Source: Rhodococcus zopfii NBRC 100606 = JCM 9919 (GTDB taxonomy: Bacteria > Actinomycetota > Actinomycetes > Mycobacteriales > Mycobacteriaceae). Taken from it: a stretch of 64,000 bases of DNA. Positions 1-64,000 of the stretch are shown here, in pieces. Under the pieces are notes generated by a model that was given only the letters and a program-made list of their open reading frames with translations, ran no database searches and had not been told where the DNA came from. Position numbers and translations under genes: made by a program. Each line of letters opens with the position of its first letter. The stretch's first letter is position 1. The stretch covers positions 124,001 through 188,000 of the forward strand of contig NZ_BCXI01000010.1 in NCBI RefSeq assembly GCF_001895025.1, read 5' to 3'.

Positions 1-11
1 GGCGCACCGGG

Positions 12-65
12 CGGGTGCCGAGGGCGGGGAGCCGGAGTAGCGGCGAGGCCGGCCCTCGGCACCCG
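12..65. terminator. Long hairpin terminator
   Basis: Perfect 14-bp inverted arms at 12-25 and 52-65 (right arm starts GCCCTCGG) flank a 26-nt loop. The hairpin abuts the stop codon of the minus-strand reductase gene and probably ends transcription from both sides. There is no clear U-tract, as is usual in GC-rich actinobacteria. Confidence 0.7.
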
Positions 66-67
66 GA

Positions 68-679
68 TCACTCGGCCGACGGATACGGTCCCACCCGTAA
101 TGCGCGGGCGAGATGCGCGGCGTTGCGGGCGAGGGTTGCCGTGGCCGAGGCGACCGCGTCGGGCACGGAATCGAGATCGTTGTAGTCGCCGGGCGTCATG
201 GCCTCGCCGTTCCAGTAGGTGCAACCCTGCGCCGGGATCGTGTACCCGCAGTCGTTGAGTCCCTGGAACAGACTGGCGACGATCGCGTGGGCGCCGTCCT
301 CGTTGCCGACCACCGCCGCGACCGCGACCTTCCCGAACAGGATCGGACTGTCCTCGTCGTCGGTCTCGGACAATTCGGCGTCCAGTCGTTCGAGCGCGCG
401 TTTGGCGACGCTCGACATCTGGCCGAGCCAGGTCGGGGTCGCGACGAGCAGGATGTCGGCATCGAGGATGTGCCGGCGGACCTCGGGCCACTGGTCGCCG
501 TTCCCCATGTCGGCTTCGACGCCGGGACGGATGTCGAGATCGACCAGCCGGATCGTCTCACCGGTCACGTCGTACTTGCCGAACTCGGTGAGCACATGCT
601 CGGTGATCAGATCGCTGCTCGACGCAGCCGGGGAGGGTTTGAGCGTGCACACCAGGGCGAGTGCCTTCAGAGATGTCAT
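68..679 (-). CDS. NADPH-dependent FMN reductase / flavodoxin-like protein
   Basis: A 203-residue protein of the flavodoxin-like FMN reductase family, expected to bind FMN and reduce a small substrate in the cytosol. The N-terminus (MTSLKALALVCTLKPSP) matches the first beta strand and phosphate-binding loop of the family. Around residue 80 the segment ADILLVATPTWLGQMSS is the usual second flavin-contacting loop (PxWxGxxS type), and VAAVVGNEDGAHA near residue 120 fits the third. An ATG at 679 was chosen because it begins directly at the first strand; an upstream extension would be an arginine-rich non-homologous tail. The gene is divergent from the P-type ATPase at 785. The physiological substrate cannot be told. 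Confidence 0.85.
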   Translation of the reverse strand: MTSLKALALVCTLKPSPAASSSDLITEHVLTEFGKYDVTGETIRLVDLDIRPGVEADMGNGDQWPEVRRHILDADILLVATPTWLGQMSSVAKRALERLDAELSETDDEDSPILFGKVAVAAVVGNEDGAHAIVASLFQGLNDCGYTIPAQGCTYWNGEAMTPGDYNDLDSVPDAVASATATLARNAAHLARALRVGPYPSAE

Positions 680-784
680 GCTGCGGCGGGTACCCGGGCC
701 GGTTCCATGACGAAACGCATGACGATGTGACCTCACCGGTCGGTGCGCGATCGCGGCGACCGGCGCTGGCATAGCCTGTTCTCC

Positions 785-3262
785 ATGTCAGCTGAAGAGC
801 CCACCGCGGTGGCCGGAGCCGGTGAGGCGGTTGTGGCCGATGCCGGCCATGTAGTCGGCGGCCTGACCACCGAGCAGGTCGCCGAACGTGTGGCGCGGGG
901 GGAGACGAACGATGTCCCCGACCGCGCGTCCCGTTCCGTCAAGGACATCGTCCGCGCGAACGTGTTCACGCGGATCAACGCGATCCTCGGTGTGCTGTTG
1001 CTCATCGTGCTCGCCACCGGTTCGATCATCGACGGCATGTTCGGCCTGCTGATCGTCGCGAACAGCGGCATCGGCATCATCCAGGAGGTCCGCGCCAAGC
1101 GGACTCTGGACAAGCTCGCGATCGTCAGCCAGGCCAAACCGGTCGTGCGGCGTGACGGCCGGTCCGCCGAGCTCGCGCCGCGCGAGGTGGTCCTCGACGA
1201 CATCATCGAACTCGGTCCCGGCGACCAGTTGGTCGTCGACGGTGTCGTCGTCGAATCCGAGGGCCTCGAGCTCGACGAATCGCTGCTGACCGGCGAGTCC
1301 GACAACGTCGACAAGGAGCCCGGCGCGACCGTGATGTCCGGGAGTTTCGTCGCATCGGGCAGCGGTGCCTACCGCGCGACGAGAGTCGGCCGCGACGCCT
1401 ACGCGGCGCGGCTTGCCGACGAGGCCAGCAAGTTCACGTTGGTGCATTCGGAGCTGATGGCCGGCATCAACAAGATCCTGAAGTTCATCACCTACCTGAT
1501 GATCCCGGCGGGTCTGCTCATCATCTACAACCAGCTGTTCTCGAGCGGCGAGTCGTTGCGGCCCGCGTTGAGCGGCATGGTTGCCGCGTTGGTGCCGATG
1601 GTTCCAGAGGGCCTCGTGCTGATGACGTCGATCGCGTTCGCTGTCGGGGTGATCCGGCTGGGACAGCGCCAGTGCCTCGTGCAGGAGTTGCCGGCCATCG
1701 AGGGACTGGCCCGTGTCGACGTGGTGTGCGCGGACAAGACCGGAACCCTGACCGAGAACGGGATGCGACTGGCCGAGATCGTCCCGGCCGACGGTGCGGA
1801 CGAGAACACCGTCCGCGCGGCACTCGCGGCGATGGCAGGGGACGATCCGCGCCCGAACGCGAGTGTCGCGGCGATCAAGGAGGCCCTGCCCGACGATCCC
1901 GGGTGGGGCGCGGCGACCGCGATCGCGCCGTTCTCGTCGGCGAAGAAGTGGAGCGGCCAGTCCTACGGCGCGCACGGCAACTGGCTGCTCGGTGCCCCCG
2001 ACGTGCTGCTCGATCCGGCATCCGACACCGCCCGGAGGGCGGAGGAAATCGGCGCGCAGGGGCTGCGGGTGCTGCTGCTCGCCGGTAGCGACCGCCCCGT
2101 CGACGACGCGGCCGCGCCGGGCACCGTCACCCCGCAGGCGCTGGTCGTACTCGAACAGCGGGTGCGGGCGGATGCGAGGGAGACCCTCGAGTATTTCGCC
2201 GACCAGCAGGTCGACGTCAAGATCATCTCCGGTGACAACGCGGTGTCCGTCGGCGCGGTCGCGTCGTCGCTGGGCCTGGCGAACGGCGAGCGGCCGGTCG
2301 ACGCACGCACCCTGCCCGAGGACCCGGATCGGCTCGCCGACACCGTCGCCTCCGCGACCACGTTCGGCCGGGTGCGGCCCGATCAGAAGCGCGCGATGGT
2401 CGGGGCGTTGCAGTCGCGTGGGCACACTGTCGCGATGACCGGCGACGGCGTCAACGACGTGCTGGCCCTCAAAGACGCCGACATCGGAGTCGCCATGGGC
2501 TCGGGTAGCCCCGCGACCCGGGCGGTCGCGCAGATCGTGTTGCTGGACAACAAGTTCGCGACCCTGCCGTACGTGGTCGGCGAGGGTCGCCGCGTCATCG
2601 GCAACATCGAACGAGTCTCCAACCTGTTCCTCACCAAGACCGTGTACTCGGTGCTGCTGGCGTTCTTCGTCGGGGTTTCCGGGGTGTTGTCGCAGTTGTT
2701 CGACTTCGATCCGCTGCCGTACCCGTTCCTGCCGCGGCACGTGACGATCGCCGCGTGGTTCACCATCGGCATCCCCGCCTTCCTGCTGTCGCTGGCACCG
2801 AACAACGAGCGGGCCCGGTCCGGGTTCGTGCCTCGCGTGATGCGGTTGGCGATCCCGTCGGGCGTGATCATCGGGGTCGCGACGTTCGTCTGCTACGTGC
2901 TGGTGTACGGGGGTCCCGAGCAGACCGAGCAGCAGAAGATCCAGGCCGGGACGTCCGCGCTGATCACTCTGATCATGATCGCTCTGTGGGTACTCGCAGT
3001 CGTCGCCCGGCCGTATCAGTTGTGGAAGATCGTGCTGCTGATCGGGTCCGTGCTCGGCTACGTCATCCTGTTCACGGTGCCGTTCTGCCGCGAGTTCTTC
3101 GCGCTGGATCCGTCGGACATCGGGTACACGACGATCGCGTTCGTGTGCGGCGCCGTCGGTGTGTTCCTGGTGGAGGTCTCGTGGTGGGTCACCGGACGTC
3201 TGCACGGGGAGCAGCGTCGCCTGTTCGCCGCGCCGGACGACCTGCTCCCGGGAGTACACTGA
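785..3262 (+). CDS. ctpE: CtpE-type cation-translocating P-type ATPase
   Basis: An 825-residue P-type ATPase that closely resembles M. tuberculosis CtpE (Rv0908), a calcium-associated transporter. Visible marks are the actuator TGES at 169-172, the membrane motif PEGL starting at 274, the phosphorylated Asp317 in DKTGTLT and the hinge GDGVND starting at 553, followed by paired C-terminal membrane helices. No N-terminal metal-binding CxxC domain is present, which argues against a heavy-metal CPx pump. The ATG at 785 opens at the family N-terminus. The gene downstream encodes an Rv0909-like antitoxin, the same order as in M. tuberculosis. Ion specificity is inferred from family similarity only. 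Confidence 0.93.
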
Positions 3263-3317
3263 CCGCCGTATCGCGAGAACCCGGCGACAACCGTCCGCGT
3301 CGACGGAAGGACAGCAG

Positions 3318-3584
3318 ATGGGATTCATCGACACGTTGAAGGGCCTGGTCGGCAAGGGCAAGGACTACGCCGCCCAGAATCCCGACAAGGTCGGCTCGGC
3401 CATCGACAAGGCCGGCGACCAGGTGGACCGGATGACCGGTGGCAAATACGCCCAGCACGTCGACAAGGCGCAGGACGCGGCGAAGAAACACATCGGTGCG
3501 GCAGACGACCAGACGCCGGGACCTCAGCCGCGACCCCGCCCCGAATCTCCGCCCGGGCCCCCGCCGGGACCGGGCGCGGGGTAG
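3318..3584 (+). CDS. Rv0909/MT0933-like antitoxin
   Basis: An 88-residue protein opening MGFIDTLKGLVGKGKDYA, followed by NPDKVGSAIDKAGDQVD and GGKYAQHVDKAQDAAKK. This lysine-rich amphipathic pattern is that of the MT0933-like antitoxin family (Rv0909). The last 25 residues are proline-rich. A GGAAGG Shine-Dalgarno at 3305-3310 lies 7 bases before the ATG. In M. tuberculosis the cognate toxin Rv0910, a START/SRPBCC protein, follows directly; here that partner lies at 25749-26180. It should bind and neutralise that protein if the pair is functional. Confidence 0.85.
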   Translation: MGFIDTLKGLVGKGKDYAAQNPDKVGSAIDKAGDQVDRMTGGKYAQHVDKAQDAAKKHIGAADDQTPGPQPRPRPESPPGPPPGPGAG

Positions 3585-3800
3585 CAGGCCCGTCGAGCCC
3601 GCGGCCGGTGTGGCAGGGTTCCGCGGGCTTCTCGGACAACGTGCAGGGCCTCGTCGTGCGCGTGAGTTGCACAGCCGTCGGACACACGCATACGCACGGA
3701 CGTGCGCGCGTGTCCACTAGCTGCGCGAACACCGTCGAACCAGCCCCGTGACCGTCGCGGCCGACCGCGACCGCGGCAGCGACGGAGCAGAATCGTTGCC

Positions 3801-5435
3801 GTGAACGGGACCTGGATTCTGCTCGTCGTCATCGCCGCCATCGCCGTCACCGGGCTGGCGACACGCCGTAACCTGCAGGCCCCGCTGGTGCTCGTCGCGA
3901 TCGGTGCCGCCGCGTCGTTCATCCCCGGGCTGCCCCGGCTGGAACTGCGACCCGAGGTGATCCTCGGAGTCGTGCTTCCGCCACTGCTGTATTCGGCGGC
4001 GTTGCGGTTCTCCGTCCCCACCTTCCGGCGCTACCTGTCGCCGATCCTGCGGCTCGGCATTCTCACCGTCCTCGCGACCGCGTTCGCGGTCGCGTTCTTC
4101 GCGAACTGGCTCGTGCCGGAGCTGACGTTCGGTGCGGCGCTCGTGCTCGGCGCGGTCGTCGCCCCCACCGACGCGGTCAGCGCCGTCGCGGTCGGGCAGA
4201 AACTCGGACTGCCGAAACGTGTCATCGCGGTCCTCACCGGGGAAGGGCTCGTCAACGACGCGACCGCCCTGACCCTCTTCACGGTCGCGGTGTCGGCGGT
4301 CGCCGACACCCGGGTGTTCTTCGACTCCCCGGTCGTGTTCTTCGGTTACGAGGTGGTCGGCGGTGTCGTGATCGGACTCGTGCTCGCCGTGATCGTGCAC
4401 CAGGTGCGCGGCCGCATGTACCACTCGCCGCTGGAAACCTCCCTGGGACTGGTACTTCCGTTCACCGCCTATCTCGTCGCCGAGGAGATCCACGCATCCG
4501 GGGTGCTCGCCGTCGTCGCCGCCGGCCTCTACATGGGGCACCGTGCCACCGACGCCTCGGTGAACACCCGCATCCAGGAACGCTATGTGTGGGAGAGCCT
4601 GGACATCCTGCTCGAGATGTTCGTCTTCGCCTACATGGGGTTGCAGCTCAAATTCGTCCTCGACGACGTCACCGACAACGGTTACGACGTCGTCGTCGTG
4701 TTGCTCTACTCGGTCGCGGTGCTCGTCCTGGTCATGGCGGTCCGGCCCGCGTGGGGTCTGCTGAACTGGGGGCGTCGCCGCGTCACCCGCGATGCCGGGC
4801 TGGCACGGCTCGGCCGCGACCCGTTGAGTTTCCGCGAACATCTGGTGGTGTCGTGGGCCGGCATGCGCGGTGTGGTGACACTCGCCGCCGCCGGCGGTGT
4901 TCCCCTGCTGCTCGCGTCCGGCGAACCGTTCCCGGGCCGCGAAATCATCCACCTCATCGCCCTGGTCGTCGCCGTCGGCACCCTGCTCATCCAGGGTGCG
5001 ACCATGCCGGCACTGATCCGCAGGCTCGACGTCACCGACCCGTATGAGCGGCTCCGCACCGAAGAACAGCGCGAGCTCGCCCGATCCATCGTCACCGCCG
5101 CCGCAGAGGGCGAGCTCCACAACCTCGCGGAGAAGCCGCCGTCCGGGTTCGACGCCGAATCCGTGCGCCGCATCCTCGAACGGGTCCGCCGATCCATCCA
5201 GGCCCGCGTCGACGCCAAGGCCGTCGAATCGGAGAACGAGGACGACCGCAACCTCGACGCGGGCGCACTGTTCGACGAGTTCCGGCGATCGATCCTGCGC
5301 GCACAGCGCACCGCCCTGATCGCCGCGCGCGACGACGGCACCCTCGACGACGAAACCCTGCGCGTCGAGCTCGAAAGCCTCGACGTCGAGGAAGCCGCCG
5401 CCGAGGAACGGATCGACCGCCGCGGCCGGACGTGA
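3801..5435 (+). CDS. CPA1-family Na+/H+ antiporter
   Basis: A 544-residue integral membrane antiporter of the CPA1 (NhaP/NHE-like) family, exchanging Na+ or K+ for protons. About a dozen hydrophobic segments fill residues 1-420. The family motifs APTDAVSAVAVG and GEGLVNDATAL, which carry the acidic ion-binding residues, lie around residues 117 and 150; SWAGMRGVVTLAAA follows near 353. The C-terminal 130 residues form a charged cytoplasmic tail with helical, partly coiled-coil character. The GTG start at 3801 places the first membrane helix at the N-terminus. It probably has its own promoter in the 216-bp gap after the antitoxin gene, where no other feature was seen. Confidence 0.92.
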   Translation: MNGTWILLVVIAAIAVTGLATRRNLQAPLVLVAIGAAASFIPGLPRLELRPEVILGVVLPPLLYSAALRFSVPTFRRYLSPILRLGILTVLATAFAVAFFANWLVPELTFGAALVLGAVVAPTDAVSAVAVGQKLGLPKRVIAVLTGEGLVNDATALTLFTVAVSAVADTRVFFDSPVVFFGYEVVGGVVIGLVLAVIVHQVRGRMYHSPLETSLGLVLPFTAYLVAEEIHASGVLAVVAAGLYMGHRATDASVNTRIQERYVWESLDILLEMFVFAYMGLQLKFVLDDVTDNGYDVVVVLLYSVAVLVLVMAVRPAWGLLNWGRRRVTRDAGLARLGRDPLSFREHLVVSWAGMRGVVTLAAAGGVPLLLASGEPFPGREIIHLIALVVAVGTLLIQGATMPALIRRLDVTDPYERLRTEEQRELARSIVTAAAEGELHNLAEKPPSGFDAESVRRILERVRRSIQARVDAKAVESENEDDRNLDAGALFDEFRRSILRAQRTALIAARDDGTLDDETLRVELESLDVEEAAAEERIDRRGRT

Positions 5436-5503
5436 CCTGCCCGGCAGGATTCGAGTAGTCCACTACGCGTGCGCCTCGGACGTCGCAGGAAGACGCTGGG
5501 GAC

Positions 5504-6196
5504 ATGCGAAATACGGGAACGACGAGCGGGCGGCGGCGCGGAACAGCTGCCGCGATCGGCATGGGCGTGGCGGCGCTCGGTCTCGTGTTCCTCGGCGCAA
5601 CCCGCGCCGGTGCACAGGACCCGCCGGACCCGGACTCGGGATCATGCTGCGGCAGTGGGGAAATCACCACGGTGACCGAAACGGTGTACGTGCCCACAAC
5701 GGTGTACGAGACCGAGACGGTGTACGTACCCACGACGGTATTCGAGACCACGACCGAGACGACGACGGTCACCGAGACGGTCGACGTGGGCGCGACCGCG
5801 ACCCAAACCGTCACCGAGACAGTGACAGAGGACAGGACGCAGCCGCCGGGGACGGTCACCGAAACAGTGACGGTATCGGAAGGATCGCCGATCACGGTCG
5901 CCGCGCCGCCGGACCCGCCCACCGCCTCGGCCGACCCTCCGGCGCCGAAGAGCACGGCCACGGTGGCATTGACCGGACTCGGCGCCGGGGCGGGCGCACT
6001 CGCCGCGGCGGTGCTCGTCACCCGGCTTCGCCGGCCGGATGGACGTCGGCCCGCGCGCAGGGCTCGGGAAGTGCGCGCGGTCGCCCGGCCCGACCGGAAT
6101 CCGCAGACCACGGCCGAGGGCCGCGCGGGCCCCACGGTCGGGATCGACTTTCGTGTCCGCCCGTGGGACACACAGGTGACAGGAGACACCCCATGA
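5504..6196 (+). CDS. Secreted, membrane-anchored TVTET-repeat protein
   Basis: A 230-residue protein of unknown function. A basic N-terminus is followed by a signal-type hydrophobic segment (residues about 14-36, ending GATRAGA), then a Thr/Val/Glu-rich low-complexity region (about 50-125) built on ETVYVPTT and TVTET units, a proline-rich stretch, one transmembrane helix (about 148-170) and a basic cytoplasmic tail. This suggests a cell-envelope stalk protein with the repeats outside. At DNA level two 36-bp copies lie at 5675-5710 and 5711-5746. Its stop codon overlaps the next start (ATGA), so the two genes are translationally coupled. Confidence 0.75.
   Translation: MRNTGTTSGRRRGTAAAIGMGVAALGLVFLGATRAGAQDPPDPDSGSCCGSGEITTVTETVYVPTTVYETETVYVPTTVFETTTETTTVTETVDVGATATQTVTETVTEDRTQPPGTVTETVTVSEGSPITVAAPPDPPTASADPPAPKSTATVALTGLGAGAGALAAAVLVTRLRRPDGRRPARRAREVRAVARPDRNPQTTAEGRAGPTVGIDFRVRPWDTQVTGDTP
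5675..5746 (+). repeat. Two tandem 36-bp coding repeats
   Basis: Two near-identical 36-bp units (5675-5710 and 5711-5746), each beginning ACCGA and coding for a T-E-T-V-Y-V-P-T-T-V-(Y/F)-E block. They sit inside the repeat-rich secreted protein gene. Confidence 0.8.
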
Positions 6197-6795
6197 CCGA
6201 TCCGAACCCGATCACCGCGCGCACCGTGTTGCTGCCGGGCGTCCCGCCGGACCGGTCGGCCGCGGCGGTAGCCGACGTCCTCGGCCGACTCGGCGCGGTC
6301 CGTGCCGCGGTGAGGGCGCTGAACGCGATCACCCCGGACATGCTCGCCGCGGTCGATGCCGAGGTGGCCACCGCGATCGCCGATCTGTTCGAGGTCCGAC
6401 TCGAGGACCTGTTCGCGCAGGGCTGGCAGTGCTATCGCCGACTGCGCGACGCGGCCACCGCGTCCCTCGGCGGCGGGAAACAGGCTGTGCCGCTGGATAG
6501 TACGCGCATCACCTCGACTCAGCATCCGTTCGTCGAGCTGAGCCTGGACGGCGTACCGGTCGGGCGTATCGACATCGACCTGACCGCCGAATACGAACTC
6601 CACGGTGTCGTCGCGGTCGTCGAATCCGGCGCGCTGACAGCCCTGCGTTTCGGGGAGTGCGATGTGACCGTCACGTTCGCGGTGCGGCCGGTCGGTACCG
6701 TGCTGCAGCGCCGCCGGACCTTCTCGATGGGTGCACTGGCGCCGATGCGGGAACCGGTTCCGCTCGTCGGTTCCGCGCGCGCACGACCCGCCTGA
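6193..6795 (+). CDS. Conserved hypothetical protein coupled to the TVTET protein
   Basis: A 200-residue soluble protein with no signal peptide or membrane helix and no family that I recognise. The first half is mainly helical and alanine-rich. The second half (about 95-185) is beta-rich (FVELSLDGVPVGRIDIDLTA; GECDVTVTFAVRPVGTV), which could be a small beta sandwich. The ATG at 6193 overlaps the preceding stop codon by ATGA, so the two proteins are probably made in a fixed ratio. The pair may act together at the envelope, with this one inside the cell, but no function can be assigned. Confidence 0.75.
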   Translation: MTDPNPITARTVLLPGVPPDRSAAAVADVLGRLGAVRAAVRALNAITPDMLAAVDAEVATAIADLFEVRLEDLFAQGWQCYRRLRDAATASLGGGKQAVPLDSTRITSTQHPFVELSLDGVPVGRIDIDLTAEYELHGVVAVVESGALTALRFGECDVTVTFAVRPVGTVLQRRRTFSMGALAPMREPVPLVGSARARPA

Positions 6796-6884
6796 CCGGC
6801 CCCGGGCTCTAGGTTGGTAAGCATGACCGCGACCATCCTGTTCGAGCGTCCCCGGACGCCGCGCCCGGCCCGGATGAGCGGGCA

Positions 6885-8102
6885 GTGACCGGCACCGTCG
6901 TCGTCGTGCTCGCGGTGCTGGCCGCGCTCGTCGTCGGCGGCATCGGCGCGGTGTGGGCACGCACCCGGCGAGTCGTCACCACCCCCGCCGAACGCGCCGT
7001 GCACGCGACGCTGCACACCGCCTCACTCGCCGCGCGACCCCTGCGCCGCGGACTCGACGCGACCTCCGCGGAGGAGGCCGCGCCGCACCTGCGAACCCTC
7101 ACCGGTGCGCAGGCGGTGGCGCTGCTGGACGCCGACGGCAACCGGCTCGCCTGGCACGGGCTGTACGAGGGTCTCGCCCACCAGATGCACGATGCCGCAG
7201 CCCGCGCGATCGAGGGCGAACGCCGCGTGCTCGTCGGTCACGGGGACCTGGCGCGTGGACCCGAAGAGATCGCGGCGCGCGCGGTGATCGCCGAGCCGCT
7301 GATCATCGACAACGTCGGCGTGGTCGGGGTGCTCGGCGTCGTCACGACCACCGAGCCCGGCCCGGCGATGCTCGGGGTGCTCGCCGAGGTCGCCGGCTAC
7401 GCGTGCAGCCAGATCGAACTCGCCGAGCTCGACGCGTCCCGCGCGCGGCTCGACCGTGCCGAGGTCCGGGCGCTGCGCGCCCAGATCAGCCCGCACTTCA
7501 TCTACAACGCGCTCAACACCGTCGCCTCGTTCGTGCGTACCGACCCGGATCGCGCCCGCGAGCTGCTACTGGAGTTCGCGGACTTCACCCGGTATTCGTT
7601 CCGGTCCGCGGGGGAGTACACGGTGCTCGCCGACGAACTGCGCAACATCGACCGGTACCTCACCCTCGAGCGCGCCCGGTTCGGCAATGCTCTCGACGTG
7701 CGGCTGCAGATCGCTCCCGAGGTACTCGGTGTGGTGCTGCCGTTCCTGGCCCTGCAGCCGCTGGTGGAGAACGCGGTGCGGCACGGAATCGCCGGGAAGC
7801 CGACCCGCGCCGGCACCATCGGAATCGTCGCCGCGGACGAGGGCACCGACTGCGTGATCAGTGTCGAGGACGACGGCATCGGCATGGACCCGGAACTGCT
7901 GCGCTCGGGCTCGCTGGACGCGGTCGCGGACAGGGAGGACAGCAGCGTCAAGGAGTCTGCGCATGTGGGTTTGGCGAACGTCGACGACCGGTTGCGGGCG
8001 GCGTTCGGCAACGACTACGGCCTGGTCGTCGAGACCGCCCCGGGCGCAGGGACCAAGGTCAGCATGCGGGTGCCGAAGTTCCGGCCGGGGATCCGGCCGT
8101 GA
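6885..8102 (+). CDS. LytS-type sensor histidine kinase
   Basis: A 405-residue membrane sensor kinase. One N-terminal transmembrane helix (about 3-25) precedes a GAF-like sensory region (about 65-180) and a HisKA_5/LytS-type kinase core. The phosphoacceptor is His204 in ISPHFIYNALN. The N-box is LVENAVRHGI and a glycine-rich ATP lid (EDDGIGM) follows. The GTG at 6885 is used because the first helix follows directly. The LytTR regulator starts 32 bp after its stop, and acetate-type symporters follow, the arrangement expected for a carboxylate-sensing system controlling uptake. Confidence 0.92.
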   Translation: MTGTVVVVLAVLAALVVGGIGAVWARTRRVVTTPAERAVHATLHTASLAARPLRRGLDATSAEEAAPHLRTLTGAQAVALLDADGNRLAWHGLYEGLAHQMHDAAARAIEGERRVLVGHGDLARGPEEIAARAVIAEPLIIDNVGVVGVLGVVTTTEPGPAMLGVLAEVAGYACSQIELAELDASRARLDRAEVRALRAQISPHFIYNALNTVASFVRTDPDRARELLLEFADFTRYSFRSAGEYTVLADELRNIDRYLTLERARFGNALDVRLQIAPEVLGVVLPFLALQPLVENAVRHGIAGKPTRAGTIGIVAADEGTDCVISVEDDGIGMDPELLRSGSLDAVADREDSSVKESAHVGLANVDDRLRAAFGNDYGLVVETAPGAGTKVSMRVPKFRPGIRP

Positions 8103-8134
8103 CCGGCCGTGGGGCATGGCACGATGATTCCGTT

Positions 8135-8917
8135 GTGAACGACAATCCGGACACCCTCACCGTGCTGGCGGTCGACGACGAGCCGCCGGCCCTCGACGAG
8201 CTCGCCTACCTGCTGCGCCGACGGGACGAGATCGGCTCGGTCCACACTGCGGGCGACGCGACCACCGCGCTGCGGCTGCTGCGCGACGGCGGTATCGACG
8301 CGGTGTTCCTCGACATCAACATGCCCGGTCTCGACGGGCTCGAGCTGGCCGGGATCCTCCGCAATTTCGCGCAGCCGCCGTCGGTGGTGTTCGTGACCGC
8401 GCACGACGACCGGGCGGTCGCGGCGTTCGATCTGGGCGCGGTCGACTATCTGCTCAAGCCGTTGCGCGAGGAACGGCTCGCCGAGGCGGTGCGGCGGATC
8501 GCGGAACGACGCCGTGCCGGCGCCGACAACACCCCGGCACCGGCCGCGTCCGACGAGGTGATCCCCGTCGAACTGGGTGGGGTCACGACGTTGGTGCCAC
8601 GTTCCTCGGTGCGGTGGGTCGAGGCCGACGGCGACTACGCACGCCTGCACACCGCGACCGGATCGCACCTGGTGCGCATCCCCATCTCGACGCTCGAGAG
8701 CCGCTGGGCGGACGCCGGGTTCCTCCGCGTGCACCGGTCGTTCCTGGTGGCGCTGCCGCTGGTGACGGGCATCCGCAGCGTCGGATCGGGTCTGGTGGTG
8801 TGCCTGCGGCCGGAGGGGGACCAGCAGGTGGTGGAGCTTCCGGTGAGCCGCCGGCACACCCGTGAACTCAAGGACCGGCTCATCCGCGGTCCCATGCAAA
8901 CCTGGACGTCCCGATGA
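8135..8917 (+). CDS. LytTR-family response regulator
   Basis: A 260-residue response regulator with a CheY-like receiver (about 8-125) and a C-terminal LytTR DNA-binding domain (about 150-255, RSSVRWVEADGDYARLHT and FLRVHRSFLV are typical). Asp60 in FLDINMPGLDG is the phosphorylation site. The only good start in frame is GTG at 8135, since nearby ATG codons are out of frame. It is the partner of the LytS-type kinase just upstream, and its stop overlaps the next gene by ATGA. Likely targets are the symporter genes that follow. Confidence 0.93.
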   Translation: MNDNPDTLTVLAVDDEPPALDELAYLLRRRDEIGSVHTAGDATTALRLLRDGGIDAVFLDINMPGLDGLELAGILRNFAQPPSVVFVTAHDDRAVAAFDLGAVDYLLKPLREERLAEAVRRIAERRRAGADNTPAPAASDEVIPVELGGVTTLVPRSSVRWVEADGDYARLHTATGSHLVRIPISTLESRWADAGFLRVHRSFLVALPLVTGIRSVGSGLVVCLRPEGDQQVVELPVSRRHTRELKDRLIRGPMQTWTSR

Positions 8918-9282
8918 GCAGCGACGGCCCGCCGCCGCGGCAACGGGTGGTGCTCGCGCAGCGGCGCGGGGCCCGCATGGTCCGCACCCGCGTCGAGGTG
9001 CAGCAGCAGACCCAGATCGGCGACGCGATGGTGCGCGGCCTGGTCCGGGCGCAGCTCGGGCTCGCATTGCGGTTCGCGCTCGTCGCGGTGTGTGTGCTCG
9101 GTGCGCTGCCGGTGCTGTTCGCTGTGGTCCCCTCGCTCGCGGAGGTGACCGTGCTGGGGATGCGGCTGCCGTGGTTGCTGCTCGGCATCGTCGGCTATCC
9201 GGTGCTGCTGGGCATCGCGTGGCTCTACGTGCGCCTGGCCGAACGCAACGAGCAGGACTTCACCGATCTGACCGACGACTGA
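8914..9282 (+). CDS. Small two-helix membrane protein, probable symporter partner
   Basis: A 122-residue protein with a basic N-terminal half and two hydrophobic helices (about 50-72 and 82-106), ending in an acidic tail. Size, topology and position directly before a sodium/solute symporter resemble DUF485 proteins, the usual partners of ActP-type transporters; a genuine DUF485 gene sits before the second symporter at 11238. Sequence similarity to DUF485 is weak by eye, so membership is inferred. It overlaps the LytTR gene by 4 bases and precedes the symporter start by 6 bases, so it belongs to that operon. Confidence 0.8.
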   Translation: MSSDGPPPRQRVVLAQRRGARMVRTRVEVQQQTQIGDAMVRGLVRAQLGLALRFALVAVCVLGALPVLFAVVPSLAEVTVLGMRLPWLLLGIVGYPVLLGIAWLYVRLAERNEQDFTDLTDD

Positions 9283-9288
9283 GCCGCG

Positions 9289-11115
9289 ATGGATACCGGA
9301 TCGATTCCCGTCCTCACTGTCATCGGTCTGATCGCCGCCGCGGCCGCGACCGTCGCGATCGGGATCTACGGTGTTCGCCTGGCGCGTACCACCTCCGACT
9401 TCCTCGTCGCATCGCGCACCGTGGGGCCGCGCTGGAATGCCGCCGCGATCGCCGGTGAATACCTCTCCGCGGCATCGTTTCTCGGCGTTGCGGGGCTCGT
9501 CGCGAAGTACGGGGCCGACGCCCTGTGGTATCCGGTGGGTTTCGCCGCGGGCTATCTGGGCCTGCTGCTGTTCGTCGCGGCACCGCTACGCCGATCCGGC
9601 GCCTACACGGTGCCGGATTTCGCCGAGTTCCGGCTCGGGGCGCGCTGGCTGCGCACGCTGGCGATGATCGTCGTCGCCGTCATCTGTGTGCTGTATCTGG
9701 TGCCGCAGTTCCAGGGTGCGGGACTGACGTTGAACATCCTGCTGGGGCTGCCCGAATGGGTGGGTGTGGCCGCGGTCGGGGCGATCGTCGTCGGCAACGT
9801 CGTCGGTGGTGGCATGCGGTCGATCACGTTCGTGCAGGCATTCCAGTACTGGCTCAAACTCACGGCGGTGGCGTTGCCGGCGCTGGTGCTCACCGTGTAC
9901 TTTTTCGCCGACGACCGGGCCGTGTCCGAACCGGTGCCGCCGACCGTCACCGACCGCACCACCGTCGACATCACCACCGACGTGATCGTGCAGGTCGGTG
10001 AGCCGCTGCCGGTGACCGTCACCGGACACGTCGACGGCCGGCCGGTCTCGGGGCCCGTGCTGCTCGCGCCGGGTGAGCACGAGCTGTCGTCGGGCACCGA
10101 ACTGGTGCTCGACGCCGGTTCACCCGTTCCGGTGGTGGCGGGTGCGCCCGCGGACAACGACTCGTGGGCGTCGCCCGGCAACGGATTCGGCGGCGACTAC
10201 CCGATGTTCCAGGTGTATTCGCTCATCCTCGCGACGTTCCTCGGCACCATGGGCCTGCCGCACGTGCTCGTGCGGTTCTACACCAATCCCGACGGCCGCA
10301 CCGCGCGGGTGACCTCGCTCGCCGTGATCGCCCTGGTCGGGGTGTTCTACCTGTTCCCGACATTGCTCGGTGTGTTCGCGCGACTGTACGTTCCGCAGCT
10401 GCTCATCACCGGGCGCTCGGACGCAGCGGTGCTGCTGCTGCCGGGATCGGTGCTGTCCGGGTGGGGCGGGCAGCTGCTCGCGGCGCTCGTCGCCTCCGGT
10501 GCGATCGCCGCATTCCTGTCCACGTCGTCGGGGCTGCTGGTCAGTGTCGCGGGCGTGCTGTCGACGGATGTGCTGCGCGGCCGGGTGCGGGATTTCCGGA
10601 TTGCGGCGGTGCTCGCCGGAGTGGTGCCGCTGGCGTTGTCGCTGTCGGTGACCTCGCTGGACCTGTCGCGTTCGGTGGGGCTGGTGTTCGCGGTGGCGGC
10701 GTCGACGCTGTGCCCCCTGCTGGTCCTGGGCATCTGGTGGCGGGGGCTGACCGCAGCCGGGGCCGCCGCGGGCATGGTGCTCGGGGGGCTGGTGTCCGGG
10801 ATCGCGGCGATGGTGGTGGTGCTCGCCCCCGTCGATCCGGAACGCGGCGCGGGCTGGCTCGAGGTGCTCGTCGGCTACCCGGCCGCGGTGAGCGTGCCGC
10901 TGGCTTTCCTGACGATGGTGCTGGTCAGCCTCGTCACGCGCCGTTCGGTTCCCGCGGACGTGGGCCGCACCTTCTCGCGCATGCACGTCCCGGAACGGCT
11001 CGGTATGGGCCGTGACCGTGAGATCGGTGCGTTCGACGCGGGCGCGTTCGGTGCGGGCGAGTCGGGTTCGGGCGCACCCGGTTCAGCGGATCGGCGGCAC
11101 CGCTCGTCGCGGTGA
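9289..11115 (+). CDS. Sodium/solute symporter (SSS family) with extracytoplasmic insert
   Basis: A 608-residue SLC5-type (SSS) symporter for acetate or another monocarboxylate. About 13 membrane helices are visible. Early family motifs include GEYLSAASFLGVAGLVAKYG, and TMGLPHVLVRFYTNP near residue 320 is typical of the ActP subgroup. Unlike ActP it has an insert of about 90 residues (about 207-300), hydrophilic and beta-rich, between helices and expected outside the membrane. The C-terminal 40 residues are Gly/Ala-rich and low in complexity. It lies at the end of the LytS/LytTR operon, before a strong hairpin. Confidence 0.9.
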   Translation: MDTGSIPVLTVIGLIAAAAATVAIGIYGVRLARTTSDFLVASRTVGPRWNAAAIAGEYLSAASFLGVAGLVAKYGADALWYPVGFAAGYLGLLLFVAAPLRRSGAYTVPDFAEFRLGARWLRTLAMIVVAVICVLYLVPQFQGAGLTLNILLGLPEWVGVAAVGAIVVGNVVGGGMRSITFVQAFQYWLKLTAVALPALVLTVYFFADDRAVSEPVPPTVTDRTTVDITTDVIVQVGEPLPVTVTGHVDGRPVSGPVLLAPGEHELSSGTELVLDAGSPVPVVAGAPADNDSWASPGNGFGGDYPMFQVYSLILATFLGTMGLPHVLVRFYTNPDGRTARVTSLAVIALVGVFYLFPTLLGVFARLYVPQLLITGRSDAAVLLLPGSVLSGWGGQLLAALVASGAIAAFLSTSSGLLVSVAGVLSTDVLRGRVRDFRIAAVLAGVVPLALSLSVTSLDLSRSVGLVFAVAASTLCPLLVLGIWWRGLTAAGAAAGMVLGGLVSGIAAMVVVLAPVDPERGAGWLEVLVGYPAAVSVPLAFLTMVLVSLVTRRSVPADVGRTFSRMHVPERLGMGRDREIGAFDAGAFGAGESGSGAPGSADRRHRSSR

Positions 11116-11126
11116 GCCGACCGCTC

Positions 11127-11161
11127 GGCGCATCGCACGACAGCTCGGCGTGCGATGCGCC
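11127..11161. terminator. Hairpin between the two symporter modules
   Basis: Perfect 13-bp arms (GGCGCATCGCACG at 11127-11139 and its complement at 11149-11161) around a 9-nt loop, 12 bp after the first symporter's stop. It probably terminates the two-component/symporter operon and separates it from the DUF485-actP pair. Confidence 0.75.
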
Positions 11162-11200
11162 CGCACTCCTTATGCATGTGACCGTCGTCTCACTACCGTC

Positions 11201-11213
11201 TGTGATCATCACA
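11201..11213. promoter_or_regulatory. Palindrome upstream of the DUF485-actP operon
   Basis: TGTGAT-C-ATCACA is a perfect 6-bp inverted repeat around one base, 25 bp upstream of the GTG start of the DUF485 gene. The half-sites resemble CRP/GlxR (TGTGA), but the spacing is 3 bases instead of 6, so another regulator is possible. Confidence 0.45.
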
Positions 11214-11237
11214 ACTCACACGACCGAGGAGTCGGCA

Positions 11238-11597
11238 GTGACCACAGTCAAGAGTGGGAGCCAAGCGCCGGTGCGCCGCGAACCCACACCCCAGGACTTC
11301 GTCGAGATGCAGGCGAGTCCGGAATTCCAGGAACTGCGTAGCCGCCTGCGGCGGTTCGTGTTCCCGGTGACAGTGTTCTTCCTCGCCTGGTACGGCGTAT
11401 ACGTGCTGCTCGCGACGTACGCCGCCGACTTCATGGCGACGAAGGTGATCGGCAACATCAATCTCGGATTGATCCTGGGCTTCGGTCAGTTCGTGACGAC
11501 GTTCGTGATCACCGCCGTGTACGTGAAATTCGCCGGACGTGAGCTCGATCCCCGGGCCGCCGCGATCCGTGAAGAGCTGGAAGGACCGGCACAGTGA
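11238..11597 (+). CDS. DUF485 family membrane protein
   Basis: A 119-residue membrane protein of the DUF485 family. A cytoplasmic N-terminus contains FVEMQASPEFQELRSRLRRF, the family's characteristic opening, followed by two helices (about 46-68 and 78-102) and a charged tail. DUF485 proteins accompany ActP-type acetate symporters and may act as accessory subunits; their biochemical role is not settled. The GTG at 11238 has a GAGGA Shine-Dalgarno 7 bases upstream (11226-11230). Its stop overlaps the actP start by GTGA. Confidence 0.9.
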   Translation: MTTVKSGSQAPVRREPTPQDFVEMQASPEFQELRSRLRRFVFPVTVFFLAWYGVYVLLATYAADFMATKVIGNINLGLILGFGQFVTTFVITAVYVKFAGRELDPRAAAIREELEGPAQ

Positions 11598-13231
11598 CCG
11601 TTCTCGCGCAGAGTGGGTCGGCCGATGTCGGCAACCCGCTGATCAACATCGCGATCTTCGTCGCGTTCGTCGTCGTCACCATGGGACTGGTCATCAAGGC
11701 CAGCCGCACCACCAAGAAGGCCTCCGACTTCTACACCGGCGGCGGCCAGTTCTCCGGCCCGCAGAACGGTTTCGCGATCGCCGGTGACTACCTGTCGGCC
11801 GCGTCCTTCCTCGGCATCGCCGGTGCCATCGCCGTCTACGGCTACGACGGCTTCCTGTACTCCATCGGCTTCCTCGTTGCGTGGCTCGTCGCGCTGCTGC
11901 TCGTCGCCGAACTGCTGCGCAACACCGGGCGGTTCACGATGGCCGACGTGCTGAGCTTCCGTCTCAAGCAGCGTCCCGTACGCATGGCGGCGGCGCTGTC
12001 CACCCTCGCGGTGTCGCTGTTCTACCTGCTCGCCCAGATGGCCGGTGCCGGCGGCCTGGTTGCCCTGCTGCTCGATATTCACGACAAGGCCGGTCAGGCG
12101 ATCGTCGTCGCGGTCGTCGGGGTGCTCATGATCGTGTACGTGCTCATCGGTGGCATGAAGGGCACCACCTATGTGCAGATGGTCAAGGCCGTGCTGCTCA
12201 TTGCGGGCGCCGGGATCATGTTCGTCCTCGTGCTCTTGGCGGTCCGCGGCAACTTCTCCCAGTTGCTGGCCGACGCGCAGGCCATGGCATCGAGCTCGAC
12301 GGATGCGGCCGTCGCCGGCCGCGACATCCTCGCCCCGGGTGCCAAGTACGGCATCAGCGACATGACCCGCATCGACTTCGTCTCGCTCGGTATCGCCCTG
12401 GTCCTCGGCACCGCCGGCCTGCCGCACGTGCTCATGCGCTTCTACACGGTGCCGACCGCGAAGGAAGCTCGCCGCTCGGTGACCTGGGCGATCGGCCTCA
12501 TCGGCGCGTTCTACCTGTTCACCCTGGTCCTCGGCTACGGCGCGGCGAAGCTGGTCGGTCCCGACGTCATCCTGAGCGCCCCCGGCAAGGAGAACGCGGC
12601 GGCTCCGCTGCTGGCCTTCGAACTCGGCGGAACCCTGTTCCTGGCGATCATCTCCGCGGTCGCGTTCGCGACGATCCTCGCGGTCGTCGCGGGCCTGGCG
12701 ATCACCGCGTCGGCGTCCTTCGCCCACGACATCTACGCCAGTGTCATCAAGCGCGGTAACGCAACCGAGGACGAGCAGGTGCGGGTCTCGCGCATCACCG
12801 TCGTCGTCATCGGCCTGGTGTCGATCGTGCTGGGCATCCTGGCCATGGGCCAGAACATCGCCTTCCTGGTTGCGCTGGCCTTCGCGGTCGCTGCCTCGGC
12901 GAACCTGCCGACGCTGCTGTACTCGCTGTTCTGGAAGAAGTTCAACACCACCGGCGCACTGTTCAGCATCTACGGCGGCCTGATCAGCTGTCTGCTTCTG
13001 ATCGTGTTCTCCCCGGCGGTGTCCGGCAAGCCCTCGTCGATGTTCCCGACCGCCGACTTCGCACTGTTCCCGCTGTCCAACCCGGGCATCGTGTCCATCC
13101 CGCTGGCGTTCGTTCTCGGCATCGTCGGCACCTACGTCGGTCGCCGCAAGACGGAGGACCCGTTCAAGCAGGCCGAGATGGAGGTCCGCTCGCTCACCGG
13201 TGTCGGTGTCGAGAAGGCGGTTGCACACTAG
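11594..13231 (+). CDS. actP: Cation/acetate symporter ActP
   Basis: A 545-residue SSS-family symporter, closely similar in layout to bacterial ActP, importing acetate or related monocarboxylates with Na+ or H+. The motif GDYLSAASFLGIAGAIAVYG lies near residue 63 and GTAGLPHVLMRFYTVP near residue 271. Only a short loop occurs where the preceding paralogue has its 90-residue insert. It is coupled to the DUF485 gene by a 4-base overlap and followed by a bidirectional hairpin at 13274-13306. The upstream LytS/LytTR pair may regulate both symporters. Confidence 0.93.
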   Translation: MTVLAQSGSADVGNPLINIAIFVAFVVVTMGLVIKASRTTKKASDFYTGGGQFSGPQNGFAIAGDYLSAASFLGIAGAIAVYGYDGFLYSIGFLVAWLVALLLVAELLRNTGRFTMADVLSFRLKQRPVRMAAALSTLAVSLFYLLAQMAGAGGLVALLLDIHDKAGQAIVVAVVGVLMIVYVLIGGMKGTTYVQMVKAVLLIAGAGIMFVLVLLAVRGNFSQLLADAQAMASSSTDAAVAGRDILAPGAKYGISDMTRIDFVSLGIALVLGTAGLPHVLMRFYTVPTAKEARRSVTWAIGLIGAFYLFTLVLGYGAAKLVGPDVILSAPGKENAAAPLLAFELGGTLFLAIISAVAFATILAVVAGLAITASASFAHDIYASVIKRGNATEDEQVRVSRITVVVIGLVSIVLGILAMGQNIAFLVALAFAVAASANLPTLLYSLFWKKFNTTGALFSIYGGLISCLLLIVFSPAVSGKPSSMFPTADFALFPLSNPGIVSIPLAFVLGIVGTYVGRRKTEDPFKQAEMEVRSLTGVGVEKAVAH

Positions 13232-13273
13232 GAAAGCCGTCGCCATCAGGAGAACCCTGTCGGCGAACCGTTC

Positions 13274-13306
13274 GGTGCCGCGCTCCCCACCCGGGAGCGC
13301 GGCACC
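13274..13306. terminator. Bidirectional hairpin terminator
   Basis: Perfect 14-bp arms (GGTGCCGCGCTCCC at 13274-13287, complement at 13293-13306) with a 5-nt loop lie between the convergent actP and choloylglycine hydrolase genes. Confidence 0.85.
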
Positions 13307-13325
13307 ATCGCTTTGAGGTTCTCTG

Positions 13326-14321
13326 CTACTGCGCGGCCGGAAGTTCGAGGAACTGTAACGGGGCGGTTTCGACGAACCGGTCCGTGACATTGCCGCCGAG
13401 CCCACCCTCGAGTGCCGTATCCCCGAGCAGATCGAGCTTGCGCGCGGACGCACCCTCGCTGAAATCCAGCTCGGAGAGATTGACCCACAGGACGTTCGGG
13501 CGCGTCGTCGACGCGAAGACGTAACGCTTGTTCGTCAGGTCACCCACGGTCTGCCAGATCGTCTGTGACGCATTGGGCTTGTCCGGATCCGGGATCCGGA
13601 ACGGCTGGGCCGCATTGCGGATGACACTGAACATCCCGGCGATGGCTTCGACCTGGCTCTTCGGTTCGGGGAGCCGGCCCACGTAGTACGCGGCGCGGGC
13701 AAACCGGTCGGCAGCCACCGTGGTGCCGGGCAGCGGCTTCTCCCCACCGAACGCGTCGACCTCACGGAGCAGTTCGAGCTGCTTGTCGTAGGTCGGCGAA
13801 TTCGTCATCACGTGGTAGCTGCGGTCGTGCCAGACGGTCACCTTGCCGTCGACGTATTCGATGATCGCCGAGTCGCCCGTCGCATCGTCCAGCGCGAGGT
13901 GCACCGCAGGCACCTCGCCGGTGGTCGGGTCACCGAGTGGAACGACCTGCACGCCGGTCTGTTCGATCCACGCAGCCGCTTCGGCGACCGTGGCGAAGTT
14001 GTCCAGGAAGTACTGCAGCCACACGGCCATGCTCAGCGCCGGCCGGGACGGGTCGTGGGTTCCGTAGTCCGACTCTGCGAGCCAGAGAATGTGCCCCGAC
14101 AGTCCGGCCTCGTTCATGCCGTCGACGGTCATCATGTCGAAGGCCCCGGCGACGACGCTGCCGAACTTCGAGGTCCAGCTCAGCGACCCGCCGACGCCGT
14201 CGCGTCGGTCGATTCCGCGCGGCAGGGACCACAGATTCGTCCCCGTGTCGCGGTGATAATCCATATTGCGTCCGACGAGTACCGATCCCGCCGCATCCGG
14301 CCAAATGACCCTGGTGCACAT
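13326..14321 (-). CDS. Choloylglycine hydrolase family (linear amide C-N hydrolase)
   Basis: A 331-residue Ntn-hydrolase related to bile salt hydrolase, penicillin V acylase and N-acyl-homoserine-lactone acylases. The protein begins MCTR, so removal of Met exposes the catalytic N-terminal Cys, and VGRNMDYHRDTG follows, matching the family's conserved Arg and Asp region. No signal peptide is seen, so it may be cytoplasmic. The start is set by the Cys2 requirement and by a GGGGAAGAGAG-type Shine-Dalgarno just upstream. Natural substrates in soil actinobacteria are uncertain: bile acids, acylated amino acids or quorum signals are all possible. Confidence 0.88.
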   Translation of the reverse strand: MCTRVIWPDAAGSVLVGRNMDYHRDTGTNLWSLPRGIDRRDGVGGSLSWTSKFGSVVAGAFDMMTVDGMNEAGLSGHILWLAESDYGTHDPSRPALSMAVWLQYFLDNFATVAEAAAWIEQTGVQVVPLGDPTTGEVPAVHLALDDATGDSAIIEYVDGKVTVWHDRSYHVMTNSPTYDKQLELLREVDAFGGEKPLPGTTVAADRFARAAYYVGRLPEPKSQVEAIAGMFSVIRNAAQPFRIPDPDKPNASQTIWQTVGDLTNKRYVFASTTRPNVLWVNLSELDFSEGASARKLDLLGDTALEGGLGGNVTDRFVETAPLQFLELPAAQ

Positions 14322-14469
14322 GTTTTCTCTCTTCCCCGCTCGCCGGGCGAATGCGTGTTCGATTTGTTGAGAATATCGAGGGCGCAACCGACTTTGGCAC
14401 AATCGGCGACGGAACGAGCAAGTTGGCGCGGATCGCTCCAATTTCGCCACGAATCGCCACGGCGGTTCC

Positions 14470-15025
14470 TCACGGTGAATCGCGCCGCCGACCCCGCGAC
14501 GGCGGCGCAGGGTCCTGCAGGTACCAGCCGCCGTTGACACCGACGGTCCGGCCGGTGCTGAAGCCTGTGTTGTCCGAGCACAGGAAGGCGCACGTCGCGG
14601 CCACGTCGTCGGGAGTTCCGTTGCGCCGCACCGGAGTCATTCCCGCCAGCAGATCCGGGTCGATGTTGCCCTCGGCGGCGCCGTTGCGCGCCATCGGGGT
14701 GTCGATGATCGATCCGGCGCACCGGATCGGGCACTGGACGACGAGATCGTGATGATACGACCCCAGTCCGACGTCACCATATCCGGAATAGCGGCCTGGA
14801 TCGAGTGGAACGTTCCGGTGAGATTGACCGCAATGATTTTCTCCCACGCATCCGCGGTGATCTGCGCGAAGGGCGCGCTGAATTCGATTCCCGCGCTGGT
14901 GACCATGATCGAGATCGGCCCCAGTGTGGATCGGACGGTGTACCGACGGCCAGCCCGATCCCCGACGCGCCTCCGGTGGCGACGGCGACGTGGCCGGCCG
15001 TGACCTCTGCGTTGTTCCGATTCAT
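14470..15025 (-). pseudogene. Decayed short-chain dehydrogenase/reductase (SDR)
   Basis: Pieces of one SDR gene are spread over different minus-strand frames. The 5' piece (from ATG at 15025) has the nucleotide-binding motif TGGASGIG. The middle reads PISIMVTSAGIEFSAPF and IIAVNLTGTFHSI in another frame. The 3' piece reads GSIIDTPMARNG, then DDVAATCAFLCSDN and GRTVGVNGGW, and ends at 14470. A segment that should carry the catalytic Tyr-x3-Lys is missing between ITISSSSARSG and the 3' piece. At about 185 codons instead of about 250, with frameshifts and a deletion, the gene cannot make an active enzyme. Confidence 0.8.
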
Positions 15026-15181
15026 GGCGGCCACCCTCCTGGTGCTGAGCATGTGCCCAGCAATGCTGAGCACTCGAATAGCATGTCGTCGGGGACGTGT
15101 TCAAGGTCATATTCGGGCCGAGCGATAGGATGTTCGGGCATCATCGGCTGCCCGTTCGAACTGTGGAGGTGGACAGCGCGC

Positions 15182-15682
15182 ATGCCCTCGCCGCGCAGAA
15201 TCGGGGCTCCCGACGCGAAGAATCGGACGGTCCTGTTGGACGCGGCCGAAAAGGTGATGCTCGAGCACGGCTAAGCGGCCGTCTCGTCCCGCCGCCTCGC
15301 CGAGCAGGCCGGCCTCGAGCCGCAGCTGGTGCACTACTACTTCGTGAACATGGACGAGCTGCTCGAGGAGGTCTTCCGACGCCGCGCCGAGCAGGGTCTC
15401 GAGATCCAGGCGAAGGCGCTGGCATCACCTCAGCCGCTGTGGGCGCTGTGGCGGTTCAGCAGTGACCCGTCGGGAGTCGCGATCGGGGTCCTGCTCGATC
15501 GGTACGGCATTGCGCACGAGGATTTTCCGCCCGTCGTCGCCTCGGTTCTCACGACCAGCCTGTCCCGCGTCGTCGTGATGGAGGAGACGCTCGGTTTCAC
15601 CCTCGGTCACGCCGAAACCATCGAGCGGGTGGAGCGATGGCTCGTCGCGGTCGAGGGGGAGTGGGGCCGGCCGAGGGTGTAG
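15182..15682 (+). pseudogene. TetR-family regulator interrupted by a stop codon
   Basis: Reading from ATG 15182 gives a TetR-type N-terminus (RTVLLDAAEKVMLEHG), then a TAA at 15272-15274, then in the same frame AAVSSRRLAEQAGLEPQLVHYYF, the rest of the helix-turn-helix. The TAA stands where most TetR proteins have Tyr or Phe (HGY-A), so a single TAC/TAT to TAA change explains it. The remaining 136 codons encode the ligand-binding part. Reinitiation at the GTG at 15329 would lack the DNA-binding domain. The adjacent decayed SDR gene was probably its target. A sequencing error is a possible alternative. Confidence 0.8.
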
Positions 15683-15936
15683 AAAGCTCCGGACCCAGGC
15701 ACTCGACCGACGCCCGGCTCCGGCGGCATCAGGTCCGGCGGGCGCGCTGGTGAGGACATCGCCGCCGGTCCTCCACGAACTACGCGTGCACCCGAATGGT
15801 ATGCGGCAGAATGCATCCCGCCCTCCGCGATGCGCTCGAACACCGTCCGGTATTCGGCGGGGACTCCGTCGTCGGAAGGGCCTCGTCGGCGGAAGGTTCG
15901 GCTTCCTGGGCTATGGGTGCAGGGCGAGATCGGCGG
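15683..15936. other. Intergenic stretch without a supported gene
   Basis: 254 bp between the TetR remnant and the end of the flavin monooxygenase gene. Short open frames on both strands have no recognisable domain or Shine-Dalgarno. Confidence 0.5.
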
Positions 15937-17304
15937 TCATCCCAGTTCCTCGACGGAACGAGTAATACGCGGATCGGGCAGGCCGAAACGGCCACGGATG
16001 GTCGGTGAGTCGTACTCGGTCGGGAACACGCCCTCGGCCTGCAGAATCGGTACCACCTGCTGCACAAACCGCTCCAGATCCTCGTGCAGGATCGGGAAGT
16101 GGGCGTTGTATCCGGACACGGCGCCGTCCGCCCACCAGTCGATGAGGGCGTCGGCGACCTCCTTCGGTGTGCCGATGACCTGGCGGTGTCCGCCGACCTC
16201 GCCGACCCGGCGCACGATCTGCCGGGTGGTGGGCTCCTCGAGCCGTACCAGATCCTGCAAGGCCTTGCTGAAACCGATCGGCCGTGCCTGATCGTCTTGT
16301 GGGGCGAACCACTCTGCTTTCAAAGGCTTGTCGACGTCGATCGAGCGCGGCAGAGCCGGGTTCAGTGCGCGCTGCTCCGTCAGGAACCGGGCGATCAGTT
16401 CTTCTTCGCCGGAGACACCGTTGGTGACTTCGTGTCGACGCAGCGCCTCCTCGCGGGTGTCGCCGATGCACACGTTGACACCCGGGAACAGCCGGATGCT
16501 GTCGGCGGGGCGTCCGTGCGCGCGGGCGGCAGCGTCGAGTGTGGCCGCGTAGTCGAGCGCGGCCTGCTTGCTCAGCAGCGCCGCGTACACGATCTCTGCA
16601 TGCTTGCCCGCGAAGTCGATGCCTTGCGCGGAGGCCCCGGCCTGCGAGATCACCGGATACCCCTGTGGGCCGACCGGGACGTTGAGTGGTCCACGGACGT
16701 CGAAGAACTCACCGTGGTGGTCGATGACGCGGGCGGTGGTCTCGTCCCACAGCGGACCGGTCGGTTCCGGTCCGTCCGGGGCGTCCCACGACAGCCACAG
16801 TTTCTTGACCACCTCGAGGAATTCATCGGCCTTGCGGTAACGGTCCTCCCGGTCGAGCAGGCCGTCCGCGGTGAAGTTGGCGGCGATGTCGGGATTGAAG
16901 CCGGCGACGGCGTTGAAGATCACCCGACCGCCCGAGATGGTGTCGAGGCTTGCGAGTCGACGGGCCAGATTGTATGGGGAGTTGTAGCTCGTCGACGCGG
17001 TCAGCACGAACCCGATGTCCGGCACCGCCCCCGCGATCGCGGAGAACAGGGTGATCGGGTCGAAGAGATGCCCCGGGCCGCGGGAGGAATCACGTTGCAG
17101 TGCTGGATGATCCGAGACGAACACCGCATCGAGGATCCCCGATCTGGCGATCTCCGCCGAGCGTCGATAGTGCTCCCAGTCCGCGAAACGGTTCCACTTG
17201 GTACCGGGCCAGTTCCACGCCCTGGCCGAAGCCCCCGCCCCGACGATGGACGCGGCGAGCGTGAGCCTCCGCTGGGGTTGTGGCGGTCTCGCGGCGGTGC
17301 TCAT
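15937..17304 (-). CDS. FMN-dependent LLM monooxygenase (NtaA/SnaA/DszA family)
   Basis: A 455-residue flavin monooxygenase of the nitrilotriacetate monooxygenase/DszA subgroup of luciferase-like enzymes, using FMNH2 from a separate reductase and O2. Family features include the N-terminal AWNWPGTKWNRFADWEHY, then DAVFVSDHPAL, TASTSYNSPYNLARRLASLD and GGRVIFNAVAGFNPDIAANF, with QAGASAQGIDFAGKHAEIVY near the middle. Length equals DszA (about 453). GGAG lies 7 bases before the ATG at 17304. It is divergent from the rhodanese-DszC-like operon and close to an ABC importer, suggesting cleavage of an organosulfur or sulfonate substrate. The exact substrate cannot be read from sequence. Confidence 0.9.
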   Translation of the reverse strand: MSTAARPPQPQRRLTLAASIVGAGASARAWNWPGTKWNRFADWEHYRRSAEIARSGILDAVFVSDHPALQRDSSRGPGHLFDPITLFSAIAGAVPDIGFVLTASTSYNSPYNLARRLASLDTISGGRVIFNAVAGFNPDIAANFTADGLLDREDRYRKADEFLEVVKKLWLSWDAPDGPEPTGPLWDETTARVIDHHGEFFDVRGPLNVPVGPQGYPVISQAGASAQGIDFAGKHAEIVYAALLSKQAALDYAATLDAAARAHGRPADSIRLFPGVNVCIGDTREEALRRHEVTNGVSGEEELIARFLTEQRALNPALPRSIDVDKPLKAEWFAPQDDQARPIGFSKALQDLVRLEEPTTRQIVRRVGEVGGHRQVIGTPKEVADALIDWWADGAVSGYNAHFPILHEDLERFVQQVVPILQAEGVFPTEYDSPTIRGRFGLPDPRITRSVEELG

Positions 17305-17406
17305 GCGGATGCTCCGTTCGGTGGAAGGAAATCGGCGCGCGGACGGCTAATGGGATCCTGCGGCCGTACCGCCAATTGAGCACCGATCGACGCAGGCGCG
17401 TCAATG

Positions 17407-17431
17407 GTTAGGAATCGCCCTGATTCTTAAC
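17407..17431. promoter_or_regulatory. Candidate operator, 10-bp inverted repeat
   Basis: GTTAGGAATC at 17407-17416 and GATTCTTAAC at 17422-17431 form an inverted repeat with one mismatch around a 5-bp spacer. It lies about 100 bp upstream of the monooxygenase start and 230 bp upstream of the rhodanese start. The half-site GATTCTT recurs at 20034-20040, just before the solute-binding protein gene. Confidence 0.55.
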
Positions 17432-17489
17432 GCCGGCGCGAACATCCGTGGTGCGCTGCGGGACTCGGCCCGGCGCCCGCCGGACGTTA

Positions 17490-17504
17490 GAACCAGCGTG
17501 GTTC
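17490..17504. promoter_or_regulatory. Candidate operator, GAACCA-GCG-TGGTTC
   Basis: A perfect 6-bp inverted repeat around 3 bases in the same divergent region, 160 bp before the rhodanese start. It is the size of a dimeric regulator site; the regulator is unknown. Confidence 0.45.
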
Positions 17505-17663
17505 ATTTCCCCGCGACCGGCGTCTCCGCAGTTCAGGGCTGTGCGCGCGGAGCGCCGGATCTTCTCGTCCCCGGCAGGGCCCAGCGCCCGTGATTACCCT
17601 GTGACGACCGGCCGTCGCGCCGCATCCGATCCGATCCCCTACCCGTGAAAGTGGACGACACAC

Positions 17664-18770
17664 GTGAGCACTTCTTCGACCGAAAAGACCGGCACCGCGG
17701 AGAGAGTCATCGACGCCGACACCTTCCGGGAGTGGCTCGCCGACGGAGCGGAATTGGCCGTCATCGACATCCGTCCGAGCGAGGAGGTCGGCTACGCGTC
17801 GCCGCTGTTCGCCACCAACCTTCCTGCGGACCGGATCGAGGCCGAAATCGACCGGTACGTTCCCCGGGCGGTGGTCCGGACCGTCCTCGTCGACGGTGGT
17901 GACGGGGTGGCGCAGTCCGTCGTGGCCCGGCTCGCCGACGTCGGCCGCCGCGACATCCACGTGCTCGCCGGCGGTATCCCGGAGTGGATCCGCAACGGCG
18001 CCGACGACCTGCCCACCTTCGACGTCCCGGGCAAGGACTTCTCACTCGGCATCCGCGACGAGCGCGGGACGCCGGTGGTGACCGCCGCGGAGCTCAGATC
18101 TCTCCAGGACCAGAGCGCGGACGTCGTCGTCATCGACACCCGCACAGTCTCCGAGTTCACCGCAGGCCACGTCCCAGGCGCTGTCAGCGTCCCGGGTGCG
18201 GAGTTGCTGCTGAGGTTCGCGGACGTTGTCCCGTCGCCCGACACCCATGTCGTCGTCTCCTGCGCCGGGCTGCCCCGCGCGATCATCGGCGCCCAGACGC
18301 TGATCGACTCGGGCGTCCCGAACAGGGTGTCCTACCTGCACAACGGCACCCGGGCCTGGAAGGAGGAGAACCTCGAGCTCGAGACCGGAGCTACCGCCGT
18401 TTACGGACCGGTCGGCGACGCCGCCCGGGAGGTCGCCGCGCAGCGCGTCGAGGCCATCGCCGCCGACGACGAATTCCCGCGAATCGACGTCGAGACCGCG
18501 CAGGCCTGGGCGGCCGATCCGGACCGCACCACCTATCTGCTCGATGTGCGCACTCCGGAGGAGTTCGAGCAGGCTCACCTCCCTGGATCGATCACTTCCG
18601 AGGGCGGGCAGCTGCTCGGCGTCTCCTACCGCACGATCGCGGTCCGCGGGGCGCGTGTCGTCCTGATCGACGACCTCACCGGAGCGCGCGCCGCGGTCGT
18701 CGCCCACTGGTTGCAACGACGCGGCTTCGACATCGCCGTCCTCCTGCACGATTTCGACGCCGCAGTCTGA
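17664..18770 (+). CDS. Three-domain rhodanese-like protein
   Basis: A 368-residue protein with three rhodanese-like domains (about 14-112, 137-240 and 273-365). Each keeps the strand pattern around V-I-D-(I/T)-R or L-L-D-V-R. Only the middle domain has a cysteine in the active-site loop (Cys200 in VVVSCAGLPRA); domain 1 has VDGGDGVAQ and domain 3 has IDDLTGAR there, so both are probably non-catalytic. Such proteins transfer sulfane sulfur or bind sulfur carriers in the cytosol. The start is GTG at 17664. It lies 46 bp before the DszC-like gene on the same strand, so sulfur released by the monooxygenases may pass through it. Confidence 0.88.
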   Translation: MSTSSTEKTGTAERVIDADTFREWLADGAELAVIDIRPSEEVGYASPLFATNLPADRIEAEIDRYVPRAVVRTVLVDGGDGVAQSVVARLADVGRRDIHVLAGGIPEWIRNGADDLPTFDVPGKDFSLGIRDERGTPVVTAAELRSLQDQSADVVVIDTRTVSEFTAGHVPGAVSVPGAELLLRFADVVPSPDTHVVVSCAGLPRAIIGAQTLIDSGVPNRVSYLHNGTRAWKEENLELETGATAVYGPVGDAAREVAAQRVEAIAADDEFPRIDVETAQAWAADPDRTTYLLDVRTPEEFEQAHLPGSITSEGGQLLGVSYRTIAVRGARVVLIDDLTGARAAVVAHWLQRRGFDIAVLLHDFDAAV

Positions 18771-18816
18771 GCACGCGGCCTCCGCCCATCCACGCCTTCC
18801 GGGAGCAGAGCACACC

Positions 18817-19947
18817 ATGACCCTCACCTTCGATACCCCGATCGACACGAGCAGTGCAGATCGGGTCGATGCCGCCGACGAGCTGCTCCTGGTGGCGCGG
18901 ACGCGGACGTTCGCCTACGAGACGCTCAAACCCCTTGCCCTGCTCACCGATACCGAGGGCGTGACCACCGAGACGGTCGAGGGACTGCGCAGGATCGGGT
19001 TGCTCAACCATCTCGCCCCCGCTCGCTTCGGCGGTGGCGAATTGGACAAGGCCGCCGAGCGTCGCGTTCACGAGCATCTCGCCTACGGCGACTTCAACAC
19101 CTGGCTGGCGTGGGCTCAGCACACGGGGTTGCTCGAGCATTTCTCCACCCTGGCCAGGAGCGGCAAGCCGATCGGTGACCTCGGTGAACGGATCCTGCGT
19201 GGGGAGATCCTCAGCGGCACAGCGATCAGCGACGCTCGGCACTACCCGGAGCGGTATGTCCGCGCTACTCCGGTGGACGGCGGGTGGACGATCGACGGCA
19301 CGGTGTCGTGGGTGAGCGGCTGGGGCGTCAACGCCGTGCTGTCGGTTGCCGCGATCGATCCGGCCACCGAGACGCAGTTGCTCGCCCTGATCGACGTCGC
19401 CGACGAACGTTTGAGCGCCGAGCCGCTTCCTCTCGCCGCCGCGAGCGGAAGTCGCACGTGGCGGATCACCTTCGATGGTGTTCTCGTCTCCGAGTCCGAC
19501 ATCGTCAAGCGCACACCACGATCCGAATGGGATGTCCGCGACCGGAAGATCGTCAGCGACGTGCGGCCGCAGGTGTTCGGTGTGGCACGTGCGATCCTCG
19601 ACGAGTTGCGCGACGCCGACACCGATGCCACACACGCCGTGGTGCAGGCATGGGCGCCACCGTTCGCTCGCTACCGGGCGCTGGCGTACGACCTGGCCGA
19701 TCGAGCAGAGTCGGATCCTCGTGGCCCACAGTACTTCCCGGAGAGGCTTGCACTCAAGGTCGAGACGCTGCGGTCGCTCCACAAGATCTCCCGTGCGCTG
19801 CTGATCTCGCGTGCAGGCACGGGAATTCTCGGGACGGACACCGCCCAGCTGCACGCCCGGTCGGTACTCTTCCTTCAAGTTCAGAGTCAGAACCAGCGTT
19901 CCCGCACGGCGCAACTCGCCGACATCGCGGAGTCGGCGCCGTTCTGA
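18817..19947 (+). CDS. Acyl-CoA-dehydrogenase-fold flavoprotein (DszC/SfnC-like)
   Basis: A 376-residue protein of the acyl-CoA dehydrogenase superfamily, in the branch used by flavin monooxygenases such as DszC. The N-terminal helical domain contains LRRIGLLNHLAPARFGGGE, the middle beta domain GTAISDARHYPERYV and GWTIDGTVSWVSGWG, and the C-terminal helices follow from about residue 250. The catalytic glutamate of true dehydrogenases was not found, consistent with an oxygenase role. Co-location with a DszA-type enzyme, a rhodanese and an importer points to oxidation at sulfur of an imported compound. A 97-bp gap separates it from the importer genes. Confidence 0.85.
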   Translation: MTLTFDTPIDTSSADRVDAADELLLVARTRTFAYETLKPLALLTDTEGVTTETVEGLRRIGLLNHLAPARFGGGELDKAAERRVHEHLAYGDFNTWLAWAQHTGLLEHFSTLARSGKPIGDLGERILRGEILSGTAISDARHYPERYVRATPVDGGWTIDGTVSWVSGWGVNAVLSVAAIDPATETQLLALIDVADERLSAEPLPLAAASGSRTWRITFDGVLVSESDIVKRTPRSEWDVRDRKIVSDVRPQVFGVARAILDELRDADTDATHAVVQAWAPPFARYRALAYDLADRAESDPRGPQYFPERLALKVETLRSLHKISRALLISRAGTGILGTDTAQLHARSVLFLQVQSQNQRSRTAQLADIAESAPF

Positions 19948-20000
19948 GAAGGGTTTCCGTACGGCTGCTTCTCTCCGGTCGGATTCTCGTCATCACGGTT

Positions 20001-20006
20001 TAATAT
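20001..20006 (+). promoter_or_regulatory. Possible -10 element of the importer operon
   Basis: TAATAT, an unusually AT-rich hexamer for this DNA, lies 39 bases before the ATG of the solute-binding protein gene. No convincing -35 was identified. The GATTCTT half-site at 20034-20040 overlaps the likely leader. Confidence 0.35.
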
Positions 20007-20044
20007 CCTGACTTGGCAACAACTTTCACCATAGATTCTTGTTC

Positions 20045-21733
20045 ATGGAAACAACAGATCACGCCCCACGATCGGCGGGCTTGCGCCGGCGGCGTTTTCG
20101 AGGCGTGTTCGGCGCTCTCGCACTGACCGGCGTCCTTGCCGTCACCGCATGCAGCGGCAGCATCGACGCGGCCGGCTCCAACGGAGGCGGCGAGCCGCAG
20201 TCCGGCGGAACCCTGCGGATCGCTCTCCTCAGTTCTCCCGAGTCTCTGGACCCGCACCTGAACACCTCCTTCGCGGCCAGCAATTACGGCAACAGCGTCT
20301 TCGACAAACTCACCTGGCAGGACCCGGAGACCGGCGAGATCGGTCCCTGGCTCGCCACCTCGTGGGAGGTCGACGACACCAACACCGAGTTCACGTTCAC
20401 CCTCCGCGACGACGTCACCTTCAGCGACGGCACCCCGTTCAACGCGGACATCGTGAAGAGGAACTTCGACCAGTACGTCTTCGGCGATCCGGCGCTGGGT
20501 GTCAAGCCCAACGGCGCCACCCATCTGCGCTCGTATCGGGGGAGCGAGGTCGTCAGCGACCACGTCGTCAAGATCGTCTTCGATGCCCCGTCCGCGAGCT
20601 TTCTGCAGTTCATCTCCTACTCGGGCAACAACCAGCCCGGCATCATCGGCCAGAAGACCCTCTCGTCGAACGCCGAGCAGCGCCTCGACCCTGCGAACAT
20701 CGTCGGTACCGGCCCGTTCGTCGTCACCGAATACGTCCCCCGGGAGCGCACGGTACTCACCAAACGCCTCGACTATCACTGGGCCGCTCCGGGTCTGAAC
20801 CACGAGGGCCCCGCCTACCTCGACAAGGTCGAATTCGTCACCATTCCCGAGGCGAGCGTCCGCACCGGTGCGCTCCAGTCGGGCGAGGTGCAGGCCGCGT
20901 TCGACATCCTGCCCACCGACGAGGCGGTCCTCGAGGCGCAAGGCTACGACATCACCTCGCGGACCATCGCCGGGCTCAACCTCGGCTGGAATATCAACAC
21001 CAGCCTCGAGCCCACCAACGACATCAACGTCCGCCGCGCGATCGTGCGGGCCACCAACCGGCCCGGTTTCAAGGACACCATCCTCGCCCCGTCCGAGGGT
21101 CAGGCGAAGTCCGTACTTGCCCATCATATCCAGGGTGCGATCGACTACACCGACGACGTGTTGGGATACGACCTCGACGAGTCCAGGCGTCTGCTCGACG
21201 AAGCCGGGTGGAAGGTCGGTGCCGACGGCATCCGGGAGAAGGACGGAAAGAATCTCACGCTCAAAGCCACCGGGCACTACCTGGTTCCGAACAGCCGCTA
21301 CACGTACGAGTCGATCCAGGCTTCACTCAAGGAGATCGGCGTCGACCTCGACTTCCAGTTCGATGCCAGCAACATCCCGACCGACCAGATCAACAAGGAA
21401 TACCACCTGATCAACACCAACCGCAGCCGCAACGACCCAGCGATCCTGAACGTCAACTTCAACCCGGACCGGGGCAACTCGGCCCGCATCTCCGCGGACT
21501 TCCCCGGCCGGCAGGAGATCGTCGACACCCTCGAAGCGCTCGAGTCCACCCTCGACCCGACGCAGCGGGCCGTGCTGACCGAACGGGCCCAGGAACTGGT
21601 CCTCGATGAGTACGTCCTGTTCGACCCGGTGTTCGAGCCGTCGCAGGTGGCCGCGTCCAAGGGCGTATACGGCCTCGACCTCGACGCCACCAGCCGACTG
21701 CACTTCCTCCGCACCTGGATCGACCAGGGCTGA
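20045..21733 (+). CDS. ABC importer substrate-binding lipoprotein (family 5)
   Basis: A 562-residue extracellular solute-binding protein of family 5 (DppA/OppA/NikA type). A basic N-terminus and hydrophobic stretch end in the lipobox VTACSG, so the protein is anchored by a diacylated cysteine. GGTLRIALLSSPESLDPHLN and the FTFTLRDDVTFSDGTPFNA segment are characteristic. ATG 20045 was chosen over a TTG two codons earlier. It heads a complete importer operon with two permeases and a fused ATPase. Given the neighbours it may bind an organosulfur compound instead of a peptide; this is inference. Confidence 0.92.
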   Translation: METTDHAPRSAGLRRRRFRGVFGALALTGVLAVTACSGSIDAAGSNGGGEPQSGGTLRIALLSSPESLDPHLNTSFAASNYGNSVFDKLTWQDPETGEIGPWLATSWEVDDTNTEFTFTLRDDVTFSDGTPFNADIVKRNFDQYVFGDPALGVKPNGATHLRSYRGSEVVSDHVVKIVFDAPSASFLQFISYSGNNQPGIIGQKTLSSNAEQRLDPANIVGTGPFVVTEYVPRERTVLTKRLDYHWAAPGLNHEGPAYLDKVEFVTIPEASVRTGALQSGEVQAAFDILPTDEAVLEAQGYDITSRTIAGLNLGWNINTSLEPTNDINVRRAIVRATNRPGFKDTILAPSEGQAKSVLAHHIQGAIDYTDDVLGYDLDESRRLLDEAGWKVGADGIREKDGKNLTLKATGHYLVPNSRYTYESIQASLKEIGVDLDFQFDASNIPTDQINKEYHLINTNRSRNDPAILNVNFNPDRGNSARISADFPGRQEIVDTLEALESTLDPTQRAVLTERAQELVLDEYVLFDPVFEPSQVAASKGVYGLDLDATSRLHFLRTWIDQG

Positions 21734-21802
21734 TCGTCCACCCCGGGCCGATTCCACAGGATCGGCTCGGGGTGCGTGCTGCCGCACTCGAAAAGGATCC
21801 CG

Positions 21803-22753
21803 ATGACACGCTATGTCCTCCTGAAACTGGGGCGAGGCCTGGTGGTGGTGTGGGGCGCGTTCACCGCGTCCTTCGTCCTGCTGTACCTGCTGCCCGCCAG
21901 TCCCATCGAACTGCTCTTCAATCCCGAAGAGCGTAACGACATCTCACCCGAGGCGTACGCCCAGATCGAGCAGCAGTACGGTTTCGACCGGCCGGTGTTC
22001 GTTCAGTACCTCGACCGGCTCTGGGCCGCACTGCATCTCGACTTCGGGGCCTCGGTCCAGAACGGCAAGCCGGTGGCTACCGCGATCGCCGAGGCGCTAC
22101 CGAAGACCATCGTGCTTGCGGTGGCGGCGCTGATCCTCGCGGCATTGATCGCACTCGCTGTCGCGTGGGTCGCGACCTACCTCGAATCCCCGTGGCTGCG
22201 GAACGTCATCGCCGGCTTGCCGCCGCTGCTGGTGTCGTTCCCGAGCTTTCTGCTCGGCCTCATCATCATCCGTGTCTTCTCCTTCCAGCTCGGGTGGTTC
22301 CCGCCGATCAGCCGCGACGGTCTGCACGGAGTGGTGCTGCCCGCCTTCGCGCTGGCGATCCCCGTCGCCGGCCCCATCGCGCAGCTGCTGCTGCGCAACT
22401 TCACCACCGAGTACGGCTCGCCGTATGTCCTGACGTCCTTCAGCAAGGGTCTGCGCAAGGCGAGGGTGCTCAACGGCGACGTCCTGCGCAACGCCAGCCT
22501 GCCCGCGCTCACCCAGGGCGGCATCATCGTCGGTGAACTGCTGGCCGGCGCCGTGATCACCGAGACGATCTTCTCCCGCAACGGAATCGGCCGTCTCACC
22601 GAACAGGCGGTCCGCGCCCAGGACGTTCCCGTCGTCCAGGGCGTCGTCATGTTCGTCGCCCTCGCGTTCGTGACGGTCAATTTCGTCGTCGACGTCGCGT
22701 ATCCCCTCATCGACCCTCGACTCAAAGCCGCCCGCGAAGGGGTAACCGTATGA
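21803..22753 (+). CDS. ABC importer permease (DppB type)
   Basis: A 316-residue permease with six predicted helices, of the DppB/OppB family. It starts RYVLLKLGRGLVVVWGAF, and the segment VLNGDVLRNASLPALTQGG around residue 230 is the EAA loop that contacts the ATPase. AAAAGGA at 21791-21797 precedes the ATG at 21803, which is preferred over an upstream start. The stop overlaps the next permease by ATGA. Confidence 0.92.
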   Translation: MTRYVLLKLGRGLVVVWGAFTASFVLLYLLPASPIELLFNPEERNDISPEAYAQIEQQYGFDRPVFVQYLDRLWAALHLDFGASVQNGKPVATAIAEALPKTIVLAVAALILAALIALAVAWVATYLESPWLRNVIAGLPPLLVSFPSFLLGLIIIRVFSFQLGWFPPISRDGLHGVVLPAFALAIPVAGPIAQLLLRNFTTEYGSPYVLTSFSKGLRKARVLNGDVLRNASLPALTQGGIIVGELLAGAVITETIFSRNGIGRLTEQAVRAQDVPVVQGVVMFVALAFVTVNFVVDVAYPLIDPRLKAAREGVTV

Positions 22754-23694
22754 CGATCGACAGCGACCGCACGCTCGTCGCCGAACCGGTCCCGACCGCC
22801 GTTCCGGAGCGGGCCGCGACACCAGCTGCCCTGCCCCCACCGCTCCCCAACCCGGACACACCGCCACGTCGGCGCTTCGGCGCACTGACCCCGATCCTGT
22901 CGCGTCCGGGTCTCACGGTGGCGGTGCTCGTCGTCGTCCTCGCCGTCGCATGGTGCGTCGCGCCGGGCTTGTTCACCTGGAAGGACCCGTACCTTCCGGA
23001 TTCCACCGCGATCCTCGTCGGCCCCAGCGCCGACCACCCCTTCGGCACCGACCGGCTGGGTCGCGACATCTACTCGCGCACCGTGCACGGTGCTGTGATC
23101 ACCCTCAGCGCCACCCTCCTCGCCGTCGCGATCGCCTTCGTCATCGGTACCGTCCTCGGAGCGATCGCGGGATTCGTCGGAGGCACCGTCGAACTCGTCA
23201 TCATGCGCGTCGTCGACGTGTTGCTGTCCGTCCCCGGTCTGCTGCTCACCATGGTCGTGGTCTCGGCGCTCGGATACGGCACGCTGAACGTCGCCATCGC
23301 CGTCGGTGTCTCCGCGGTCGCCAACTTCGCGCGGGTGATGCGCGCCGAAGTGCTGCGCGTCGTGCAGGCCGATTACGTCGAAGCCGCCGCGAGCATCGGC
23401 ACACCCCGGATGAGCATCCTCACCCGCCACGTCCTGCCGAACTCCCTCAGCTCGGTCGTGTCTCTGATCCCGCTGCAGTTCGGCGCGTCGATCCTGGCGA
23501 TCGCGGCCCTCGGATTCCTCGGATTCGGCGCTCCGCCACCGGAACCGGAATGGGGCCTGTTGGTTTCCGAGGGCCGGGACCTGCTGGCGATCGCCCCGTG
23601 GATCTCGCTGCTGCCCGGATTCGTCATCCTGGCGGTCGTACTGTCCAGCAACCGAATCAGCCGTGAACTGCAGAACGACGGAGACGCGCGATGA
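22750..23694 (+). CDS. ABC importer permease (DppC type)
   Basis: A 314-residue permease of the DppC/OppC family. A proline-rich cytoplasmic N-terminus (about 50 residues) precedes the first helix. DHPFGTDRLGRDIYSR is the hallmark of DppC-type permeases, and YVEAAASIGTPRMSILTRHV is the EAA loop. It overlaps both neighbours by four bases (ATGA), so SBP-permease-permease-ATPase form one operon. Confidence 0.93.
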   Translation: MTIDSDRTLVAEPVPTAVPERAATPAALPPPLPNPDTPPRRRFGALTPILSRPGLTVAVLVVVLAVAWCVAPGLFTWKDPYLPDSTAILVGPSADHPFGTDRLGRDIYSRTVHGAVITLSATLLAVAIAFVIGTVLGAIAGFVGGTVELVIMRVVDVLLSVPGLLLTMVVVSALGYGTLNVAIAVGVSAVANFARVMRAEVLRVVQADYVEAAASIGTPRMSILTRHVLPNSLSSVVSLIPLQFGASILAIAALGFLGFGAPPPEPEWGLLVSEGRDLLAIAPWISLLPGFVILAVVLSSNRISRELQNDGDAR

Positions 23695-25364
23695 CCCTGT
23701 TGTCCTTCGAGGACGTCGAGATCTGGTACGTCGGGCGGGGAACGTCCCCGACCAAGGCTGTCTCCGGTATCAGCCTCGACGTCCGGCCCGGAGAACTGGT
23801 CGCCATCGTCGGAGAGTCCGGATCGGGAAAGTCCACCCTCATCCTGTCGGCGATCGGTCTGCTTCCCCGCAGCAGCCGCGTCGAGGGGCGAATCCTACTC
23901 TTCGGCAACGATGTTGCGGGTTGGAGTCCGAACAAGTTTGCTCGCTACCGGGGCAGCTACGTCGGTTTCGTCCCCCAGGACCCGGGTGTCTCGCTCAACC
24001 CGGTCAAGCAGATCGGGAAGCAGCTCGAGGACGCGCTGAGCAACCGGACCGGGAAGAACCGGCTGCTGCCGTTCAGCGTGTCGGCGCAGCGGCACACTCT
24101 GAAATCGCAGGCGCTGAAGTTCCTCGAACTTGCCGGGCTCGCCGACCCCGGCCGCATCTACGCCAAGTATCCGCATGAGCTGTCGGGCGGCATGAAGCAG
24201 CGAGTGCTCATCGCGATCGCCCTGTCCGGCGAGCCAAAACTCCTCATCGCCGACGAGCCGACCAGCGCCCTGGACGTGACCGTCCAGAAACAGATCCTCG
24301 ATCACCTCGACCGGCTCCGCACCGAGCTGGGTATCGGAATCCTCCTGGTCACACACGATCTCGGTGTCGCACTCGAGCGCGCTGACCGCGTCGTTGTGAT
24401 GCGCGGCGGTGCCGTTGTCGAGGATGGCCGCAGCGCCGAGCTCCTGCACCACGCGGCCGACCCGTACACGCGGCGACTCCTCGACTCTGCGCCCGGCCTG
24501 CATACCGGAGGACTGACCCCGAGGCCGATCCGCCTCGGTCCCCTCGCCGCGCACACCACCGCCGACAGGCCGGGCATACGCAGCTCGGCCCAGTACGCGA
24601 TCGACGTCAAGGGAGTTTCGAAGACGTTCCACGCCGCGCACAGCAGTACGGAACCCGTGGTCGCGGCCGCCGACGTCTCGTTCCGTGTCGCGACCGGCAC
24701 CACCCACTCCCTCGTCGGCGAGTCCGGGGCCGGCAAGTCCACGATCGCGCGAATCGTCGCGGGACTGCGCACCCCCGACGCCGGCGAGGTCACCCTACTC
24801 GGCAACACCGGCAGCTGGAGCCGCAGGGAACTGAGCCGGCGGCTGCAGTTCGTGTATCAGAACCCGTACTCCTCGCTGAACCCGCGGCTGTCCGTCGCGG
24901 ACCTGATCACCGAACCGCTGCGCGTGCACCGCAAAGAAGTCGACCGCACGCAGCGTCGCGCGATCGCCGAGGAGCTGCTGGACGGGGTCCGGTTGGACCG
25001 CAAGTACGCCGCGCGGCGGGCGGGGGAGCTCTCCGGTGGGCAGGCGCAGCGGGTCGCGATAGCCCGCGCCCTCGCCCTGAGCCCGGAGATCGTCATCCTC
25101 GACGAGGCGGTCTCCGCTCTCGATGTGTCCGTGCAGGCGGAGATCCTGCAACTGCTCGTGGACCTGCAGGCGGCGTACTCGTTGACCTACCTGTTCATCA
25201 CCCACGATCTCGGGGTGGTGCGGCTCATCGCGGACACCGTGACCGTGATGCGGCACGGAACCGTCGTCGTATCTGGTTCTGCGGCACAGATTCTCGACGA
25301 TCCCACGGATGAGTACACGCGGCGGCTCGTCGACTCCGTACCGGGCAGCCATCTGTTCCTCTGA
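23691..25364 (+). CDS. Fused dual ATPase of the ABC importer (DppDF type)
   Basis: A 557-residue protein with two ABC ATPase domains (about 1-260 and 300-557), a fusion of DppD- and DppF-like subunits. Walker A motifs are GESGSGKST near residue 43 and GESGAGKST near residue 343. The signature motifs are LSGGMKQR and LSGGQAQR, and the Walker B motifs LLIADEPTSALD and IVILDEAVSALD. The two domains can pair to power the adjacent permeases. It is the last gene of the importer operon, followed by a hairpin at 25375-25404. Confidence 0.93.
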   Translation: MTLLSFEDVEIWYVGRGTSPTKAVSGISLDVRPGELVAIVGESGSGKSTLILSAIGLLPRSSRVEGRILLFGNDVAGWSPNKFARYRGSYVGFVPQDPGVSLNPVKQIGKQLEDALSNRTGKNRLLPFSVSAQRHTLKSQALKFLELAGLADPGRIYAKYPHELSGGMKQRVLIAIALSGEPKLLIADEPTSALDVTVQKQILDHLDRLRTELGIGILLVTHDLGVALERADRVVVMRGGAVVEDGRSAELLHHAADPYTRRLLDSAPGLHTGGLTPRPIRLGPLAAHTTADRPGIRSSAQYAIDVKGVSKTFHAAHSSTEPVVAAADVSFRVATGTTHSLVGESGAGKSTIARIVAGLRTPDAGEVTLLGNTGSWSRRELSRRLQFVYQNPYSSLNPRLSVADLITEPLRVHRKEVDRTQRRAIAEELLDGVRLDRKYAARRAGELSGGQAQRVAIARALALSPEIVILDEAVSALDVSVQAEILQLLVDLQAAYSLTYLFITHDLGVVRLIADTVTVMRHGTVVVSGSAAQILDDPTDEYTRRLVDSVPGSHLFL

Positions 25365-25748
25365 CGGAGTACCAGGGAATGTCTCCCGATCCGGGGGCAT
25401 TCCCCTTGCGCTCTCGGAAGAGCCCGCCGGTCGTGGGTCCCCTTCCGGTGAGGAGAACGTCCCCGCCTTCGCAAGCGTCCAGTCTCGCGTGTTGTGGCTG
25501 GGGACAGTGGGCGCATTACGCCGGTGTCGGTCGAAACCCCGCGCACGGTCGGTGGCCGAACCGCCGGCCACGTCGAAGAGCAACGTCGCGGCCTCGAGGG
25601 TCTGTTCGAGCTTCGGTGCCTGGGTCTGGGCGAGGGTGATCGACTCGGCTCGAGCGCATGTCCGTACTACTGCGAGACCTGCCGACACAAAAGTCGAGCC
25701 CGTGAACCGGGCTACCCTGCGGGCGGATCGGTGTCTACGCTTCCGCGC
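25365..25748. other. 384-bp intergenic stretch with a hairpin
   Basis: The stretch begins with nested inverted repeats (GGGAATG at 25375-25381, CATTCCC at 25398-25404, inner CCC/GGG pairs) that may terminate the importer operon. The rest has open frames on both strands but no recognisable protein. It marks the junction between the accessory block and the conserved Rv0910-like gene. Confidence 0.5.
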
Positions 25749-26180
25749 ATGGCGAAACTCGAGGTAACCACCCGCGTCCAGCTCGATCCGGAACAGATCT
25801 GGGCCACCGTGTCGAATCTGCACCGATTCGACGAGTGGCTCATCATCCACGACGGCTGGCGCAGCGACCTACCCGAGCAGCTCACGATCGGCACGACCGC
25901 CGAATCCGTGGTGTCCGTCAAGGGATTGCGCAACCGGGTCGCGTGGAAGGTGGAGGAGATCGACGCCCCTCGTCATCTCGTGCTGCGGGGAAGCGGCAAG
26001 GGCGGAACGAAATTCCGGATGGTGCTTACGGTCGCCGGAACCACGGGCAGATCGGACCTCTCGATGCAGATCGACCTCGGTGGGGCTCCGCTGTTCGGGC
26101 CGATCGGTTCCGGCGTCGCCCGGACCCTGCGGGGCGATCTCGAAGCATCGCTGAGGAAATTCGCCGAACTCTACGGCTGA
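25749..26180 (+). CDS. SRPBCC protein, Rv0910-like toxin
   Basis: A 143-residue START/SRPBCC-fold protein that resembles M. tuberculosis Rv0910, described as the toxin partner of Rv0909. Matching features are the opening MAKLEVTTRVQLDPEQIW, FDEWLIIHDGWRSDLPE, VVSVKGLRNRVAWKVEEID and the end GGAPLFGPIGSGVARTLRGD. Members of this fold bind small hydrophobic ligands, and the mode of toxicity is not evident from sequence. The candidate antitoxin lies 22 kb upstream at 3318-3584, not adjacent. The two may still pair, or each may have taken another role. Confidence 0.82.
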   Translation: MAKLEVTTRVQLDPEQIWATVSNLHRFDEWLIIHDGWRSDLPEQLTIGTTAESVVSVKGLRNRVAWKVEEIDAPRHLVLRGSGKGGTKFRMVLTVAGTTGRSDLSMQIDLGGAPLFGPIGSGVARTLRGDLEASLRKFAELYG

Positions 26181-26183
26181 CAA

Positions 26184-27098
26184 CTATTCGAGGACGGGGG
26201 CTCCGGCGCTTCCGGCGAGCCATTGTGCCGCGAACGCGTCGAGCGTCCCGTCACCGTAGAGGCCGTCGATCGCGGCCGACACGCACGGTGTGAGCGAACT
26301 GCCCTTCTCGAGCACCATTCCGAAGAACTCGGTGACCTCGTTGGGTCGGGGGAACTGGCCGACGAGCACCGTGCCGGGCATCTGTTCGATGATCTCGAAA
26401 CCGGTCGGCAGATCCACCACGATCCCGTCGACGGACCTGCCCGCGAGGGCCGCCTTCGCGTCGTCGGTGGTTTCGAAAGCGACGGGTTCGGCGGCGGCGT
26501 GGATGGTGTCGGTGATCGCGGACAAACTTGTCGAACTCTGCTGCGCACCGAGTTTCATCCCCGACAGATCCGCCAGTGACGTGGCGGCGGCCGCGGGACT
26601 GCCCTGCCGCGCCACGATCGCCTGACCGACCGCGTAGTACGGGGTCGACAGGTCCACCGCCTCGCGGCGGGTGTCGACGATCGTGACCTGCCCGAGCGTC
26701 ACGTCGAAGGACTTCGCTCCGGGCGCGATCGCATCGTTGAAACCGACCCGTTCGAATCGGACCTGCGCCGGGGTGTAACCGAGTCTTTCCGCGACCGCGG
26801 CAGCCACCGCACCTTCGTAGCCCTGGCGGTTGGCGGGATCGTTGTCGACGAACCACGGCGCATAGGCGGGATCGTCGGTGGCGACGACGAGCACGCCGTC
26901 GGCGCGGGTGGTACCCGAGCCTGGGCCGCAGTCGTCGACCGCATCGGTGGGCGGGATCCGGGTCACCGCCGGGGCGATGGACGATGTGGTGGACGTGGCG
27001 GGTGGGTTCGATTCCGTCGAGGCGGTGCAGGCGGCCAGGATCACTGCGGCGGCAACGACCATCGGCGCGGCACGCGCGCATCGCAGCAGGGACGACAC
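26184..27098 (-). CDS. Extracellular solute-binding lipoprotein (family 3)
   Basis: A 304-residue periplasmic-type binding protein of family 3 (polar amino acid type, GlnH-like). The signal sequence ends in the lipobox LAAC, followed by a Ser/Thr-rich linker. GVLVVATDDPAYAPWFVDN is the usual opening of the mature domain, and DVTLGQVTIVDTRREAVDLSTPYYA is the ligand-site region. GTG at 27098 is chosen; a TTG 12 codons upstream is the alternative. No permease or ATPase gene adjoins it. It ends 3 bp from the convergent Rv0910-like gene and is divergent from ligD. Confidence 0.85.
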   Translation of the reverse strand: MSSLLRCARAAPMVVAAAVILAACTASTESNPPATSTTSSIAPAVTRIPPTDAVDDCGPGSGTTRADGVLVVATDDPAYAPWFVDNDPANRQGYEGAVAAAVAERLGYTPAQVRFERVGFNDAIAPGAKSFDVTLGQVTIVDTRREAVDLSTPYYAVGQAIVARQGSPAAAATSLADLSGMKLGAQQSSTSLSAITDTIHAAAEPVAFETTDDAKAALAGRSVDGIVVDLPTGFEIIEQMPGTVLVGQFPRPNEVTEFFGMVLEKGSSLTPCVSAAIDGLYGDGTLDAFAAQWLAGSAGAPVLE

Positions 27099-27166
27099 GC
27101 GGGCAATACTGCCGTCCCCGGTCGGATCCAGCAAGATCAGCGCGGACGATTGGGCACAATGGGGTG

Positions 27167-29434
27167 ATGCCGACCCGCACGTTCGGGGACAGTCGCCTGA
27201 AGCTGACCAACCTCGACAAGGTGCTCTACCCGCGCACCGGCACCACCAAGGGCGAGGTGATCGACTACTACGTGGCGATCGCCGACGCGATGCTGCCCCA
27301 CGTCGCCGGACGAGCAGGCACTCGCAAGCGCTGGCCGAACGGCGTCGACGACCAGGCGTTCTTCGAGAAGAATCTGGCGGCGCACGCCCCGAGCTGGCTC
27401 GACCGCCGGACGCTGCACCACAAGCAGCGCACGGTCACCTACCCGCTGTTCGATTCGGCCGCGTCCCTCGCGTGGCTCGGGCAACAGGCCGCGCTGGAAC
27501 TGCATGTTCCGCAGTGGCGTTTCGCCGCGAACACCCAGGGCGCCGCCACCCGCATCGTGTTCGATCTCGATCCCGGTGAGGGTGTCGCACTGTCCGAATG
27601 TGCGCGGGTGGCGCGTCTTGTGCGCGACACCGTCGCCGAACTGGGATGGACAGCGTATCCGGTGACGAGCGGCAGCAAGGGAATTCATCTCTACGTCCCC
27701 TTGGAGCGGCCGTTGCAGTCGGGCGGTGCTTCGACCGTGGCGCGGACCGTCGCGACCAACCTCGAGAAACTGTACCCCGACCTGGTGACCGCGACGATGG
27801 CGAAAGCCGCTCGCGGAGGACGGGTCTTCCTCGACTGGAGCCAGAACAACGCCGCCAAGACGACGGTCGCGCCGTATTCGTTGCGCGGTCGCGACCAGCC
27901 GTGGGTGGCGGCACCGCGCACCTGGGACGAACTCGACGATCCCGGACTGTCCCAGTTGCGGTTCGATCAGGTGCTCGCCCGCGTCGAGGCCGGCGGGGAT
28001 CTGCTCGCGGAATTGGATCCGCCGCTGCCGGTGCAGGATCGGGCGGACATGCTGGCCGAGTACCGCGGCAAACGCGATGCGTCACGGACCCCCGAACCGG
28101 TGCCGGACGCGGTCGCAGCCGGGGGACCGGGCGACCGATTCGTGATCCAGGAACACCGGGCCCGGCGGCTGCACTACGACCTGCGGCTCGAACGCGACGG
28201 GGTGCTGGCGTCGTGGGCGGTGCCGAAGAACCTGCCCGACGAACCCGGCCGCAACCACCTGGCCGTCCGCACCGAGGACCACCCGCTCGAATACCTGACG
28301 TTCCACGGCACCATCCCCAAGGGTGAGTACGGCGCCGGCACGATGACCGTGTGGGACACCGGGACCTATGTCGCGGAGAAATGGCGGGACGACGAGGTCA
28401 TCGTGCAGCTGCAGGGCCGCCGCCTGCAGGGTCGCTACGCCCTGATCCGCACCGAGGGCACCCAGTGGCTCGCGCACCTGATGAAAGACCAGGCGCCGTC
28501 GGGGGCCGGGCCGTTTCCCCGCGACCTCGCGCCCATGCTCGCAACTCTCGGCGACGTGACCGACCTCGACGAACGGGACTGGGCGTTCGAGGGCAAATGG
28601 GACGGCATCCGCGCCGTCGTCGAGGTCCACGACGGCGGTGTGCGCATCCGGTCGCGGTCCGGCCGCGACATCACTGCGGAGTATCCGTCGCTCGGGATCC
28701 TCGCGCAGGTCCTCGACGGCCACGACGCGGTCCTCGACGGCGAGATCGTCGCCTTCGACCCGCACCAGGTCACGAGCTTCCCGCTGCTGCAATCCGGTGG
28801 CCGACCCGCCTTCCTCGCGTTCGACATCCTCTATCTCGACGGGGTGTCCCTGCTGCGCAAGCCGTACAGCGACCGCAGACGGGTGCTCGAACTGCTCGGT
28901 GCGGCCGCGCCCGGACTGCAGGTGCCGGACACGTTGTCCGGCAACGCAACCGAGGCACTCGCGCAGAGCATCGACCGCGGATGGGAGGGGGTGGTCGCCA
29001 AGCGGCGCGATTCGGTGTATCTGCCGGGCAAGCGCGGCACCGCCTGGATCAAGGCGAAGAACTGGCTCACCCAGGAGGTCGTCGTCGCGGGGTACCGGCC
29101 CGGTCAGGGAGTCCGGTCGGGCACCTTCGGTGCGCTGCTGCTCGGGGTGTACGAGGGCGACGACCTCGTGTTCGTGGGACGTGTCGGCTCCGGGTTCGAC
29201 GACCGGACCCTCACCATGCTCACCGCGTCGCTCCAGCGGTTGCGGCGGCGCACCTCGCCGTTCGCGGAGCACATCCCCACCGCCGACGCGCGCGGCGCGG
29301 TCTGGGTGACGCCGCGACTCGTCGGGGAAGTGCGTTTCCAGTCGTGGACGGACGGCGGTCGGCTGCGGCACCCGATCTGGCGGGGGCTGCGCGACGACAT
29401 CGAAGCCTCCGACGTGCGGCGCGCCGATTCCTGA
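27167..29434 (+). CDS. ligD: ATP-dependent DNA ligase LigD (polymerase, phosphoesterase, ligase)
   Basis: A 755-residue multifunctional enzyme of bacterial non-homologous end joining, acting with Ku on double-strand breaks. Domain order is polymerase/primase (about 1-290, VFDLDPGEG carries the metal-binding aspartates), 3'-phosphoesterase (about 325-440, QEHRARRLHYDLRLE) and ATP ligase (about 460-750, with the nucleotidyl-accepting Lys477 in EGKWDGIR). This is the mycobacterial LigD order and length. ATG 27167 opens at the polymerase domain; GTG 27164 is an alternative. No ku gene was seen in the window. Confidence 0.95.
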   Translation: MPTRTFGDSRLKLTNLDKVLYPRTGTTKGEVIDYYVAIADAMLPHVAGRAGTRKRWPNGVDDQAFFEKNLAAHAPSWLDRRTLHHKQRTVTYPLFDSAASLAWLGQQAALELHVPQWRFAANTQGAATRIVFDLDPGEGVALSECARVARLVRDTVAELGWTAYPVTSGSKGIHLYVPLERPLQSGGASTVARTVATNLEKLYPDLVTATMAKAARGGRVFLDWSQNNAAKTTVAPYSLRGRDQPWVAAPRTWDELDDPGLSQLRFDQVLARVEAGGDLLAELDPPLPVQDRADMLAEYRGKRDASRTPEPVPDAVAAGGPGDRFVIQEHRARRLHYDLRLERDGVLASWAVPKNLPDEPGRNHLAVRTEDHPLEYLTFHGTIPKGEYGAGTMTVWDTGTYVAEKWRDDEVIVQLQGRRLQGRYALIRTEGTQWLAHLMKDQAPSGAGPFPRDLAPMLATLGDVTDLDERDWAFEGKWDGIRAVVEVHDGGVRIRSRSGRDITAEYPSLGILAQVLDGHDAVLDGEIVAFDPHQVTSFPLLQSGGRPAFLAFDILYLDGVSLLRKPYSDRRRVLELLGAAAPGLQVPDTLSGNATEALAQSIDRGWEGVVAKRRDSVYLPGKRGTAWIKAKNWLTQEVVVAGYRPGQGVRSGTFGALLLGVYEGDDLVFVGRVGSGFDDRTLTMLTASLQRLRRRTSPFAEHIPTADARGAVWVTPRLVGEVRFQSWTDGGRLRHPIWRGLRDDIEASDVRRADS

Positions 29435-29498
29435 CGGGCCGTTTCGGCTTCCCCTGCTAACGTTTTCGAATTGGTTCGGATGCTCGGGAGGGACGAAG

Positions 29499-29854
29499 GT
29501 GGCCGACGATTCCGGGACATCCGTCCGCGCCATCGCGATCCTCGACTGCAGGACCCCGCCCTGGTGGAGGAGGTGACGGCCGCGCGCCGTCACGGCGTGG
29601 AGGTCTTCCTGCTCGACGACCACGGCATGGACGGAGCCGAACCAGCTGTGCAGGAACGGGTTCGAGGGGCGGTTGCCGATGAGCTCGCCGCCGTGGCCGA
29701 CGGCTCCGTCACCGTCCGGGTACTTCCTCCCGGACGCGCGGCGATGGTGTCCGTGCTGGTGAGCGGAGATGTGGTGTGCGGAGATACGGTGCGTCGTGCG
29801 GAGTTCGGACCGGACGGCCATCGGCGGAAGGGACCCGTAGGGTCTTCGGCGTGA
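29499..29854 (+). pseudogene. Small gene with an apparent one-base frameshift
   Basis: A strong Shine-Dalgarno (GGGAGG, 29487-29492) precedes GTG 29499, which reads ADDSGTSVRAIAILDC before hitting a stop after 25 codons. The neighbouring frame continues sensibly from about 29550 with DPALVEEVTAARRHGVEVF and runs to a stop overlapping the ynfA start (GTGA at 29851). Restoring one G in AGGAC near 29551 would join them into a protein of about 118 residues with a beta-alpha start. No family was recognised. Without the repair, the second part could be read only from ATG 29480, giving 124 residues with a different N-terminus. Confidence 0.6.
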
Positions 29855-30180
29855 CCGTCACCAAATCGCTTGTCCTGTTCGCCGTTGCCGCGCTGTTCGA
29901 GATCGGCGGCGCCTGGCTCGTGTGGCAGGGTGTGCGGGAGCACCGCGGCTGGATCTGGGTCGGTGCCGGTGTCCTCGCGCTCGGTGCCTACGGATTCGTC
30001 GCGACCTTGCAGCCCGACGCCAACTTCGGCCGGATCCTGGCGGCCTACGGCGGGGTGTTCGTCGCCGGTTCCCTGCTGTGGGGGATGGTGATGGACGGGT
30101 TCCGACCCGATCGATGGGATATTGCGGGTGCTCTGGTGTGCCTGATCGGCGTGGGACTGATCATGTACAGCCCACGCTGA
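29851..30180 (+). CDS. ynfA: YnfA family (UPF0060) membrane protein
   Basis: A 109-residue protein with four transmembrane helices and no large soluble part, matching the UPF0060/YnfA family in length (about 108) and sequence: [55 protein letters not shown] and GWD-type ending [18 protein letters not shown]. The family resembles small multidrug resistance transporters. The GTG start overlaps the preceding stop (GTGA), implying translational coupling to the frameshifted gene upstream. Confidence 0.92.
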
Positions 30181-30251
30181 GCGGCAGGGGGCCGAAACAT
30201 CCACCCCCGGGTACCTATCCGGGATGCACGCGAGTGCAGAGACTCGACCGC

Positions 30252-31034
30252 ATGACAATTCACACCACCTCACGCCTGTCCCGCACCCTCATGACCGGAT
30301 ACGGCATGCTCGCGTACGGCGCGTTCGTCGTCGTATTCCTTTACGCCATCGGATGGGTCGAAGGACTGGTCGTCCCCCGCACCATCGACGAGGGGCCTAC
30401 CGCGCCTACCGCGGTCGCTGTCCTCGTCGACCTTGCGCTGCTGTCGATATTCGCGGTCCAGCACTCGGTGATGGCCCGGCCCTGGTTCAAACGCCGATGG
30501 ACCCGTCTCGTACCACCACCGATCGAACGCGCCACCTACGTCCTGTGCGCGACTGCCGCACTCGCGCTGGTGATGTGGCAGTGGCGTCCGTTGCCGCAGC
30601 AGGTGTGGGACGTCGAGACGCCGTGGCTACGCGTCGTCCTGTATGTCGTCTCGCTCGGCGGGTTCGCGCTGGTGCTCACGTCGACGTTCGCGATCGACCA
30701 CTTCGACCTGTTCGGTGTCCGCCAGGTGATCCGCAATCAGCTCGGAATGCCCGCTGCAACAGTGGAGTTCCTCACGCCGCGGCTGTACCGGATCGTGCGG
30801 CACCCGCTGTACGCAGGTTTCCTGATCGCGTTCTGGGTGGCGCCCACGATGTCCGTCGGAGGACTGATGTTCGCCGCGGTCACCACCGTGTACGTCCTCG
30901 TCGCCGTGCAGTTCGAGGAACACGACCTCATCGGCACCTTCGGGGACCGGTACCGCATCTATCGCACCCAGGTGCCGATGCTCGTGCCACGCCGACGCCG
31001 CATGTCACCGGTGCGTGAACTCAGCCGACCGTAA
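30252..31034 (+). CDS. mddA: NnrU/MddA-type membrane methyltransferase (probable methanethiol S-methyltransferase)
   Basis: A 260-residue protein with five to six membrane helices in the isoprenylcysteine methyltransferase/NnrU superfamily. The C-terminal block RIVRHPLYAGFLIAFWVAPTMS followed by VQFEEHDLIGTFGDRYRIYR is typical of MddA, which methylates methanethiol to dimethyl sulfide with S-adenosylmethionine. SIFAVQHSVMARPWFKRRW near residue 75 also fits. It starts at ATG 30252, 71 bp after ynfA. Its location 5 kb from the sulfur island may be coincidence, since MddA is common in soil actinobacteria. Confidence 0.8.
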   Translation: MTIHTTSRLSRTLMTGYGMLAYGAFVVVFLYAIGWVEGLVVPRTIDEGPTAPTAVAVLVDLALLSIFAVQHSVMARPWFKRRWTRLVPPPIERATYVLCATAALALVMWQWRPLPQQVWDVETPWLRVVLYVVSLGGFALVLTSTFAIDHFDLFGVRQVIRNQLGMPAATVEFLTPRLYRIVRHPLYAGFLIAFWVAPTMSVGGLMFAAVTTVYVLVAVQFEEHDLIGTFGDRYRIYRTQVPMLVPRRRRMSPVRELSRP

Positions 31035-31051
31035 TCTCCAGGACTGCGATC

Positions 31052-31510
31052 TCAGGGGACGACGATCATCCCGGTTGCCGGTGTCGAGTTGCAGACCGGT
31101 CCACTGGCCAGGCTCACCGAGCCGAACACGGTGGTCAGCACGTTGCCCGACCCGGTCTTCGCGACACCCGACAGGTTGGGGTAGGTGCCGGTCAGGTCGG
31201 TGAGCCCGGCCTGACCGGTGTCGCGGTTCAGCCAGGCCACCGTGACCTGACCTGCCGCGGGCATCGGTCCCAGCGCGGGTGCGCTCGAGAACAACACTTC
31301 CCCGGCGCCGATGGCCGGTGAAGCTTCGGGGCCGGGCTGCGCGGTGATGGCCGAGACCGACGCGAGGCTGCCCTGATTGAGGCAGCCGATCGTGACGGCG
31401 GTCCCCAGACCCTGAGGTGGGGCTGCGGCCGCGACGCCGGTGAAGAGCACGGCAGCCGCAACCGGCGCCGCAGTGGCAAGGATTCGACGGGTGATTCGCA
31501 GGGCGCTCAT
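31052..31510 (-). CDS. Secreted hypothetical protein
   Basis: A 152-residue protein with a clear Sec signal peptide (residues 1-30, cleavage likely after VAAAA) and no further membrane segment. The mature part is rich in Gly, Thr and Ser, includes CLNQG and a second cysteine near the C-terminus (GPVCNSTP) that may form a disulfide, and ends GMIVVP. Proteins of this type are frequent in Nocardiaceae and mycobacteria without known function. It is convergent with the mddA-like gene. Confidence 0.8.
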   Translation of the reverse strand: MSALRITRRILATAAPVAAAVLFTGVAAAAPPQGLGTAVTIGCLNQGSLASVSAITAQPGPEASPAIGAGEVLFSSAPALGPMPAAGQVTVAWLNRDTGQAGLTDLTGTYPNLSGVAKTGSGNVLTTVFGSVSLASGPVCNSTPATGMIVVP

Positions 31511-31611
31511 GCTGCTGCTTCCTCGAAAGTTGATGTCACGTCCGGGCGTCCACCACTGCGCTCCCCGAAGCGCTCGCGGCGCGTCCCGCGCACCGTTTGA
31601 CTCGATCGAGT

Positions 31612-32400
31612 CTATCGACCGGTTTCGACGCCGGGGTTGTTTTTGTGATCTTGGCGCCGTCGAGTGATCCGGTAGAACGCTGTCGCGTTGCCGGACAGGG
31701 CTGCCGCGCCGAGTTCCGGCCCGAGCGCGTCGACGACCAGCGCGACGTCCTCGTCGTCGAACGGGCGCGGCGCCCGCGTCGACGGCAGGTCCGTTCCGAA
31801 CATCAGTGCCGACGGATTCGCGGCGGCGACGGCACGCAACGCGGACGGGACGTCGAAGTCGACGCGCCCGAACCCGGTGGCCTTGACCCGGATCCCTCGG
31901 TCGACGAGTTTCAGCAGATGGGGGAGTCCCTCCGAGGACAATCCAAGGTGATCGATGCTCACCGCGGGCAGGTGTTCGATCGTGGCGGCGAGATCCGGCA
32001 GGTCCCGGGCGTCGACATACAGTTCGGCATGCCACCCGGCGACGTCGTGGACGCGGCGCGCGAGGGAGTCGAGTTCGGTGATCGATGCCGAGCCGCCCCG
32101 CCGGACGTTGAACCGGACCGCGCGGACCCCGGCCGCATCGAGCCGGACGATCTCGTCGTCGGCGACCGACGCCGGAAGCTGGGTCACCCCGACGAACCCC
32201 GGACCGAGCACCCGCAGCGCGTCGAGCAGGTAGCTCTGGTCGAAACCCTGGAACGATCCCGACACCACGGCGCCGCCGGTCACGCCGAGGGCAGCGACCC
32301 GCCTGAGGTAGTCGTGGGCGGTGAACGCGGGCGGCAGGTATCCGTCGTTCTCGATCAGCGGAAAACGCGGATCGATGATGTGCAGGTGGGCGTCGAACAC
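31612..32400 (-). CDS. Amidohydrolase family (TIM-barrel metal-dependent hydrolase)
   Basis: A 262-residue protein of the amidohydrolase_2 family. It opens FDAHLHIID, the metal-binding H-x-H of strand 1. VSIDHLGLS around residue 170 provides the later conserved His, and LMFGTDLPS near residue 217 provides the Asp. Such enzymes hydrolyse lactones or decarboxylate carboxylic acids. The GTG at 32400 begins exactly at the first strand. A 17-bp tandem repeat lies directly upstream of the start. The last 15 residues (RRRQDHKNN) are basic and unusual. Confidence 0.85.
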   Translation of the reverse strand: MFDAHLHIIDPRFPLIENDGYLPPAFTAHDYLRRVAALGVTGGAVVSGSFQGFDQSYLLDALRVLGPGFVGVTQLPASVADDEIVRLDAAGVRAVRFNVRRGGSASITELDSLARRVHDVAGWHAELYVDARDLPDLAATIEHLPAVSIDHLGLSSEGLPHLLKLVDRGIRVKATGFGRVDFDVPSALRAVAAANPSALMFGTDLPSTRAPRPFDDEDVALVVDALGPELGAAALSGNATAFYRITRRRQDHKNNPGVETGR

Positions 32401-32403
32401 GAC

Positions 32404-32450
32404 GCGACGGTAGTGCAGTCGCGACGGTAGTGCAGTCGCGACGGTGGTGC
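32404..32450. repeat. 17-bp tandem repeat before the amidohydrolase start
   Basis: Two exact copies of GCGACGGTAGTGCAGTC at 32404-32420 and 32421-32437, plus a partial third copy (32438-32450, one mismatch). It lies between the amidohydrolase start and tRNA-Arg, so it overlaps any promoter for the amidohydrolase and could vary in copy number. Confidence 0.85.
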
Positions 32451-32456
32451 CGGGAG

Positions 32457-32529
32457 TGCCCTCGGCAGGATTCGAACCTGCGACACCGGCTTTAGGAGAG
32501 CCGTGCTCTATCCCCTGAGCTACGAGGGC
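32457..32529 (-). tRNA. tRNA-Arg (anticodon CCT)
   Basis: 73 nt on the minus strand. The acceptor stem GCCCTCG pairs with CGAGGGC. The D arm has AGCTCAGGGGATAGAGC, the anticodon stem CGGCT/AGCCG holds the loop CTCCTAA with anticodon CCT (AGG codons), and the T arm has GGTTCGAATCC. The discriminator is A, and CCA is not encoded. Confidence 0.95.
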
Positions 32530-32664
32530 GTTGCGGGGGCGCGGGTGTGAGTGTAGCGGTCTGCGGAGCGAATGCTGTGACGCGGTCGATCCGCGCACCT
32601 GCATCGCGTGTGAGGACCGGCCTACGAAACCGGCGGGTCGGTACGATTCCCGCTCCTCGAGATA

Positions 32665-32709
32665 AAGGAAACGTAACGGTAGCGGTCGGCGATATCGTTT
32701 TGTTACCTT
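32665..32709. promoter_or_regulatory. Imperfect palindrome upstream of the M23 peptidase
   Basis: AAGGAAACGTAACG at 32665-32678 and CGTTTTGTTACCTT at 32696-32709 pair at 11 of 14 positions around 17 bp, about 60 bp before the peptidase start. The arms contain GTAAC half-sites like those reported for the cell-envelope regulator MtrA; this assignment is tentative. Confidence 0.35.
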
Positions 32710-32769
32710 GAATCGCCAGGAACGGCCGGGGCATCCGGACGGGAAACGGACGAAGACGGGGTAGCAACT

Positions 32770-33606
32770 GTGGGACGGCACCAGCGTGGGCGCGACGAGG
32801 CTGCGGCATTCGAGTTCGACCTCTCCGGCACGGCCGCGGAGCGAGGCCGACACCGTGTCGAGCCCACCGGGCCGTCGGTTCCGGTGAAGGCCGCAACGGT
32901 TGCCGCTGCGACGGGCGCCTTCTTCGCCGTCGGCGCTCAGCTCGCCGCCGGCACGGCCGCGGCCGCCCCGGCTCCGTCCCAGGCCGGTGCGCTGCCGTTC
33001 GAGGTTCCCGAGGGCCTGCTTCCCGCCGGCTTCGAGATCCCCGTGGTCCCGGGCATCACCGCCCCCGTCGACGACCACGGCCAGGAAGCCGCGCACGACC
33101 ATGCGCACGGCCCCGAGCTTCCCGCCCCGCTCGCCGACCTCGTCGATCGGTTCGGCAGCGCCGGCCAGTGGCTGAACGACCTGAACCCGATCGCGCCGTC
33201 GACGGTGCAGCCGGTGTCGGGCACGCTCACCTCCGAATTCGGTCCCCGATGGGGCGCGCACCACGGCGGCATCGACATCGCCGCACCGATCGGCACCCCG
33301 ATCAAGTCCGCTGCCGACGGCACCGTCCTCGACGCCGGTCCGGCCTCCGGTTACGGCCAGTGGGTGCGTGTGCTCAACGACGACGGCAGCACCGCCGTCT
33401 ACGGCCACGTCGAGTCCTACCAGGTCGCCGCGGGCCAGCGGGTGAGCGCGGGCGACCAGATCGCCACCGTCGGCAACCGCGGCTGGTCCACCGGCCCACA
33501 CCTGCACTTCGAGGTGTGGGATCAGAACGGCACCAAGACCGATCCGAACGCCTGGCTGAACAACCGCGGTGTCGTCACCGACTGGAGCAGCTACCGCGCC
33601 GTCTGA
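32770..33606 (+). CDS. M23 family metallopeptidase
   Basis: A 278-residue secreted peptidoglycan endopeptidase. The N-terminus (about 1-38) is hydrophilic, followed by a hydrophobic export segment (about 40-62, ending TAAAAPA), then a His/Pro-rich linker. The C-terminal LytM domain (about 150-260) has the zinc motif HHGGIDIAAPIGTPI and the second motif GPHLHFEVWD. The start is GTG at 32770. It probably cuts stem peptides in the cell wall. Its leader of about 60 to 200 bases contains a palindrome. Confidence 0.9.
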   Translation: MGRHQRGRDEAAAFEFDLSGTAAERGRHRVEPTGPSVPVKAATVAAATGAFFAVGAQLAAGTAAAAPAPSQAGALPFEVPEGLLPAGFEIPVVPGITAPVDDHGQEAAHDHAHGPELPAPLADLVDRFGSAGQWLNDLNPIAPSTVQPVSGTLTSEFGPRWGAHHGGIDIAAPIGTPIKSAADGTVLDAGPASGYGQWVRVLNDDGSTAVYGHVESYQVAAGQRVSAGDQIATVGNRGWSTGPHLHFEVWDQNGTKTDPNAWLNNRGVVTDWSSYRAV

Positions 33607-33662
33607 CCCGATCCGGGGATAGGCTGTACGTTCGTCGGCTACCGAGATCGAACGGGGGCGTC

Positions 33663-35174
33663 ATGGGTGCCGAGCTCAACGTACGGTCCTTCACCCGCGA
33701 CGATCGCCGCCAGTTCCGCCGCAAGGTGCAGGCCTGCGTGTCCGTGCTCGACCGCATGCTGCGCGACGACGCGTTCATCGACGTGCAGGAGCCGCCGGAG
33801 CCGCAGCTCGGCATGGAGATCGAGTTCAATCTCGTGCGCGACGACATGGCGCCGGCGATGTCGAATCTCGAGGTCCTGCAGGCCATCGACGACTCGTCGG
33901 TGTTCCAGACCGAGCTCGGGCAGTTCAATGTCGAGATGAATGTCGCACCGGGCCCGTTGACCGGCGACGCCACCATCGAACTCGAAGAGAAACTCCGGCA
34001 GTCGCTGCGGCGCGCCGACGAGCGCATGCACCGGCAGAACGCCCAGCTCGTCATGGTCGGGATGCTGCCGACGCTCGAACTCGACCATCTGGGCCGGGAA
34101 TGGATCACGGCCAATCCCCGGTACGAGGCACTCAACGAGCAGATCTTCGCGGCACGCGGCGAGGACATCGAACTCGACCTCGACGGGGTGCCGATGCCGG
34201 GCACCGACATCGTCGAACAACTACGGGCGGATACCAATTCGGTGGTGCCGGAGGCGGCGTGTACATCGCTGCAGCTCCATCTGCGGGTGGCGCCGAAGGA
34301 GTTCGCCGCGCACTGGAACGCCGCACAGTGTCTCGCCGGCGTGCAGGTCGCGCTGGCGGCGAATTCACCGTTCCTGGCAGGGAAGTCGCTGTGGCACGAG
34401 AGCCGGATTCCGTTGTTCGCGCAGGCCACCGACACTCGCACGCTCGAACTCAAGAACCAGGGAGTACGTCCCCGGGTGTGGTTCGGGGAGCGGTGGATCG
34501 ACTCGGTGATCGATCTGTTCCAGGAGAATTCGCGATACTTTCCGGCGTTGTTGCCGGAGGTATCCGACGCCGACCCGGAAGCGGACCTGGATGCGGGCCG
34601 GGTACCGGAACTGCGTGAGCTGCAGATGCACAACGGCACCATCTACCGGTGGAACCGCCCGGTCTACGACATCGCCGACGGTCACCCCCACCTGCGCGTC
34701 GAGAACCGCGTGTTGCCTGCGGGGCCGACCCTGCTCGACATGATGGCGAACGCCGCGTTCTATTACGGTGCGCTGCGGGGACTCGTCGACGCCGAACAGC
34801 CCCTGTGGCACCGGATGAGTTTCGATGCGGCACAAGAGAATCTGAGCATCGGAGCGAAGTACGGATTGGATGCGCGGCTGTACTGGCCGGGGCTGGGCTG
34901 GATCGGGGCGGACGAGCTGGTGCTGCGTCGGCTGCTGCCGCTGGCGCACGAGGGACTCGAGGCATACGGGCTGTCGTCCCGGGCCAGGGACCGTTACCTC
35001 GGCATCATCGAACAGCGCTGCCTGAACCGCCGGACGGGTGCGGCGTGGCAGCGCGAGCAGGTTGCCCGGCGGGAGGCGGCCGGCGCGGATCGGCGAACCG
35101 CGCTCACCGAGATGATGCGTGACTACGTGCACAACATGGCCGAGGGCCGGCCCGTGCACGAATGGAGCGCCTAG
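33663..35174 (+). CDS. GCS2-family carboxylate-amine ligase
   Basis: A 503-residue protein of the glutamate-cysteine ligase family 2 superfamily, which joins an amino acid to a carboxylate with ATP. LGMEIEFNLVRDDM near residue 50 carries the conserved ATP/Mg-binding glutamates, and FNVEMNVAPGPL follows at about 85. TSLQLHLRVAPKEF near 200 and HLRVENRVLPAGPT near 345 are later family blocks. Mycolic-acid actinobacteria make mycothiol instead of glutathione, so a glutathione role is doubtful; EgtA of ergothioneine synthesis belongs to the same superfamily, but this protein is longer. The substrate is unknown. Confidence 0.8.
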   Translation: MGAELNVRSFTRDDRRQFRRKVQACVSVLDRMLRDDAFIDVQEPPEPQLGMEIEFNLVRDDMAPAMSNLEVLQAIDDSSVFQTELGQFNVEMNVAPGPLTGDATIELEEKLRQSLRRADERMHRQNAQLVMVGMLPTLELDHLGREWITANPRYEALNEQIFAARGEDIELDLDGVPMPGTDIVEQLRADTNSVVPEAACTSLQLHLRVAPKEFAAHWNAAQCLAGVQVALAANSPFLAGKSLWHESRIPLFAQATDTRTLELKNQGVRPRVWFGERWIDSVIDLFQENSRYFPALLPEVSDADPEADLDAGRVPELRELQMHNGTIYRWNRPVYDIADGHPHLRVENRVLPAGPTLLDMMANAAFYYGALRGLVDAEQPLWHRMSFDAAQENLSIGAKYGLDARLYWPGLGWIGADELVLRRLLPLAHEGLEAYGLSSRARDRYLGIIEQRCLNRRTGAAWQREQVARREAAGADRRTALTEMMRDYVHNMAEGRPVHEWSA

Positions 35175-35255
35175 TCCGGCTCCGTCGCCGGATCGTCCTG
35201 GGGAGCCTCTTGACCGCCCGAAAGGACTCACGGGTGCCGGCGCAGGCCCGAGAAC

Positions 35256-35555
35256 ATGTGCAGGATCACCGTTTCCAATTCCCGTGACGCAGACTCGGCT
35301 TCGTCGGTGCCGGCGAGGGATTTCGCGGCACCGGACAGGCGGCGTCTGCTCGACCACAACTCGCCGCGCGGCGGCCCGACTCCGACCCGCGCCGCCGAAG
35401 ATGTGCGGATCGAGGCATCGGGAGGCGATGGCGGGCCGTTGCAGCCGTGGAGTGCGAATGCCGGGGGAGTAGCGGGGCCGAGCGGCGTCGGAGCCGAGGT
35501 CGGAGCACTGCTGATTCTGCTCATGGTCGCGTTCGTTCTGTGGTTGCTGTACTGA
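35256..35555 (+). CDS. Possible small tail-anchored membrane protein
   Basis: A 99-residue open frame whose last 20 residues form one strong transmembrane helix (GALLILLMVAFVLWLLY) ending two residues from the stop. The rest is hydrophilic and low in complexity. No clear Shine-Dalgarno precedes the ATG, and no family is recognised. The C-terminal helix is the only support; the open frame may be a chance one. Confidence 0.4.
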   Translation: MCRITVSNSRDADSASSVPARDFAAPDRRRLLDHNSPRGGPTPTRAAEDVRIEASGGDGGPLQPWSANAGGVAGPSGVGAEVGALLILLMVAFVLWLLY

Positions 35556-35663
35556 GTGTGGTCTTGCGGCGGATACAGCATGTGAGGACCCTGATGATGA
35601 GGCCGGCGTAGGCTGCGCTCCGCCTGGAACGGCAGCTGTTCACTGCGAGACAGGAGGCAGGCA

Positions 35664-36647
35664 ATGAAGATCGAGAGCAGCCTGCGCGACCCGGACGTGC
35701 TCAACCATGCGCAGTACGACGGCCGGAAACCCGGCGGCCACTACGAAAGCTTCTACCAGCGTGCGAATCACCCGACCCGACCGCTCGCCTTCTGGATCCG
35801 CTACACCGTATTTGTTCCCGGGGGCAGACCCGAAGACGCAATCGGTGAATTGTGGTTCGTGTTCTTCGACGGTGAATCGGGCGACCACGCCGTGATGAAG
35901 GAGGAGATACCGATCGATCGGTGCTCGTTCTCCACCACGTCGTTCGATGTCCGGATCGGTGATGCGGTGCTCACGCCCGGAAGGCTCGTCGGCGGCGGAA
36001 CGTCCGGGAACGTGCGATTCGACTGGGATCTTTCGTACACGTCCTCGCAGGATCCGATCTTCCTGCAGTCCCGACGCGCCTACTCGTGGAAGTTTCCGAA
36101 GGCCAAGAGCCTCGTCGCGCATCCGCTCGCGGTGTTCAACGGTTTCCTCGATGTGGGCGACCGGGCGATCCCGGTGAACGGCTGGGTCGGCAGCCAGAAC
36201 CACAATTGGGGCTCGGCGCACACCGACAAGTACGCGTTCGCCCAGGTCGCCGGCTTCGACGACGATCCGGATGCCTTCCTCGAGATCGCCACCGCGCAGG
36301 TGAAGATCGGACCGCTGCGCACACCCCCGGCGACCATGCTGGTCCTGCGCGCACACGGCCGCGAATACGACATGTCTTCGTTGGTCCGCGCGCTGCGCAA
36401 TCGCGGCACGTATTCGTCGGGCGAATGGCGGTTCGACGCCGCGAACGACCAGGCCCGCATCACCGGCACGGTGTCCGCACCGGACGATGCGTTCGTCGAC
36501 CTCACGTACTACAACCCGCCGGGCGGAACCAAGCACTGCCGCAACACCAAGATCGGTCGTTGTGAAATCGAGGTGCACGACAAGACAGACGGACGCAGAT
36601 TCCGGCTGACCACCGAGCACCGGGCGCTGTTCGAAATCCTCTCGTAG
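35664..36647 (+). CDS. AttH/CrtC-like lipocalin-fold protein
   Basis: A 327-residue soluble protein resembling the AttH/hydroxyneurosporene-dehydratase-like (CrtC) double-lipocalin group. Two beta-rich halves are visible, with GNVRFDWDLSY near residue 115 and NGWVGSQNHNWGSAHTDKYAF near residue 172; the latter His-rich block is typical. Such proteins act on hydrophobic ligands, but most bacterial members have no known reaction. No signal peptide is seen. The stop lies 4 bp from the convergent M28 peptidase gene. Confidence 0.75.
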   Translation: MKIESSLRDPDVLNHAQYDGRKPGGHYESFYQRANHPTRPLAFWIRYTVFVPGGRPEDAIGELWFVFFDGESGDHAVMKEEIPIDRCSFSTTSFDVRIGDAVLTPGRLVGGGTSGNVRFDWDLSYTSSQDPIFLQSRRAYSWKFPKAKSLVAHPLAVFNGFLDVGDRAIPVNGWVGSQNHNWGSAHTDKYAFAQVAGFDDDPDAFLEIATAQVKIGPLRTPPATMLVLRAHGREYDMSSLVRALRNRGTYSSGEWRFDAANDQARITGTVSAPDDAFVDLTYYNPPGGTKHCRNTKIGRCEIEVHDKTDGRRFRLTTEHRALFEILS

Positions 36648-36651
36648 CGCG

Positions 36652-38904
36652 TCAGCGCCCCACGGTGCGCACCACGACGACGGTCGGGCCGACGACCACT
36701 TTGCCGGGCGGCGGCGAGTAGCCGGGGACGACGGTGAGATCACCGGTCACATCGGCGACGCGCACCTCGACTTCCTCGGCGGGGCCTGAGGCGTCGAGAT
36801 CCAGGCGGACCTCGATGCCGTCCGGGTTCTCGGTGGTGAACAGGAACCCGAAGTTCGCGCCCGGGTCGACGGGTGCGCCGTCGACGGTCGCCTCGCGCAC
36901 GGTCGCTCCGTCGACCCACAAACCCAGGGTGGGTGCGCCGCGTGGAGAGGAAAGGCGCACCTGCAGCACGCGTCCGCCGTCGATCGGCGTGTCGTCGAGT
37001 ACCTCGACCCGCGGGGGCGCGAGTGGTGCGACCGGTGCGGGACCGTGCGCGAGCGAAGTGTCCGGACGCCAAGGGAATTGCGTGGGCAACGGTGCGGGGG
37101 ACTCGGTGAGCAGGGCGGAGCTCCAGTCGGAGCGCGGCCGATCCGGGGAAGCCCACACGGCCTGGCCGCGGTCGGCGTCGAGCGAGTAGAACACCTCTTC
37201 CTGCCGCGGTGCGGTCGCGCCGTCGCGGTTGGTGTAGCCACCGAGCAGCGTGCACGCGACCACTGCGAACACGGTGGTCACCGCGATCGGGACCGCGCCC
37301 TCGCCGGGCAGCAGCGGCGCGGTCAGCGGCAGCAGCACCGCGAACAGCACCGCGACGAACGCACCGGCGAGCGGTGCCCCGAACGTCAGGCCGGCGTCGA
37401 ACGAGGCGAGTACCGCCGGGACGGTGACGAGGGCGGCCGGCAGGAGTCCCGCGACCACCGCGACGACCCGCCACCGTGACCACCGCTGGGGAAGCGCCTC
37501 GGCGACGAGCACTCCGAGCACGGCGGGCAGCGCCGGCAGCACAAGCGGCGTCGCGATCCCCAGAAACGGCAGTCCGGCCAGGGCGACGACGGTGACGACC
37601 ACCAGTGCACCGACCGCGAATGCCGGAGCGCCGAGTCGTCGACGCACCGCCACGTACACGGCGGTGAGCACCCCGATCGCGGCGACGACCGCGGCGAGCT
37701 GATAGAAGCCGGGCCGATACGGTTCGCCGATCGGTACGGAACCCAGACCGGGGACGGCCCGCTGTGACAGCCACCAGGGCAGGAAGGCAGCGGCTCCCGC
37801 GGCCACCGCGGCGACCAGCGCCACCGCGGCCGCACCGGCGATCCGCCCGGCGGACGCGTCGCGGCGTCGGATCCGGACCACGGCGAGCGCCGCGACCGCG
37901 ACGGCCAGCGCGAGGGTCAGGGCCACTTCCACCCACCGCGGGTAACGCAGCAGACCCCACGGTGTGGTGCCGACGATGTCGGTTCCCGCGTCGAGCGCGG
38001 TCAGGTCCGTCGCGGTGAGGGTTCGTGCGGTCGCGAGGGCGACATCGCCCATCTGCTGCAGCGACGATCGGCTCAGCCGATCGGGTGTGTCGAGGGGCGT
38101 GTGGTAGTAGGCGCTGCCACCGGCGATCGCGGTGTCGTAGCCGTGGAGGCCGGCCTCGTCGAATCGACGGAAGTCGGTGTCGTTCGGCAGTGCTTCGAAC
38201 GCGGTCTGCGTGAACGAGTCGGCGAGTGCGCCGGGTGCCTGCGACAGGATGCGGATCAGGTCTGCGTTGGGGGAGGAGATCCGGAATGTCAGGGGTGTCC
38301 CGGCGTTGCCGCGTGCCTCGTGGTTGAGCACCACCATCGGGCCCGGAAACGGTGGCGGCTCCGCGGTGAACAGTTGGGCGCCGAGCAGGCCACGTTCCTC
38401 ACCGTCGGTGAGCAGCACCACGACGTTGTTGCGGGGCCGGTCGCCGTCGGTCAGTGCGCGGGCCGCCTCGAGGGCGGTGCCGACCCCGATGCCGTCGTCG
38501 GAAGCGCCGGGTGACGCGGTCACGGTGTCGTAGTGCGCGGCCAGGACGACGGTCCCGGTGGGATCCGTGCCGGGCAGCGTCGCGACGATGTTGCGGAGCC
38601 GGGCGCCGCGCCGGGTGTCCGAATCCGTCGGCGAGTACCAGCCGATGCCCTCCTGCACGGTGGTGTCCCAGCCGAGGTCGTCGAGGGTGCGGACCAGGTA
38701 TTCGCGTGCCGCGGTGTGGCCGGGTGAGGCGAGCGGTCGCGGTGTCGCGGCGACGACGTCGATGTGTGCGGCCGCGCGTGCTGCGCTGAATTCGGCGGCG
38801 GGAGCATCCGTGCCGACCGGCGTGGCCGGATCGGGGACCACCACCGCCCCGATCCCGACGAGGAGAACGACGAGCAAGCCCAGCACGTTCGGCAGGCGGT
38901 CCAT
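36652..38904 (-). CDS. Membrane-anchored M28 family zinc aminopeptidase
   Basis: A 750-residue protein. A signal-type helix at residues 5-25 leads to an extracytoplasmic M28 peptidase domain (about 45-290) with the zinc ligands in VLAAHYDTVTASPGASDDGIG and a TDGEERGLLGAQLF segment holding the catalytic/ligand glutamates. Residues about 325-560 contain eight or nine transmembrane helices, and a soluble beta-rich domain follows (about 570-750). The layout resembles eukaryotic ERMP1/Fxna-type M28 proteins and several actinobacterial homologues. Peptide substrates are unknown. Confidence 0.88.
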   Translation of the reverse strand: MDRLPNVLGLLVVLLVGIGAVVVPDPATPVGTDAPAAEFSAARAAAHIDVVAATPRPLASPGHTAAREYLVRTLDDLGWDTTVQEGIGWYSPTDSDTRRGARLRNIVATLPGTDPTGTVVLAAHYDTVTASPGASDDGIGVGTALEAARALTDGDRPRNNVVVLLTDGEERGLLGAQLFTAEPPPFPGPMVVLNHEARGNAGTPLTFRISSPNADLIRILSQAPGALADSFTQTAFEALPNDTDFRRFDEAGLHGYDTAIAGGSAYYHTPLDTPDRLSRSSLQQMGDVALATARTLTATDLTALDAGTDIVGTTPWGLLRYPRWVEVALTLALAVAVAALAVVRIRRRDASAGRIAGAAAVALVAAVAAGAAAFLPWWLSQRAVPGLGSVPIGEPYRPGFYQLAAVVAAIGVLTAVYVAVRRRLGAPAFAVGALVVVTVVALAGLPFLGIATPLVLPALPAVLGVLVAEALPQRWSRWRVVAVVAGLLPAALVTVPAVLASFDAGLTFGAPLAGAFVAVLFAVLLPLTAPLLPGEGAVPIAVTTVFAVVACTLLGGYTNRDGATAPRQEEVFYSLDADRGQAVWASPDRPRSDWSSALLTESPAPLPTQFPWRPDTSLAHGPAPVAPLAPPRVEVLDDTPIDGGRVLQVRLSSPRGAPTLGLWVDGATVREATVDGAPVDPGANFGFLFTTENPDGIEVRLDLDASGPAEEVEVRVADVTGDLTVVPGYSPPPGKVVVGPTVVVVRTVGR

Positions 38905-38925
38905 GCTGGGAGCGTAACGGAGGGA

Positions 38926-38966
38926 ACGGCCGTACCCCCGGGCGCGAGGCCCAGGGGTACGGCCGT
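38926..38966. terminator. Hairpin terminator downstream of hmp
   Basis: Perfect 13-bp arms (ACGGCCGTACCCC at 38926-38938, complement at 38954-38966) with a 15-nt loop lie 13 bp past the hmp stop, and would end the nsrR-hmp transcript before the M28 peptidase gene. Confidence 0.8.
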
Positions 38967-38979
38967 CACGGGGGGACCG

Positions 38980-40203
38980 TCAGGAAGCGGGCGACCAGCT
39001 GTCCGGACCGAAGACCTCGTAGTGGATGTTCTCGGCCGGGACGTTGCGCTCGATCAGGGCCTCGCGCATCGACAGCATGAACGGCAGCGGACCGCACAGG
39101 TACGCCTGGGTATCGGGCTCGAGCGGGAGGTCGCTCAGCTCGGCACGGCCCAGGCGGACCGTCGCGAGCGGCTGGCGGGCACCGAGATCCTCGTACCAGC
39201 GGTGCACCTCGGCGCCGGGGATGCGTTCGACGAGCGTCGCCAGCTCGTGGCGGTGTGCGTGGTTTGCGGCGGAACGGTCCGCGTGGAGCACCGAGATCCG
39301 GCGGGAATCACCGGTTTCCGCGAGATGCGAGAGCATGCCGATCATCGGGGTGCAGCCGATGCCTGCCGACGCGAGGAACAGCGGGGCGTCGTTCTCGGTG
39401 AGTACCAGGTCGCCGAACGGGGTGGTCACCTGCAGCTCGTCGCCTTCGAAGACGTTCTCGAACAGGAAGTTCGAGACCTCGCCGGCGGGGGCGACGGTGC
39501 CGTCCTCGGTGGGATGCGCGAGCACACGCTTGACGGTGATACGCCAGTCCCCCTGCGACGGCGCACTCGACAGGCTGTACTGGCGGATCTGGCGGGCGCC
39601 GTCGGCGAGCTTGACCCCGACCGAAAGATACTGTCCGGCGCGGAATCCGGGCAGCGGAGCACCGTCGAGCGAGGTGAGGACGAAGGAGACGGTGTCCGCG
39701 GACTGGTGAATGCGGTCGGCGACGCGCACGGTGCGCCACACGTCACCGGGGGCGACTCCGGCGGACTTGTAGAGGTCGTCCTCGAGCTTGATCAGGGTGT
39801 TGGCCATCAGCCAGTACACCTCGTCCCAGGCTGCCGCTACCTCGGGAGTGACTGCTTCACCGAGGACTTCGACGATCGCCTCGAAGAGGTGCTTGTGCAC
39901 GATCCAGTACTCGTCGGGCTTGATGCCGAGGGAGGCGTGCTTGTGGGCGATGCGGGACAGGATTGCCTCGACGCGGGCCGGGTCGGGATCGAGCTGCAGG
40001 GTCGCGAACGCCGCGATGGAGCCGGCCAGCGCCTTCTGCTGTTCGCCCTGCTGCTGGTTGCCGCGGTTGAACAGGTCGCGTTCGAGCTCGGGATGCGCGG
40101 CGAACATCTTCTTGTAGAACAAGGGTGTGATGTCACCGATGGCAGCGCCCACGGCGGGCAGCGTTGCCTGGATGACTTCCTTGGATTCGGGGGAGAGCGG
40201 CAT
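38980..40203 (-). CDS. hmp: Flavohemoglobin (nitric oxide dioxygenase)
   Basis: A 407-residue flavohemoglobin that oxidises nitric oxide to nitrate using NAD(P)H, FAD and heme. The globin domain (about 1-140) has the proximal-histidine region IAHKHASLGIKPDEYWIVHKHL and TPLFYKKMFAAHPEL. The FAD domain (about 155-260) has IRQYSLSSAPS, and the NAD domain (265-400) has LFLASAGIGCTPMIGML and AYLCGPLPFMLSM. The gene lies 55 bp downstream of nsrR on the same strand, so both are expressed from the NsrR-controlled promoter. Confidence 0.96.
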   Translation of the reverse strand: MPLSPESKEVIQATLPAVGAAIGDITPLFYKKMFAAHPELERDLFNRGNQQQGEQQKALAGSIAAFATLQLDPDPARVEAILSRIAHKHASLGIKPDEYWIVHKHLFEAIVEVLGEAVTPEVAAAWDEVYWLMANTLIKLEDDLYKSAGVAPGDVWRTVRVADRIHQSADTVSFVLTSLDGAPLPGFRAGQYLSVGVKLADGARQIRQYSLSSAPSQGDWRITVKRVLAHPTEDGTVAPAGEVSNFLFENVFEGDELQVTTPFGDLVLTENDAPLFLASAGIGCTPMIGMLSHLAETGDSRRISVLHADRSAANHAHRHELATLVERIPGAEVHRWYEDLGARQPLATVRLGRAELSDLPLEPDTQAYLCGPLPFMLSMREALIERNVPAENIHYEVFGPDSWSPAS

Positions 40204-40258
40204 CGTCGGGCTCCGTTCTAGAGGGTTCGGGGGGAAGGGTTCGGTTTGTCGTGCTTTT

Positions 40259-40699
40259 TCAGACGGCGGGGCGGGTCAGGTTCAGCAGTACGGGTTGTCG
40301 TTGCGCTGTAGCGAGATCCGCGATCGTGACGGAGTCGAGTGCGGCGTAGAACGACTCCTGGGCGTCGCGCAGCACCTTGCGCAGGCTGCAGCCGGACCGC
40401 AACGGGCACGGCTTTCCCCCTTCGCAGTCGACGACCTCCTCGTCGCCTTCGAGTTGCCGGGCCAGCCATCCGATGGATGCGGTCCGGCCGAGTTCGGTGA
40501 TCGTCAGGCCCCCGCCGCGTCCGCGGCGGGCGGTGACGACTCCGAGCTCACTCAGGCGGGCAACCACCTTGGTGGTGTGTGCATAGGACAGGTTCAGTTG
40601 CTCGGCAACGAGTTTCGTGCTGGGTGAGCTGTCCGCTGCGGTGGCTGCCAGGTGCATGACAACTCTCAGTCCGAGATCGGTGAACTGGGTGAGTTGCAT
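40259..40699 (-). CDS. nsrR: Rrf2-family nitric oxide sensor NsrR
   Basis: A 146-residue Rrf2 regulator. The N-terminus MQLTQFTDLGLRVVMHLA and the winged-helix segment RRGRGGGLTI are those of NsrR. Cysteines in CEGGKPCPLRSGC are the ligands of an iron-sulfur cluster whose nitrosylation releases DNA. The ATG at 40699 is preferred to a GTG two codons earlier, since NsrR proteins start MQLT. The 23-bp palindrome immediately upstream is a likely operator, and hmp is the next gene, so a self-regulated NO-detoxification operon is inferred. Confidence 0.93.
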   Translation of the reverse strand: MQLTQFTDLGLRVVMHLAATAADSSPSTKLVAEQLNLSYAHTTKVVARLSELGVVTARRGRGGGLTITELGRTASIGWLARQLEGDEEVVDCEGGKPCPLRSGCSLRKVLRDAQESFYAALDSVTIADLATAQRQPVLLNLTRPAV

Positions 40700-40714
40700 G
40701 AACACACACTAGAT

Positions 40715-40737
40715 AATTTGCATCGGAAATGACAATT
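40715..40737. promoter_or_regulatory. Probable NsrR operator
   Basis: A 23-bp AT-rich palindrome: AATTTGCAT at 40715-40723, CGGAA, then ATGACAATT at 40729-40737, with 7 of 9 pairs complementary. Length, symmetry and AT-rich ends fit known NsrR sites. It is 16 bp upstream of the nsrR start and overlaps the likely promoter. Confidence 0.75.
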
Positions 40738-40828
40738 TAATGTGACCCAGATCGCACAGCCCGGCGACGCCGGTCTCCATCGTGCCGCACCGCGCGTGCC
40801 GCCGCCAGAGAAGGCCGAGCCCGATACC

Positions 40829-40848
40829 GCGGGGACCAAAGTCCGTAC
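40829..40848. promoter_or_regulatory. DosR-like box
   Basis: GGGACC-AA-AGTCCG (40832-40845) closely fits the DosR consensus core GGGACT-NN-AGTCCC. It lies 34 bp upstream of the first universal stress protein start, the location expected for activation by the DosR-type regulator at 46246. Confidence 0.75.
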
Positions 40849-40881
40849 CCGGGGTCGATTCGGCGGGTTAGCCTCTGGATC

Positions 40882-41778
40882 GTGAACCCTCCCCAAGTCA
40901 ACAATCAGATGATCGTCGGTGTGGACGGATCACCCGACTCCACATCGGCGGTGCGGTGGGCCGCCACGACCGCGGCCGCTCGCGACCTTCCGCTCCGGAT
41001 CGTCCACGTCATCGACTTCTCGCCGACCGGCTACGCCGGCGCGCCGTACATCGAATCCGCGAAGGTCTTCGAATGGGCCGAGGAGGACGGGCGGGTCATG
41101 CTGTCCGATGCCGTCGCCGTCGCGCGCGCGGTCGCACCGGACCTGACGATCGAGACCTCCCTCGTGCCGGCCGGCGGGTCGCACTGGTTCGTGGAGCAGT
41201 CCGGCCGGGCCCGCATGATCGTGCTCGGCGCGTCCGGAAGCGGACGGATCGGCCAGGCCCTGCTCGGTTCCACCCCGGTCGTCGTCGCCAGCCACGGACG
41301 CTGCCCGGTCGTGGTCGTGCGTGGTGACGCACCCGACGCGACCGCGCCCGTCGTCGTGGGTGTGGACGGCAGCGCGGTCAGCGAACGTGCCGTCGCCGCC
41401 GCGTTCGAGGAGGCCGCGCTGCGCGAGGTCCCGCTCGTCGCCGTCCACGTCTGGAGCGACGTCAAGGTGGGCACCTTCTCCGGGATCGACCGCGCCGAGT
41501 TCCTCGACCCGCGGGCCTTCGAGGAGAGCGAGCAGGTGTTGCTCGCCGAACGCCTGAGCGGATATTGCGAGCGGTACCCCGATGTGGTCGTGCATCGCGA
41601 GGTCTACCTCGACGGGCCGCGCGCGCACCTGCAGGCATGGAGCGAGAAGGCGCAACTCGTCGTCGTCGGCAGCCGCGGGCGCGGTGGCTTCACCGGCCTG
41701 CTGCTCGGCTCCACCAGCAACGGTCTGATCCGGGATGCGCAGTGCCCGGTGATGGTGGTCCGTCCCGAGTCGGCCTGA
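40882..41778 (+). CDS. Universal stress protein, two UspA domains
   Basis: A 298-residue protein with two tandem UspA domains (about 10-148 and 153-295), the organisation of the dormancy-linked stress proteins of mycobacteria such as Rv2005c and Rv2026c. Each domain carries the ATP-binding G-x2-G-x9-G-S/T motif (GASGSGRIGQALLGST and GSRGRGGFTGLLLGSTS). The start is GTG at 40882. The DosR-like box 34 bp upstream suggests induction by hypoxia or NO. It is the first of two such proteins here, separated by an F420-type oxidoreductase gene. Confidence 0.92.
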   Translation: MNPPQVNNQMIVGVDGSPDSTSAVRWAATTAAARDLPLRIVHVIDFSPTGYAGAPYIESAKVFEWAEEDGRVMLSDAVAVARAVAPDLTIETSLVPAGGSHWFVEQSGRARMIVLGASGSGRIGQALLGSTPVVVASHGRCPVVVVRGDAPDATAPVVVGVDGSAVSERAVAAAFEEAALREVPLVAVHVWSDVKVGTFSGIDRAEFLDPRAFEESEQVLLAERLSGYCERYPDVVVHREVYLDGPRAHLQAWSEKAQLVVVGSRGRGGFTGLLLGSTSNGLIRDAQCPVMVVRPESA

Positions 41779-41852
41779 GTTCGTGGCGGTAGGGTTCGGG
41801 TGCACGGTGTCGACGAGTGCCCTCCCGGGCGCCGCAGGATTGGGGATGATGC

Positions 41853-42893
41853 ATGCGCATCGGAATGGGTTTGAACTACAGCGGCGGGTTCGCCCAGACG
41901 GCGGCCGAGGTCGCCGATCTGGAACGGGCCGGTCTCGACATCATCTTCGTCCCGGAGGCCTATTCGTTCGACGCGGTCAGCCAGCTCGGTTACCTCGCCG
42001 CGAAGACCACCCGGCTCGAACTGGCATCCGGCATCTTCCAGCTGTACACCCGAACCCCCAGCCTGACCGCGATGACCGCGGCCGGTCTGGACTTCGTCTC
42101 CGACGGCCGCTTCGTCATGGGTATCGGCGCTTCGGGCCCCCAGGTCATCGAGGGTTTCCACGGCGTCCCCTATGACGCCCCGCTCGGCCGCACCCGCGAG
42201 ATCGTCGACATCTGCCGGCAGGTGTGGCGCCGCGAGAAGGTCCAGCACCAGGGCAGGTACTACCAGATTCCGTTGCCCGCCGATCGCGGCACCGGACTGG
42301 GCAAGCCGCTCAAGCTCATCAATCAGCCGGTGCGCGAACGCATCCCGATCGTCATCGCGTCGCTCGGCCCGAAGAACGTCGCGATGACCGCCGAGATCGC
42401 CGAGGGCTGGGAGCCGATCTTCTACTACCCGGAGAAGGCCGCCGAGGTGTGGGGCGACGCCCTCGCCACGGGCAAGGCCAAGCGCGATCCCTCGCTGGGC
42501 GAACTGCAGATCTACACGACGCCGGCGCTGGCCATCGGCGACGACGTCGACCACATGCTCGAGTGGGTCAAGCCGCACCTCGCGCTGTACATCGGCGGCA
42601 TGGGTGCCAAGGGCAAGAACTTCTACAACGACCTCGCCGTCCGCTACGGCTTCGCGAAGGAAGCCGAAGCCATCCAGGACCTCTACCTGGCCGGAAAGAA
42701 GCAGGAAGCCGCCGCCGCGGTGCCCGACGAGCTGGTGCGCGCCGTGTCGCTCATCGGCCCGGAAGGATATGTCCGTGAACGCGTCGCCGCATTCGCCGAA
42801 TCGGGTGTCACCACCCTGTCGGTGAGCCCGCTCGCCGCCGACGGCGCCGGCCGCATCCGACTGATCGAGCAACTCCGCGCGATCTGCGACTGA
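41853..42893 (+). CDS. F420-dependent LLM oxidoreductase (Rv3520c-like)
   Basis: A 346-residue luciferase-like oxidoreductase of the F420-dependent group, similar to M. tuberculosis Rv3520c. The opening MRIGMGLNYSGGF, LDIIFVPEAYSFDAVSQLGYLA and FVMGIGASGPQVIEGFHGVPY fit the TIM-barrel and cofactor site; IPIVIASLGPKNVAMTAEIAEGW is another family block. It should use reduced F420 for hydride transfer to an unknown substrate. It lies between two universal stress protein genes, 34 bp before the second, so it may belong to the same stress response. Confidence 0.88.
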   Translation: MRIGMGLNYSGGFAQTAAEVADLERAGLDIIFVPEAYSFDAVSQLGYLAAKTTRLELASGIFQLYTRTPSLTAMTAAGLDFVSDGRFVMGIGASGPQVIEGFHGVPYDAPLGRTREIVDICRQVWRREKVQHQGRYYQIPLPADRGTGLGKPLKLINQPVRERIPIVIASLGPKNVAMTAEIAEGWEPIFYYPEKAAEVWGDALATGKAKRDPSLGELQIYTTPALAIGDDVDHMLEWVKPHLALYIGGMGAKGKNFYNDLAVRYGFAKEAEAIQDLYLAGKKQEAAAAVPDELVRAVSLIGPEGYVRERVAAFAESGVTTLSVSPLAADGAGRIRLIEQLRAICD

Positions 42894-42927
42894 CACCCAC
42901 CGCGCCAACACCGAGAAGGGGACACAG

Positions 42928-43830
42928 ATGAGCGATCCCAAACCGATCGTCGTGGCCGTCGACGGATCGGATGCGGCAGCCGCCGCCGTGATCTGGGCGG
43001 CACGAACCGCCGCGGCCCGCGCCCTGCCGCTGCACATCGTCACCGTTGTGCACGTGCCGTCGTTCTACTATTCCGAGCCCTACCTGGCGCAGAGCTTCCA
43101 CCAGGAGATGAAGGACACCGCGCGGGCGCGACTCGACAACTCCGCGGTCCTGGCGCGGCAGACCGCGGAGGAGATCGGCCCCCTCAAGGTGACCACCGCG
43201 CAGGCCGAAGGAAAGGTCGCGCAGACGCTCGTCGACCTGTCCGCCCAAGCCGCGCAGATCGTCCTCGGATCGCGTGGTCTCGGTGAAGTGAAGGGTCTGC
43301 TGATCGGTTCGGTGACGCTCGCGGTGGCCGCGCACTCGCACGCGCCGGTCGCAGTGGTGCGTGGGCGCACCCTCGACGGTGCGCCGCCCGCCGAGGGGCC
43401 GGTCGTCGTCGGAATCGACGGTTCCGAGTCCTGCGAGGCCGCCGTCGCCGCCGCGTTCGAGGAGGCCGCGGCACGCCGGGCGACCCTCGTCGCCGTCAAC
43501 GTGTGGAGCGACGTCAGCGTGCAGCCGTCCCTCGGCGCGGTGCCCGAGGACCCGCAGTGGAGCACCATCCAGACGGGGGAGGAAGTGGTACTCGCCGAAC
43601 GCCTCGCCGGGTACCGCGAACGCTACCCCGACGTCGTGGTGGAACGGGTGGTCGCGCGGGACCGGCCGGTGCGGGTCCTGAGCGAATACGCCGAAACCGC
43701 ACAGCTTCTCGTCGTCGGCACCCGTGGTCGCGGGGGATTCAAGGGCCTGCTTCTCGGATCGACCAGCAACGCGCTGATCCAGACCGCGGATTGCCCGGTG
43801 CTGGTGGTGCGCCCGTACGACGCGCAGTGA
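42928..43830 (+). CDS. Universal stress protein, two UspA domains
   Basis: A 300-residue protein with two UspA domains (about 7-146 and 157-298), paralogous to the one at 40882. ATP-binding motifs are GSRGLGEVKGLLIGSV and GTRGRGGFKGLLLGSTS. AGAAGGGG just before the ATG is a good Shine-Dalgarno. It follows the F420-type oxidoreductase by 34 bp, so they are probably cotranscribed. A strong terminator follows at 43842-43871. Confidence 0.92.
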   Translation: MSDPKPIVVAVDGSDAAAAAVIWAARTAAARALPLHIVTVVHVPSFYYSEPYLAQSFHQEMKDTARARLDNSAVLARQTAEEIGPLKVTTAQAEGKVAQTLVDLSAQAAQIVLGSRGLGEVKGLLIGSVTLAVAAHSHAPVAVVRGRTLDGAPPAEGPVVVGIDGSESCEAAVAAAFEEAAARRATLVAVNVWSDVSVQPSLGAVPEDPQWSTIQTGEEVVLAERLAGYRERYPDVVVERVVARDRPVRVLSEYAETAQLLVVGTRGRGGFKGLLLGSTSNALIQTADCPVLVVRPYDAQ

Positions 43831-43841
43831 CGAGGTGACGG

Positions 43842-43871
43842 TTCGGCCCCGCCGGTGTCGGCGGGGCCGAA
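43842..43871. terminator. Bidirectional hairpin terminator
   Basis: Perfect 13-bp arms (TTCGGCCCCGCCG at 43842-43854, complement at 43859-43871) around the tetraloop GTGT, between the convergent universal stress protein and desA operons. Confidence 0.9.
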
Positions 43872-43919
43872 TCGAATCCCCTTGCCCAAAACCGGAATTG
43901 CCGGCTCCGCGCGGGCGAC

Positions 43920-44171
43920 TCAGCCGAACTCGTCGAGCCCCCGCTCGCGCAGTTGCGCCCACACGTCCGCCGGATGCACGCCGCGGCGGATCGCGTCGTT
44001 CTCGATGAGTACCCCCAGCATCATCGACGTCAGATAGGCGACATCGTCGGCGTGCTCGGTCGCGTATCGCTCGCGCAGCCATCCGGATGTGTTCTGCTGC
44101 TTCGCCGTTCGTGCCATCTCGAGAACCGACCGGAACAGCTCGTCCGTCGGCTGCTCGGTCGGGGCGCTCAC
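43920..44171 (-). CDS. Small protein coupled to the desaturase
   Basis: An 83-residue soluble, mainly helical protein (LFRSVLEMARTAKQQN, AYLTSMMLGVLIENDAIRRGV) with no cysteine, membrane helix or recognised family. The ATG at 44171 overlaps the desA stop by four bases, indicating coupled translation and a possible role as a desaturase accessory factor. Nothing else about its function is visible. Confidence 0.75.
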   Translation of the reverse strand: MSAPTEQPTDELFRSVLEMARTAKQQNTSGWLRERYATEHADDVAYLTSMMLGVLIENDAIRRGVHPADVWAQLRERGLDEFG

Positions 44172-45115
44172 GCCGTGACCTCCTGCCCGCGTCGGGCCTG
44201 CCGGGCGAGCGCGCGGTCGCGGGACTCCTCGAACCGCACCGCCTGCGCCTCGAGGTCGACCAGGAACGTGTCGAGCTGCTCGCGCAGATCCTCACCGCGC
44301 GCACCGAAGTCGGTGCGTTCGAAGATCCGCCACTTGCGCAGCACCGGCTGCACGACCTCGTCGAGATGCTGACGCAGATCGTAGATTCCGCCCTTGGCGA
44401 TGAGCACCGCGTTGCGCCGGAAGTTCGCCATCGAGGCACCCGGCATCTGAAAGTTGGTGAGCACCCGCACGACGGCGTGGAGTGCCTGATCGGGTGCGAT
44501 GTCGAGGGCGCCTTCGACGATGTTGCGGTAGAACATCATGTGCAGGTTCTCGTCCGCGGCCACGCGTGCGAGCATCCGGTCCGCGATCGGATCACCGCAC
44601 GCCTTGCCGGTGTTGCGATGGGAGACGCGGGTCGCCAGTTCCTGGAAGGTCACGTACGACACCGAATCGAGCATCGACGTGGCGCCGGGCGCGAACCCGT
44701 TCGTCATGTGTTCCATCCGCGCGTTCTCCAGCGCGACCGGATCGACACCGCGGGTGACCACCAGATAGTCCCGCATGACGACGGAATGCTTGTTCTCCTC
44801 GGCGGTCCACCGTCCGACCCACGTGCCCCACGCCCCGTCGAAACCGAAATGCTCGGCGATCTCACGGTGGTACGACGGCAGGTTGTCCTCGGTGAGCAGG
44901 TTGGTGATCATCGCGGCCTTCGCCGTCTCGCTGAGCGCGGACTGCTCCGGGTCCCAGTCGACGCCGCCCAGCGCCGCGAAGTTGCGGCCGTCGTCCCAGG
45001 GAACGTAGTCGTGCGGATGCCAGTCCTTCGCCATCGACAGGTGCCGGTTGACGTTGTCCTCGGCGACCGGTTCTAGTTCGCGGAGCAGCTCGATATCCGT
45101 GAGTTCTCGTGTCAC
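44168..45115 (-). CDS. desA: Acyl-ACP desaturase, DesA1-like
   Basis: A 315-residue soluble diiron desaturase resembling mycobacterial DesA1 (Rv0824c). Matching blocks are NRHLSMAKDWHPHDYVPW, TEDNLPSYHREIAEHFG, WTAEENKHSVVMRDYLVVTR and ADENLHMMFYR; the EENKH and DENLH motifs supply iron ligands. It should introduce a double bond into an acyl-ACP, using ferredoxin-type electrons and O2. It lies 21 bp after the Acg-type nitroreductase gene and overlaps a small downstream gene, so the three form an operon within the hypoxia region. Confidence 0.93.
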   Translation of the reverse strand: MTRELTDIELLRELEPVAEDNVNRHLSMAKDWHPHDYVPWDDGRNFAALGGVDWDPEQSALSETAKAAMITNLLTEDNLPSYHREIAEHFGFDGAWGTWVGRWTAEENKHSVVMRDYLVVTRGVDPVALENARMEHMTNGFAPGATSMLDSVSYVTFQELATRVSHRNTGKACGDPIADRMLARVAADENLHMMFYRNIVEGALDIAPDQALHAVVRVLTNFQMPGASMANFRRNAVLIAKGGIYDLRQHLDEVVQPVLRKWRIFERTDFGARGEDLREQLDTFLVDLEAQAVRFEESRDRALARQARRGQEVTA

Positions 45116-45136
45116 AGTGCGAATCTCCTAAAGGTG

Positions 45137-46060
45137 TCAGTATCCGATGCGCATGATCAGTTGGGGCCGCCCCGGCAGCGCAAGCCGGTCGGCGAACCGC
45201 GCAGCCGAGTCTTCGACGCGCAGCGGGTGAGTGAGCACCGACGCCGAGAGCCGGGCGTCGACCGCGGCCAGCCAGGCACGTTCGGTGGCGATCCCCACCC
45301 GGATCAGATCGATCGGGTCGGCGGTGGCGGTGGAGAAGACCAGCACCGACTCCCGGTCGATCGCCTCGGCGAGTGCGGTGGTGTTGGGAATGCCGGTGGT
45401 CACCAGGGCCTTGCCGGCGGGGCCGTCCGCATCCAGCCCGGTGTTCCAATCGGTGACGATCTCGGTGGTGCCCTCGGGCTGCCAGTGCGACGTCCACGAG
45501 AACATCTCGCGCTGGTAGTGCGGATTGCGGCGGACTTCCTCCGCCGAATACGTCAGCGTCTCGGCGAGCACCGGCGCCTCGTCGGACGCCAGCAACCGCA
45601 CCTGCACGCCGGGCACCTCGTCCACCGCGGCCATCACGTCTGCGAGGGTCGCCGCCGCCACGGGAATCCGCGCGAACGATTCACGGTGACTGCGGCGATG
45701 CGAGATCGCCGCATAGAACCTCAGGTCGGAACCCGTCGGGGGCCGCACCTCCACCGCGTCCACCCGCGCGATCATCTCGGGTCGTTCCGGATCCGGCAGC
45801 AACGTGGTGTGGGTGCGCCAGCCCAGGACACGGATGCCCAGTTCGAGGTTCGCCAGTGCGGTACCGCACGAGATCAGCCGGTCCGGCCGCAGCGGATCGA
45901 GACCCGGTTCAGCGAATTCGAGCCGTTCGTCGAGTTCCGCGGAACGGCCCGGCAGGCGCAGATTCCAGGGCTGGGTGTCGTGGATGGACGGTGCCTCGAT
46001 GACAGCGCGGGCGATGATCTCGGTGTCGCCGGTTGTCCAGGTGTCGGTCGGGACGGTCAT
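45137..46060 (-). CDS. Acg-family nitroreductase-like flavoprotein
   Basis: A 307-residue protein of the Acg group (Rv2032/Rv3131/Rv3127-like), degenerate members of the nitroreductase fold that belong to the DosR regulon in M. tuberculosis. [19 protein letters not shown] near residue 20 and [18 protein letters not shown] near residue 65 are the family signatures. Acg proteins bind FMN with a lid that may block catalysis, so a storage role has been proposed. It heads the nitroreductase-desA-small protein operon, divergent from dosR, and the intergenic region has a degenerate DosR-like half-site. Confidence 0.88.
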
Positions 46061-46141
46061 GGCGGTCTCCTCGTCTCGTCGGTCACCTCACGCAGGTCAC
46101 GGGATGTTTCCACGAGGATCACCCGCCACCGGTGTTCCGCG

Positions 46142-46161
46142 CAGCGGGCGAAGGTCCCGAA
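46142..46161. promoter_or_regulatory. Degenerate DosR-like site
   Basis: GGTCCCGAA at 46153-46161 fits the right half of the DosR consensus well, while the left half is poor. It lies in the divergent region between the Acg-type gene and dosR. A weak call. Confidence 0.35.
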
Positions 46162-46245
46162 ACAGTCGTCGAACGGCCCCACGTCGGTACGGTTCTATGG
46201 AACTGGAACGATGGACCCCGACCGTGTGAAAGAAAGGTGGCGCCG

Positions 46246-46893
46246 ATGCCTCGCGTGTTTCTCGTCGACGATCACGAAATCGTCCGGCGTGGTCTGGTCG
46301 ACCTGTTGAGCAGCGTGCCGGATTTCACCGTCGTCGGAGAGGCGGCCTCGGTGGGGGAGGCACTGGCCCGCGTCCCTGGCAGCGGGGCGGAGGTGGCGGT
46401 GCTCGACGTGCGGTTGCCCGACGGCAACGGTGTGGAGCTGTGCCGCGAGCTGCGTGCGCGGATGCCGGAACTACGGGCCCTGATGCTCACCTCGTACGCC
46501 GACGACGAAGCGCTGTTCGATGCGATCATGGCGGGCGCGTCGGGGTTCGTGCTCAAGCAGATCCTCGGTACCGACCTGGTCTCGGCGATCCGGACGGTCG
46601 GGGAGGGCGGGTCGCTGCTCGACAGCCGCGCCACCGCCGCGCTCATGGACCGCATCCGCGCCTCCCGTACCGCCGATCCGCTGGCGGAGTTGTCCGAGCA
46701 GGAACGCGCCGTCTTCGAGCTCATCGGTGAGGGCCTGACCAACCGGGAGATCGCGGAACGACTGTTCCTGGCGGAGAAGACGATCAAGAACTACGTCTCG
46801 CGGCTGCTGTCGAAACTGGGCATGCAGCGGCGCACACAGGCCGCGGTGCTGGCGACCGAGCTGCGCAAGGAACGCGGGCACGGTCCCGCGTAA
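46246..46893 (+). CDS. dosR: DosR/DevR-type response regulator
   Basis: A 215-residue NarL-family regulator nearly the length of M. tuberculosis DosR (217). The receiver domain opens [21 protein letters not shown], with the phosphorylated Asp54 in [13 protein letters not shown]. The C-terminal LuxR-type helix-turn-helix contains [21 protein letters not shown] and [12 protein letters not shown], the DNA-contact part being almost as in DosR. ATG 46246 opens the receiver. It is divergent from the Acg-type gene and convergent with the sensor kinase gene. It should bind the DosR-like box at 40829-40848. Confidence 0.93.
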
Positions 46894-46915
46894 GGGGCTG
46901 TTTGCTCGGCCACGC

Positions 46916-46949
46916 GACAGCCGCGCGCTGAAGGCAGCGCGCGGCTGTC
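46916..46949. terminator. Bidirectional hairpin between dosR and dosS
   Basis: Perfect 15-bp arms (GACAGCCGCGCGCTG at 46916-46930, complement at 46935-46949) around the loop AAGG separate the convergent regulator and kinase genes. Confidence 0.88.
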
Positions 46950-46979
46950 CGTCGGCCTTGCGGCCCTGAGGGGAACGCC

Positions 46980-48638
46980 TCAGAGCGGCACCGTCCACAG
47001 CACGCGGGTGCCGCCGTCCGGGCCGGGCCCGATGCTGCACACGCCCGCGCACTGCTCGGCGCGGCGTTCCAGATTCGCCAGACCGCTGCGACGCGGGGTC
47101 GCGGGCAAACCCGTTCCGTTGTCGACGATCTCGATGGAGAAGCTGTCGTCGGCGGTCACCGCGACGGTGATCTTGTCGGACTGCGAATGCCGCAGCGCGT
47201 TGCTCAGGCCCTCCCGCAGCACCGCCTCGGCGTGCGGGTGGATCCGGTCGGGGACGAGCGTGTCGATCGGCCCGACGAACTGCACGTTCGGGGCGACCGT
47301 CGAATGGATGCTCAGGTCGCCGACCGCGTCGAGCAGTCGCCGTCGCAGGCTCGTCGACGCCGCGGCCCCCGTGGTGTGCAGATCGAAGATCGTGGTCCGG
47401 ATCTCGCGCACCGTCCGGTCCAGCTGCTCCACGGCATGCTGGACCACCGCGGCGACGCGCTGCGGGTCGGCGCCGGGCACCATCGAACTCTGCAGGCTCA
47501 TGCCCGTCGCGAACAGACGCTGAATCACATTGTCGTGCAGGTCCTGTGCGATCCGGTCGCGATCGGCGAGGACGTCGAGCAGGCGTTGTTTACGTTGCTG
47601 CTCGGCGAATTCGAGCGCCACCGCAGCGAGATTCGCCATCGATTCGAGACGCGCCACGTCCTCGCCGTCCCACGGGTCGGTGCCGGGCGCACGCGTCACG
47701 ATCAGCACGCCGGTGCCGGTGGAGGTCGCCGACAACGGCAGCACCACCGCGCTGCCCGCGCTGCCCGCACCCGCCGACGGCAACCCTGCCAGGGAATCGG
47801 TGAGCACCGGACGCCGCGATCGGAGCGCTTCCAGCACAGGCGAATCGGTGAGATCGATCCGGACCTGACCGGTCGCCGGTGCCGTGGGCGACGCGGCGCG
47901 CACAGTGCCGTGGGAGCCGTCGACGAGGACGACGAAAGCGCCGGCGCCGCGCGCGAGATCGCGGACCTGGCCGGTGAGCGACCCGAGCGTCTCGTCCACC
48001 GACCCGCCGACAAGCAGGCGCGCGTTGATCGAGGCCATCGCCGCGAGCCACCGTTCTCGGGTGAGCGACCCCTCGAACAACCGGGCGTTGTCCACGGCCA
48101 TGCCCGCGGAGGTCGCGAGAACCTTGAGAATGACCTCGTCCTCCTCGGTGAACGCCGGTGCGCCCAGCTTCTCGGTGAGGTAGATGCTGCCGAACACCTT
48201 GCCGCGGATCATGATCGGCGTACCGAGGAAGCTCTTCATCGGCGGATGGTTCGGTGGGAAACCGATCGATGCGGGGTGCGTCGAGAGATCCGCCAGCCGC
48301 ACCGGTCGCGGATCGTTGATGAGCAACCCGAGGATGCCGCGGCCCTCCGGCAGATGACCCATGTGGCCGCGCTGCGCGGGATTGATGCCCTCGTACACGA
48401 ATTCGGACAGGCCGCCGTCCGCGGCGCGGACACCGAGCGCGCCGTAGCGGGCGTCGAGCAGCGACACCGCGGTCTGCACGATCCGCTGCAGCATCGAATC
48501 GAGTTCGAGTCCCGAACCCACCACCAGCACCGCCTCGAGCAGGCCCCGTAGCGTCGCCGGGTCGGTTTGGGCGTCGTCCAGCCGGCTGCGCAGTTCGGAC
48601 AGCAGGCTGTCGATCGCGGAGTCCGTCGCGTCGCTCAT
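46980..48638 (-). CDS. dosS: DosS/DevS-type heme-GAF sensor histidine kinase
   Basis: A 552-residue cytosolic kinase with two GAF domains (about 35-190 and 205-350), a HisKA_3 dimerisation domain and an ATPase domain. The first GAF contains GFPPNHPPMKSFLGTP, and His131 in it corresponds to the heme-ligand His149 of M. tuberculosis DosS, so O2/NO/CO sensing is likely. The phosphoacceptor is His368 in DRIAQDLHDNVIQRLFATG. The N-box region is LREGLSNALRHSQ. It overlaps the preceding hydrolase gene by ATGA, and is convergent with dosR instead of following it as in M. tuberculosis. Confidence 0.93.
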   Translation of the reverse strand: MSDATDSAIDSLLSELRSRLDDAQTDPATLRGLLEAVLVVGSGLELDSMLQRIVQTAVSLLDARYGALGVRAADGGLSEFVYEGINPAQRGHMGHLPEGRGILGLLINDPRPVRLADLSTHPASIGFPPNHPPMKSFLGTPIMIRGKVFGSIYLTEKLGAPAFTEEDEVILKVLATSAGMAVDNARLFEGSLTRERWLAAMASINARLLVGGSVDETLGSLTGQVRDLARGAGAFVVLVDGSHGTVRAASPTAPATGQVRIDLTDSPVLEALRSRRPVLTDSLAGLPSAGAGSAGSAVVLPLSATSTGTGVLIVTRAPGTDPWDGEDVARLESMANLAAVALEFAEQQRKQRLLDVLADRDRIAQDLHDNVIQRLFATGMSLQSSMVPGADPQRVAAVVQHAVEQLDRTVREIRTTIFDLHTTGAAASTSLRRRLLDAVGDLSIHSTVAPNVQFVGPIDTLVPDRIHPHAEAVLREGLSNALRHSQSDKITVAVTADDSFSIEIVDNGTGLPATPRRSGLANLERRAEQCAGVCSIGPGPDGGTRVLWTVPL

Positions 48639-49279
48639 CGTGTACCTTCCAGCAATTTCAGCACCGCGGCGACCGCCGCATCCGACGGATCGGACTTCGC
48701 GCGGCTCAGGTCGTGGCCGGCGGCCGGCACCTCGACGAGCGCGGTCGCCGCCGGGATCAGCGCGGCCGCGTCACGCAGTTCGTCGACCGTTCCGAACGGG
48801 TCGCGGACGCCGTGCACGAACACCGTGGGCACCGCGATGTCCGGCAGATGCTCGGTGCGGGCCCTCTCCGGCTTGCCCGGCGGGTGCAGCGGATACGACA
48901 CCAGCACCAGCGCGTCGGCCACCCGCGGTTGCTCTGCGGCGAGCATCGACGTCTGGCGCCCGCCGTAGGAGACGCCGCCGAGCAGCAGCGGACCGGCGGT
49001 GCGGTTGTTCAGCAGAGCCGCGGCAGCGGCGACGCCGGTGCGGTCCTCGGCGGCCCGCGACGGTTGCGGCGGACCCTTCGGATTGCGCCTCCGGAACGGA
49101 AGGTCGTAACGCAACGCGAGGAACCCGTGCTCGGTGAAGCGGTCGCACATGCGCCGGAGGATCGCCGCATCGCTGGTGCCACCGGCACCGTGGGTCACCG
49201 CGATCGCGCCGCGCGGCGGTCCGTCGGGAACATGCAGCCTGCCGTGCACCGTCTCGGTGTCCACCAGTTCGACGCTCAC
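48635..49279 (-). CDS. Alpha/beta hydrolase (dienelactone hydrolase/KAT8-like)
   Basis: A 214-residue alpha/beta hydrolase. AVTHGAGGTSDAAILRRM near residue 28 holds the oxyanion region, GGVSYGGRQTS near residue 100 is the nucleophile elbow (GxSxGG), a catalytic Asp is probable in FVHGVRDPFG, and the His near AAGHDLSR. The substrate is unknown. Its stop overlaps the dosS start, so the hydrolase and the kinase are translated together. Confidence 0.85.
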   Translation of the reverse strand: MSVELVDTETVHGRLHVPDGPPRGAIAVTHGAGGTSDAAILRRMCDRFTEHGFLALRYDLPFRRRNPKGPPQPSRAAEDRTGVAAAAALLNNRTAGPLLLGGVSYGGRQTSMLAAEQPRVADALVLVSYPLHPPGKPERARTEHLPDIAVPTVFVHGVRDPFGTVDELRDAAALIPAATALVEVPAAGHDLSRAKSDPSDAAVAAVLKLLEGTR

Positions 49280-49322
49280 ACCCGATACCGTAGTCGCACC
49301 CCGGGAACGCGCTCGGACGCTG

Positions 49323-50381
49323 TCACCGTGCAGGGGCAGGGCCGCGCAGCACCCTCGTCCAGATCCGGTGCAGCATCGCCGCGAACACCACCACCCACGC
49401 GACGACCGCGACCCACAGTTCGCCGGCGCCGACCATGCCGACGAGAGGTAGATCGTCGGCCCGGCCCAGATAGATCCCGGCGACCGCGTACATGCCGAGG
49501 GGGAACACGATCGACCACAGCGACGAGTCGTAGGTCAGCGGAACCTTGTGGATGCGGTGGCGCCACCACCCCGCCGCGATGAGCGGCGGGAACAGCCACG
49601 TCGCGAACGCCCAGATCACGACGGCCAGGCCCGCGATCAGCCCGCGGGTGGCGTCGACCATCGGTGCGTCGGCCATCTCCACGATGTGGGCCCCGGCGAC
49701 CACGATGATCGAGCACGCGCCCATCGACACCCAGTAGGGGGCCGTCAGGTCGGCGGGACGCAGCGGATACTGCAGCATCCGTGCCGCCACGAAGATGCCG
49801 GCCGCGGCATACAGGAACAGGCCCACACCCCACGTGAAGACGGCCACCGCCGCCAGCAGGCGTTCGAACTCGTCGTACACCGGTTGCAGGGTCGCCGCGG
49901 CGATCGCGACGGATTCGCTGGCCACCACCCAGACGAACCACGTGCCGTTGGCCTTCGCGAGCACGGGGCGCCCCGCACTGCCGAGCACCGCCGTCCACGG
50001 AATCACGTAGCCGAGCACCAGCCAGGTGAGGGCGGCGACGACGAGCAGCACCGCCGCGGTCGAATGCCAGCCTTCGCTGATCAGGCGGACGCCGAGGACG
50101 TTGCTACCGGCGATGAACGTGAAGAACCCGAACGCGCGGCCCGAGTCGGCCAGGTCGGCGCGCATCTCGTGCCGGAACGCGATCAGCCGCCACAGCGACA
50201 GCACCACGAGCGCGGCGTACCCGGCGGCCGCGACGACCAGCACGGCCGTCGACGCCACCGTCCGATCCTTCAGGTGAAGCCCGATCGACACGATGCCGCC
50301 GGCCATGACGAACGCGAAGTAGCCGGGCGAGAGCGCACGGACCGAGTCGCGCACCCGAGTCGAGATGTCCACGCCGTGCAA
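49323..50381 (-). CDS. TDT/SLAC1-family membrane transporter
   Basis: A 352-residue protein with ten predicted transmembrane helices, of the tellurite-resistance/dicarboxylate transporter (TehA, SLAC1-like) family. LSPGYFAFVMAGGIVSIG near the N-terminus is the family's first helix. The family moves anions such as malate, nitrate, chloride or sulfite, and specificity is not visible here. A TTG at 50381 gives a better ribosome-site distance (GAAG four bases upstream) than a GTG three codons later at 50372; either may be used. It lies one base downstream of the glycosylase gene's stop and is probably cotranscribed with it. Confidence 0.85.
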   Translation of the reverse strand: MHGVDISTRVRDSVRALSPGYFAFVMAGGIVSIGLHLKDRTVASTAVLVVAAAGYAALVVLSLWRLIAFRHEMRADLADSGRAFGFFTFIAGSNVLGVRLISEGWHSTAAVLLVVAALTWLVLGYVIPWTAVLGSAGRPVLAKANGTWFVWVVASESVAIAAATLQPVYDEFERLLAAVAVFTWGVGLFLYAAAGIFVAARMLQYPLRPADLTAPYWVSMGACSIIVVAGAHIVEMADAPMVDATRGLIAGLAVVIWAFATWLFPPLIAAGWWRHRIHKVPLTYDSSLWSIVFPLGMYAVAGIYLGRADDLPLVGMVGAGELWVAVVAWVVVFAAMLHRIWTRVLRGPAPAR

Positions 50382-50382
50382 G

Positions 50383-51249
50383 CTACTTCAGCAGTCGGGA
50401 CAGCTTTCGGTCCGCCAGGATTTTGCCGCCGGTCTGACAGGTCGGGCAGTACTGGAAGGACCGTTCCGAATATTCGACCTGGCGGACGGTGTCGCCGCAC
50501 ACCGGGCACGGCAACCCCGTGCGCGCATGTACCCGCATTCCCGAACGCTTCTCGCCTTTCAGGCGCGCCGCGTCCTGTCCGGCCGAGCGCGCGACCGCGT
50601 CGGTGAGGGTCGCACGCAGGGCCTCGTGCAGGGCGTCGACCTGGTTGCCGGTGAGGCGGCCCGCCGTCGCGAAGGGGGACAGTCGCGCGGCGTGCAGGAT
50701 CTCGTCGGAGTAGGCGTTGCCGATACCGGCGAGGACGGTCTGGTCGACCAGGACGGTCTTGAGTCTCGACGTGCTGCCGCGGAGTAGCGCCGCGAGATCG
50801 TCGGCGGTGATGTCGAGCGCGTCCGGGCCGAGCCGCGCGATGCCGGGCACCTGCTGCGGATCCTCGACGACCCACACGGCCAGGCGTTTACGGGTACCGG
50901 CTTCGGTGAGGTCGACGGCGGGGGTCGTCGCGTCGGGGGCGAACAGGTGCACGCGGAGTGCGAGCGGTCCCTTGCCGGGGCGCGGCGGCGCGGGGGACGG
51001 GTCGTCGATCCAGCGCAGCCACCCGGCACGCGACAGGTGGGTGACGAGCGAGAGGTCGCCGCAGTCGAGGCACAGGAACTTGCCGAACCGGCGCGCGCCG
51101 GTGACATCGCGGCCCTGCAGCGCCGTGATCGGCGGGTCGGCGGTCTGCAGCACGCTGATCGACGCGACGTCGACGCGGCCCACCACCGACCCCACCGCAT
51201 GCTCCCGTAGGAACCCGGCCAGTGCCTCCACCTCGGGTAGTTCGGGCAT
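50383..51249 (-). CDS. Fpg/Nei-family DNA glycosylase
   Basis: A 288-residue DNA glycosylase/AP lyase for oxidised bases. The protein starts MPELPEVEAL, so Pro2 and Glu3 become the catalytic N-terminus after Met removal, which fixes the start at 51249 instead of two codons upstream. The H2TH region includes VLVDQTVLAGIGNAYSDEILH, and the C-terminal zinc finger is CPVC...CPTC with TGGKILADRKLSRLLK after it. Fpg and Nei cannot be told apart with confidence; the sequence is divergent from canonical MutM. Confidence 0.9.
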   Translation of the reverse strand: MPELPEVEALAGFLREHAVGSVVGRVDVASISVLQTADPPITALQGRDVTGARRFGKFLCLDCGDLSLVTHLSRAGWLRWIDDPSPAPPRPGKGPLALRVHLFAPDATTPAVDLTEAGTRKRLAVWVVEDPQQVPGIARLGPDALDITADDLAALLRGSTSRLKTVLVDQTVLAGIGNAYSDEILHAARLSPFATAGRLTGNQVDALHEALRATLTDAVARSAGQDAARLKGEKRSGMRVHARTGLPCPVCGDTVRQVEYSERSFQYCPTCQTGGKILADRKLSRLLK

Positions 51250-51323
51250 AGGCACAGGCTAGGCCGCCTGAGCCTTCCGGGCGGCCCAACAGGGTGGATG
51301 GACACGCCACTAGACTGCGGGGC

Positions 51324-52124
51324 GTGACTGTGCCGACGCCCTACGAAGACCTGTTGCGCCTCGTCCTCGAGACCGGCACCCCCAAGGCCGACCGCACCGG
51401 GACCGGGACGCGCAGCCTGTTCGGGCATCAGATGCGCTTCGACCTCGCACAGGGATTCCCGCTGGTCACCACGAAGAAGGTGCACCTCAAGTCCATCGTG
51501 TACGAGCTGCTGTGGTTCCTGCGCGGCGACTCGAACGTGCGGTGGCTACAGGAACACGGCGTCAGCATCTGGGACGAATGGGCCGACGCCGACGGCGAGC
51601 TCGGACCCGTCTACGGCGTGCAGTGGCGGTCCTGGCCCACACCGAGCGGCGAGCACATCGACCAGATCAGCCAGGTGATCGACACGATCCGCAACAACCC
51701 GGATTCGCGGCGCATGATCGTCTCCGCGTGGAACGTCGCCGACCTCGACGACATGGCGCTGATGCCGTGCCACGCGTTCTTCCAGTTCTACGTCGCCGAC
51801 GGCAAGCTCAGCTGCCAGCTGTACCAGCGCAGCGCCGACCTGTTCCTCGGCGTGCCGTTCAACATCGCCAGCTACGCACTGCTCACCCACATGGTGGCGC
51901 AGCAGACCGGGCTCGAGGTCGGCGAGTTCATCTGGACGGGCGGCGACTGCCACATCTACGACAATCACATCGAGCAGGTCACCGAGCAGCTCGGCCGCAA
52001 GGCGTTCGAGTACCCGACGCTGAAACTGAACCGCCGCGATTCGCTGTTCGACTACGAGTTCGAGGACGTCGAGATCGTCGGCTACCGGCACCATCCCGGG
52101 ATCAAGGCGCCGGTGGCGGTGTGA
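51324..52124 (+). CDS. thyA: Thymidylate synthase
   Basis: A 266-residue ThyA that converts dUMP to dTMP with methylenetetrahydrofolate. [25 protein letters not shown] and the catalytic Cys149 in [12 protein letters not shown] are clear, as is [20 protein letters not shown]. It is close to M. tuberculosis ThyA (263). The start is GTG at 51324 or 51330. The stop overlaps the dfrA start by GTGA, as expected for two enzymes whose products are linked by dihydrofolate. Confidence 0.97.
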
Positions 52125-52612
52125 CCGGGGCGCTCACCCTGATCTGGGCGCAGGCCCGCGGCGGTGTCATCGGACGGAACGGGACGATCCCGTGGCACAT
52201 CCCGGAGGACATGGCGTTCTTCAAGGACGTCACGATGGGGCTGCCCGTCGTCATGGGCCGGCTCACCTGGGATTCGCTTCCCGCGAAGTTCCGGCCCCTG
52301 CCGGGACGCCGCAACATCGTCGTCACCCGCAATCCCGACTGGACCGCCGACGGAGCCGAGGTCGCCGGCAGCATCGACGCTGCACTGCGCCTCGTCGACG
52401 GTGCCGACGCAGTCGTCATCGGCGGCGGCCAGATCTACGCGCAGGCCATGCCGCACGCGACGCGGCTGCTGGTCACCGAGGTCGATCTCGATATCGACGG
52501 TGACGCCGTCGCCCCCGGGATCGGGCCGGAGTGGACGATCGCCGAGCACAGTGAGTGGCAGCAGTCCCGCACCGGCATCCGGTTCCGCTGGGTCGGGTAC
52601 TCGCGAACCTGA
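52121..52612 (+). CDS. dfrA: Dihydrofolate reductase
   Basis: A 163-residue dihydrofolate reductase regenerating tetrahydrofolate from the dihydrofolate made by Thy[20 protein letters not shown], the substrate-binding Asp in [20 protein letters not shown] and [12 protein letters not shown] are conserved. The GTG at 52121 overlaps the thyA stop. Trimethoprim-type drugs act on this enzyme family. Confidence 0.96.
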
Positions 52613-52645
52613 GACCGTGCCCGCAGGGTGGGCCATACTGCGAAC

Positions 52646-52972
52646 ATGGACAAGCTCTCCCTCACCGCCATGGCCCGGCAGCAGCTCAAACTCGCGGCGG
52701 CATCGAGCAACGGACGCAGTTCGCAGACGGTGCTCGGCGGTCACACCAAGCACCTTCGGCAGACGGTGATCGCACTGCTCGCCGGACACGAACTCGGCGA
52801 GCACGACAGCCCCGGTGAGGCGACGCTCCAGGTCCTGACCGGTCAGCTGTCCCTGATCGCGGGGGACCAGTCGTGGAAGGGATCGGCCGGGGATTTCCTC
52901 GTGCTCCCGTCGACCCGGCACAGCGTGTCCGCTCTCGAGGACGTGGCGTTCCTGCTGACCGTCGCGAAGTGA
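52646..52972 (+). CDS. Cupin-domain protein
   Basis: A 108-residue single-domain cupin. The barrel includes HKLxxG-type elements: LLAGHELGEHDSPGEATLQVLTG and GDFLVLPSTRHSVSALEDV, the first and second cupin motifs with several metal-ligand histidines. The start is ATG 52646. It follows dfrA by 33 bp and may be cotranscribed. The function is unknown; a stress or sugar-related binding role is possible. Confidence 0.85.
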   Translation: MDKLSLTAMARQQLKLAAASSNGRSSQTVLGGHTKHLRQTVIALLAGHELGEHDSPGEATLQVLTGQLSLIAGDQSWKGSAGDFLVLPSTRHSVSALEDVAFLLTVAK

Positions 52973-52991
52973 CCCGCGACTGGGACACCGG

Positions 52992-54512
52992 CTACGGGGA
53001 CACCGGCGTGCGGTAGCCCGCGAAGCCCTCCCACGCCAGCCGGCGCTCCCGCCGCGGATCGTGTTCCACCCGGGTCGGCACGTCGAAGATCGTCGTTGCG
53101 CGGTCCCGTTCGTCGTACTGCGGCCACGACGGCAACGGTTCACCGTGGCGCGCGAAGTGCAACCACTGCCGCTGCACGGTGTCGCTGACCAGACGCAGCC
53201 CGCGGCGACCGCCGAGTGCCGTGTACGCCCGGCCCAGCGGCGTGTCCACCTGATCGAAGACCGAGAGCAGCTCCACCGCGTGCGTCGCATCGAATCCGGA
53301 CACGCGCAGCAGCCGGGGCGCGAAGTCGAAACGGTAGCTGTAGGTGGGAGCGAACCGCGAATGGGCCTGGGCGATCCGAACCGACGGATACCAGAAGGTG
53401 AGGTCGCCGCCGATGTCGACCGCCGCGCGTTCGGCCGGATAGCCCGGATAGGCCGCGACGATGCGGTCGCGGGCCGACTCGTCGGTGAGCGAGAACATCC
53501 GGTCGATGCGCTCCCAGTTGGTCGGTAGCGCATCGAGGAAACGCGGAAACAGCGCGCCCTCCCGGTCATTGGTGCCGATGATCAACGGAACACGGTGTGC
53601 GGCACCGGATTCGTACGCCTCGAGGGGGTGGACCGGCAGCAAGTCGCCGTCGACGACCGGGCCGAACAGGTGCAGACCGGGGGTTGCGCGCAGCGTGTCA
53701 CGGGACAGCCGGCTCCCGGCGCGGCCCAGTTCGGCGGGCGACGCGGCCTCGAGCGCGGCCGCCGCAGAATCGGCGTCGGCGCCGAGCAGTTCGACGAACC
53801 GCGCGGCCCACTCGGCGGCGCGCGGGCCGTCGACGACGAGATCCGGCGCGGGACTCTGCGCGATCGCCTGCGCGAACAGGCCACGGGCGGCGGGGGTCGC
53901 GAGCAGGGTGGTGACCGCGCTGCCGCCCGCGGACTCGCCGAAGACGGTGACGTTGCCGGGGTCGCCGCCGAACGCGGCGATGTTGCGTTGCACCCATTCG
54001 AGGGCGGCCACCTGGTCGCGCAACCCCAGGTTGGAGTCGAATCGCCGGGCGGGTGTCGAGAACACCGAGAAGTCGAGGTAGCCGAGGGCGCCGAGCCGGT
54101 AGTTGAGCGACACGTAGACCACGTCGCCGCGGCGCACCAGCGACTGTCCGCCGTAGACCGACAGCGCGCTCGTGCCGATCGTGTAGGCGCCGCCGTGCAC
54201 GAACACCATCACCGGACGCGGTGTGGCCGATCGGGCAGCGGGCGCGATGACGTTGAGGGTCAGGCAGTCCTCGCTGATCGCCAGGCGTTCCCGGCTTCCG
54301 GTGAAGGCGCCTTTCGGGGCCTGGCACGCCGCGTTGCCGAAACGGGTCGCGTCGAGTTCGCCGTCCCACGGCTGCACCGGCCGCGGCGCCCGCAGCCGCA
54401 GCGGGCCGACCGGCGGCTCCGCGTAGGGGATGCCCCGCCACGACAGGAGGTCGCCGACGCGGCTGCCTCGGACCGCGCCGTCGGCGAGTGTGACGAGGGT
54501 CTCGGACGTCAT
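52992..54512 (-). CDS. Type B carboxylesterase
   Basis: A 506-residue alpha/beta hydrolase of the carboxylesterase B family. MVFVHGGAYTIG is the oxyanion hole, VTVFGESAGGSAV the nucleophile elbow with the catalytic serine, EDCLTLNV the second signature, and FDATHAVELL near the C-terminus gives the His. No signal peptide is seen, so it is probably cytoplasmic. ATG 54512 is chosen; a GTG three codons upstream is in frame. Substrates are unknown esters. Confidence 0.92.
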   Translation of the reverse strand: MTSETLVTLADGAVRGSRVGDLLSWRGIPYAEPPVGPLRLRAPRPVQPWDGELDATRFGNAACQAPKGAFTGSRERLAISEDCLTLNVIAPAARSATPRPVMVFVHGGAYTIGTSALSVYGGQSLVRRGDVVYVSLNYRLGALGYLDFSVFSTPARRFDSNLGLRDQVAALEWVQRNIAAFGGDPGNVTVFGESAGGSAVTTLLATPAARGLFAQAIAQSPAPDLVVDGPRAAEWAARFVELLGADADSAAAALEAASPAELGRAGSRLSRDTLRATPGLHLFGPVVDGDLLPVHPLEAYESGAAHRVPLIIGTNDREGALFPRFLDALPTNWERIDRMFSLTDESARDRIVAAYPGYPAERAAVDIGGDLTFWYPSVRIAQAHSRFAPTYSYRFDFAPRLLRVSGFDATHAVELLSVFDQVDTPLGRAYTALGGRRGLRLVSDTVQRQWLHFARHGEPLPSWPQYDERDRATTIFDVPTRVEHDPRRERRLAWEGFAGYRTPVSP

Positions 54513-54569
54513 GGGCGTCACTGTACGTGATGTCCCGTCACAACTGCCGTCGTCTGCCCCGGGTACCGG

Positions 54570-55793
54570 TCACCAAGAGTGGGCGCGCAGGCCGCGGTCG
54601 GCGAGTTCGCCGTCGGCGTGACGGCGCAGCGTCTCTGCATCGGGGAACCGGTCGGCATCGAGTGCGACGAGCGCGAGCGTGTAGTGCCCGGCGAACGCGC
54701 ACAGATAGGCCGCCAGCCGTGTCGACGTGGTGGCTTGCGGGGCGGGTAGTCCCGGGTGCATCGCCCGCGCGGCGAAGCCGCCGGTGCGGTGCGGCCCGAG
54801 CGATGCCAGGCTGTCCGGAATCGCTCCGATGTTGGAACACAACACATCTCGTTCGCCGGCGCCCGCCGCGAGCCGGGCGGCCAGCCGGTCGGGAACGAGC
54901 TGCAGGATCTCGTCGGGGATCCCGTGCGGCGCGCCCTCGCGCGGTCGCCGGTAGGCCTCGCGCGCGGCGTCGCGGATCCGCGCGGGGGTGTCCGCCGGTC
55001 CGACGACGACCTCGGTGGTGGTCACTCCGTTCGCGGCGGTCCCGGAGCTGCGCGCGTCCACCGGCACCGCGACCCTCACCGGAGAGGGCACGCCCGCGCG
55101 GCGGGCGATGCCGGCGCCGATCGCGAGGAACAACGCATTGGGGGTTCCGCCGTCGGCCTCGGCCACCCGGTCCCACTGCGCGGCGTCGACGTCGAGCAGC
55201 GCGGTGACCGGCCGCGCCGCGGCCGTTCGCGGTGCCCGCGCGGTGCGGGAGGCGGGGGAGTAGCGCACCCCGCGCAGGCCGCGACCGACCCGGCGGATCA
55301 GGTGCAGGGCGTCGCGTATGTCGGAGGTGTGCTCGTCGCTCGGTGGTTCGGCGGTGCCGGCGAGTGCGGCGGTGACCGCGTCGATCAGGCCGCGGGCATC
55401 GGCCAGCACGTGTGAACACACGAGCGAGACGACGGTGCCGCCGCCCACGACAGGGGTGGCGGTCAGGGCCCAGCCCGGTCGCCGCTCCGGATCGACATCG
55501 ATCTCGGCCTGCTCGTCGGCCCACGGGAGAATGCCGTCCGCGGACAACGGGTCGGCGGGGTAGTGCAAGGGGTAACAGTCGAGGCTCGGTTCGAACCGCG
55601 GCCGGGCACCCGGGACGCGCGGGCGCACGACACGCCGACCGAGTGAACCGCTTGCGAGAGCATCGTGCAGGGACATCAACAGCGGCAGGTCGACAGTGTC
55701 GTCGCTGCGCCACAGCCCCTGCATGACCACCGGCAGTCCGAGTCCTCGGTGCCGGTGCAGGAAGATCTCGTCCACCACGCTCAGCCGGTTCAC
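54570..55793 (-). CDS. Condensation-fold acyltransferase-like protein
   Basis: A 407-residue protein with the two-lobed CoA-dependent acyltransferase/condensation fold. CSHVLADARGLIDAV near residue 155 carries the HxxxDxxG active-site motif, and VAVPVDARSSGTAANGV near residue 265 resembles the second lobe of wax ester synthases and PapA proteins. The start MNRLSVVDEIFLHRHRG at GTG 55793 resembles their opening (NRLS-x-D), and is preferred to a TTG at 55844. It may join an acyl group to a lipid or secondary metabolite. It is divergent from the TetR-AidB operon. Confidence 0.75.
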   Translation of the reverse strand: MNRLSVVDEIFLHRHRGLGLPVVMQGLWRSDDTVDLPLLMSLHDALASGSLGRRVVRPRVPGARPRFEPSLDCYPLHYPADPLSADGILPWADEQAEIDVDPERRPGWALTATPVVGGGTVVSLVCSHVLADARGLIDAVTAALAGTAEPPSDEHTSDIRDALHLIRRVGRGLRGVRYSPASRTARAPRTAAARPVTALLDVDAAQWDRVAEADGGTPNALFLAIGAGIARRAGVPSPVRVAVPVDARSSGTAANGVTTTEVVVGPADTPARIRDAAREAYRRPREGAPHGIPDEILQLVPDRLAARLAAGAGERDVLCSNIGAIPDSLASLGPHRTGGFAARAMHPGLPAPQATTSTRLAAYLCAFAGHYTLALVALDADRFPDAETLRRHADGELADRGLRAHSW

Positions 55794-55829
55794 GCCCTCG
55801 ACCGTAGCGCCGACCGTTGACCGAAGAGA

Positions 55830-55843
55830 TGAACTGAGGTTCA
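55830..55843. promoter_or_regulatory. Candidate TetR operator
   Basis: TGAAC-TGAG-GTTCA is a 5-bp perfect inverted repeat, 9 bp upstream of the TetR start and in the divergent promoter region. It probably lets the TetR protein control its own operon and perhaps the divergent gene. Confidence 0.55.
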
Positions 55844-55851
55844 ATTCTTGC

Positions 55852-56451
55852 GTGGCCTACCGCCGGACCGCTGCCGTCGAGCAGCGACTCGAAGACCGAC
55901 GCGCCGCGATCGCCGCCGCCGCGATCGCGCTGCTGTCCGATCACGGCTACCGGGCGCTGTCCATCGCTGCCGTCGCCGAACACGCCGGGGTCGCCACCGG
56001 CACCGTCTACCGCCACTACACCGACAAGTCCGAACTGATGGTCCGGATCTTCCGCGACCTGTGCGCCCGCGAGGTCGAAGCCGTCACCGTCGCATCCGCC
56101 GCGGCCGGGTCCGCGACCGGCAAGGTCGCCGCGCTCGTCGAGACCTTCGCCCAGCGGGCGCTGCGCAACCCCCGGCTCGCCTACACGTTGCTCGCCGAAC
56201 CGGTGGACGCGGCGCTCGATGCGGAACGGCTCGTGCTGCGCCGCGCGTTCGCGGCCGCGTTCGCCGACGCGATCGGGCACGGCATCACCACCGGCGAGTT
56301 CCCCGACCAGGACGCAGGCCTGGCCGCTGCCGCCCTCGTCGGCGCGGTCGGTGAAGTGCTCACCGACCCCCTGCACACCGGGACCGCCACCGTCGGCACC
56401 GTCCCCGACCTCGTCACATTCGCCCTCCGAGCCCTGGGAGCCCCACGATGA
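55852..56451 (+). CDS. TetR-family transcriptional regulator
   Basis: A 199-residue TetR regulator. The N-terminal helix-turn-helix reads AAAIALLSDHGYRALSIAAVAEHAGVATGTVYRHYTDK, and the C-terminal helical region (about 60-199) would bind a ligand such as an acyl-CoA. GTG 55852 lies 9 bp after the candidate operator. Its stop overlaps the AidB-like gene by ATGA, so the regulator and the enzyme are made together, and repression by the enzyme's substrate or product is likely. Confidence 0.9.
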   Translation: MAYRRTAAVEQRLEDRRAAIAAAAIALLSDHGYRALSIAAVAEHAGVATGTVYRHYTDKSELMVRIFRDLCAREVEAVTVASAAAGSATGKVAALVETFAQRALRNPRLAYTLLAEPVDAALDAERLVLRRAFAAAFADAIGHGITTGEFPDQDAGLAAAALVGAVGEVLTDPLHTGTATVGTVPDLVTFALRALGAPR

Positions 56452-58076
56452 CCCCGACCTTCCCGCCCACCCACGAGGTGTTCAACCAGGTCCCCGACCT
56501 CGTGCCCTACGATGCCGCCGACGACGCGGCGCTGCTCGAGGGACTGCGCCGCGAAGGCGCCGCCTGGGCCGAGGACGAGGTGCGCGCGCTCGGGGTGCTC
56601 GCCGGTGGCGTCCGCGCCCAGGACTGGGGTCGTCTCGCCAACGAGTACCCACCCGTCCTGCACACCCACGACCGGTACGGCAACCGCGTCGACGAGGTCG
56701 AGTTCCATCCGCACTGGCACGACCTGATGACCGTCGCCGTCGAACACGGACTGCACGGAGCGCCCTGGCGCGACCCGCGCCCGGGCGCGCACGTCGCCCG
56801 CGCCGCGAAGTTCTACACGTGGGGACAGGCCGACGCCGGGCACATGTGCCCTATCTCGATGACCTACGCGGCGATCCCCGCGCTGCGGCACAACCCCGAA
56901 CTCGCCGACCGCTACGAACCGCTGCTCGCCGCACCACACTACGACTTCGGTCTGCGCGAACCGAGTTCCAAGCGGGGACTGATCGCGGGCATGTCGATGA
57001 CGGAGAAGCAGGGCGGCTCCGACGTGCGCGCCAACACCACCACCGCGACCGAGAACGCCGACGGCAGCTACACGATCGTCGGCCACAAGTGGTTCACGTC
57101 GGCGCCGATGTCGGACCTGTTCCTGACCCTCGCACAGACCGAACACGGGCCGAGCTGCTTCCTGCTGCCGCGCGTGCTGCCGGACGGCACCCGCAACCGC
57201 ATCCACATCCAGCGGCTCAAGGACAAGCTCGGCAACAAGTCCAACGCGTCGTCGGAGATCGAATACCAGGGGGCGACCGGCTGGCTCGTCGGACCCGAGG
57301 GTCGCGGTGTCGCGACCATCATCGAGATGGTCAACATGACCCGGCTCGACTGCGTCATCGGATCCTCGACGGGCATCCGGATGGCCACGCTGCGCGCGGT
57401 ACATCATGCCCGGCACCGAAAGGCGTTCGGCGCGTTGCTGATCGACCAGCCACTCATGCGCAACGTGCTCGCCGACCTCGTCGTCGAATCGGAGGCGGCC
57501 ACCACGATGATGATGCGACTGGCCGGTGCCACCGACCGTGCCACCGGCGACCCGCAGGAAGCGGCGCTGCGGCGCATCGCGCTCGCCGTCACCAAGTACT
57601 GGGTGTGCAAGCGGGCACCCGTGCACGCCGCCGAAGCCCTCGAATGTCTCGGCGGCAACGGCTACGCGGAGGAATCGGGCATGCCCCGGCTGTTCCGGGA
57701 GTCGCCGCTCATGTCGATCTGGGAGGGTTCCGGCAACGTCGCCGCGCTCGACGCGCTGCGCGCCATGATCAAGCAACCCGACACCGTCGAGGCGTTCTTC
57801 GCCGAGGCCCGGCTCGCCGAGGGCGCCGACCGCCGGCTCGACGACGCGATCTCCCGTGTCGGCAAGGAACTCACCGACCTCGAGAACGTCGAGTACCGGG
57901 CCCGCCGGGTCGTCGAACTCATGGCGCTGGTCCTGCAGGGTGCGCAACTGGTGCGGCACGGGCATCCGGCCGTCGCCGACGCGTTCTGTGCGAGCCGCCT
58001 CGACCGCGACTGGGGGATCGCGCTGGGTACCCTGCCGACCGGTATCGACACCGCGGGGATTCTGTCCAGGCTCTGA
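56448..58076 (+). CDS. AidB-like acyl-CoA dehydrogenase
   Basis: A 542-residue flavoprotein of the acyl-CoA dehydrogenase superfamily in the AidB branch. IAGMSMTEKQGGSDVRANTT is the AidB signature and the FAD site. RMATLRAVHHARHRKAFG and LECLGGNGYAEESGMPRLFRE are conserved later blocks, and the C-terminal extension beyond residue 440 is typical of AidB, which binds DNA in E. coli and protects against alkylation. It may instead oxidise a branched acyl-CoA. It overlaps the TetR gene by four bases. Confidence 0.92.
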   Translation: MTPTFPPTHEVFNQVPDLVPYDAADDAALLEGLRREGAAWAEDEVRALGVLAGGVRAQDWGRLANEYPPVLHTHDRYGNRVDEVEFHPHWHDLMTVAVEHGLHGAPWRDPRPGAHVARAAKFYTWGQADAGHMCPISMTYAAIPALRHNPELADRYEPLLAAPHYDFGLREPSSKRGLIAGMSMTEKQGGSDVRANTTTATENADGSYTIVGHKWFTSAPMSDLFLTLAQTEHGPSCFLLPRVLPDGTRNRIHIQRLKDKLGNKSNASSEIEYQGATGWLVGPEGRGVATIIEMVNMTRLDCVIGSSTGIRMATLRAVHHARHRKAFGALLIDQPLMRNVLADLVVESEAATTMMMRLAGATDRATGDPQEAALRRIALAVTKYWVCKRAPVHAAEALECLGGNGYAEESGMPRLFRESPLMSIWEGSGNVAALDALRAMIKQPDTVEAFFAEARLAEGADRRLDDAISRVGKELTDLENVEYRARRVVELMALVLQGAQLVRHGHPAVADAFCASRLDRDWGIALGTLPTGIDTAGILSRL

Positions 58077-58133
58077 TCGAGCGCATACTGGAACACATCG
58101 TCACCGGATCGTCGAACGTGCGTGGAGCCCGTC

Positions 58134-58925
58134 ATGATCAGATTCAGCAGATGGCGGGGGTGGGGAGAGCGTGTCACGCTCGCCGTGACCGAATACGAGG
58201 CGCTGCGCGACGCCGAGCGGATCGTGCGGGAGATCGTCGTCGAGTCCGAAGCGGTCTGCAACCCGCAGCGGGGCGACGCGGAGATCCACGCCGTCAACCT
58301 CGCCCAGGGCGTCCCGGTGCAGGTCAGCCCTCGGCTGTCGGTGCTGCTGCGTGCGGCTTTGTGGGCAGCCCGGATGACCGACGGTGTCGTCGATCCGCTG
58401 TCTGCGGACGACGCCGGCCTCGACGAGACCGCTGTGCCGCCGATCCATCCGATGCCCACCTACCTCGACGTGCAGCTCGACGGCGAGACCGTCCTCGCCC
58501 CGTGGGGTGTGAGCCTGGACATCAGCGAGACGGCGAAGGCCGACACGGTCGACCGGGCCGCCGCCGAGGTGTTCCGCAACCTCGAGTGCGGCGTCCTGGT
58601 GCGGATGGGCGAGACGATGGCCACCGCCGGTCCCTGCCCGGCCGGGGGCTGGCAGATCGATCTGCCCGGGGGCGGCGTCGTCGAGCTTCCGCCCGGGGCG
58701 GCCATGTCGACGCGTACCGCGGGTGATGCCCCGGCGTCTCTGTGGAACGAGGTCACCGTCATCGCCGCGGACGCGGTGTGGGCGGACGCGGCCTGCGCGG
58801 TCTCTCTGCGCCGCGGGATCGGGGCGATGCGCTGGCTCGAGCAGTACGGCCTGGCCGCCCGCCTGATCGACGAGAACGGCCACGTCCACACCACCACCGC
58901 GTGGACGGATCCCCGCGCGGCCTGA
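58134..58925 (+). CDS. ApbE-like protein (possible FAD:protein FMN transferase)
   Basis: A 263-residue protein of the ApbE family. SEAVCNPQRGDAEIHAVN near residue 40, AALWAARMTDGVVDPLSA near 80 and LDISETAKADTVDRAAAEV near 130 match the family. Some glycine-rich loops of full ApbE proteins are reduced, so activity is uncertain. Active members attach FMN covalently to Thr or Ser of a partner protein. ATG 58134 is chosen over a GTG four codons earlier. No obvious flavinylation target lies nearby. Confidence 0.72.
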   Translation: MIRFSRWRGWGERVTLAVTEYEALRDAERIVREIVVESEAVCNPQRGDAEIHAVNLAQGVPVQVSPRLSVLLRAALWAARMTDGVVDPLSADDAGLDETAVPPIHPMPTYLDVQLDGETVLAPWGVSLDISETAKADTVDRAAAEVFRNLECGVLVRMGETMATAGPCPAGGWQIDLPGGGVVELPPGAAMSTRTAGDAPASLWNEVTVIAADAVWADAACAVSLRRGIGAMRWLEQYGLAARLIDENGHVHTTTAWTDPRAA

Positions 58926-59089
58926 CGGTCGCCGCCGCGTGAACGCGGGATGAGGCGGACACGATAGTTGTGCCGGGACAGGCGCAGCACACGACCTCGG
59001 CCCTGCCGAAATCGAGGGCGGCGACCCGGGCGAGGAGCTATTCGCTCTGGTGTCAACCGAGACACCGCAGATTGCATCGGACGTGGTGT
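58926..59089. other. Convergent intergenic spacer
   Basis: 164 bp between the ApbE-like gene and ktrA. A small hairpin (GGTGTC at 59049-59054 and GACACC at 59061-59066, 6-nt loop) may help end transcription. No gene is visible. Confidence 0.4.
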
Positions 59090-59755
59090 TCAGGTCAGTT
59101 CGGCGAAGCGTTCGGTGTCGCGGACCTGACCGGAGACGATGATGGTGTCACCCGGTGCGACGATCGTGTCGGCGGTGGCATACGTGAATCCTTCGCCGGG
59201 GCGTTTGATCGCCACCACCGTGACCCCGAACCGACTACGAATGGTGGTACGTGCCAAGGGTTGGCCGAGGATGAATGCCGGCGGGGTGGTCTTGACCATG
59301 GCGAAACCGTCCTCGAACTCGATGTAGTCCATCATCCGGCCCCGGACCAGATGCGCGACGCGTTTGCCCATGTCGTGCTCGGGCCGCACCACATGATGCA
59401 CCCCGATCTGCGTGAGGATCTTCGCATGCGCATTGCTGATCGCCTTGGCCCACACGTTCGGTACCGCCATGTTGATCAGCGCCGAGGCTGTCAGCAGGCT
59501 CGCCTCGAGGTCCGAGCCGATACCTACGACCGCCCGGCCGTATTCGTGCACCGACAGCTGTCGCAGTGACTCCTCGTCGGTGGTGTCGGCGACGGCAGCG
59601 TGGGTGAGTCGGTTCGACACCTTGTCGATCACCGATTCGCTCGCGTCGATACCGAGCACCTCGGTGCCCTGAGCCATCAACTCGAGAGCCAACGACTTGC
59701 CGAATCGGCCCAGGCCGAGCACGACAACCACGTCGGCAGCGGGTTTTCTAGCCAA
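59090..59755 (-). CDS. ktrA: Ktr potassium uptake regulatory subunit (RCK)
   Basis: A 221-residue cytosolic RCK protein. The Rossmann domain (about 8-140) has the nucleotide-binding GLGRFGKSLALEL and VLGIDASESVID. The C-terminal RCK_C domain (about 140-221) has IVAPGDTIIVSGQ. It binds ATP/ADP and gates the KtrB pore. It overlaps the ktrB stop by eight bases, so the two are coupled, with the pore subunit translated first. Confidence 0.93.
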   Translation of the reverse strand: MARKPAADVVVVLGLGRFGKSLALELMAQGTEVLGIDASESVIDKVSNRLTHAAVADTTDEESLRQLSVHEYGRAVVGIGSDLEASLLTASALINMAVPNVWAKAISNAHAKILTQIGVHHVVRPEHDMGKRVAHLVRGRMMDYIEFEDGFAMVKTTPPAFILGQPLARTTIRSRFGVTVVAIKRPGEGFTYATADTIVAPGDTIIVSGQVRDTERFAELT

Positions 59756-61046
59756 TGAAGGGCCTTTCTACGGGACGTTCGTAGCGACGATTGTTCTCTC
59801 GTGCCGCCAACGCGCTGACCAGGGTGATCGGACCGATCCGGCCCAGATACATCAAGACGACGAGGAGCAGCTGCCCCCAGGCGGGCAGTTGCGCGGTGAT
59901 CCCGGTGGACAGTCCCACCGTGGCGAACGCGGAGATCACCTCGAACAGCAGCGCATTGAGGTCGAATCCGGTGCCGGCGAGTAGCGCCAGGGTCGGGATC
60001 ACCACCAACGCGACCCCGATCAACGCGACCGACAGGGCTTGACGTTGCACTCGGGGGTCGATGCGCCGGTCGAAGATCGTCACCGATTTCTCTCCGCGTA
60101 CCTCGGCAGCGATGACGAACAGCAGCACCGCGAAGGTGGTGACCTTGATGCCGCCGGCAGTGCCGCCGCTCCCGCCGCCGATGAACATCAACACATCGGT
60201 GACGAGCAGACTCGCCTCGTCCATCTGGGCGTAATCGACACTGTTGAACCCGGCCGTTCGCGGCATGACGCCCTGGAATGTGGCGATCAGCAGTTTCGCC
60301 CCGAGCGCGTGGCCGCTCAATGTGTGGCGCCACTCGAGTGCCAGCACCAGCAGTGGGCCGAGCACCAGCAACACAGCGGTCACCGTCACCGTCATCCGGG
60401 TGTGCAGCGACCACCGGCGGCTGCGGCCGCGCAGATGCCGGCCGACCTCGAACAACACCGGAAAGCCGATGCCGCCGAGAACCACCGCGACCAGCAGTGG
60501 CACGCAAATCCACGGATCGTCGGCGAACCCGATGATGTTGTCGCTGTAGAGCGCGAAACCGGCGTTGTTGAACGCCGAGACCGCATGGAAGACTCCCAGC
60601 CACACCGCCCGTGGCAAGGGTTCGTCGTATCCGATCGCGAACCGTGCGGCCAACACTGTCGCCACGACGGTTTCGATGAGCACGCTGGTGCGTACCACCC
60701 CCACGATGACGGCGCGGACATCCCCGAGACCGGAGGTGCGGACCTCCGCAGCGGCGTTGAGTCGGGCCCGCAACCCGATGCGGTTGGCGAGTACCAAGCC
60801 GATCAACGATGCCATCGTCATGATGCCGAACCCGCCGATCTGGATCAGCGCGACGATCGCCCCTTGCCCGTATCCGGACCAGTAGGTGGCAGTGTCCACG
60901 ACGATCAGCCCGGTCAGGCACACCGCGGACGTCGCGGTGAACAACGCCGGCAACGTTCCCGCGCCGACCCCGGACTGCGTCGCGATCGGCAGCAGCAACA
61001 GCGCGGTCCCCGCCAGCAGTGCGACAGCGAAACTCGATGCCACCAC
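59748..61046 (-). CDS. ktrB: Ktr potassium uptake pore subunit (TrkH family)
   Basis: A 432-residue protein with about ten helices in four membrane-pore-membrane repeats, importing K+ with Na+. TATSAVCLTGLIVVDT, SAFNNAGFALYSDN, MPRTAGFNSVDYAQ and SAFATVGLSTGIT are the four pore loops with their glycines. GTG 61046 is the only start in this frame; it is preceded by a stop. A different frame upstream reads STRTNAWPKPLRQL and QVMRSPG from GTG 61122 and would join this protein in register if one base in the run CCCGGGCCCGGG were removed, so the true N-terminus may be about 25 residues longer. Confidence 0.88.
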   Translation of the reverse strand: MVASSFAVALLAGTALLLLPIATQSGVGAGTLPALFTATSAVCLTGLIVVDTATYWSGYGQGAIVALIQIGGFGIMTMASLIGLVLANRIGLRARLNAAAEVRTSGLGDVRAVIVGVVRTSVLIETVVATVLAARFAIGYDEPLPRAVWLGVFHAVSAFNNAGFALYSDNIIGFADDPWICVPLLVAVVLGGIGFPVLFEVGRHLRGRSRRWSLHTRMTVTVTAVLLVLGPLLVLALEWRHTLSGHALGAKLLIATFQGVMPRTAGFNSVDYAQMDEASLLVTDVLMFIGGGSGGTAGGIKVTTFAVLLFVIAAEVRGEKSVTIFDRRIDPRVQRQALSVALIGVALVVIPTLALLAGTGFDLNALLFEVISAFATVGLSTGITAQLPAWGQLLLVVLMYLGRIGPITLVSALAARENNRRYERPVERPFIG

Positions 61047-61136
61047 CCGGGCCCGGGCTGCGCATCACCTGCGTGCCGAGTTGCCGCAGTGGCTTGGGCC
61101 ACGCGTTCGTGCGGGTACTCACGTCGTCGCACACTA

Positions 61137-61456
61137 GACCCGTACCCGCACCCCGTGTCCCCGCGCCCACCTCCTGACGAGGCACAGATCGAATCTTTCG
61201 GGCACCCCTCGGCTCTGCCGGGATCAAGACCCTGTGCGGGATACGCCCTCAGGTCGGAGATCAGTCCCTGTCGCGGGCGTTCGGATCCGGCCGAATGCAT
61301 CCCACCGCCATCCGGTCGGTCTGCAATATCCCCGGTCGTGCAGCCACTCGGGCCGCTGTCGATGTACCTGCGCACGCGTACAGGTGACGTTGACCGGCGG
61401 CGCGATACCCGGCGTCGAATTCGCCCACCGATTCGGAATCCGCTCCTCCTGCGCGT
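61137..61456. other. Intergenic stretch between ktrB and the IS element
   Basis: About 320 bp without a recognisable gene. It must hold the ktrBA promoter, but no clear -10/-35 or RNA structure was found. Short open frames here look random. Confidence 0.45.
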
Positions 61457-61497
61457 TGGTTGCCAGGATGGTCGTGAGACACCCGGCAACCAACGCG
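61452..61497. repeat. 13-bp perfect hairpin at the IS left end
   Basis: CGCGTTGGTTGCC at 61452-61464 and its exact complement at 61485-61497, with a 20-nt loop, overlap the proposed left terminal repeat and end 16 bp before the orfA start. In a transcript entering from outside, this stem could hide the orfA ribosome-binding region, a known way to limit transposase synthesis. Confidence 0.65.
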
Positions 61498-61513
61498 GGG
61501 AACGGACACAGAG

Positions 61514-61966
61514 ATGATCGACATCCCGATCGGACGGACTCCTACCGGTAAGCGTTCGTTCACGATGGCGTACAAGTTCGAGGTCTTGCGGTTGTGGGAC
61601 CAGTGCCTCGACAGGGGAGCCAAGGCCCGACTGATGCGGGAGAACAATCTCGACTCGAGTACCGTCCACGCGTGGGTTCGGGCCCGTGATCGGGGAGACT
61701 TCACCACTACCATGGTCAAGGCAGCGGACAAGTCGAGGATGCGTATGGACAGCCGGGATCGGGCGGAGCTGGCCAAGCTCCGCAAAGAGAACGAGCGACT
61801 CAGACAGAAGGTTGTGCAGGCCGAGACCGCCCAGGAGATTCTGGGAAAAGCATTCGAGCTCTTGCAGGGGATCACCACGAGCTCGACCGAGGACACCGAG
61901 ATCCCGCCGGCGTTGATGAGCGCGGACGAGTACGCCGCCTGGCTCGATCGCAAGAGCCTGTCCTGA
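61514..61966 (+). CDS. IS3-family transposase OrfA
   Basis: A 150-residue DNA-binding protein. An N-terminal helix-turn-helix (KFEVLRLWDQCLDRGAK, LDSSTVHAWVRARD) is followed by a leucine-zipper-like coiled coil (about 75-115, LAKLRKENERLRQKVVQAE), the usual OrfA plan for binding the IS ends and dimerising. GGGGAA precedes the ATG. A GGGAAAA heptamer at 61843-61849 in the phase G-GGA-AAA could support -1 frameshifting into the open orfB frame. Confidence 0.88.
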   Translation: MIDIPIGRTPTGKRSFTMAYKFEVLRLWDQCLDRGAKARLMRENNLDSSTVHAWVRARDRGDFTTTMVKAADKSRMRMDSRDRAELAKLRKENERLRQKVVQAETAQEILGKAFELLQGITTSSTEDTEIPPALMSADEYAAWLDRKSLS

Positions 61967-61998
61967 TAGACACCGTCACCGCTCTGCACGCGGCGGCC

Positions 61999-62979
61999 GT
62001 GCCGGTGACCCGGGCCTGCGCGCTGGTCGGGGTGCCGCGGTCGAGCTACTACCGCCTCGCCCGTGGCTACACGCACTACCGGCCGGTCGAGCATCCGACC
62101 CCGCACGCCGACCGGGTCCAGCCGGCGGCTCTGGTACCGGCCGAGAGACAGGCCCTTGTCGAGCTGCTCCTAGCCGAAGAGAACGTGGATCTGTCTGTGG
62201 CGCAGGTGTATTGGCGTTCCTTCGACGAAGGTTTGGTGTCGTGCTCGCAGTCGACGTGCTATCGGGTGGCGCGGGCACAGAACCTGACCGGGGACCGGCG
62301 CCGCACCCGCCGCGGCGGCGTCTTCTCGCGGCGCAGACCGGTGGTGGCGGCCGCACAGACCGGTGATCTGTGGTCCTGGGACATCACGATGTTGCAGGGC
62401 CCACGCCGGCAGGACCGGTATCTGCTGTATCTGGCGATCGACGTGTACTCGAGGTTTCCGGTGGCGTGGCGGATCGAGTACGCCGAGTCCACCACGATGG
62501 CGGTGCAGATGTTCGCCGAGGCGTTTGCCGTGTTCGGGGTGCCGGCGGTGCTGCATGCCGACAACGGGGCGTCGATGCGCTCGCACGGGTTGCTCGACGC
62601 CCTCGAGACCGCGGGGGTGGCGGCGTCGTATTCGCGGCCGCGGGTCAGCGACGACAACCCGTTTTCCGAGTCGTTGTTCAAGACGATCAAGTACGACCTG
62701 TCCTGCCCGCTGCGGTTCGACAGCATCGACCATGCACGCCGGTGGACCGAGCAGTTCCTGGTGCGGTACGCCACCGAACACCGGCACAGCGGACTGGCCC
62801 GGCACACCCCGGCCTCGGTGTTCTTCGGCACCGATGCCGAGGAGCGTCGGGCTCGCCAGGCCCGGCTCGATCAGATCTACGCCGAGCACCCCGAACGGTT
62901 TCACCGTCGCCCGCTCGCGCCACAGCTATCCGTCCTCACCGGAATCAACATCAACCACTACCTGTCTCAGACAGGTTGA
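61999..62979 (+). CDS. IS3-family transposase OrfB (DDE integrase)
   Basis: A 326-residue DDE transposase of the IS3 type. ACALVGVPRSSYYRLARG is the HTH_21 opening, and the rve core has the acidic triad in WSWDITM, LHADNGASMRS and DNPFSESLFKTIKYD. The frame is -1 relative to orfA and stays open upstream to the orfA heptamer, so it may be made as an OrfAB fusion; GTG 61999 is the internal start. No frameshift or stop interrupts it, so the element may still be active. Confidence 0.92.
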   Translation: MPVTRACALVGVPRSSYYRLARGYTHYRPVEHPTPHADRVQPAALVPAERQALVELLLAEENVDLSVAQVYWRSFDEGLVSCSQSTCYRVARAQNLTGDRRRTRRGGVFSRRRPVVAAAQTGDLWSWDITMLQGPRRQDRYLLYLAIDVYSRFPVAWRIEYAESTTMAVQMFAEAFAVFGVPAVLHADNGASMRSHGLLDALETAGVAASYSRPRVSDDNPFSESLFKTIKYDLSCPLRFDSIDHARRWTEQFLVRYATEHRHSGLARHTPASVFFGTDAEERRARQARLDQIYAEHPERFHRRPLAPQLSVLTGININHYLSQTG

Positions 62980-63025
62980 CAACTACCGTGCGGCGTGAGC
63001 GGATTCGCCGCCACCGCGTGGATCG

Positions 63026-64000
63026 TCAGCCTCGACGCAGTCGCCGGTACTCGCGGATCAGCGCATCCGTCGACGAATCGCCCAGCGACGCAGGCTCTTC
63101 GGGTTCGGTCAGCGCCGGTTCCAGTGCGAGCGCCTGCGCCTTGCCCAGTTCCACACCCCACTGGTCGAACGAATCGATACCCCAGATCACACCCTGGACG
63201 AACACCTCGTGTTCGTACAGCGCGATCAGCTGACCGAGCGTGGAGGGGGTCAGTGCGGGCGCCAGGACCGTCGTCGACGGCCGATTGCCGGGCATCACCT
63301 TGTGCGCCACCAGCGTCTCGTCGGTGCCCTCGGCGCGGATCTGCTCGGCGGACTTGCCGAACGCGAGCACCGTCGACTGCGCGAAGAAGTTCGACATGAG
63401 CACGTCGTGCATCGAGCCGCTGCCGTCGGGTGTCGGTAGATCGTCGAGGGGCCGGGCGAAGCCGATGAAATCGGCGGGGATCAGATGCGTGCCCTGATGC
63501 AGGAGTTGGTAGAACGCGTGCTGACCGTTGGTGCCCGGCTCACCCCAGAAGATCTCCCCGGTCGGATAGTCCACCGCGGTGCCGTCCGAACGCACCGACT
63601 TTCCGTTCGACTCCATCGTCAACTGCTGCAGATACGCGGGGAACCGCACCAGATCGTTGCTGTAGGGGAGCACCGCGCGGGACTGTGCTCGGAGGAAACT
63701 GGTGTACCAGACACCGAGCAGCCCGAGCAGCACCGGAGCGTTCGATTCGAGCGGCGCTGTCGCGAAATGCGTGTCCATCGCGTGGAATCCGGCGAGCAGC
63801 TCCGCGAACCGCTCCTTGCCGATCGCGGCCATCACCGACAAGCCGATCGCCGATCCCACCGAATACCGGCCGCCGACCCAGTCCCAGAACCCGAACATGT
63901 TCTCCGGGTCGATCCCGAACTCGACGACCCGCTCCTCGTGTGTGGACACCGCGACGAAGTGCTTCGCGACCGCGTCCTCACCGAGCGCCGCGACCAGCCA
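63026..64000 (-). CDS. pgi: Glucose-6-phosphate isomerase, C-terminal part
   Basis: The last 324 codons of pgi; the start lies beyond the window. The enzyme interconverts glucose 6-phosphate and fructose 6-phosphate in glycolysis. [18 protein letters not shown] is the first family signature, and [18 protein letters not shown] the second. Residues [19 protein letters not shown] are typical of the active site. M. tuberculosis also has pgi (Rv0946c) shortly after ligD (Rv0938), supporting conserved order. The IS3 element lies about 40 bp past its stop and leaves the coding region intact. Confidence 0.95.

Follow-up and report, generated by a model that had tools for sequence, protein, structure and literature searches.

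Soil sulfur is largely organic, and the pathways of desulfurization in the sources that we found have fuel thiophenes, dimethyl sulfide, and simple sulfonates as their substrates. The closest of them are dszABC, which encodes the 4S pathway in Rhodococcus, and the bdsABC genes of Gordonia terrae C-6. Like the locus described here, both contain an acyl-CoA-dehydrogenase-fold (ACAD-fold) flavoprotein and an FMN-dependent luciferase-like monooxygenase (LLM), with oxidative C–S cleavage and sulfur supply as the expected outcome. In published work, benzothiophene raised a monooxygenase of G. terrae C-6 and the next four gene numbers (a peptide-type solute-binding protein, SBP, and ABC transporter genes) 37–59-fold in RNA-seq, and G. 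alkanivorans 135 on DBT showed increases of an acyl-CoA dehydrogenase, the next-numbered NtaA/DmoA protein, and SfnB. Dimethyl sulfide oxidation by group D enzymes of A. baylyi with a shared reductase is also described, and in Chelativorans an importer for EDTA, whose SBP falls in the same superfamily, is co-located with EmoA. Two rhodaneses other than the one described here were down in R. qingshengii IGTS8 on DBT, which counts against the organosulfur reading favored below.

The window, as we call the whole stretch of 64,000 nucleotides analyzed from a soil actinobacterium, contains an island with the gene content and order claimed in an earlier note on this DNA. All seven ORFs were present, and their GC by codon position was coding-like. 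The LLM (P0001; 15937..17304, minus strand) is a group C monooxygenase of the NtaA/DmoA/EmoA type. Divergent from it, on the plus strand, lie a three-domain rhodanese (17664..18770), the ACAD-fold flavoprotein (P0003; 18817..19947), a solute-binding lipoprotein of the SBP_bac_5 type (P0004; PF00496; 20045..21733 in an ORF of 20039–21733), permease 1 of the Dpp/Nik type (21776..22753), permease 2 (22750..23694; PF00528 in both), and a fused two-domain ABC ATPase with two PF00005 stretches (23691..25364). The four importer genes were present as proposed, but their supposed coupling by ATGA overlaps held at the permease 1/permease 2 and permease 2/ATPase junctions only. The remaining gaps were 46 bp between rhodanese and ACAD-fold genes, 97 bp between ACAD-fold and SBP genes, and 42 bp between SBP and permease 1 genes. 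No flavin reductase was recognized among the island genes. A sulfur riboswitch was rejected, as only one tRNA and one ASdes match, both outside the island, passed the gathering thresholds when the window was scanned with Rfam.

The divergent intergenic region holds a perfect inverted repeat, GAACCA-GCG-TGGTTC (17490..17504), a possible operator that is partly retained in R. koreensis. It was the single exact match across the window's own genome, where five more sites were found at one mismatch (reversed control 1), and a genome-wide regulon of this operator was rejected on these counts.

The LLM scored 368.3 bits on TIGR03860 (NtaA/DmoA; cut-off 279.7 bits), which bears out the DszA/NtaA-type FMN monooxygenase proposed earlier. 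Its closest solved relative was the EDTA monooxygenase EmoA (5dqp), with 188 of 422 aligned residues identical (44.5%) and a match score of 314.3 bits, compared with 183.3 bits for DszA. Among 394 genomes of the class, 3 held LLMs of the P0001 type, and in all three an SBP match (35–100%) lay within about 4 kb. The R. koreensis relative showed 85% identity, and a 60% relative in M. wolinskyi (L080) lay within an importer–SfnB gene string. P0042, a candidate LLM–ACAD fusion on a metagenome contig, looked like a read-through of neighboring genes and was left out.

The ACAD-fold flavoprotein gave Acyl-CoA_dh_N (PF02771) as its sole Pfam match and DszC as its sole NCBIfam match, the latter at only 22.6 bits against an equivalog cut-off of 850 bits. 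No match to the SfnB family TIGR04022 or to the NCBIfam CoA-enzyme models was seen at E 0.001. The structure model (pLDDT 93.0) returned full-length matches within the ACAD superfamily. DszC, TdsC, and nitrososynthases were among them, but true dehydrogenases ranked equally or almost equally high, so the fold ranking was rejected as a discriminator between monooxygenase and dehydrogenase. The earlier label of DszC-like was therefore sound for the shared fold but weak for the sequence. An ungapped extension of the alignment with human SCAD, not structure-aligned residue by residue, placed no Glu at the position that we take to be the C-terminal catalytic base of acyl-CoA dehydrogenases. The protein is probably a group D monooxygenase. 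As for a close plasmid-borne relative, the search gave just 10 records, all Rhodococcus plasmids in which the matches were partial and did not exceed 31.7% identity, and this candidate was dropped.

Three PF00581 matches over the cut-off confirmed the three domains claimed for the rhodanese. Its middle domain holds the sole catalytic-type cysteine, Cys200, in a CAGLPR loop, and this residue was kept in 121 of 121 aligned rhodaneses (the query plus its 120 best matches out of 981). From its sequence the protein is a rhodanese with a catalytic-type cysteine and predicted activity. In a 36-row tree it fell within a separate short clade (support 100/100) that also has members on rhizobial plasmids. 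The closest solved relative was 1yt8, which represents, with PA2603, a four-domain type encoded next to cysteine dioxygenase; the window protein differs from it in having three domains, in its separate clade, and in lacking a dioxygenase neighbor. Six dioxygenase or cupin queries gave no dioxygenase-like match in any of 15 short-form loci (the window and 14 others), and the one cysteine dioxygenase match of the own genome lay on another contig, so such a partner was rejected. Proteobacterial long-form loci had a dioxygenase-like match in 7 of 8, although 6 of those 7 were the source loci of the queries, and short stretches around actinobacterial long forms had none in 20. Long forms likewise occur in organosulfur-like neighborhoods, and distant ones in the class sample had an SfnB-like match in 5 of 20 four-kb loci.

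Ten rhizobial loci with the short rhodanese were read, and LLM and DszB-like matches were found in 8 and 6 of them, respectively; two Agrobacterium loci had no LLM match. The positions of DszB Cys27, His60, and Arg70 were retained in all five proteins aligned out of the six DszB-like matches, whose annotation, where given, was that of a transporter subunit. Some of the rhizobial proteins labeled "ABC transporter substrate-binding proteins" may therefore be desulfinases. One of these DszB-like proteins (P0248), used as a query without a positive control there, had no match in the window or its genome. We suggest tentatively, and with some doubt, that the short three-domain rhodanese with its single cysteine is the marker of a module for organosulfur desulfurization exchanged between Actinobacteria and Rhizobiales. 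The rhizobial LLM, ACAD-fold, and DszB-like proteins would then be a counterpart of DszABC that acts on a natural compound of the soil, and the rhodanese would take over the sulfur set free, either as a persulfide on the enzyme or as thiosulfate, with no free sulfite escaping. We found no name for such a module.

For the SBP, ATG 20045 was a more likely start than 20039, and the protein has a lipobox-like VTAC. The best NCBIfam family was TIGR04028 (KPN_01854 family) at 335.9 bits, below its cut-off of 468.5 bits; the nickel transporter NikA model TIGR02294 gave 159.2 against 393 bits, and the DppA model 78.2 against 1005 bits. In the own genome (6.3 Mb), three SBPs aligned along more than 500 residues at 35–100% identity, and each lay about 5 kb or less from an LLM; these LLMs were all above the TIGR03860 cut-off, which was exceeded at nine places in that genome. 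Directly behind the ATPase gene, on the minus strand, we observed the C-terminal relic of an SfnB-family gene (25422..25652). It matched four SfnB-like queries with 42–56% identity over 41–59 residues (E 1e-8 to 3e-5) and covered positions 313–383 of TIGR04022 (E 3e-7).

The importer, SfnB, and LLM neighborhoods recurred in other species. Relatives of the ACAD-fold protein were present in 43 loci. All four importer genes were found in 21 of these, an SfnB-like match in 26 (17 at 52% identity or more and 9 at only 31–39%), any LLM in 31, and SfnB-like match and LLM together in 25. The SfnB-like query L068 itself scored 272.7 bits on TIGR04022, below the cut-off of 430.9. Eleven of the 43 had no SBP, SfnB, or LLM match, including both rhodanese–ACAD pairs (L041, L042). 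Strict linkage of the seven genes was not general: in the loci read they were joined in one other species only, R. koreensis; the loci left out Williamsia sp. and Rhodococcus sp. NPDC003318, candidate carriers of both rhodanese and ACAD-fold protein because the two proteins lie there on contigs of equal length. In R. koreensis an SfnB-like gene adjoins the LLM, with a second ACAD and an SsuD-like LLM at most 10 kb from it. Two Rhodococcus species retain the rhodanese–ACAD pair alone, and N. asteroides has the rhodanese with the other island proteins unmatched within about 9 kb. Neither the ACAD-fold protein nor the rhodanese had a close relative in 17 same-genus genomes, and the flanking genes of L133 and L134 gave no sulfur family by Pfam.

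The comparative evidence favors organosulfur acquisition because of these neighborhoods and the SfnB relic. The published inductions lend indirect support to the proposal of such a function with its own importer; the induced sets of G. terrae C-6 and G. alkanivorans 135 are similar-looking, likened to the island by description only, and strain C-6 was absent from the best 120 of 228 matches in a protein search for its genes. We consider it probable that the island serves to acquire organosulfur, as a module able to move between lineages, and we infer the following order of steps. The lipoprotein and its Dpp/Nik-type importer would take up an organosulfur compound that is polar and probably anionic. 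In a DszC-like role, the ACAD-fold flavoprotein would most likely oxygenate the sulfur, and the LLM, in a DszA-like role, would most likely cleave a C–S bond, both fed with reduced flavin by a reductase encoded elsewhere. The sulfur of the resulting sulfinate or sulfite would pass to the single cysteine of the rhodanese, be taken up or buffered as persulfide or thiosulfate, and enter cysteine synthesis. Expression may be regulated by sulfur.

The main rival is the use of aminopolycarboxylates or metallophores, because no solved structure is closer to the LLM than that of EDTA monooxygenase. A chelator would be imported and a C–N bond cleaved as by EmoA or NtaA, and the rhodanese and ACAD-fold protein would be neighbors with a loose linkage. 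The Chelativorans arrangement is in keeping with it, and the SBP resembles the NikA and CntA models, although far below their cut-offs. The separate clade of the rhodanese, the SfnB relic, and the neighbors resembling SfnB have no explanation in this reading; moreover, the two other LLM relatives of the class sample (57–61%) adjoin an SBP match, that of M. wolinskyi also SfnB-like and ACAD genes. We regard it as unlikely. The equal fold matches would also allow the ACAD-fold protein to be a CoA-thioester enzyme (sulfinyl-CoA desulfinase or dehydrogenase), with sulfite released from a CoA intermediate instead of by S-oxygenation, and the ACAD-fold protein of the rhizobial island L090 gave 101.7 bits for 3-sulfinopropanoyl-CoA desulfinase (cut-off 600), with SfnB ahead at 118.9 bits. 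The missing CoA-enzyme match of P0003 at E 0.001 speaks against this, as does, within the limits of the ungapped extension, its apparent lack of the C-terminal Glu; no CoA ligase was recognized among the seven genes, and we find it quite improbable. That a peptide importer stands by accident beside unrelated oxidoreductases is hardly credible: the subunits do belong to the Dpp/Opp/Nik superfamily, but the genes are again linked in different families and in rhizobia, where their sequences have diverged and their order varies. Furthermore, the DppA-type aspartate, which we take to hold the amino end of the peptide, is Ser in the window SBP (alignment of 23% identity). This argues weakly against a peptide ligand and does not thereby imply a sulfur ligand.

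An importer-bearing organosulfur module in actinobacteria, with related parts on rhizobial plasmids, would point to a natural substrate class, and we found none assigned in the literature searched; the island supplies specific genes and proteins for its direct study. The gene families are of familiar kinds, and they are combined here with an unusual three-domain rhodanese that is shared with plant-nodule bacteria. The EDTA system of Chelativorans (EppABCD, EmoAB) shares with the island a same-superfamily importer beside a monooxygenase, whereas no EmoB- or IdaA-type gene was recognized among the seven, and the rhodanese and ACAD-fold protein have no explanation there. The sfn/ssu/msu sulfur-starvation systems (SfnB, SfnG, SsuD) are linked to it by the relic and by SfnB-like and SsuD-like relatives in the neighborhoods of other species, but the seven genes include no SsuD or SfnG equivalog, and the importer is of the SBP_bac_5 type instead of SsuABC. 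Compared with dszABC and bdsABC, where the P0248 search of the window leaves the island without a desulfinase match, the LLM is nearer to EmoA than to DszA, and the island adds a Dpp-type importer and a rhodanese.

The seven-gene island (15937-25364) probably serves sulfur acquisition, which is its best reading. The gene content and order described in the earlier note were present as stated. The gene for a luciferase-like FMN monooxygenase (LLM, P0001; 15937-17304, minus strand), whose product scored over the NtaA/DmoA cut-off, was divergent from six plus-strand genes (17664-25364) placed in Pfam/NCBIfam families. These encoded a rhodanese with three rhodanese domains, an acyl-CoA-dehydrogenase (ACAD)-fold flavoprotein (P0003) with a Pfam match to the N-terminal domain only, a solute-binding lipoprotein (SBP, P0004) of SBP_bac_5 (best NCBIfam model TIGR04028, sub-threshold), two BPD_transp_1 permeases, and a fused ATPase with two ABC_tran stretches. 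The ATGA coupling claimed for the importer genes was seen at two junctions and was missing from the remaining ones. Upstream of the island lay a gene for a choloylglycine-hydrolase-family protein (PF02275; 13326-14540, minus). A TetR-like reading frame (15182-15682, plus) carried an in-frame TAA near 15272, reflecting a pseudogene or a sequencing error.

A profile search with the ACAD-fold protein, run over a single genome from each species, yielded 43 distinct loci, several on short contigs. Neighbours were counted when the match covered at least half of each query, in flanks up to 10 kb; the own genome served as a rough yardstick for the counts. All four importer genes were found at 21 loci and at least three at 23, while an SsuD-like LLM, an NtaA-like LLM, and any LLM were found at 24, 27, and 31 loci, respectively. 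SfnB-like matches occurred at 26 loci, together with an LLM at 25; 17 of them showed at least 52% identity (one being the query's own locus) and nine only 31-39%, where other ACAD-superfamily members could give the same match. SBP, SfnB, and LLM matches were all absent within the flanks at 11 of the 43 loci. An aldo/keto reductase and an MFS protein also belonged to the recurring gene set. The extra-gene queries were drawn from L068 and L062, both among the counted loci, so each matches itself. The L068 SfnB-like and SsuD-like proteins scored 272.7 and 215.2 bits against equivalog cut-offs of 430.9 and 518.2, respectively, and are therefore relatives, not proven equivalogs.

The own genome held nine places with above-cut-off LLMs in 6.3 Mb, and each of three SBPs, 35-100% identical across more than 500 residues, lay within about 5 kb of such an LLM. 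The paralogous island on contig 35 (L083, 35001-54000), with ACAD, SsuD-like LLM, importer, SfnB-like gene, and LLMs, is a second, SfnB-bearing organosulfur-type island of this genome. A third importer-LLM set was located on contig 29 (L155, 30000-49900; SBP 38-40%). Directly behind the ATPase gene of the window lay a relic of an SfnB-family C-terminus (25422-25652, minus), which physically ties the island to the SfnB-bearing kind.

The closest solved protein to the LLM was EDTA monooxygenase (314.3 bits; 188 of 422 aligned residues identical), with DszA at 183.3 bits. PMC7312458 describes a single operon that encodes both EmoA and an EDTA importer. Because the LLM matches EmoA, aminopolycarboxylate use by the island is retained as an alternative, albeit an improbable one, to sulfur acquisition. 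P0001-type LLMs were found in 3 of 394 class genomes at E 1e-120, own included, and beside each of the two others (57-61%) an SBP match at 35% lay no more than about 4 kb away. The M. wolinskyi LLM of this type shared a gene string with an SfnB-like gene, an importer, and an ACAD. In G356, a class-sample genome, the SBP match was partial (354 of 564 residues), an SfnB-like match of 66 residues lay about 6.6 kb off, and no ACAD match was present around the LLM.

Among the loci examined, all seven genes occurred together in one other species only. R. koreensis (L040) shared three stretches with window 10001-32000 (15968-25347; 83-84% nucleotide identity), carried an 85% LLM relative inside the same island, and outside those stretches had one 51-base match only (15760-15810). 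Three further species held parts only: R. kyotonense and R. yunnanensis a rhodanese-ACAD pair lacking any nearby match to the importer or the LLM, and N. asteroides a rhodanese whose examined surroundings gave no match to the remaining island proteins. Of 17 same-genus genomes, none held the rhodanese at E 1e-80 or anything close to the ACAD-fold protein (best E 4.6e-7 vs 3.5e-248 own). This distribution is consistent with horizontal gain, accompanied by partial loss or independent assembly. The LLM-rhodanese intergenic region held a perfect palindrome, partly kept in R. koreensis and with no other exact match in the own genome. With at most one mismatch it had six matches there against one for the reversed control, a suggestive excess at most. 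An Rfam match to the ASdes sRNA (44730-44797, plus) scored 42.4 bits with 40 needed.

The window rhodanese belonged to a short, single-Cys group (relatives of 354-385 aa). In an alignment of 121 sequences (the query plus the 120 best of 981 hits), every sequence had Cys200, and no further column had Cys in more than 10. In a tree of 36 hand-picked sequences, the 28 short forms lay on one side of a branch (support 100/100) from eight long forms, for which the program flagged long branches that join one another. The nearest named protein among the matches listed was from Rhodococcus zopfii (95%). Matches were found in 16 of 394 class genomes at E 1e-30, exceeding 41% identity in the own genome only, and in 5 of 401 family genomes at E 1e-80, own included. 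The plasmid search matched 107 records, 22 at 60-80% identity. Ten of these 22 loci were examined (L089-L093, L102, L124-L127), several closely related to each other, and showed any LLM in eight, an SBP match in nine, and a DszB-like match in six. L102 and L125 each had a DszB-like match elsewhere on their plasmid, at distances of about 12 and 23 kb, and the Agrobacterium loci L092 and L127 matched, among the queries, rhodanese, SBP, and ABC ATPases only. Around the eight long-form loci, a cysteine dioxygenase was annotated in six, a cupin in one, and neither in one; the six dioxygenase/cupin queries were drawn from six of these eight, making six of the seven positives self-matches. The same queries matched at none of 15 short-form loci and none of 20 actinobacterial long-form loci (reach only about 1.5 kb each side), five of which had an SfnB-like match.

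P0248, from rhizobial locus L090 (12378-13415, minus), is annotated, like its relatives on rhizobial plasmids, as an ABC transporter substrate-binding protein; its below-cut-off placement in the NCBIfam SsuA family fits this annotation. No signal peptide was evident on reading of the sequence, and among solved proteins only two DszB sequences matched it at E 0.001. DszB Cys27, His60, and Arg70, named as active-site residues in a passage of PMC12168087, aligned to C14, H55, and R65, which were kept in five other aligned proteins (L089, L091, L093, L124, and Variovorax L095; L126 left out). The DszB-like function of P0248 is putative. P0248 matched 104 plasmid records, mostly Sinorhizobium and Rhizobium.

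Published genes were likened to the island by annotation, not by sequence. Within the open-access literature and the terms searched, no paper naming the seven-gene island was found among the matches listed. In G. terrae C-6, RNA-seq on benzothiophene versus sulfate showed a monooxygenase (GTC6_13080) 43-fold up and peptide-type SBP and ABC transporter genes (GTC6_13085, 13090, 13095, 13100) 37-59-fold up (PMC3868597 Table 1), their order being deduced from gene numbers. In G. alkanivorans 135, acyl-CoA dehydrogenase QGP87979, NtaA/DmoA QGP87980, and SfnB are reported up on DBT, although one and the same comparison carries negative log2 values in Table 2 and positive ones in Table 3 (PMC11852219). 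PMC9861168 proposes a role in DBT use for an SfnB region of Gordonia. PMC8557817 lists NTA-monooxygenase-type proteins, as probable sulfur acquisition, above a 'downregulated' heading and two other rhodaneses under it. Dimethyl sulfide is oxidised by group D enzymes of the ACAD fold with a shared reductase (PMC13352529), and in organosulfur catabolism a rhodanese gene neighbours one for a thiol dioxygenase (PMC5373536). The island represents no new enzyme class; what is new is how its genes are combined, together with the short rhodanese clade and the partners of that clade across phyla.
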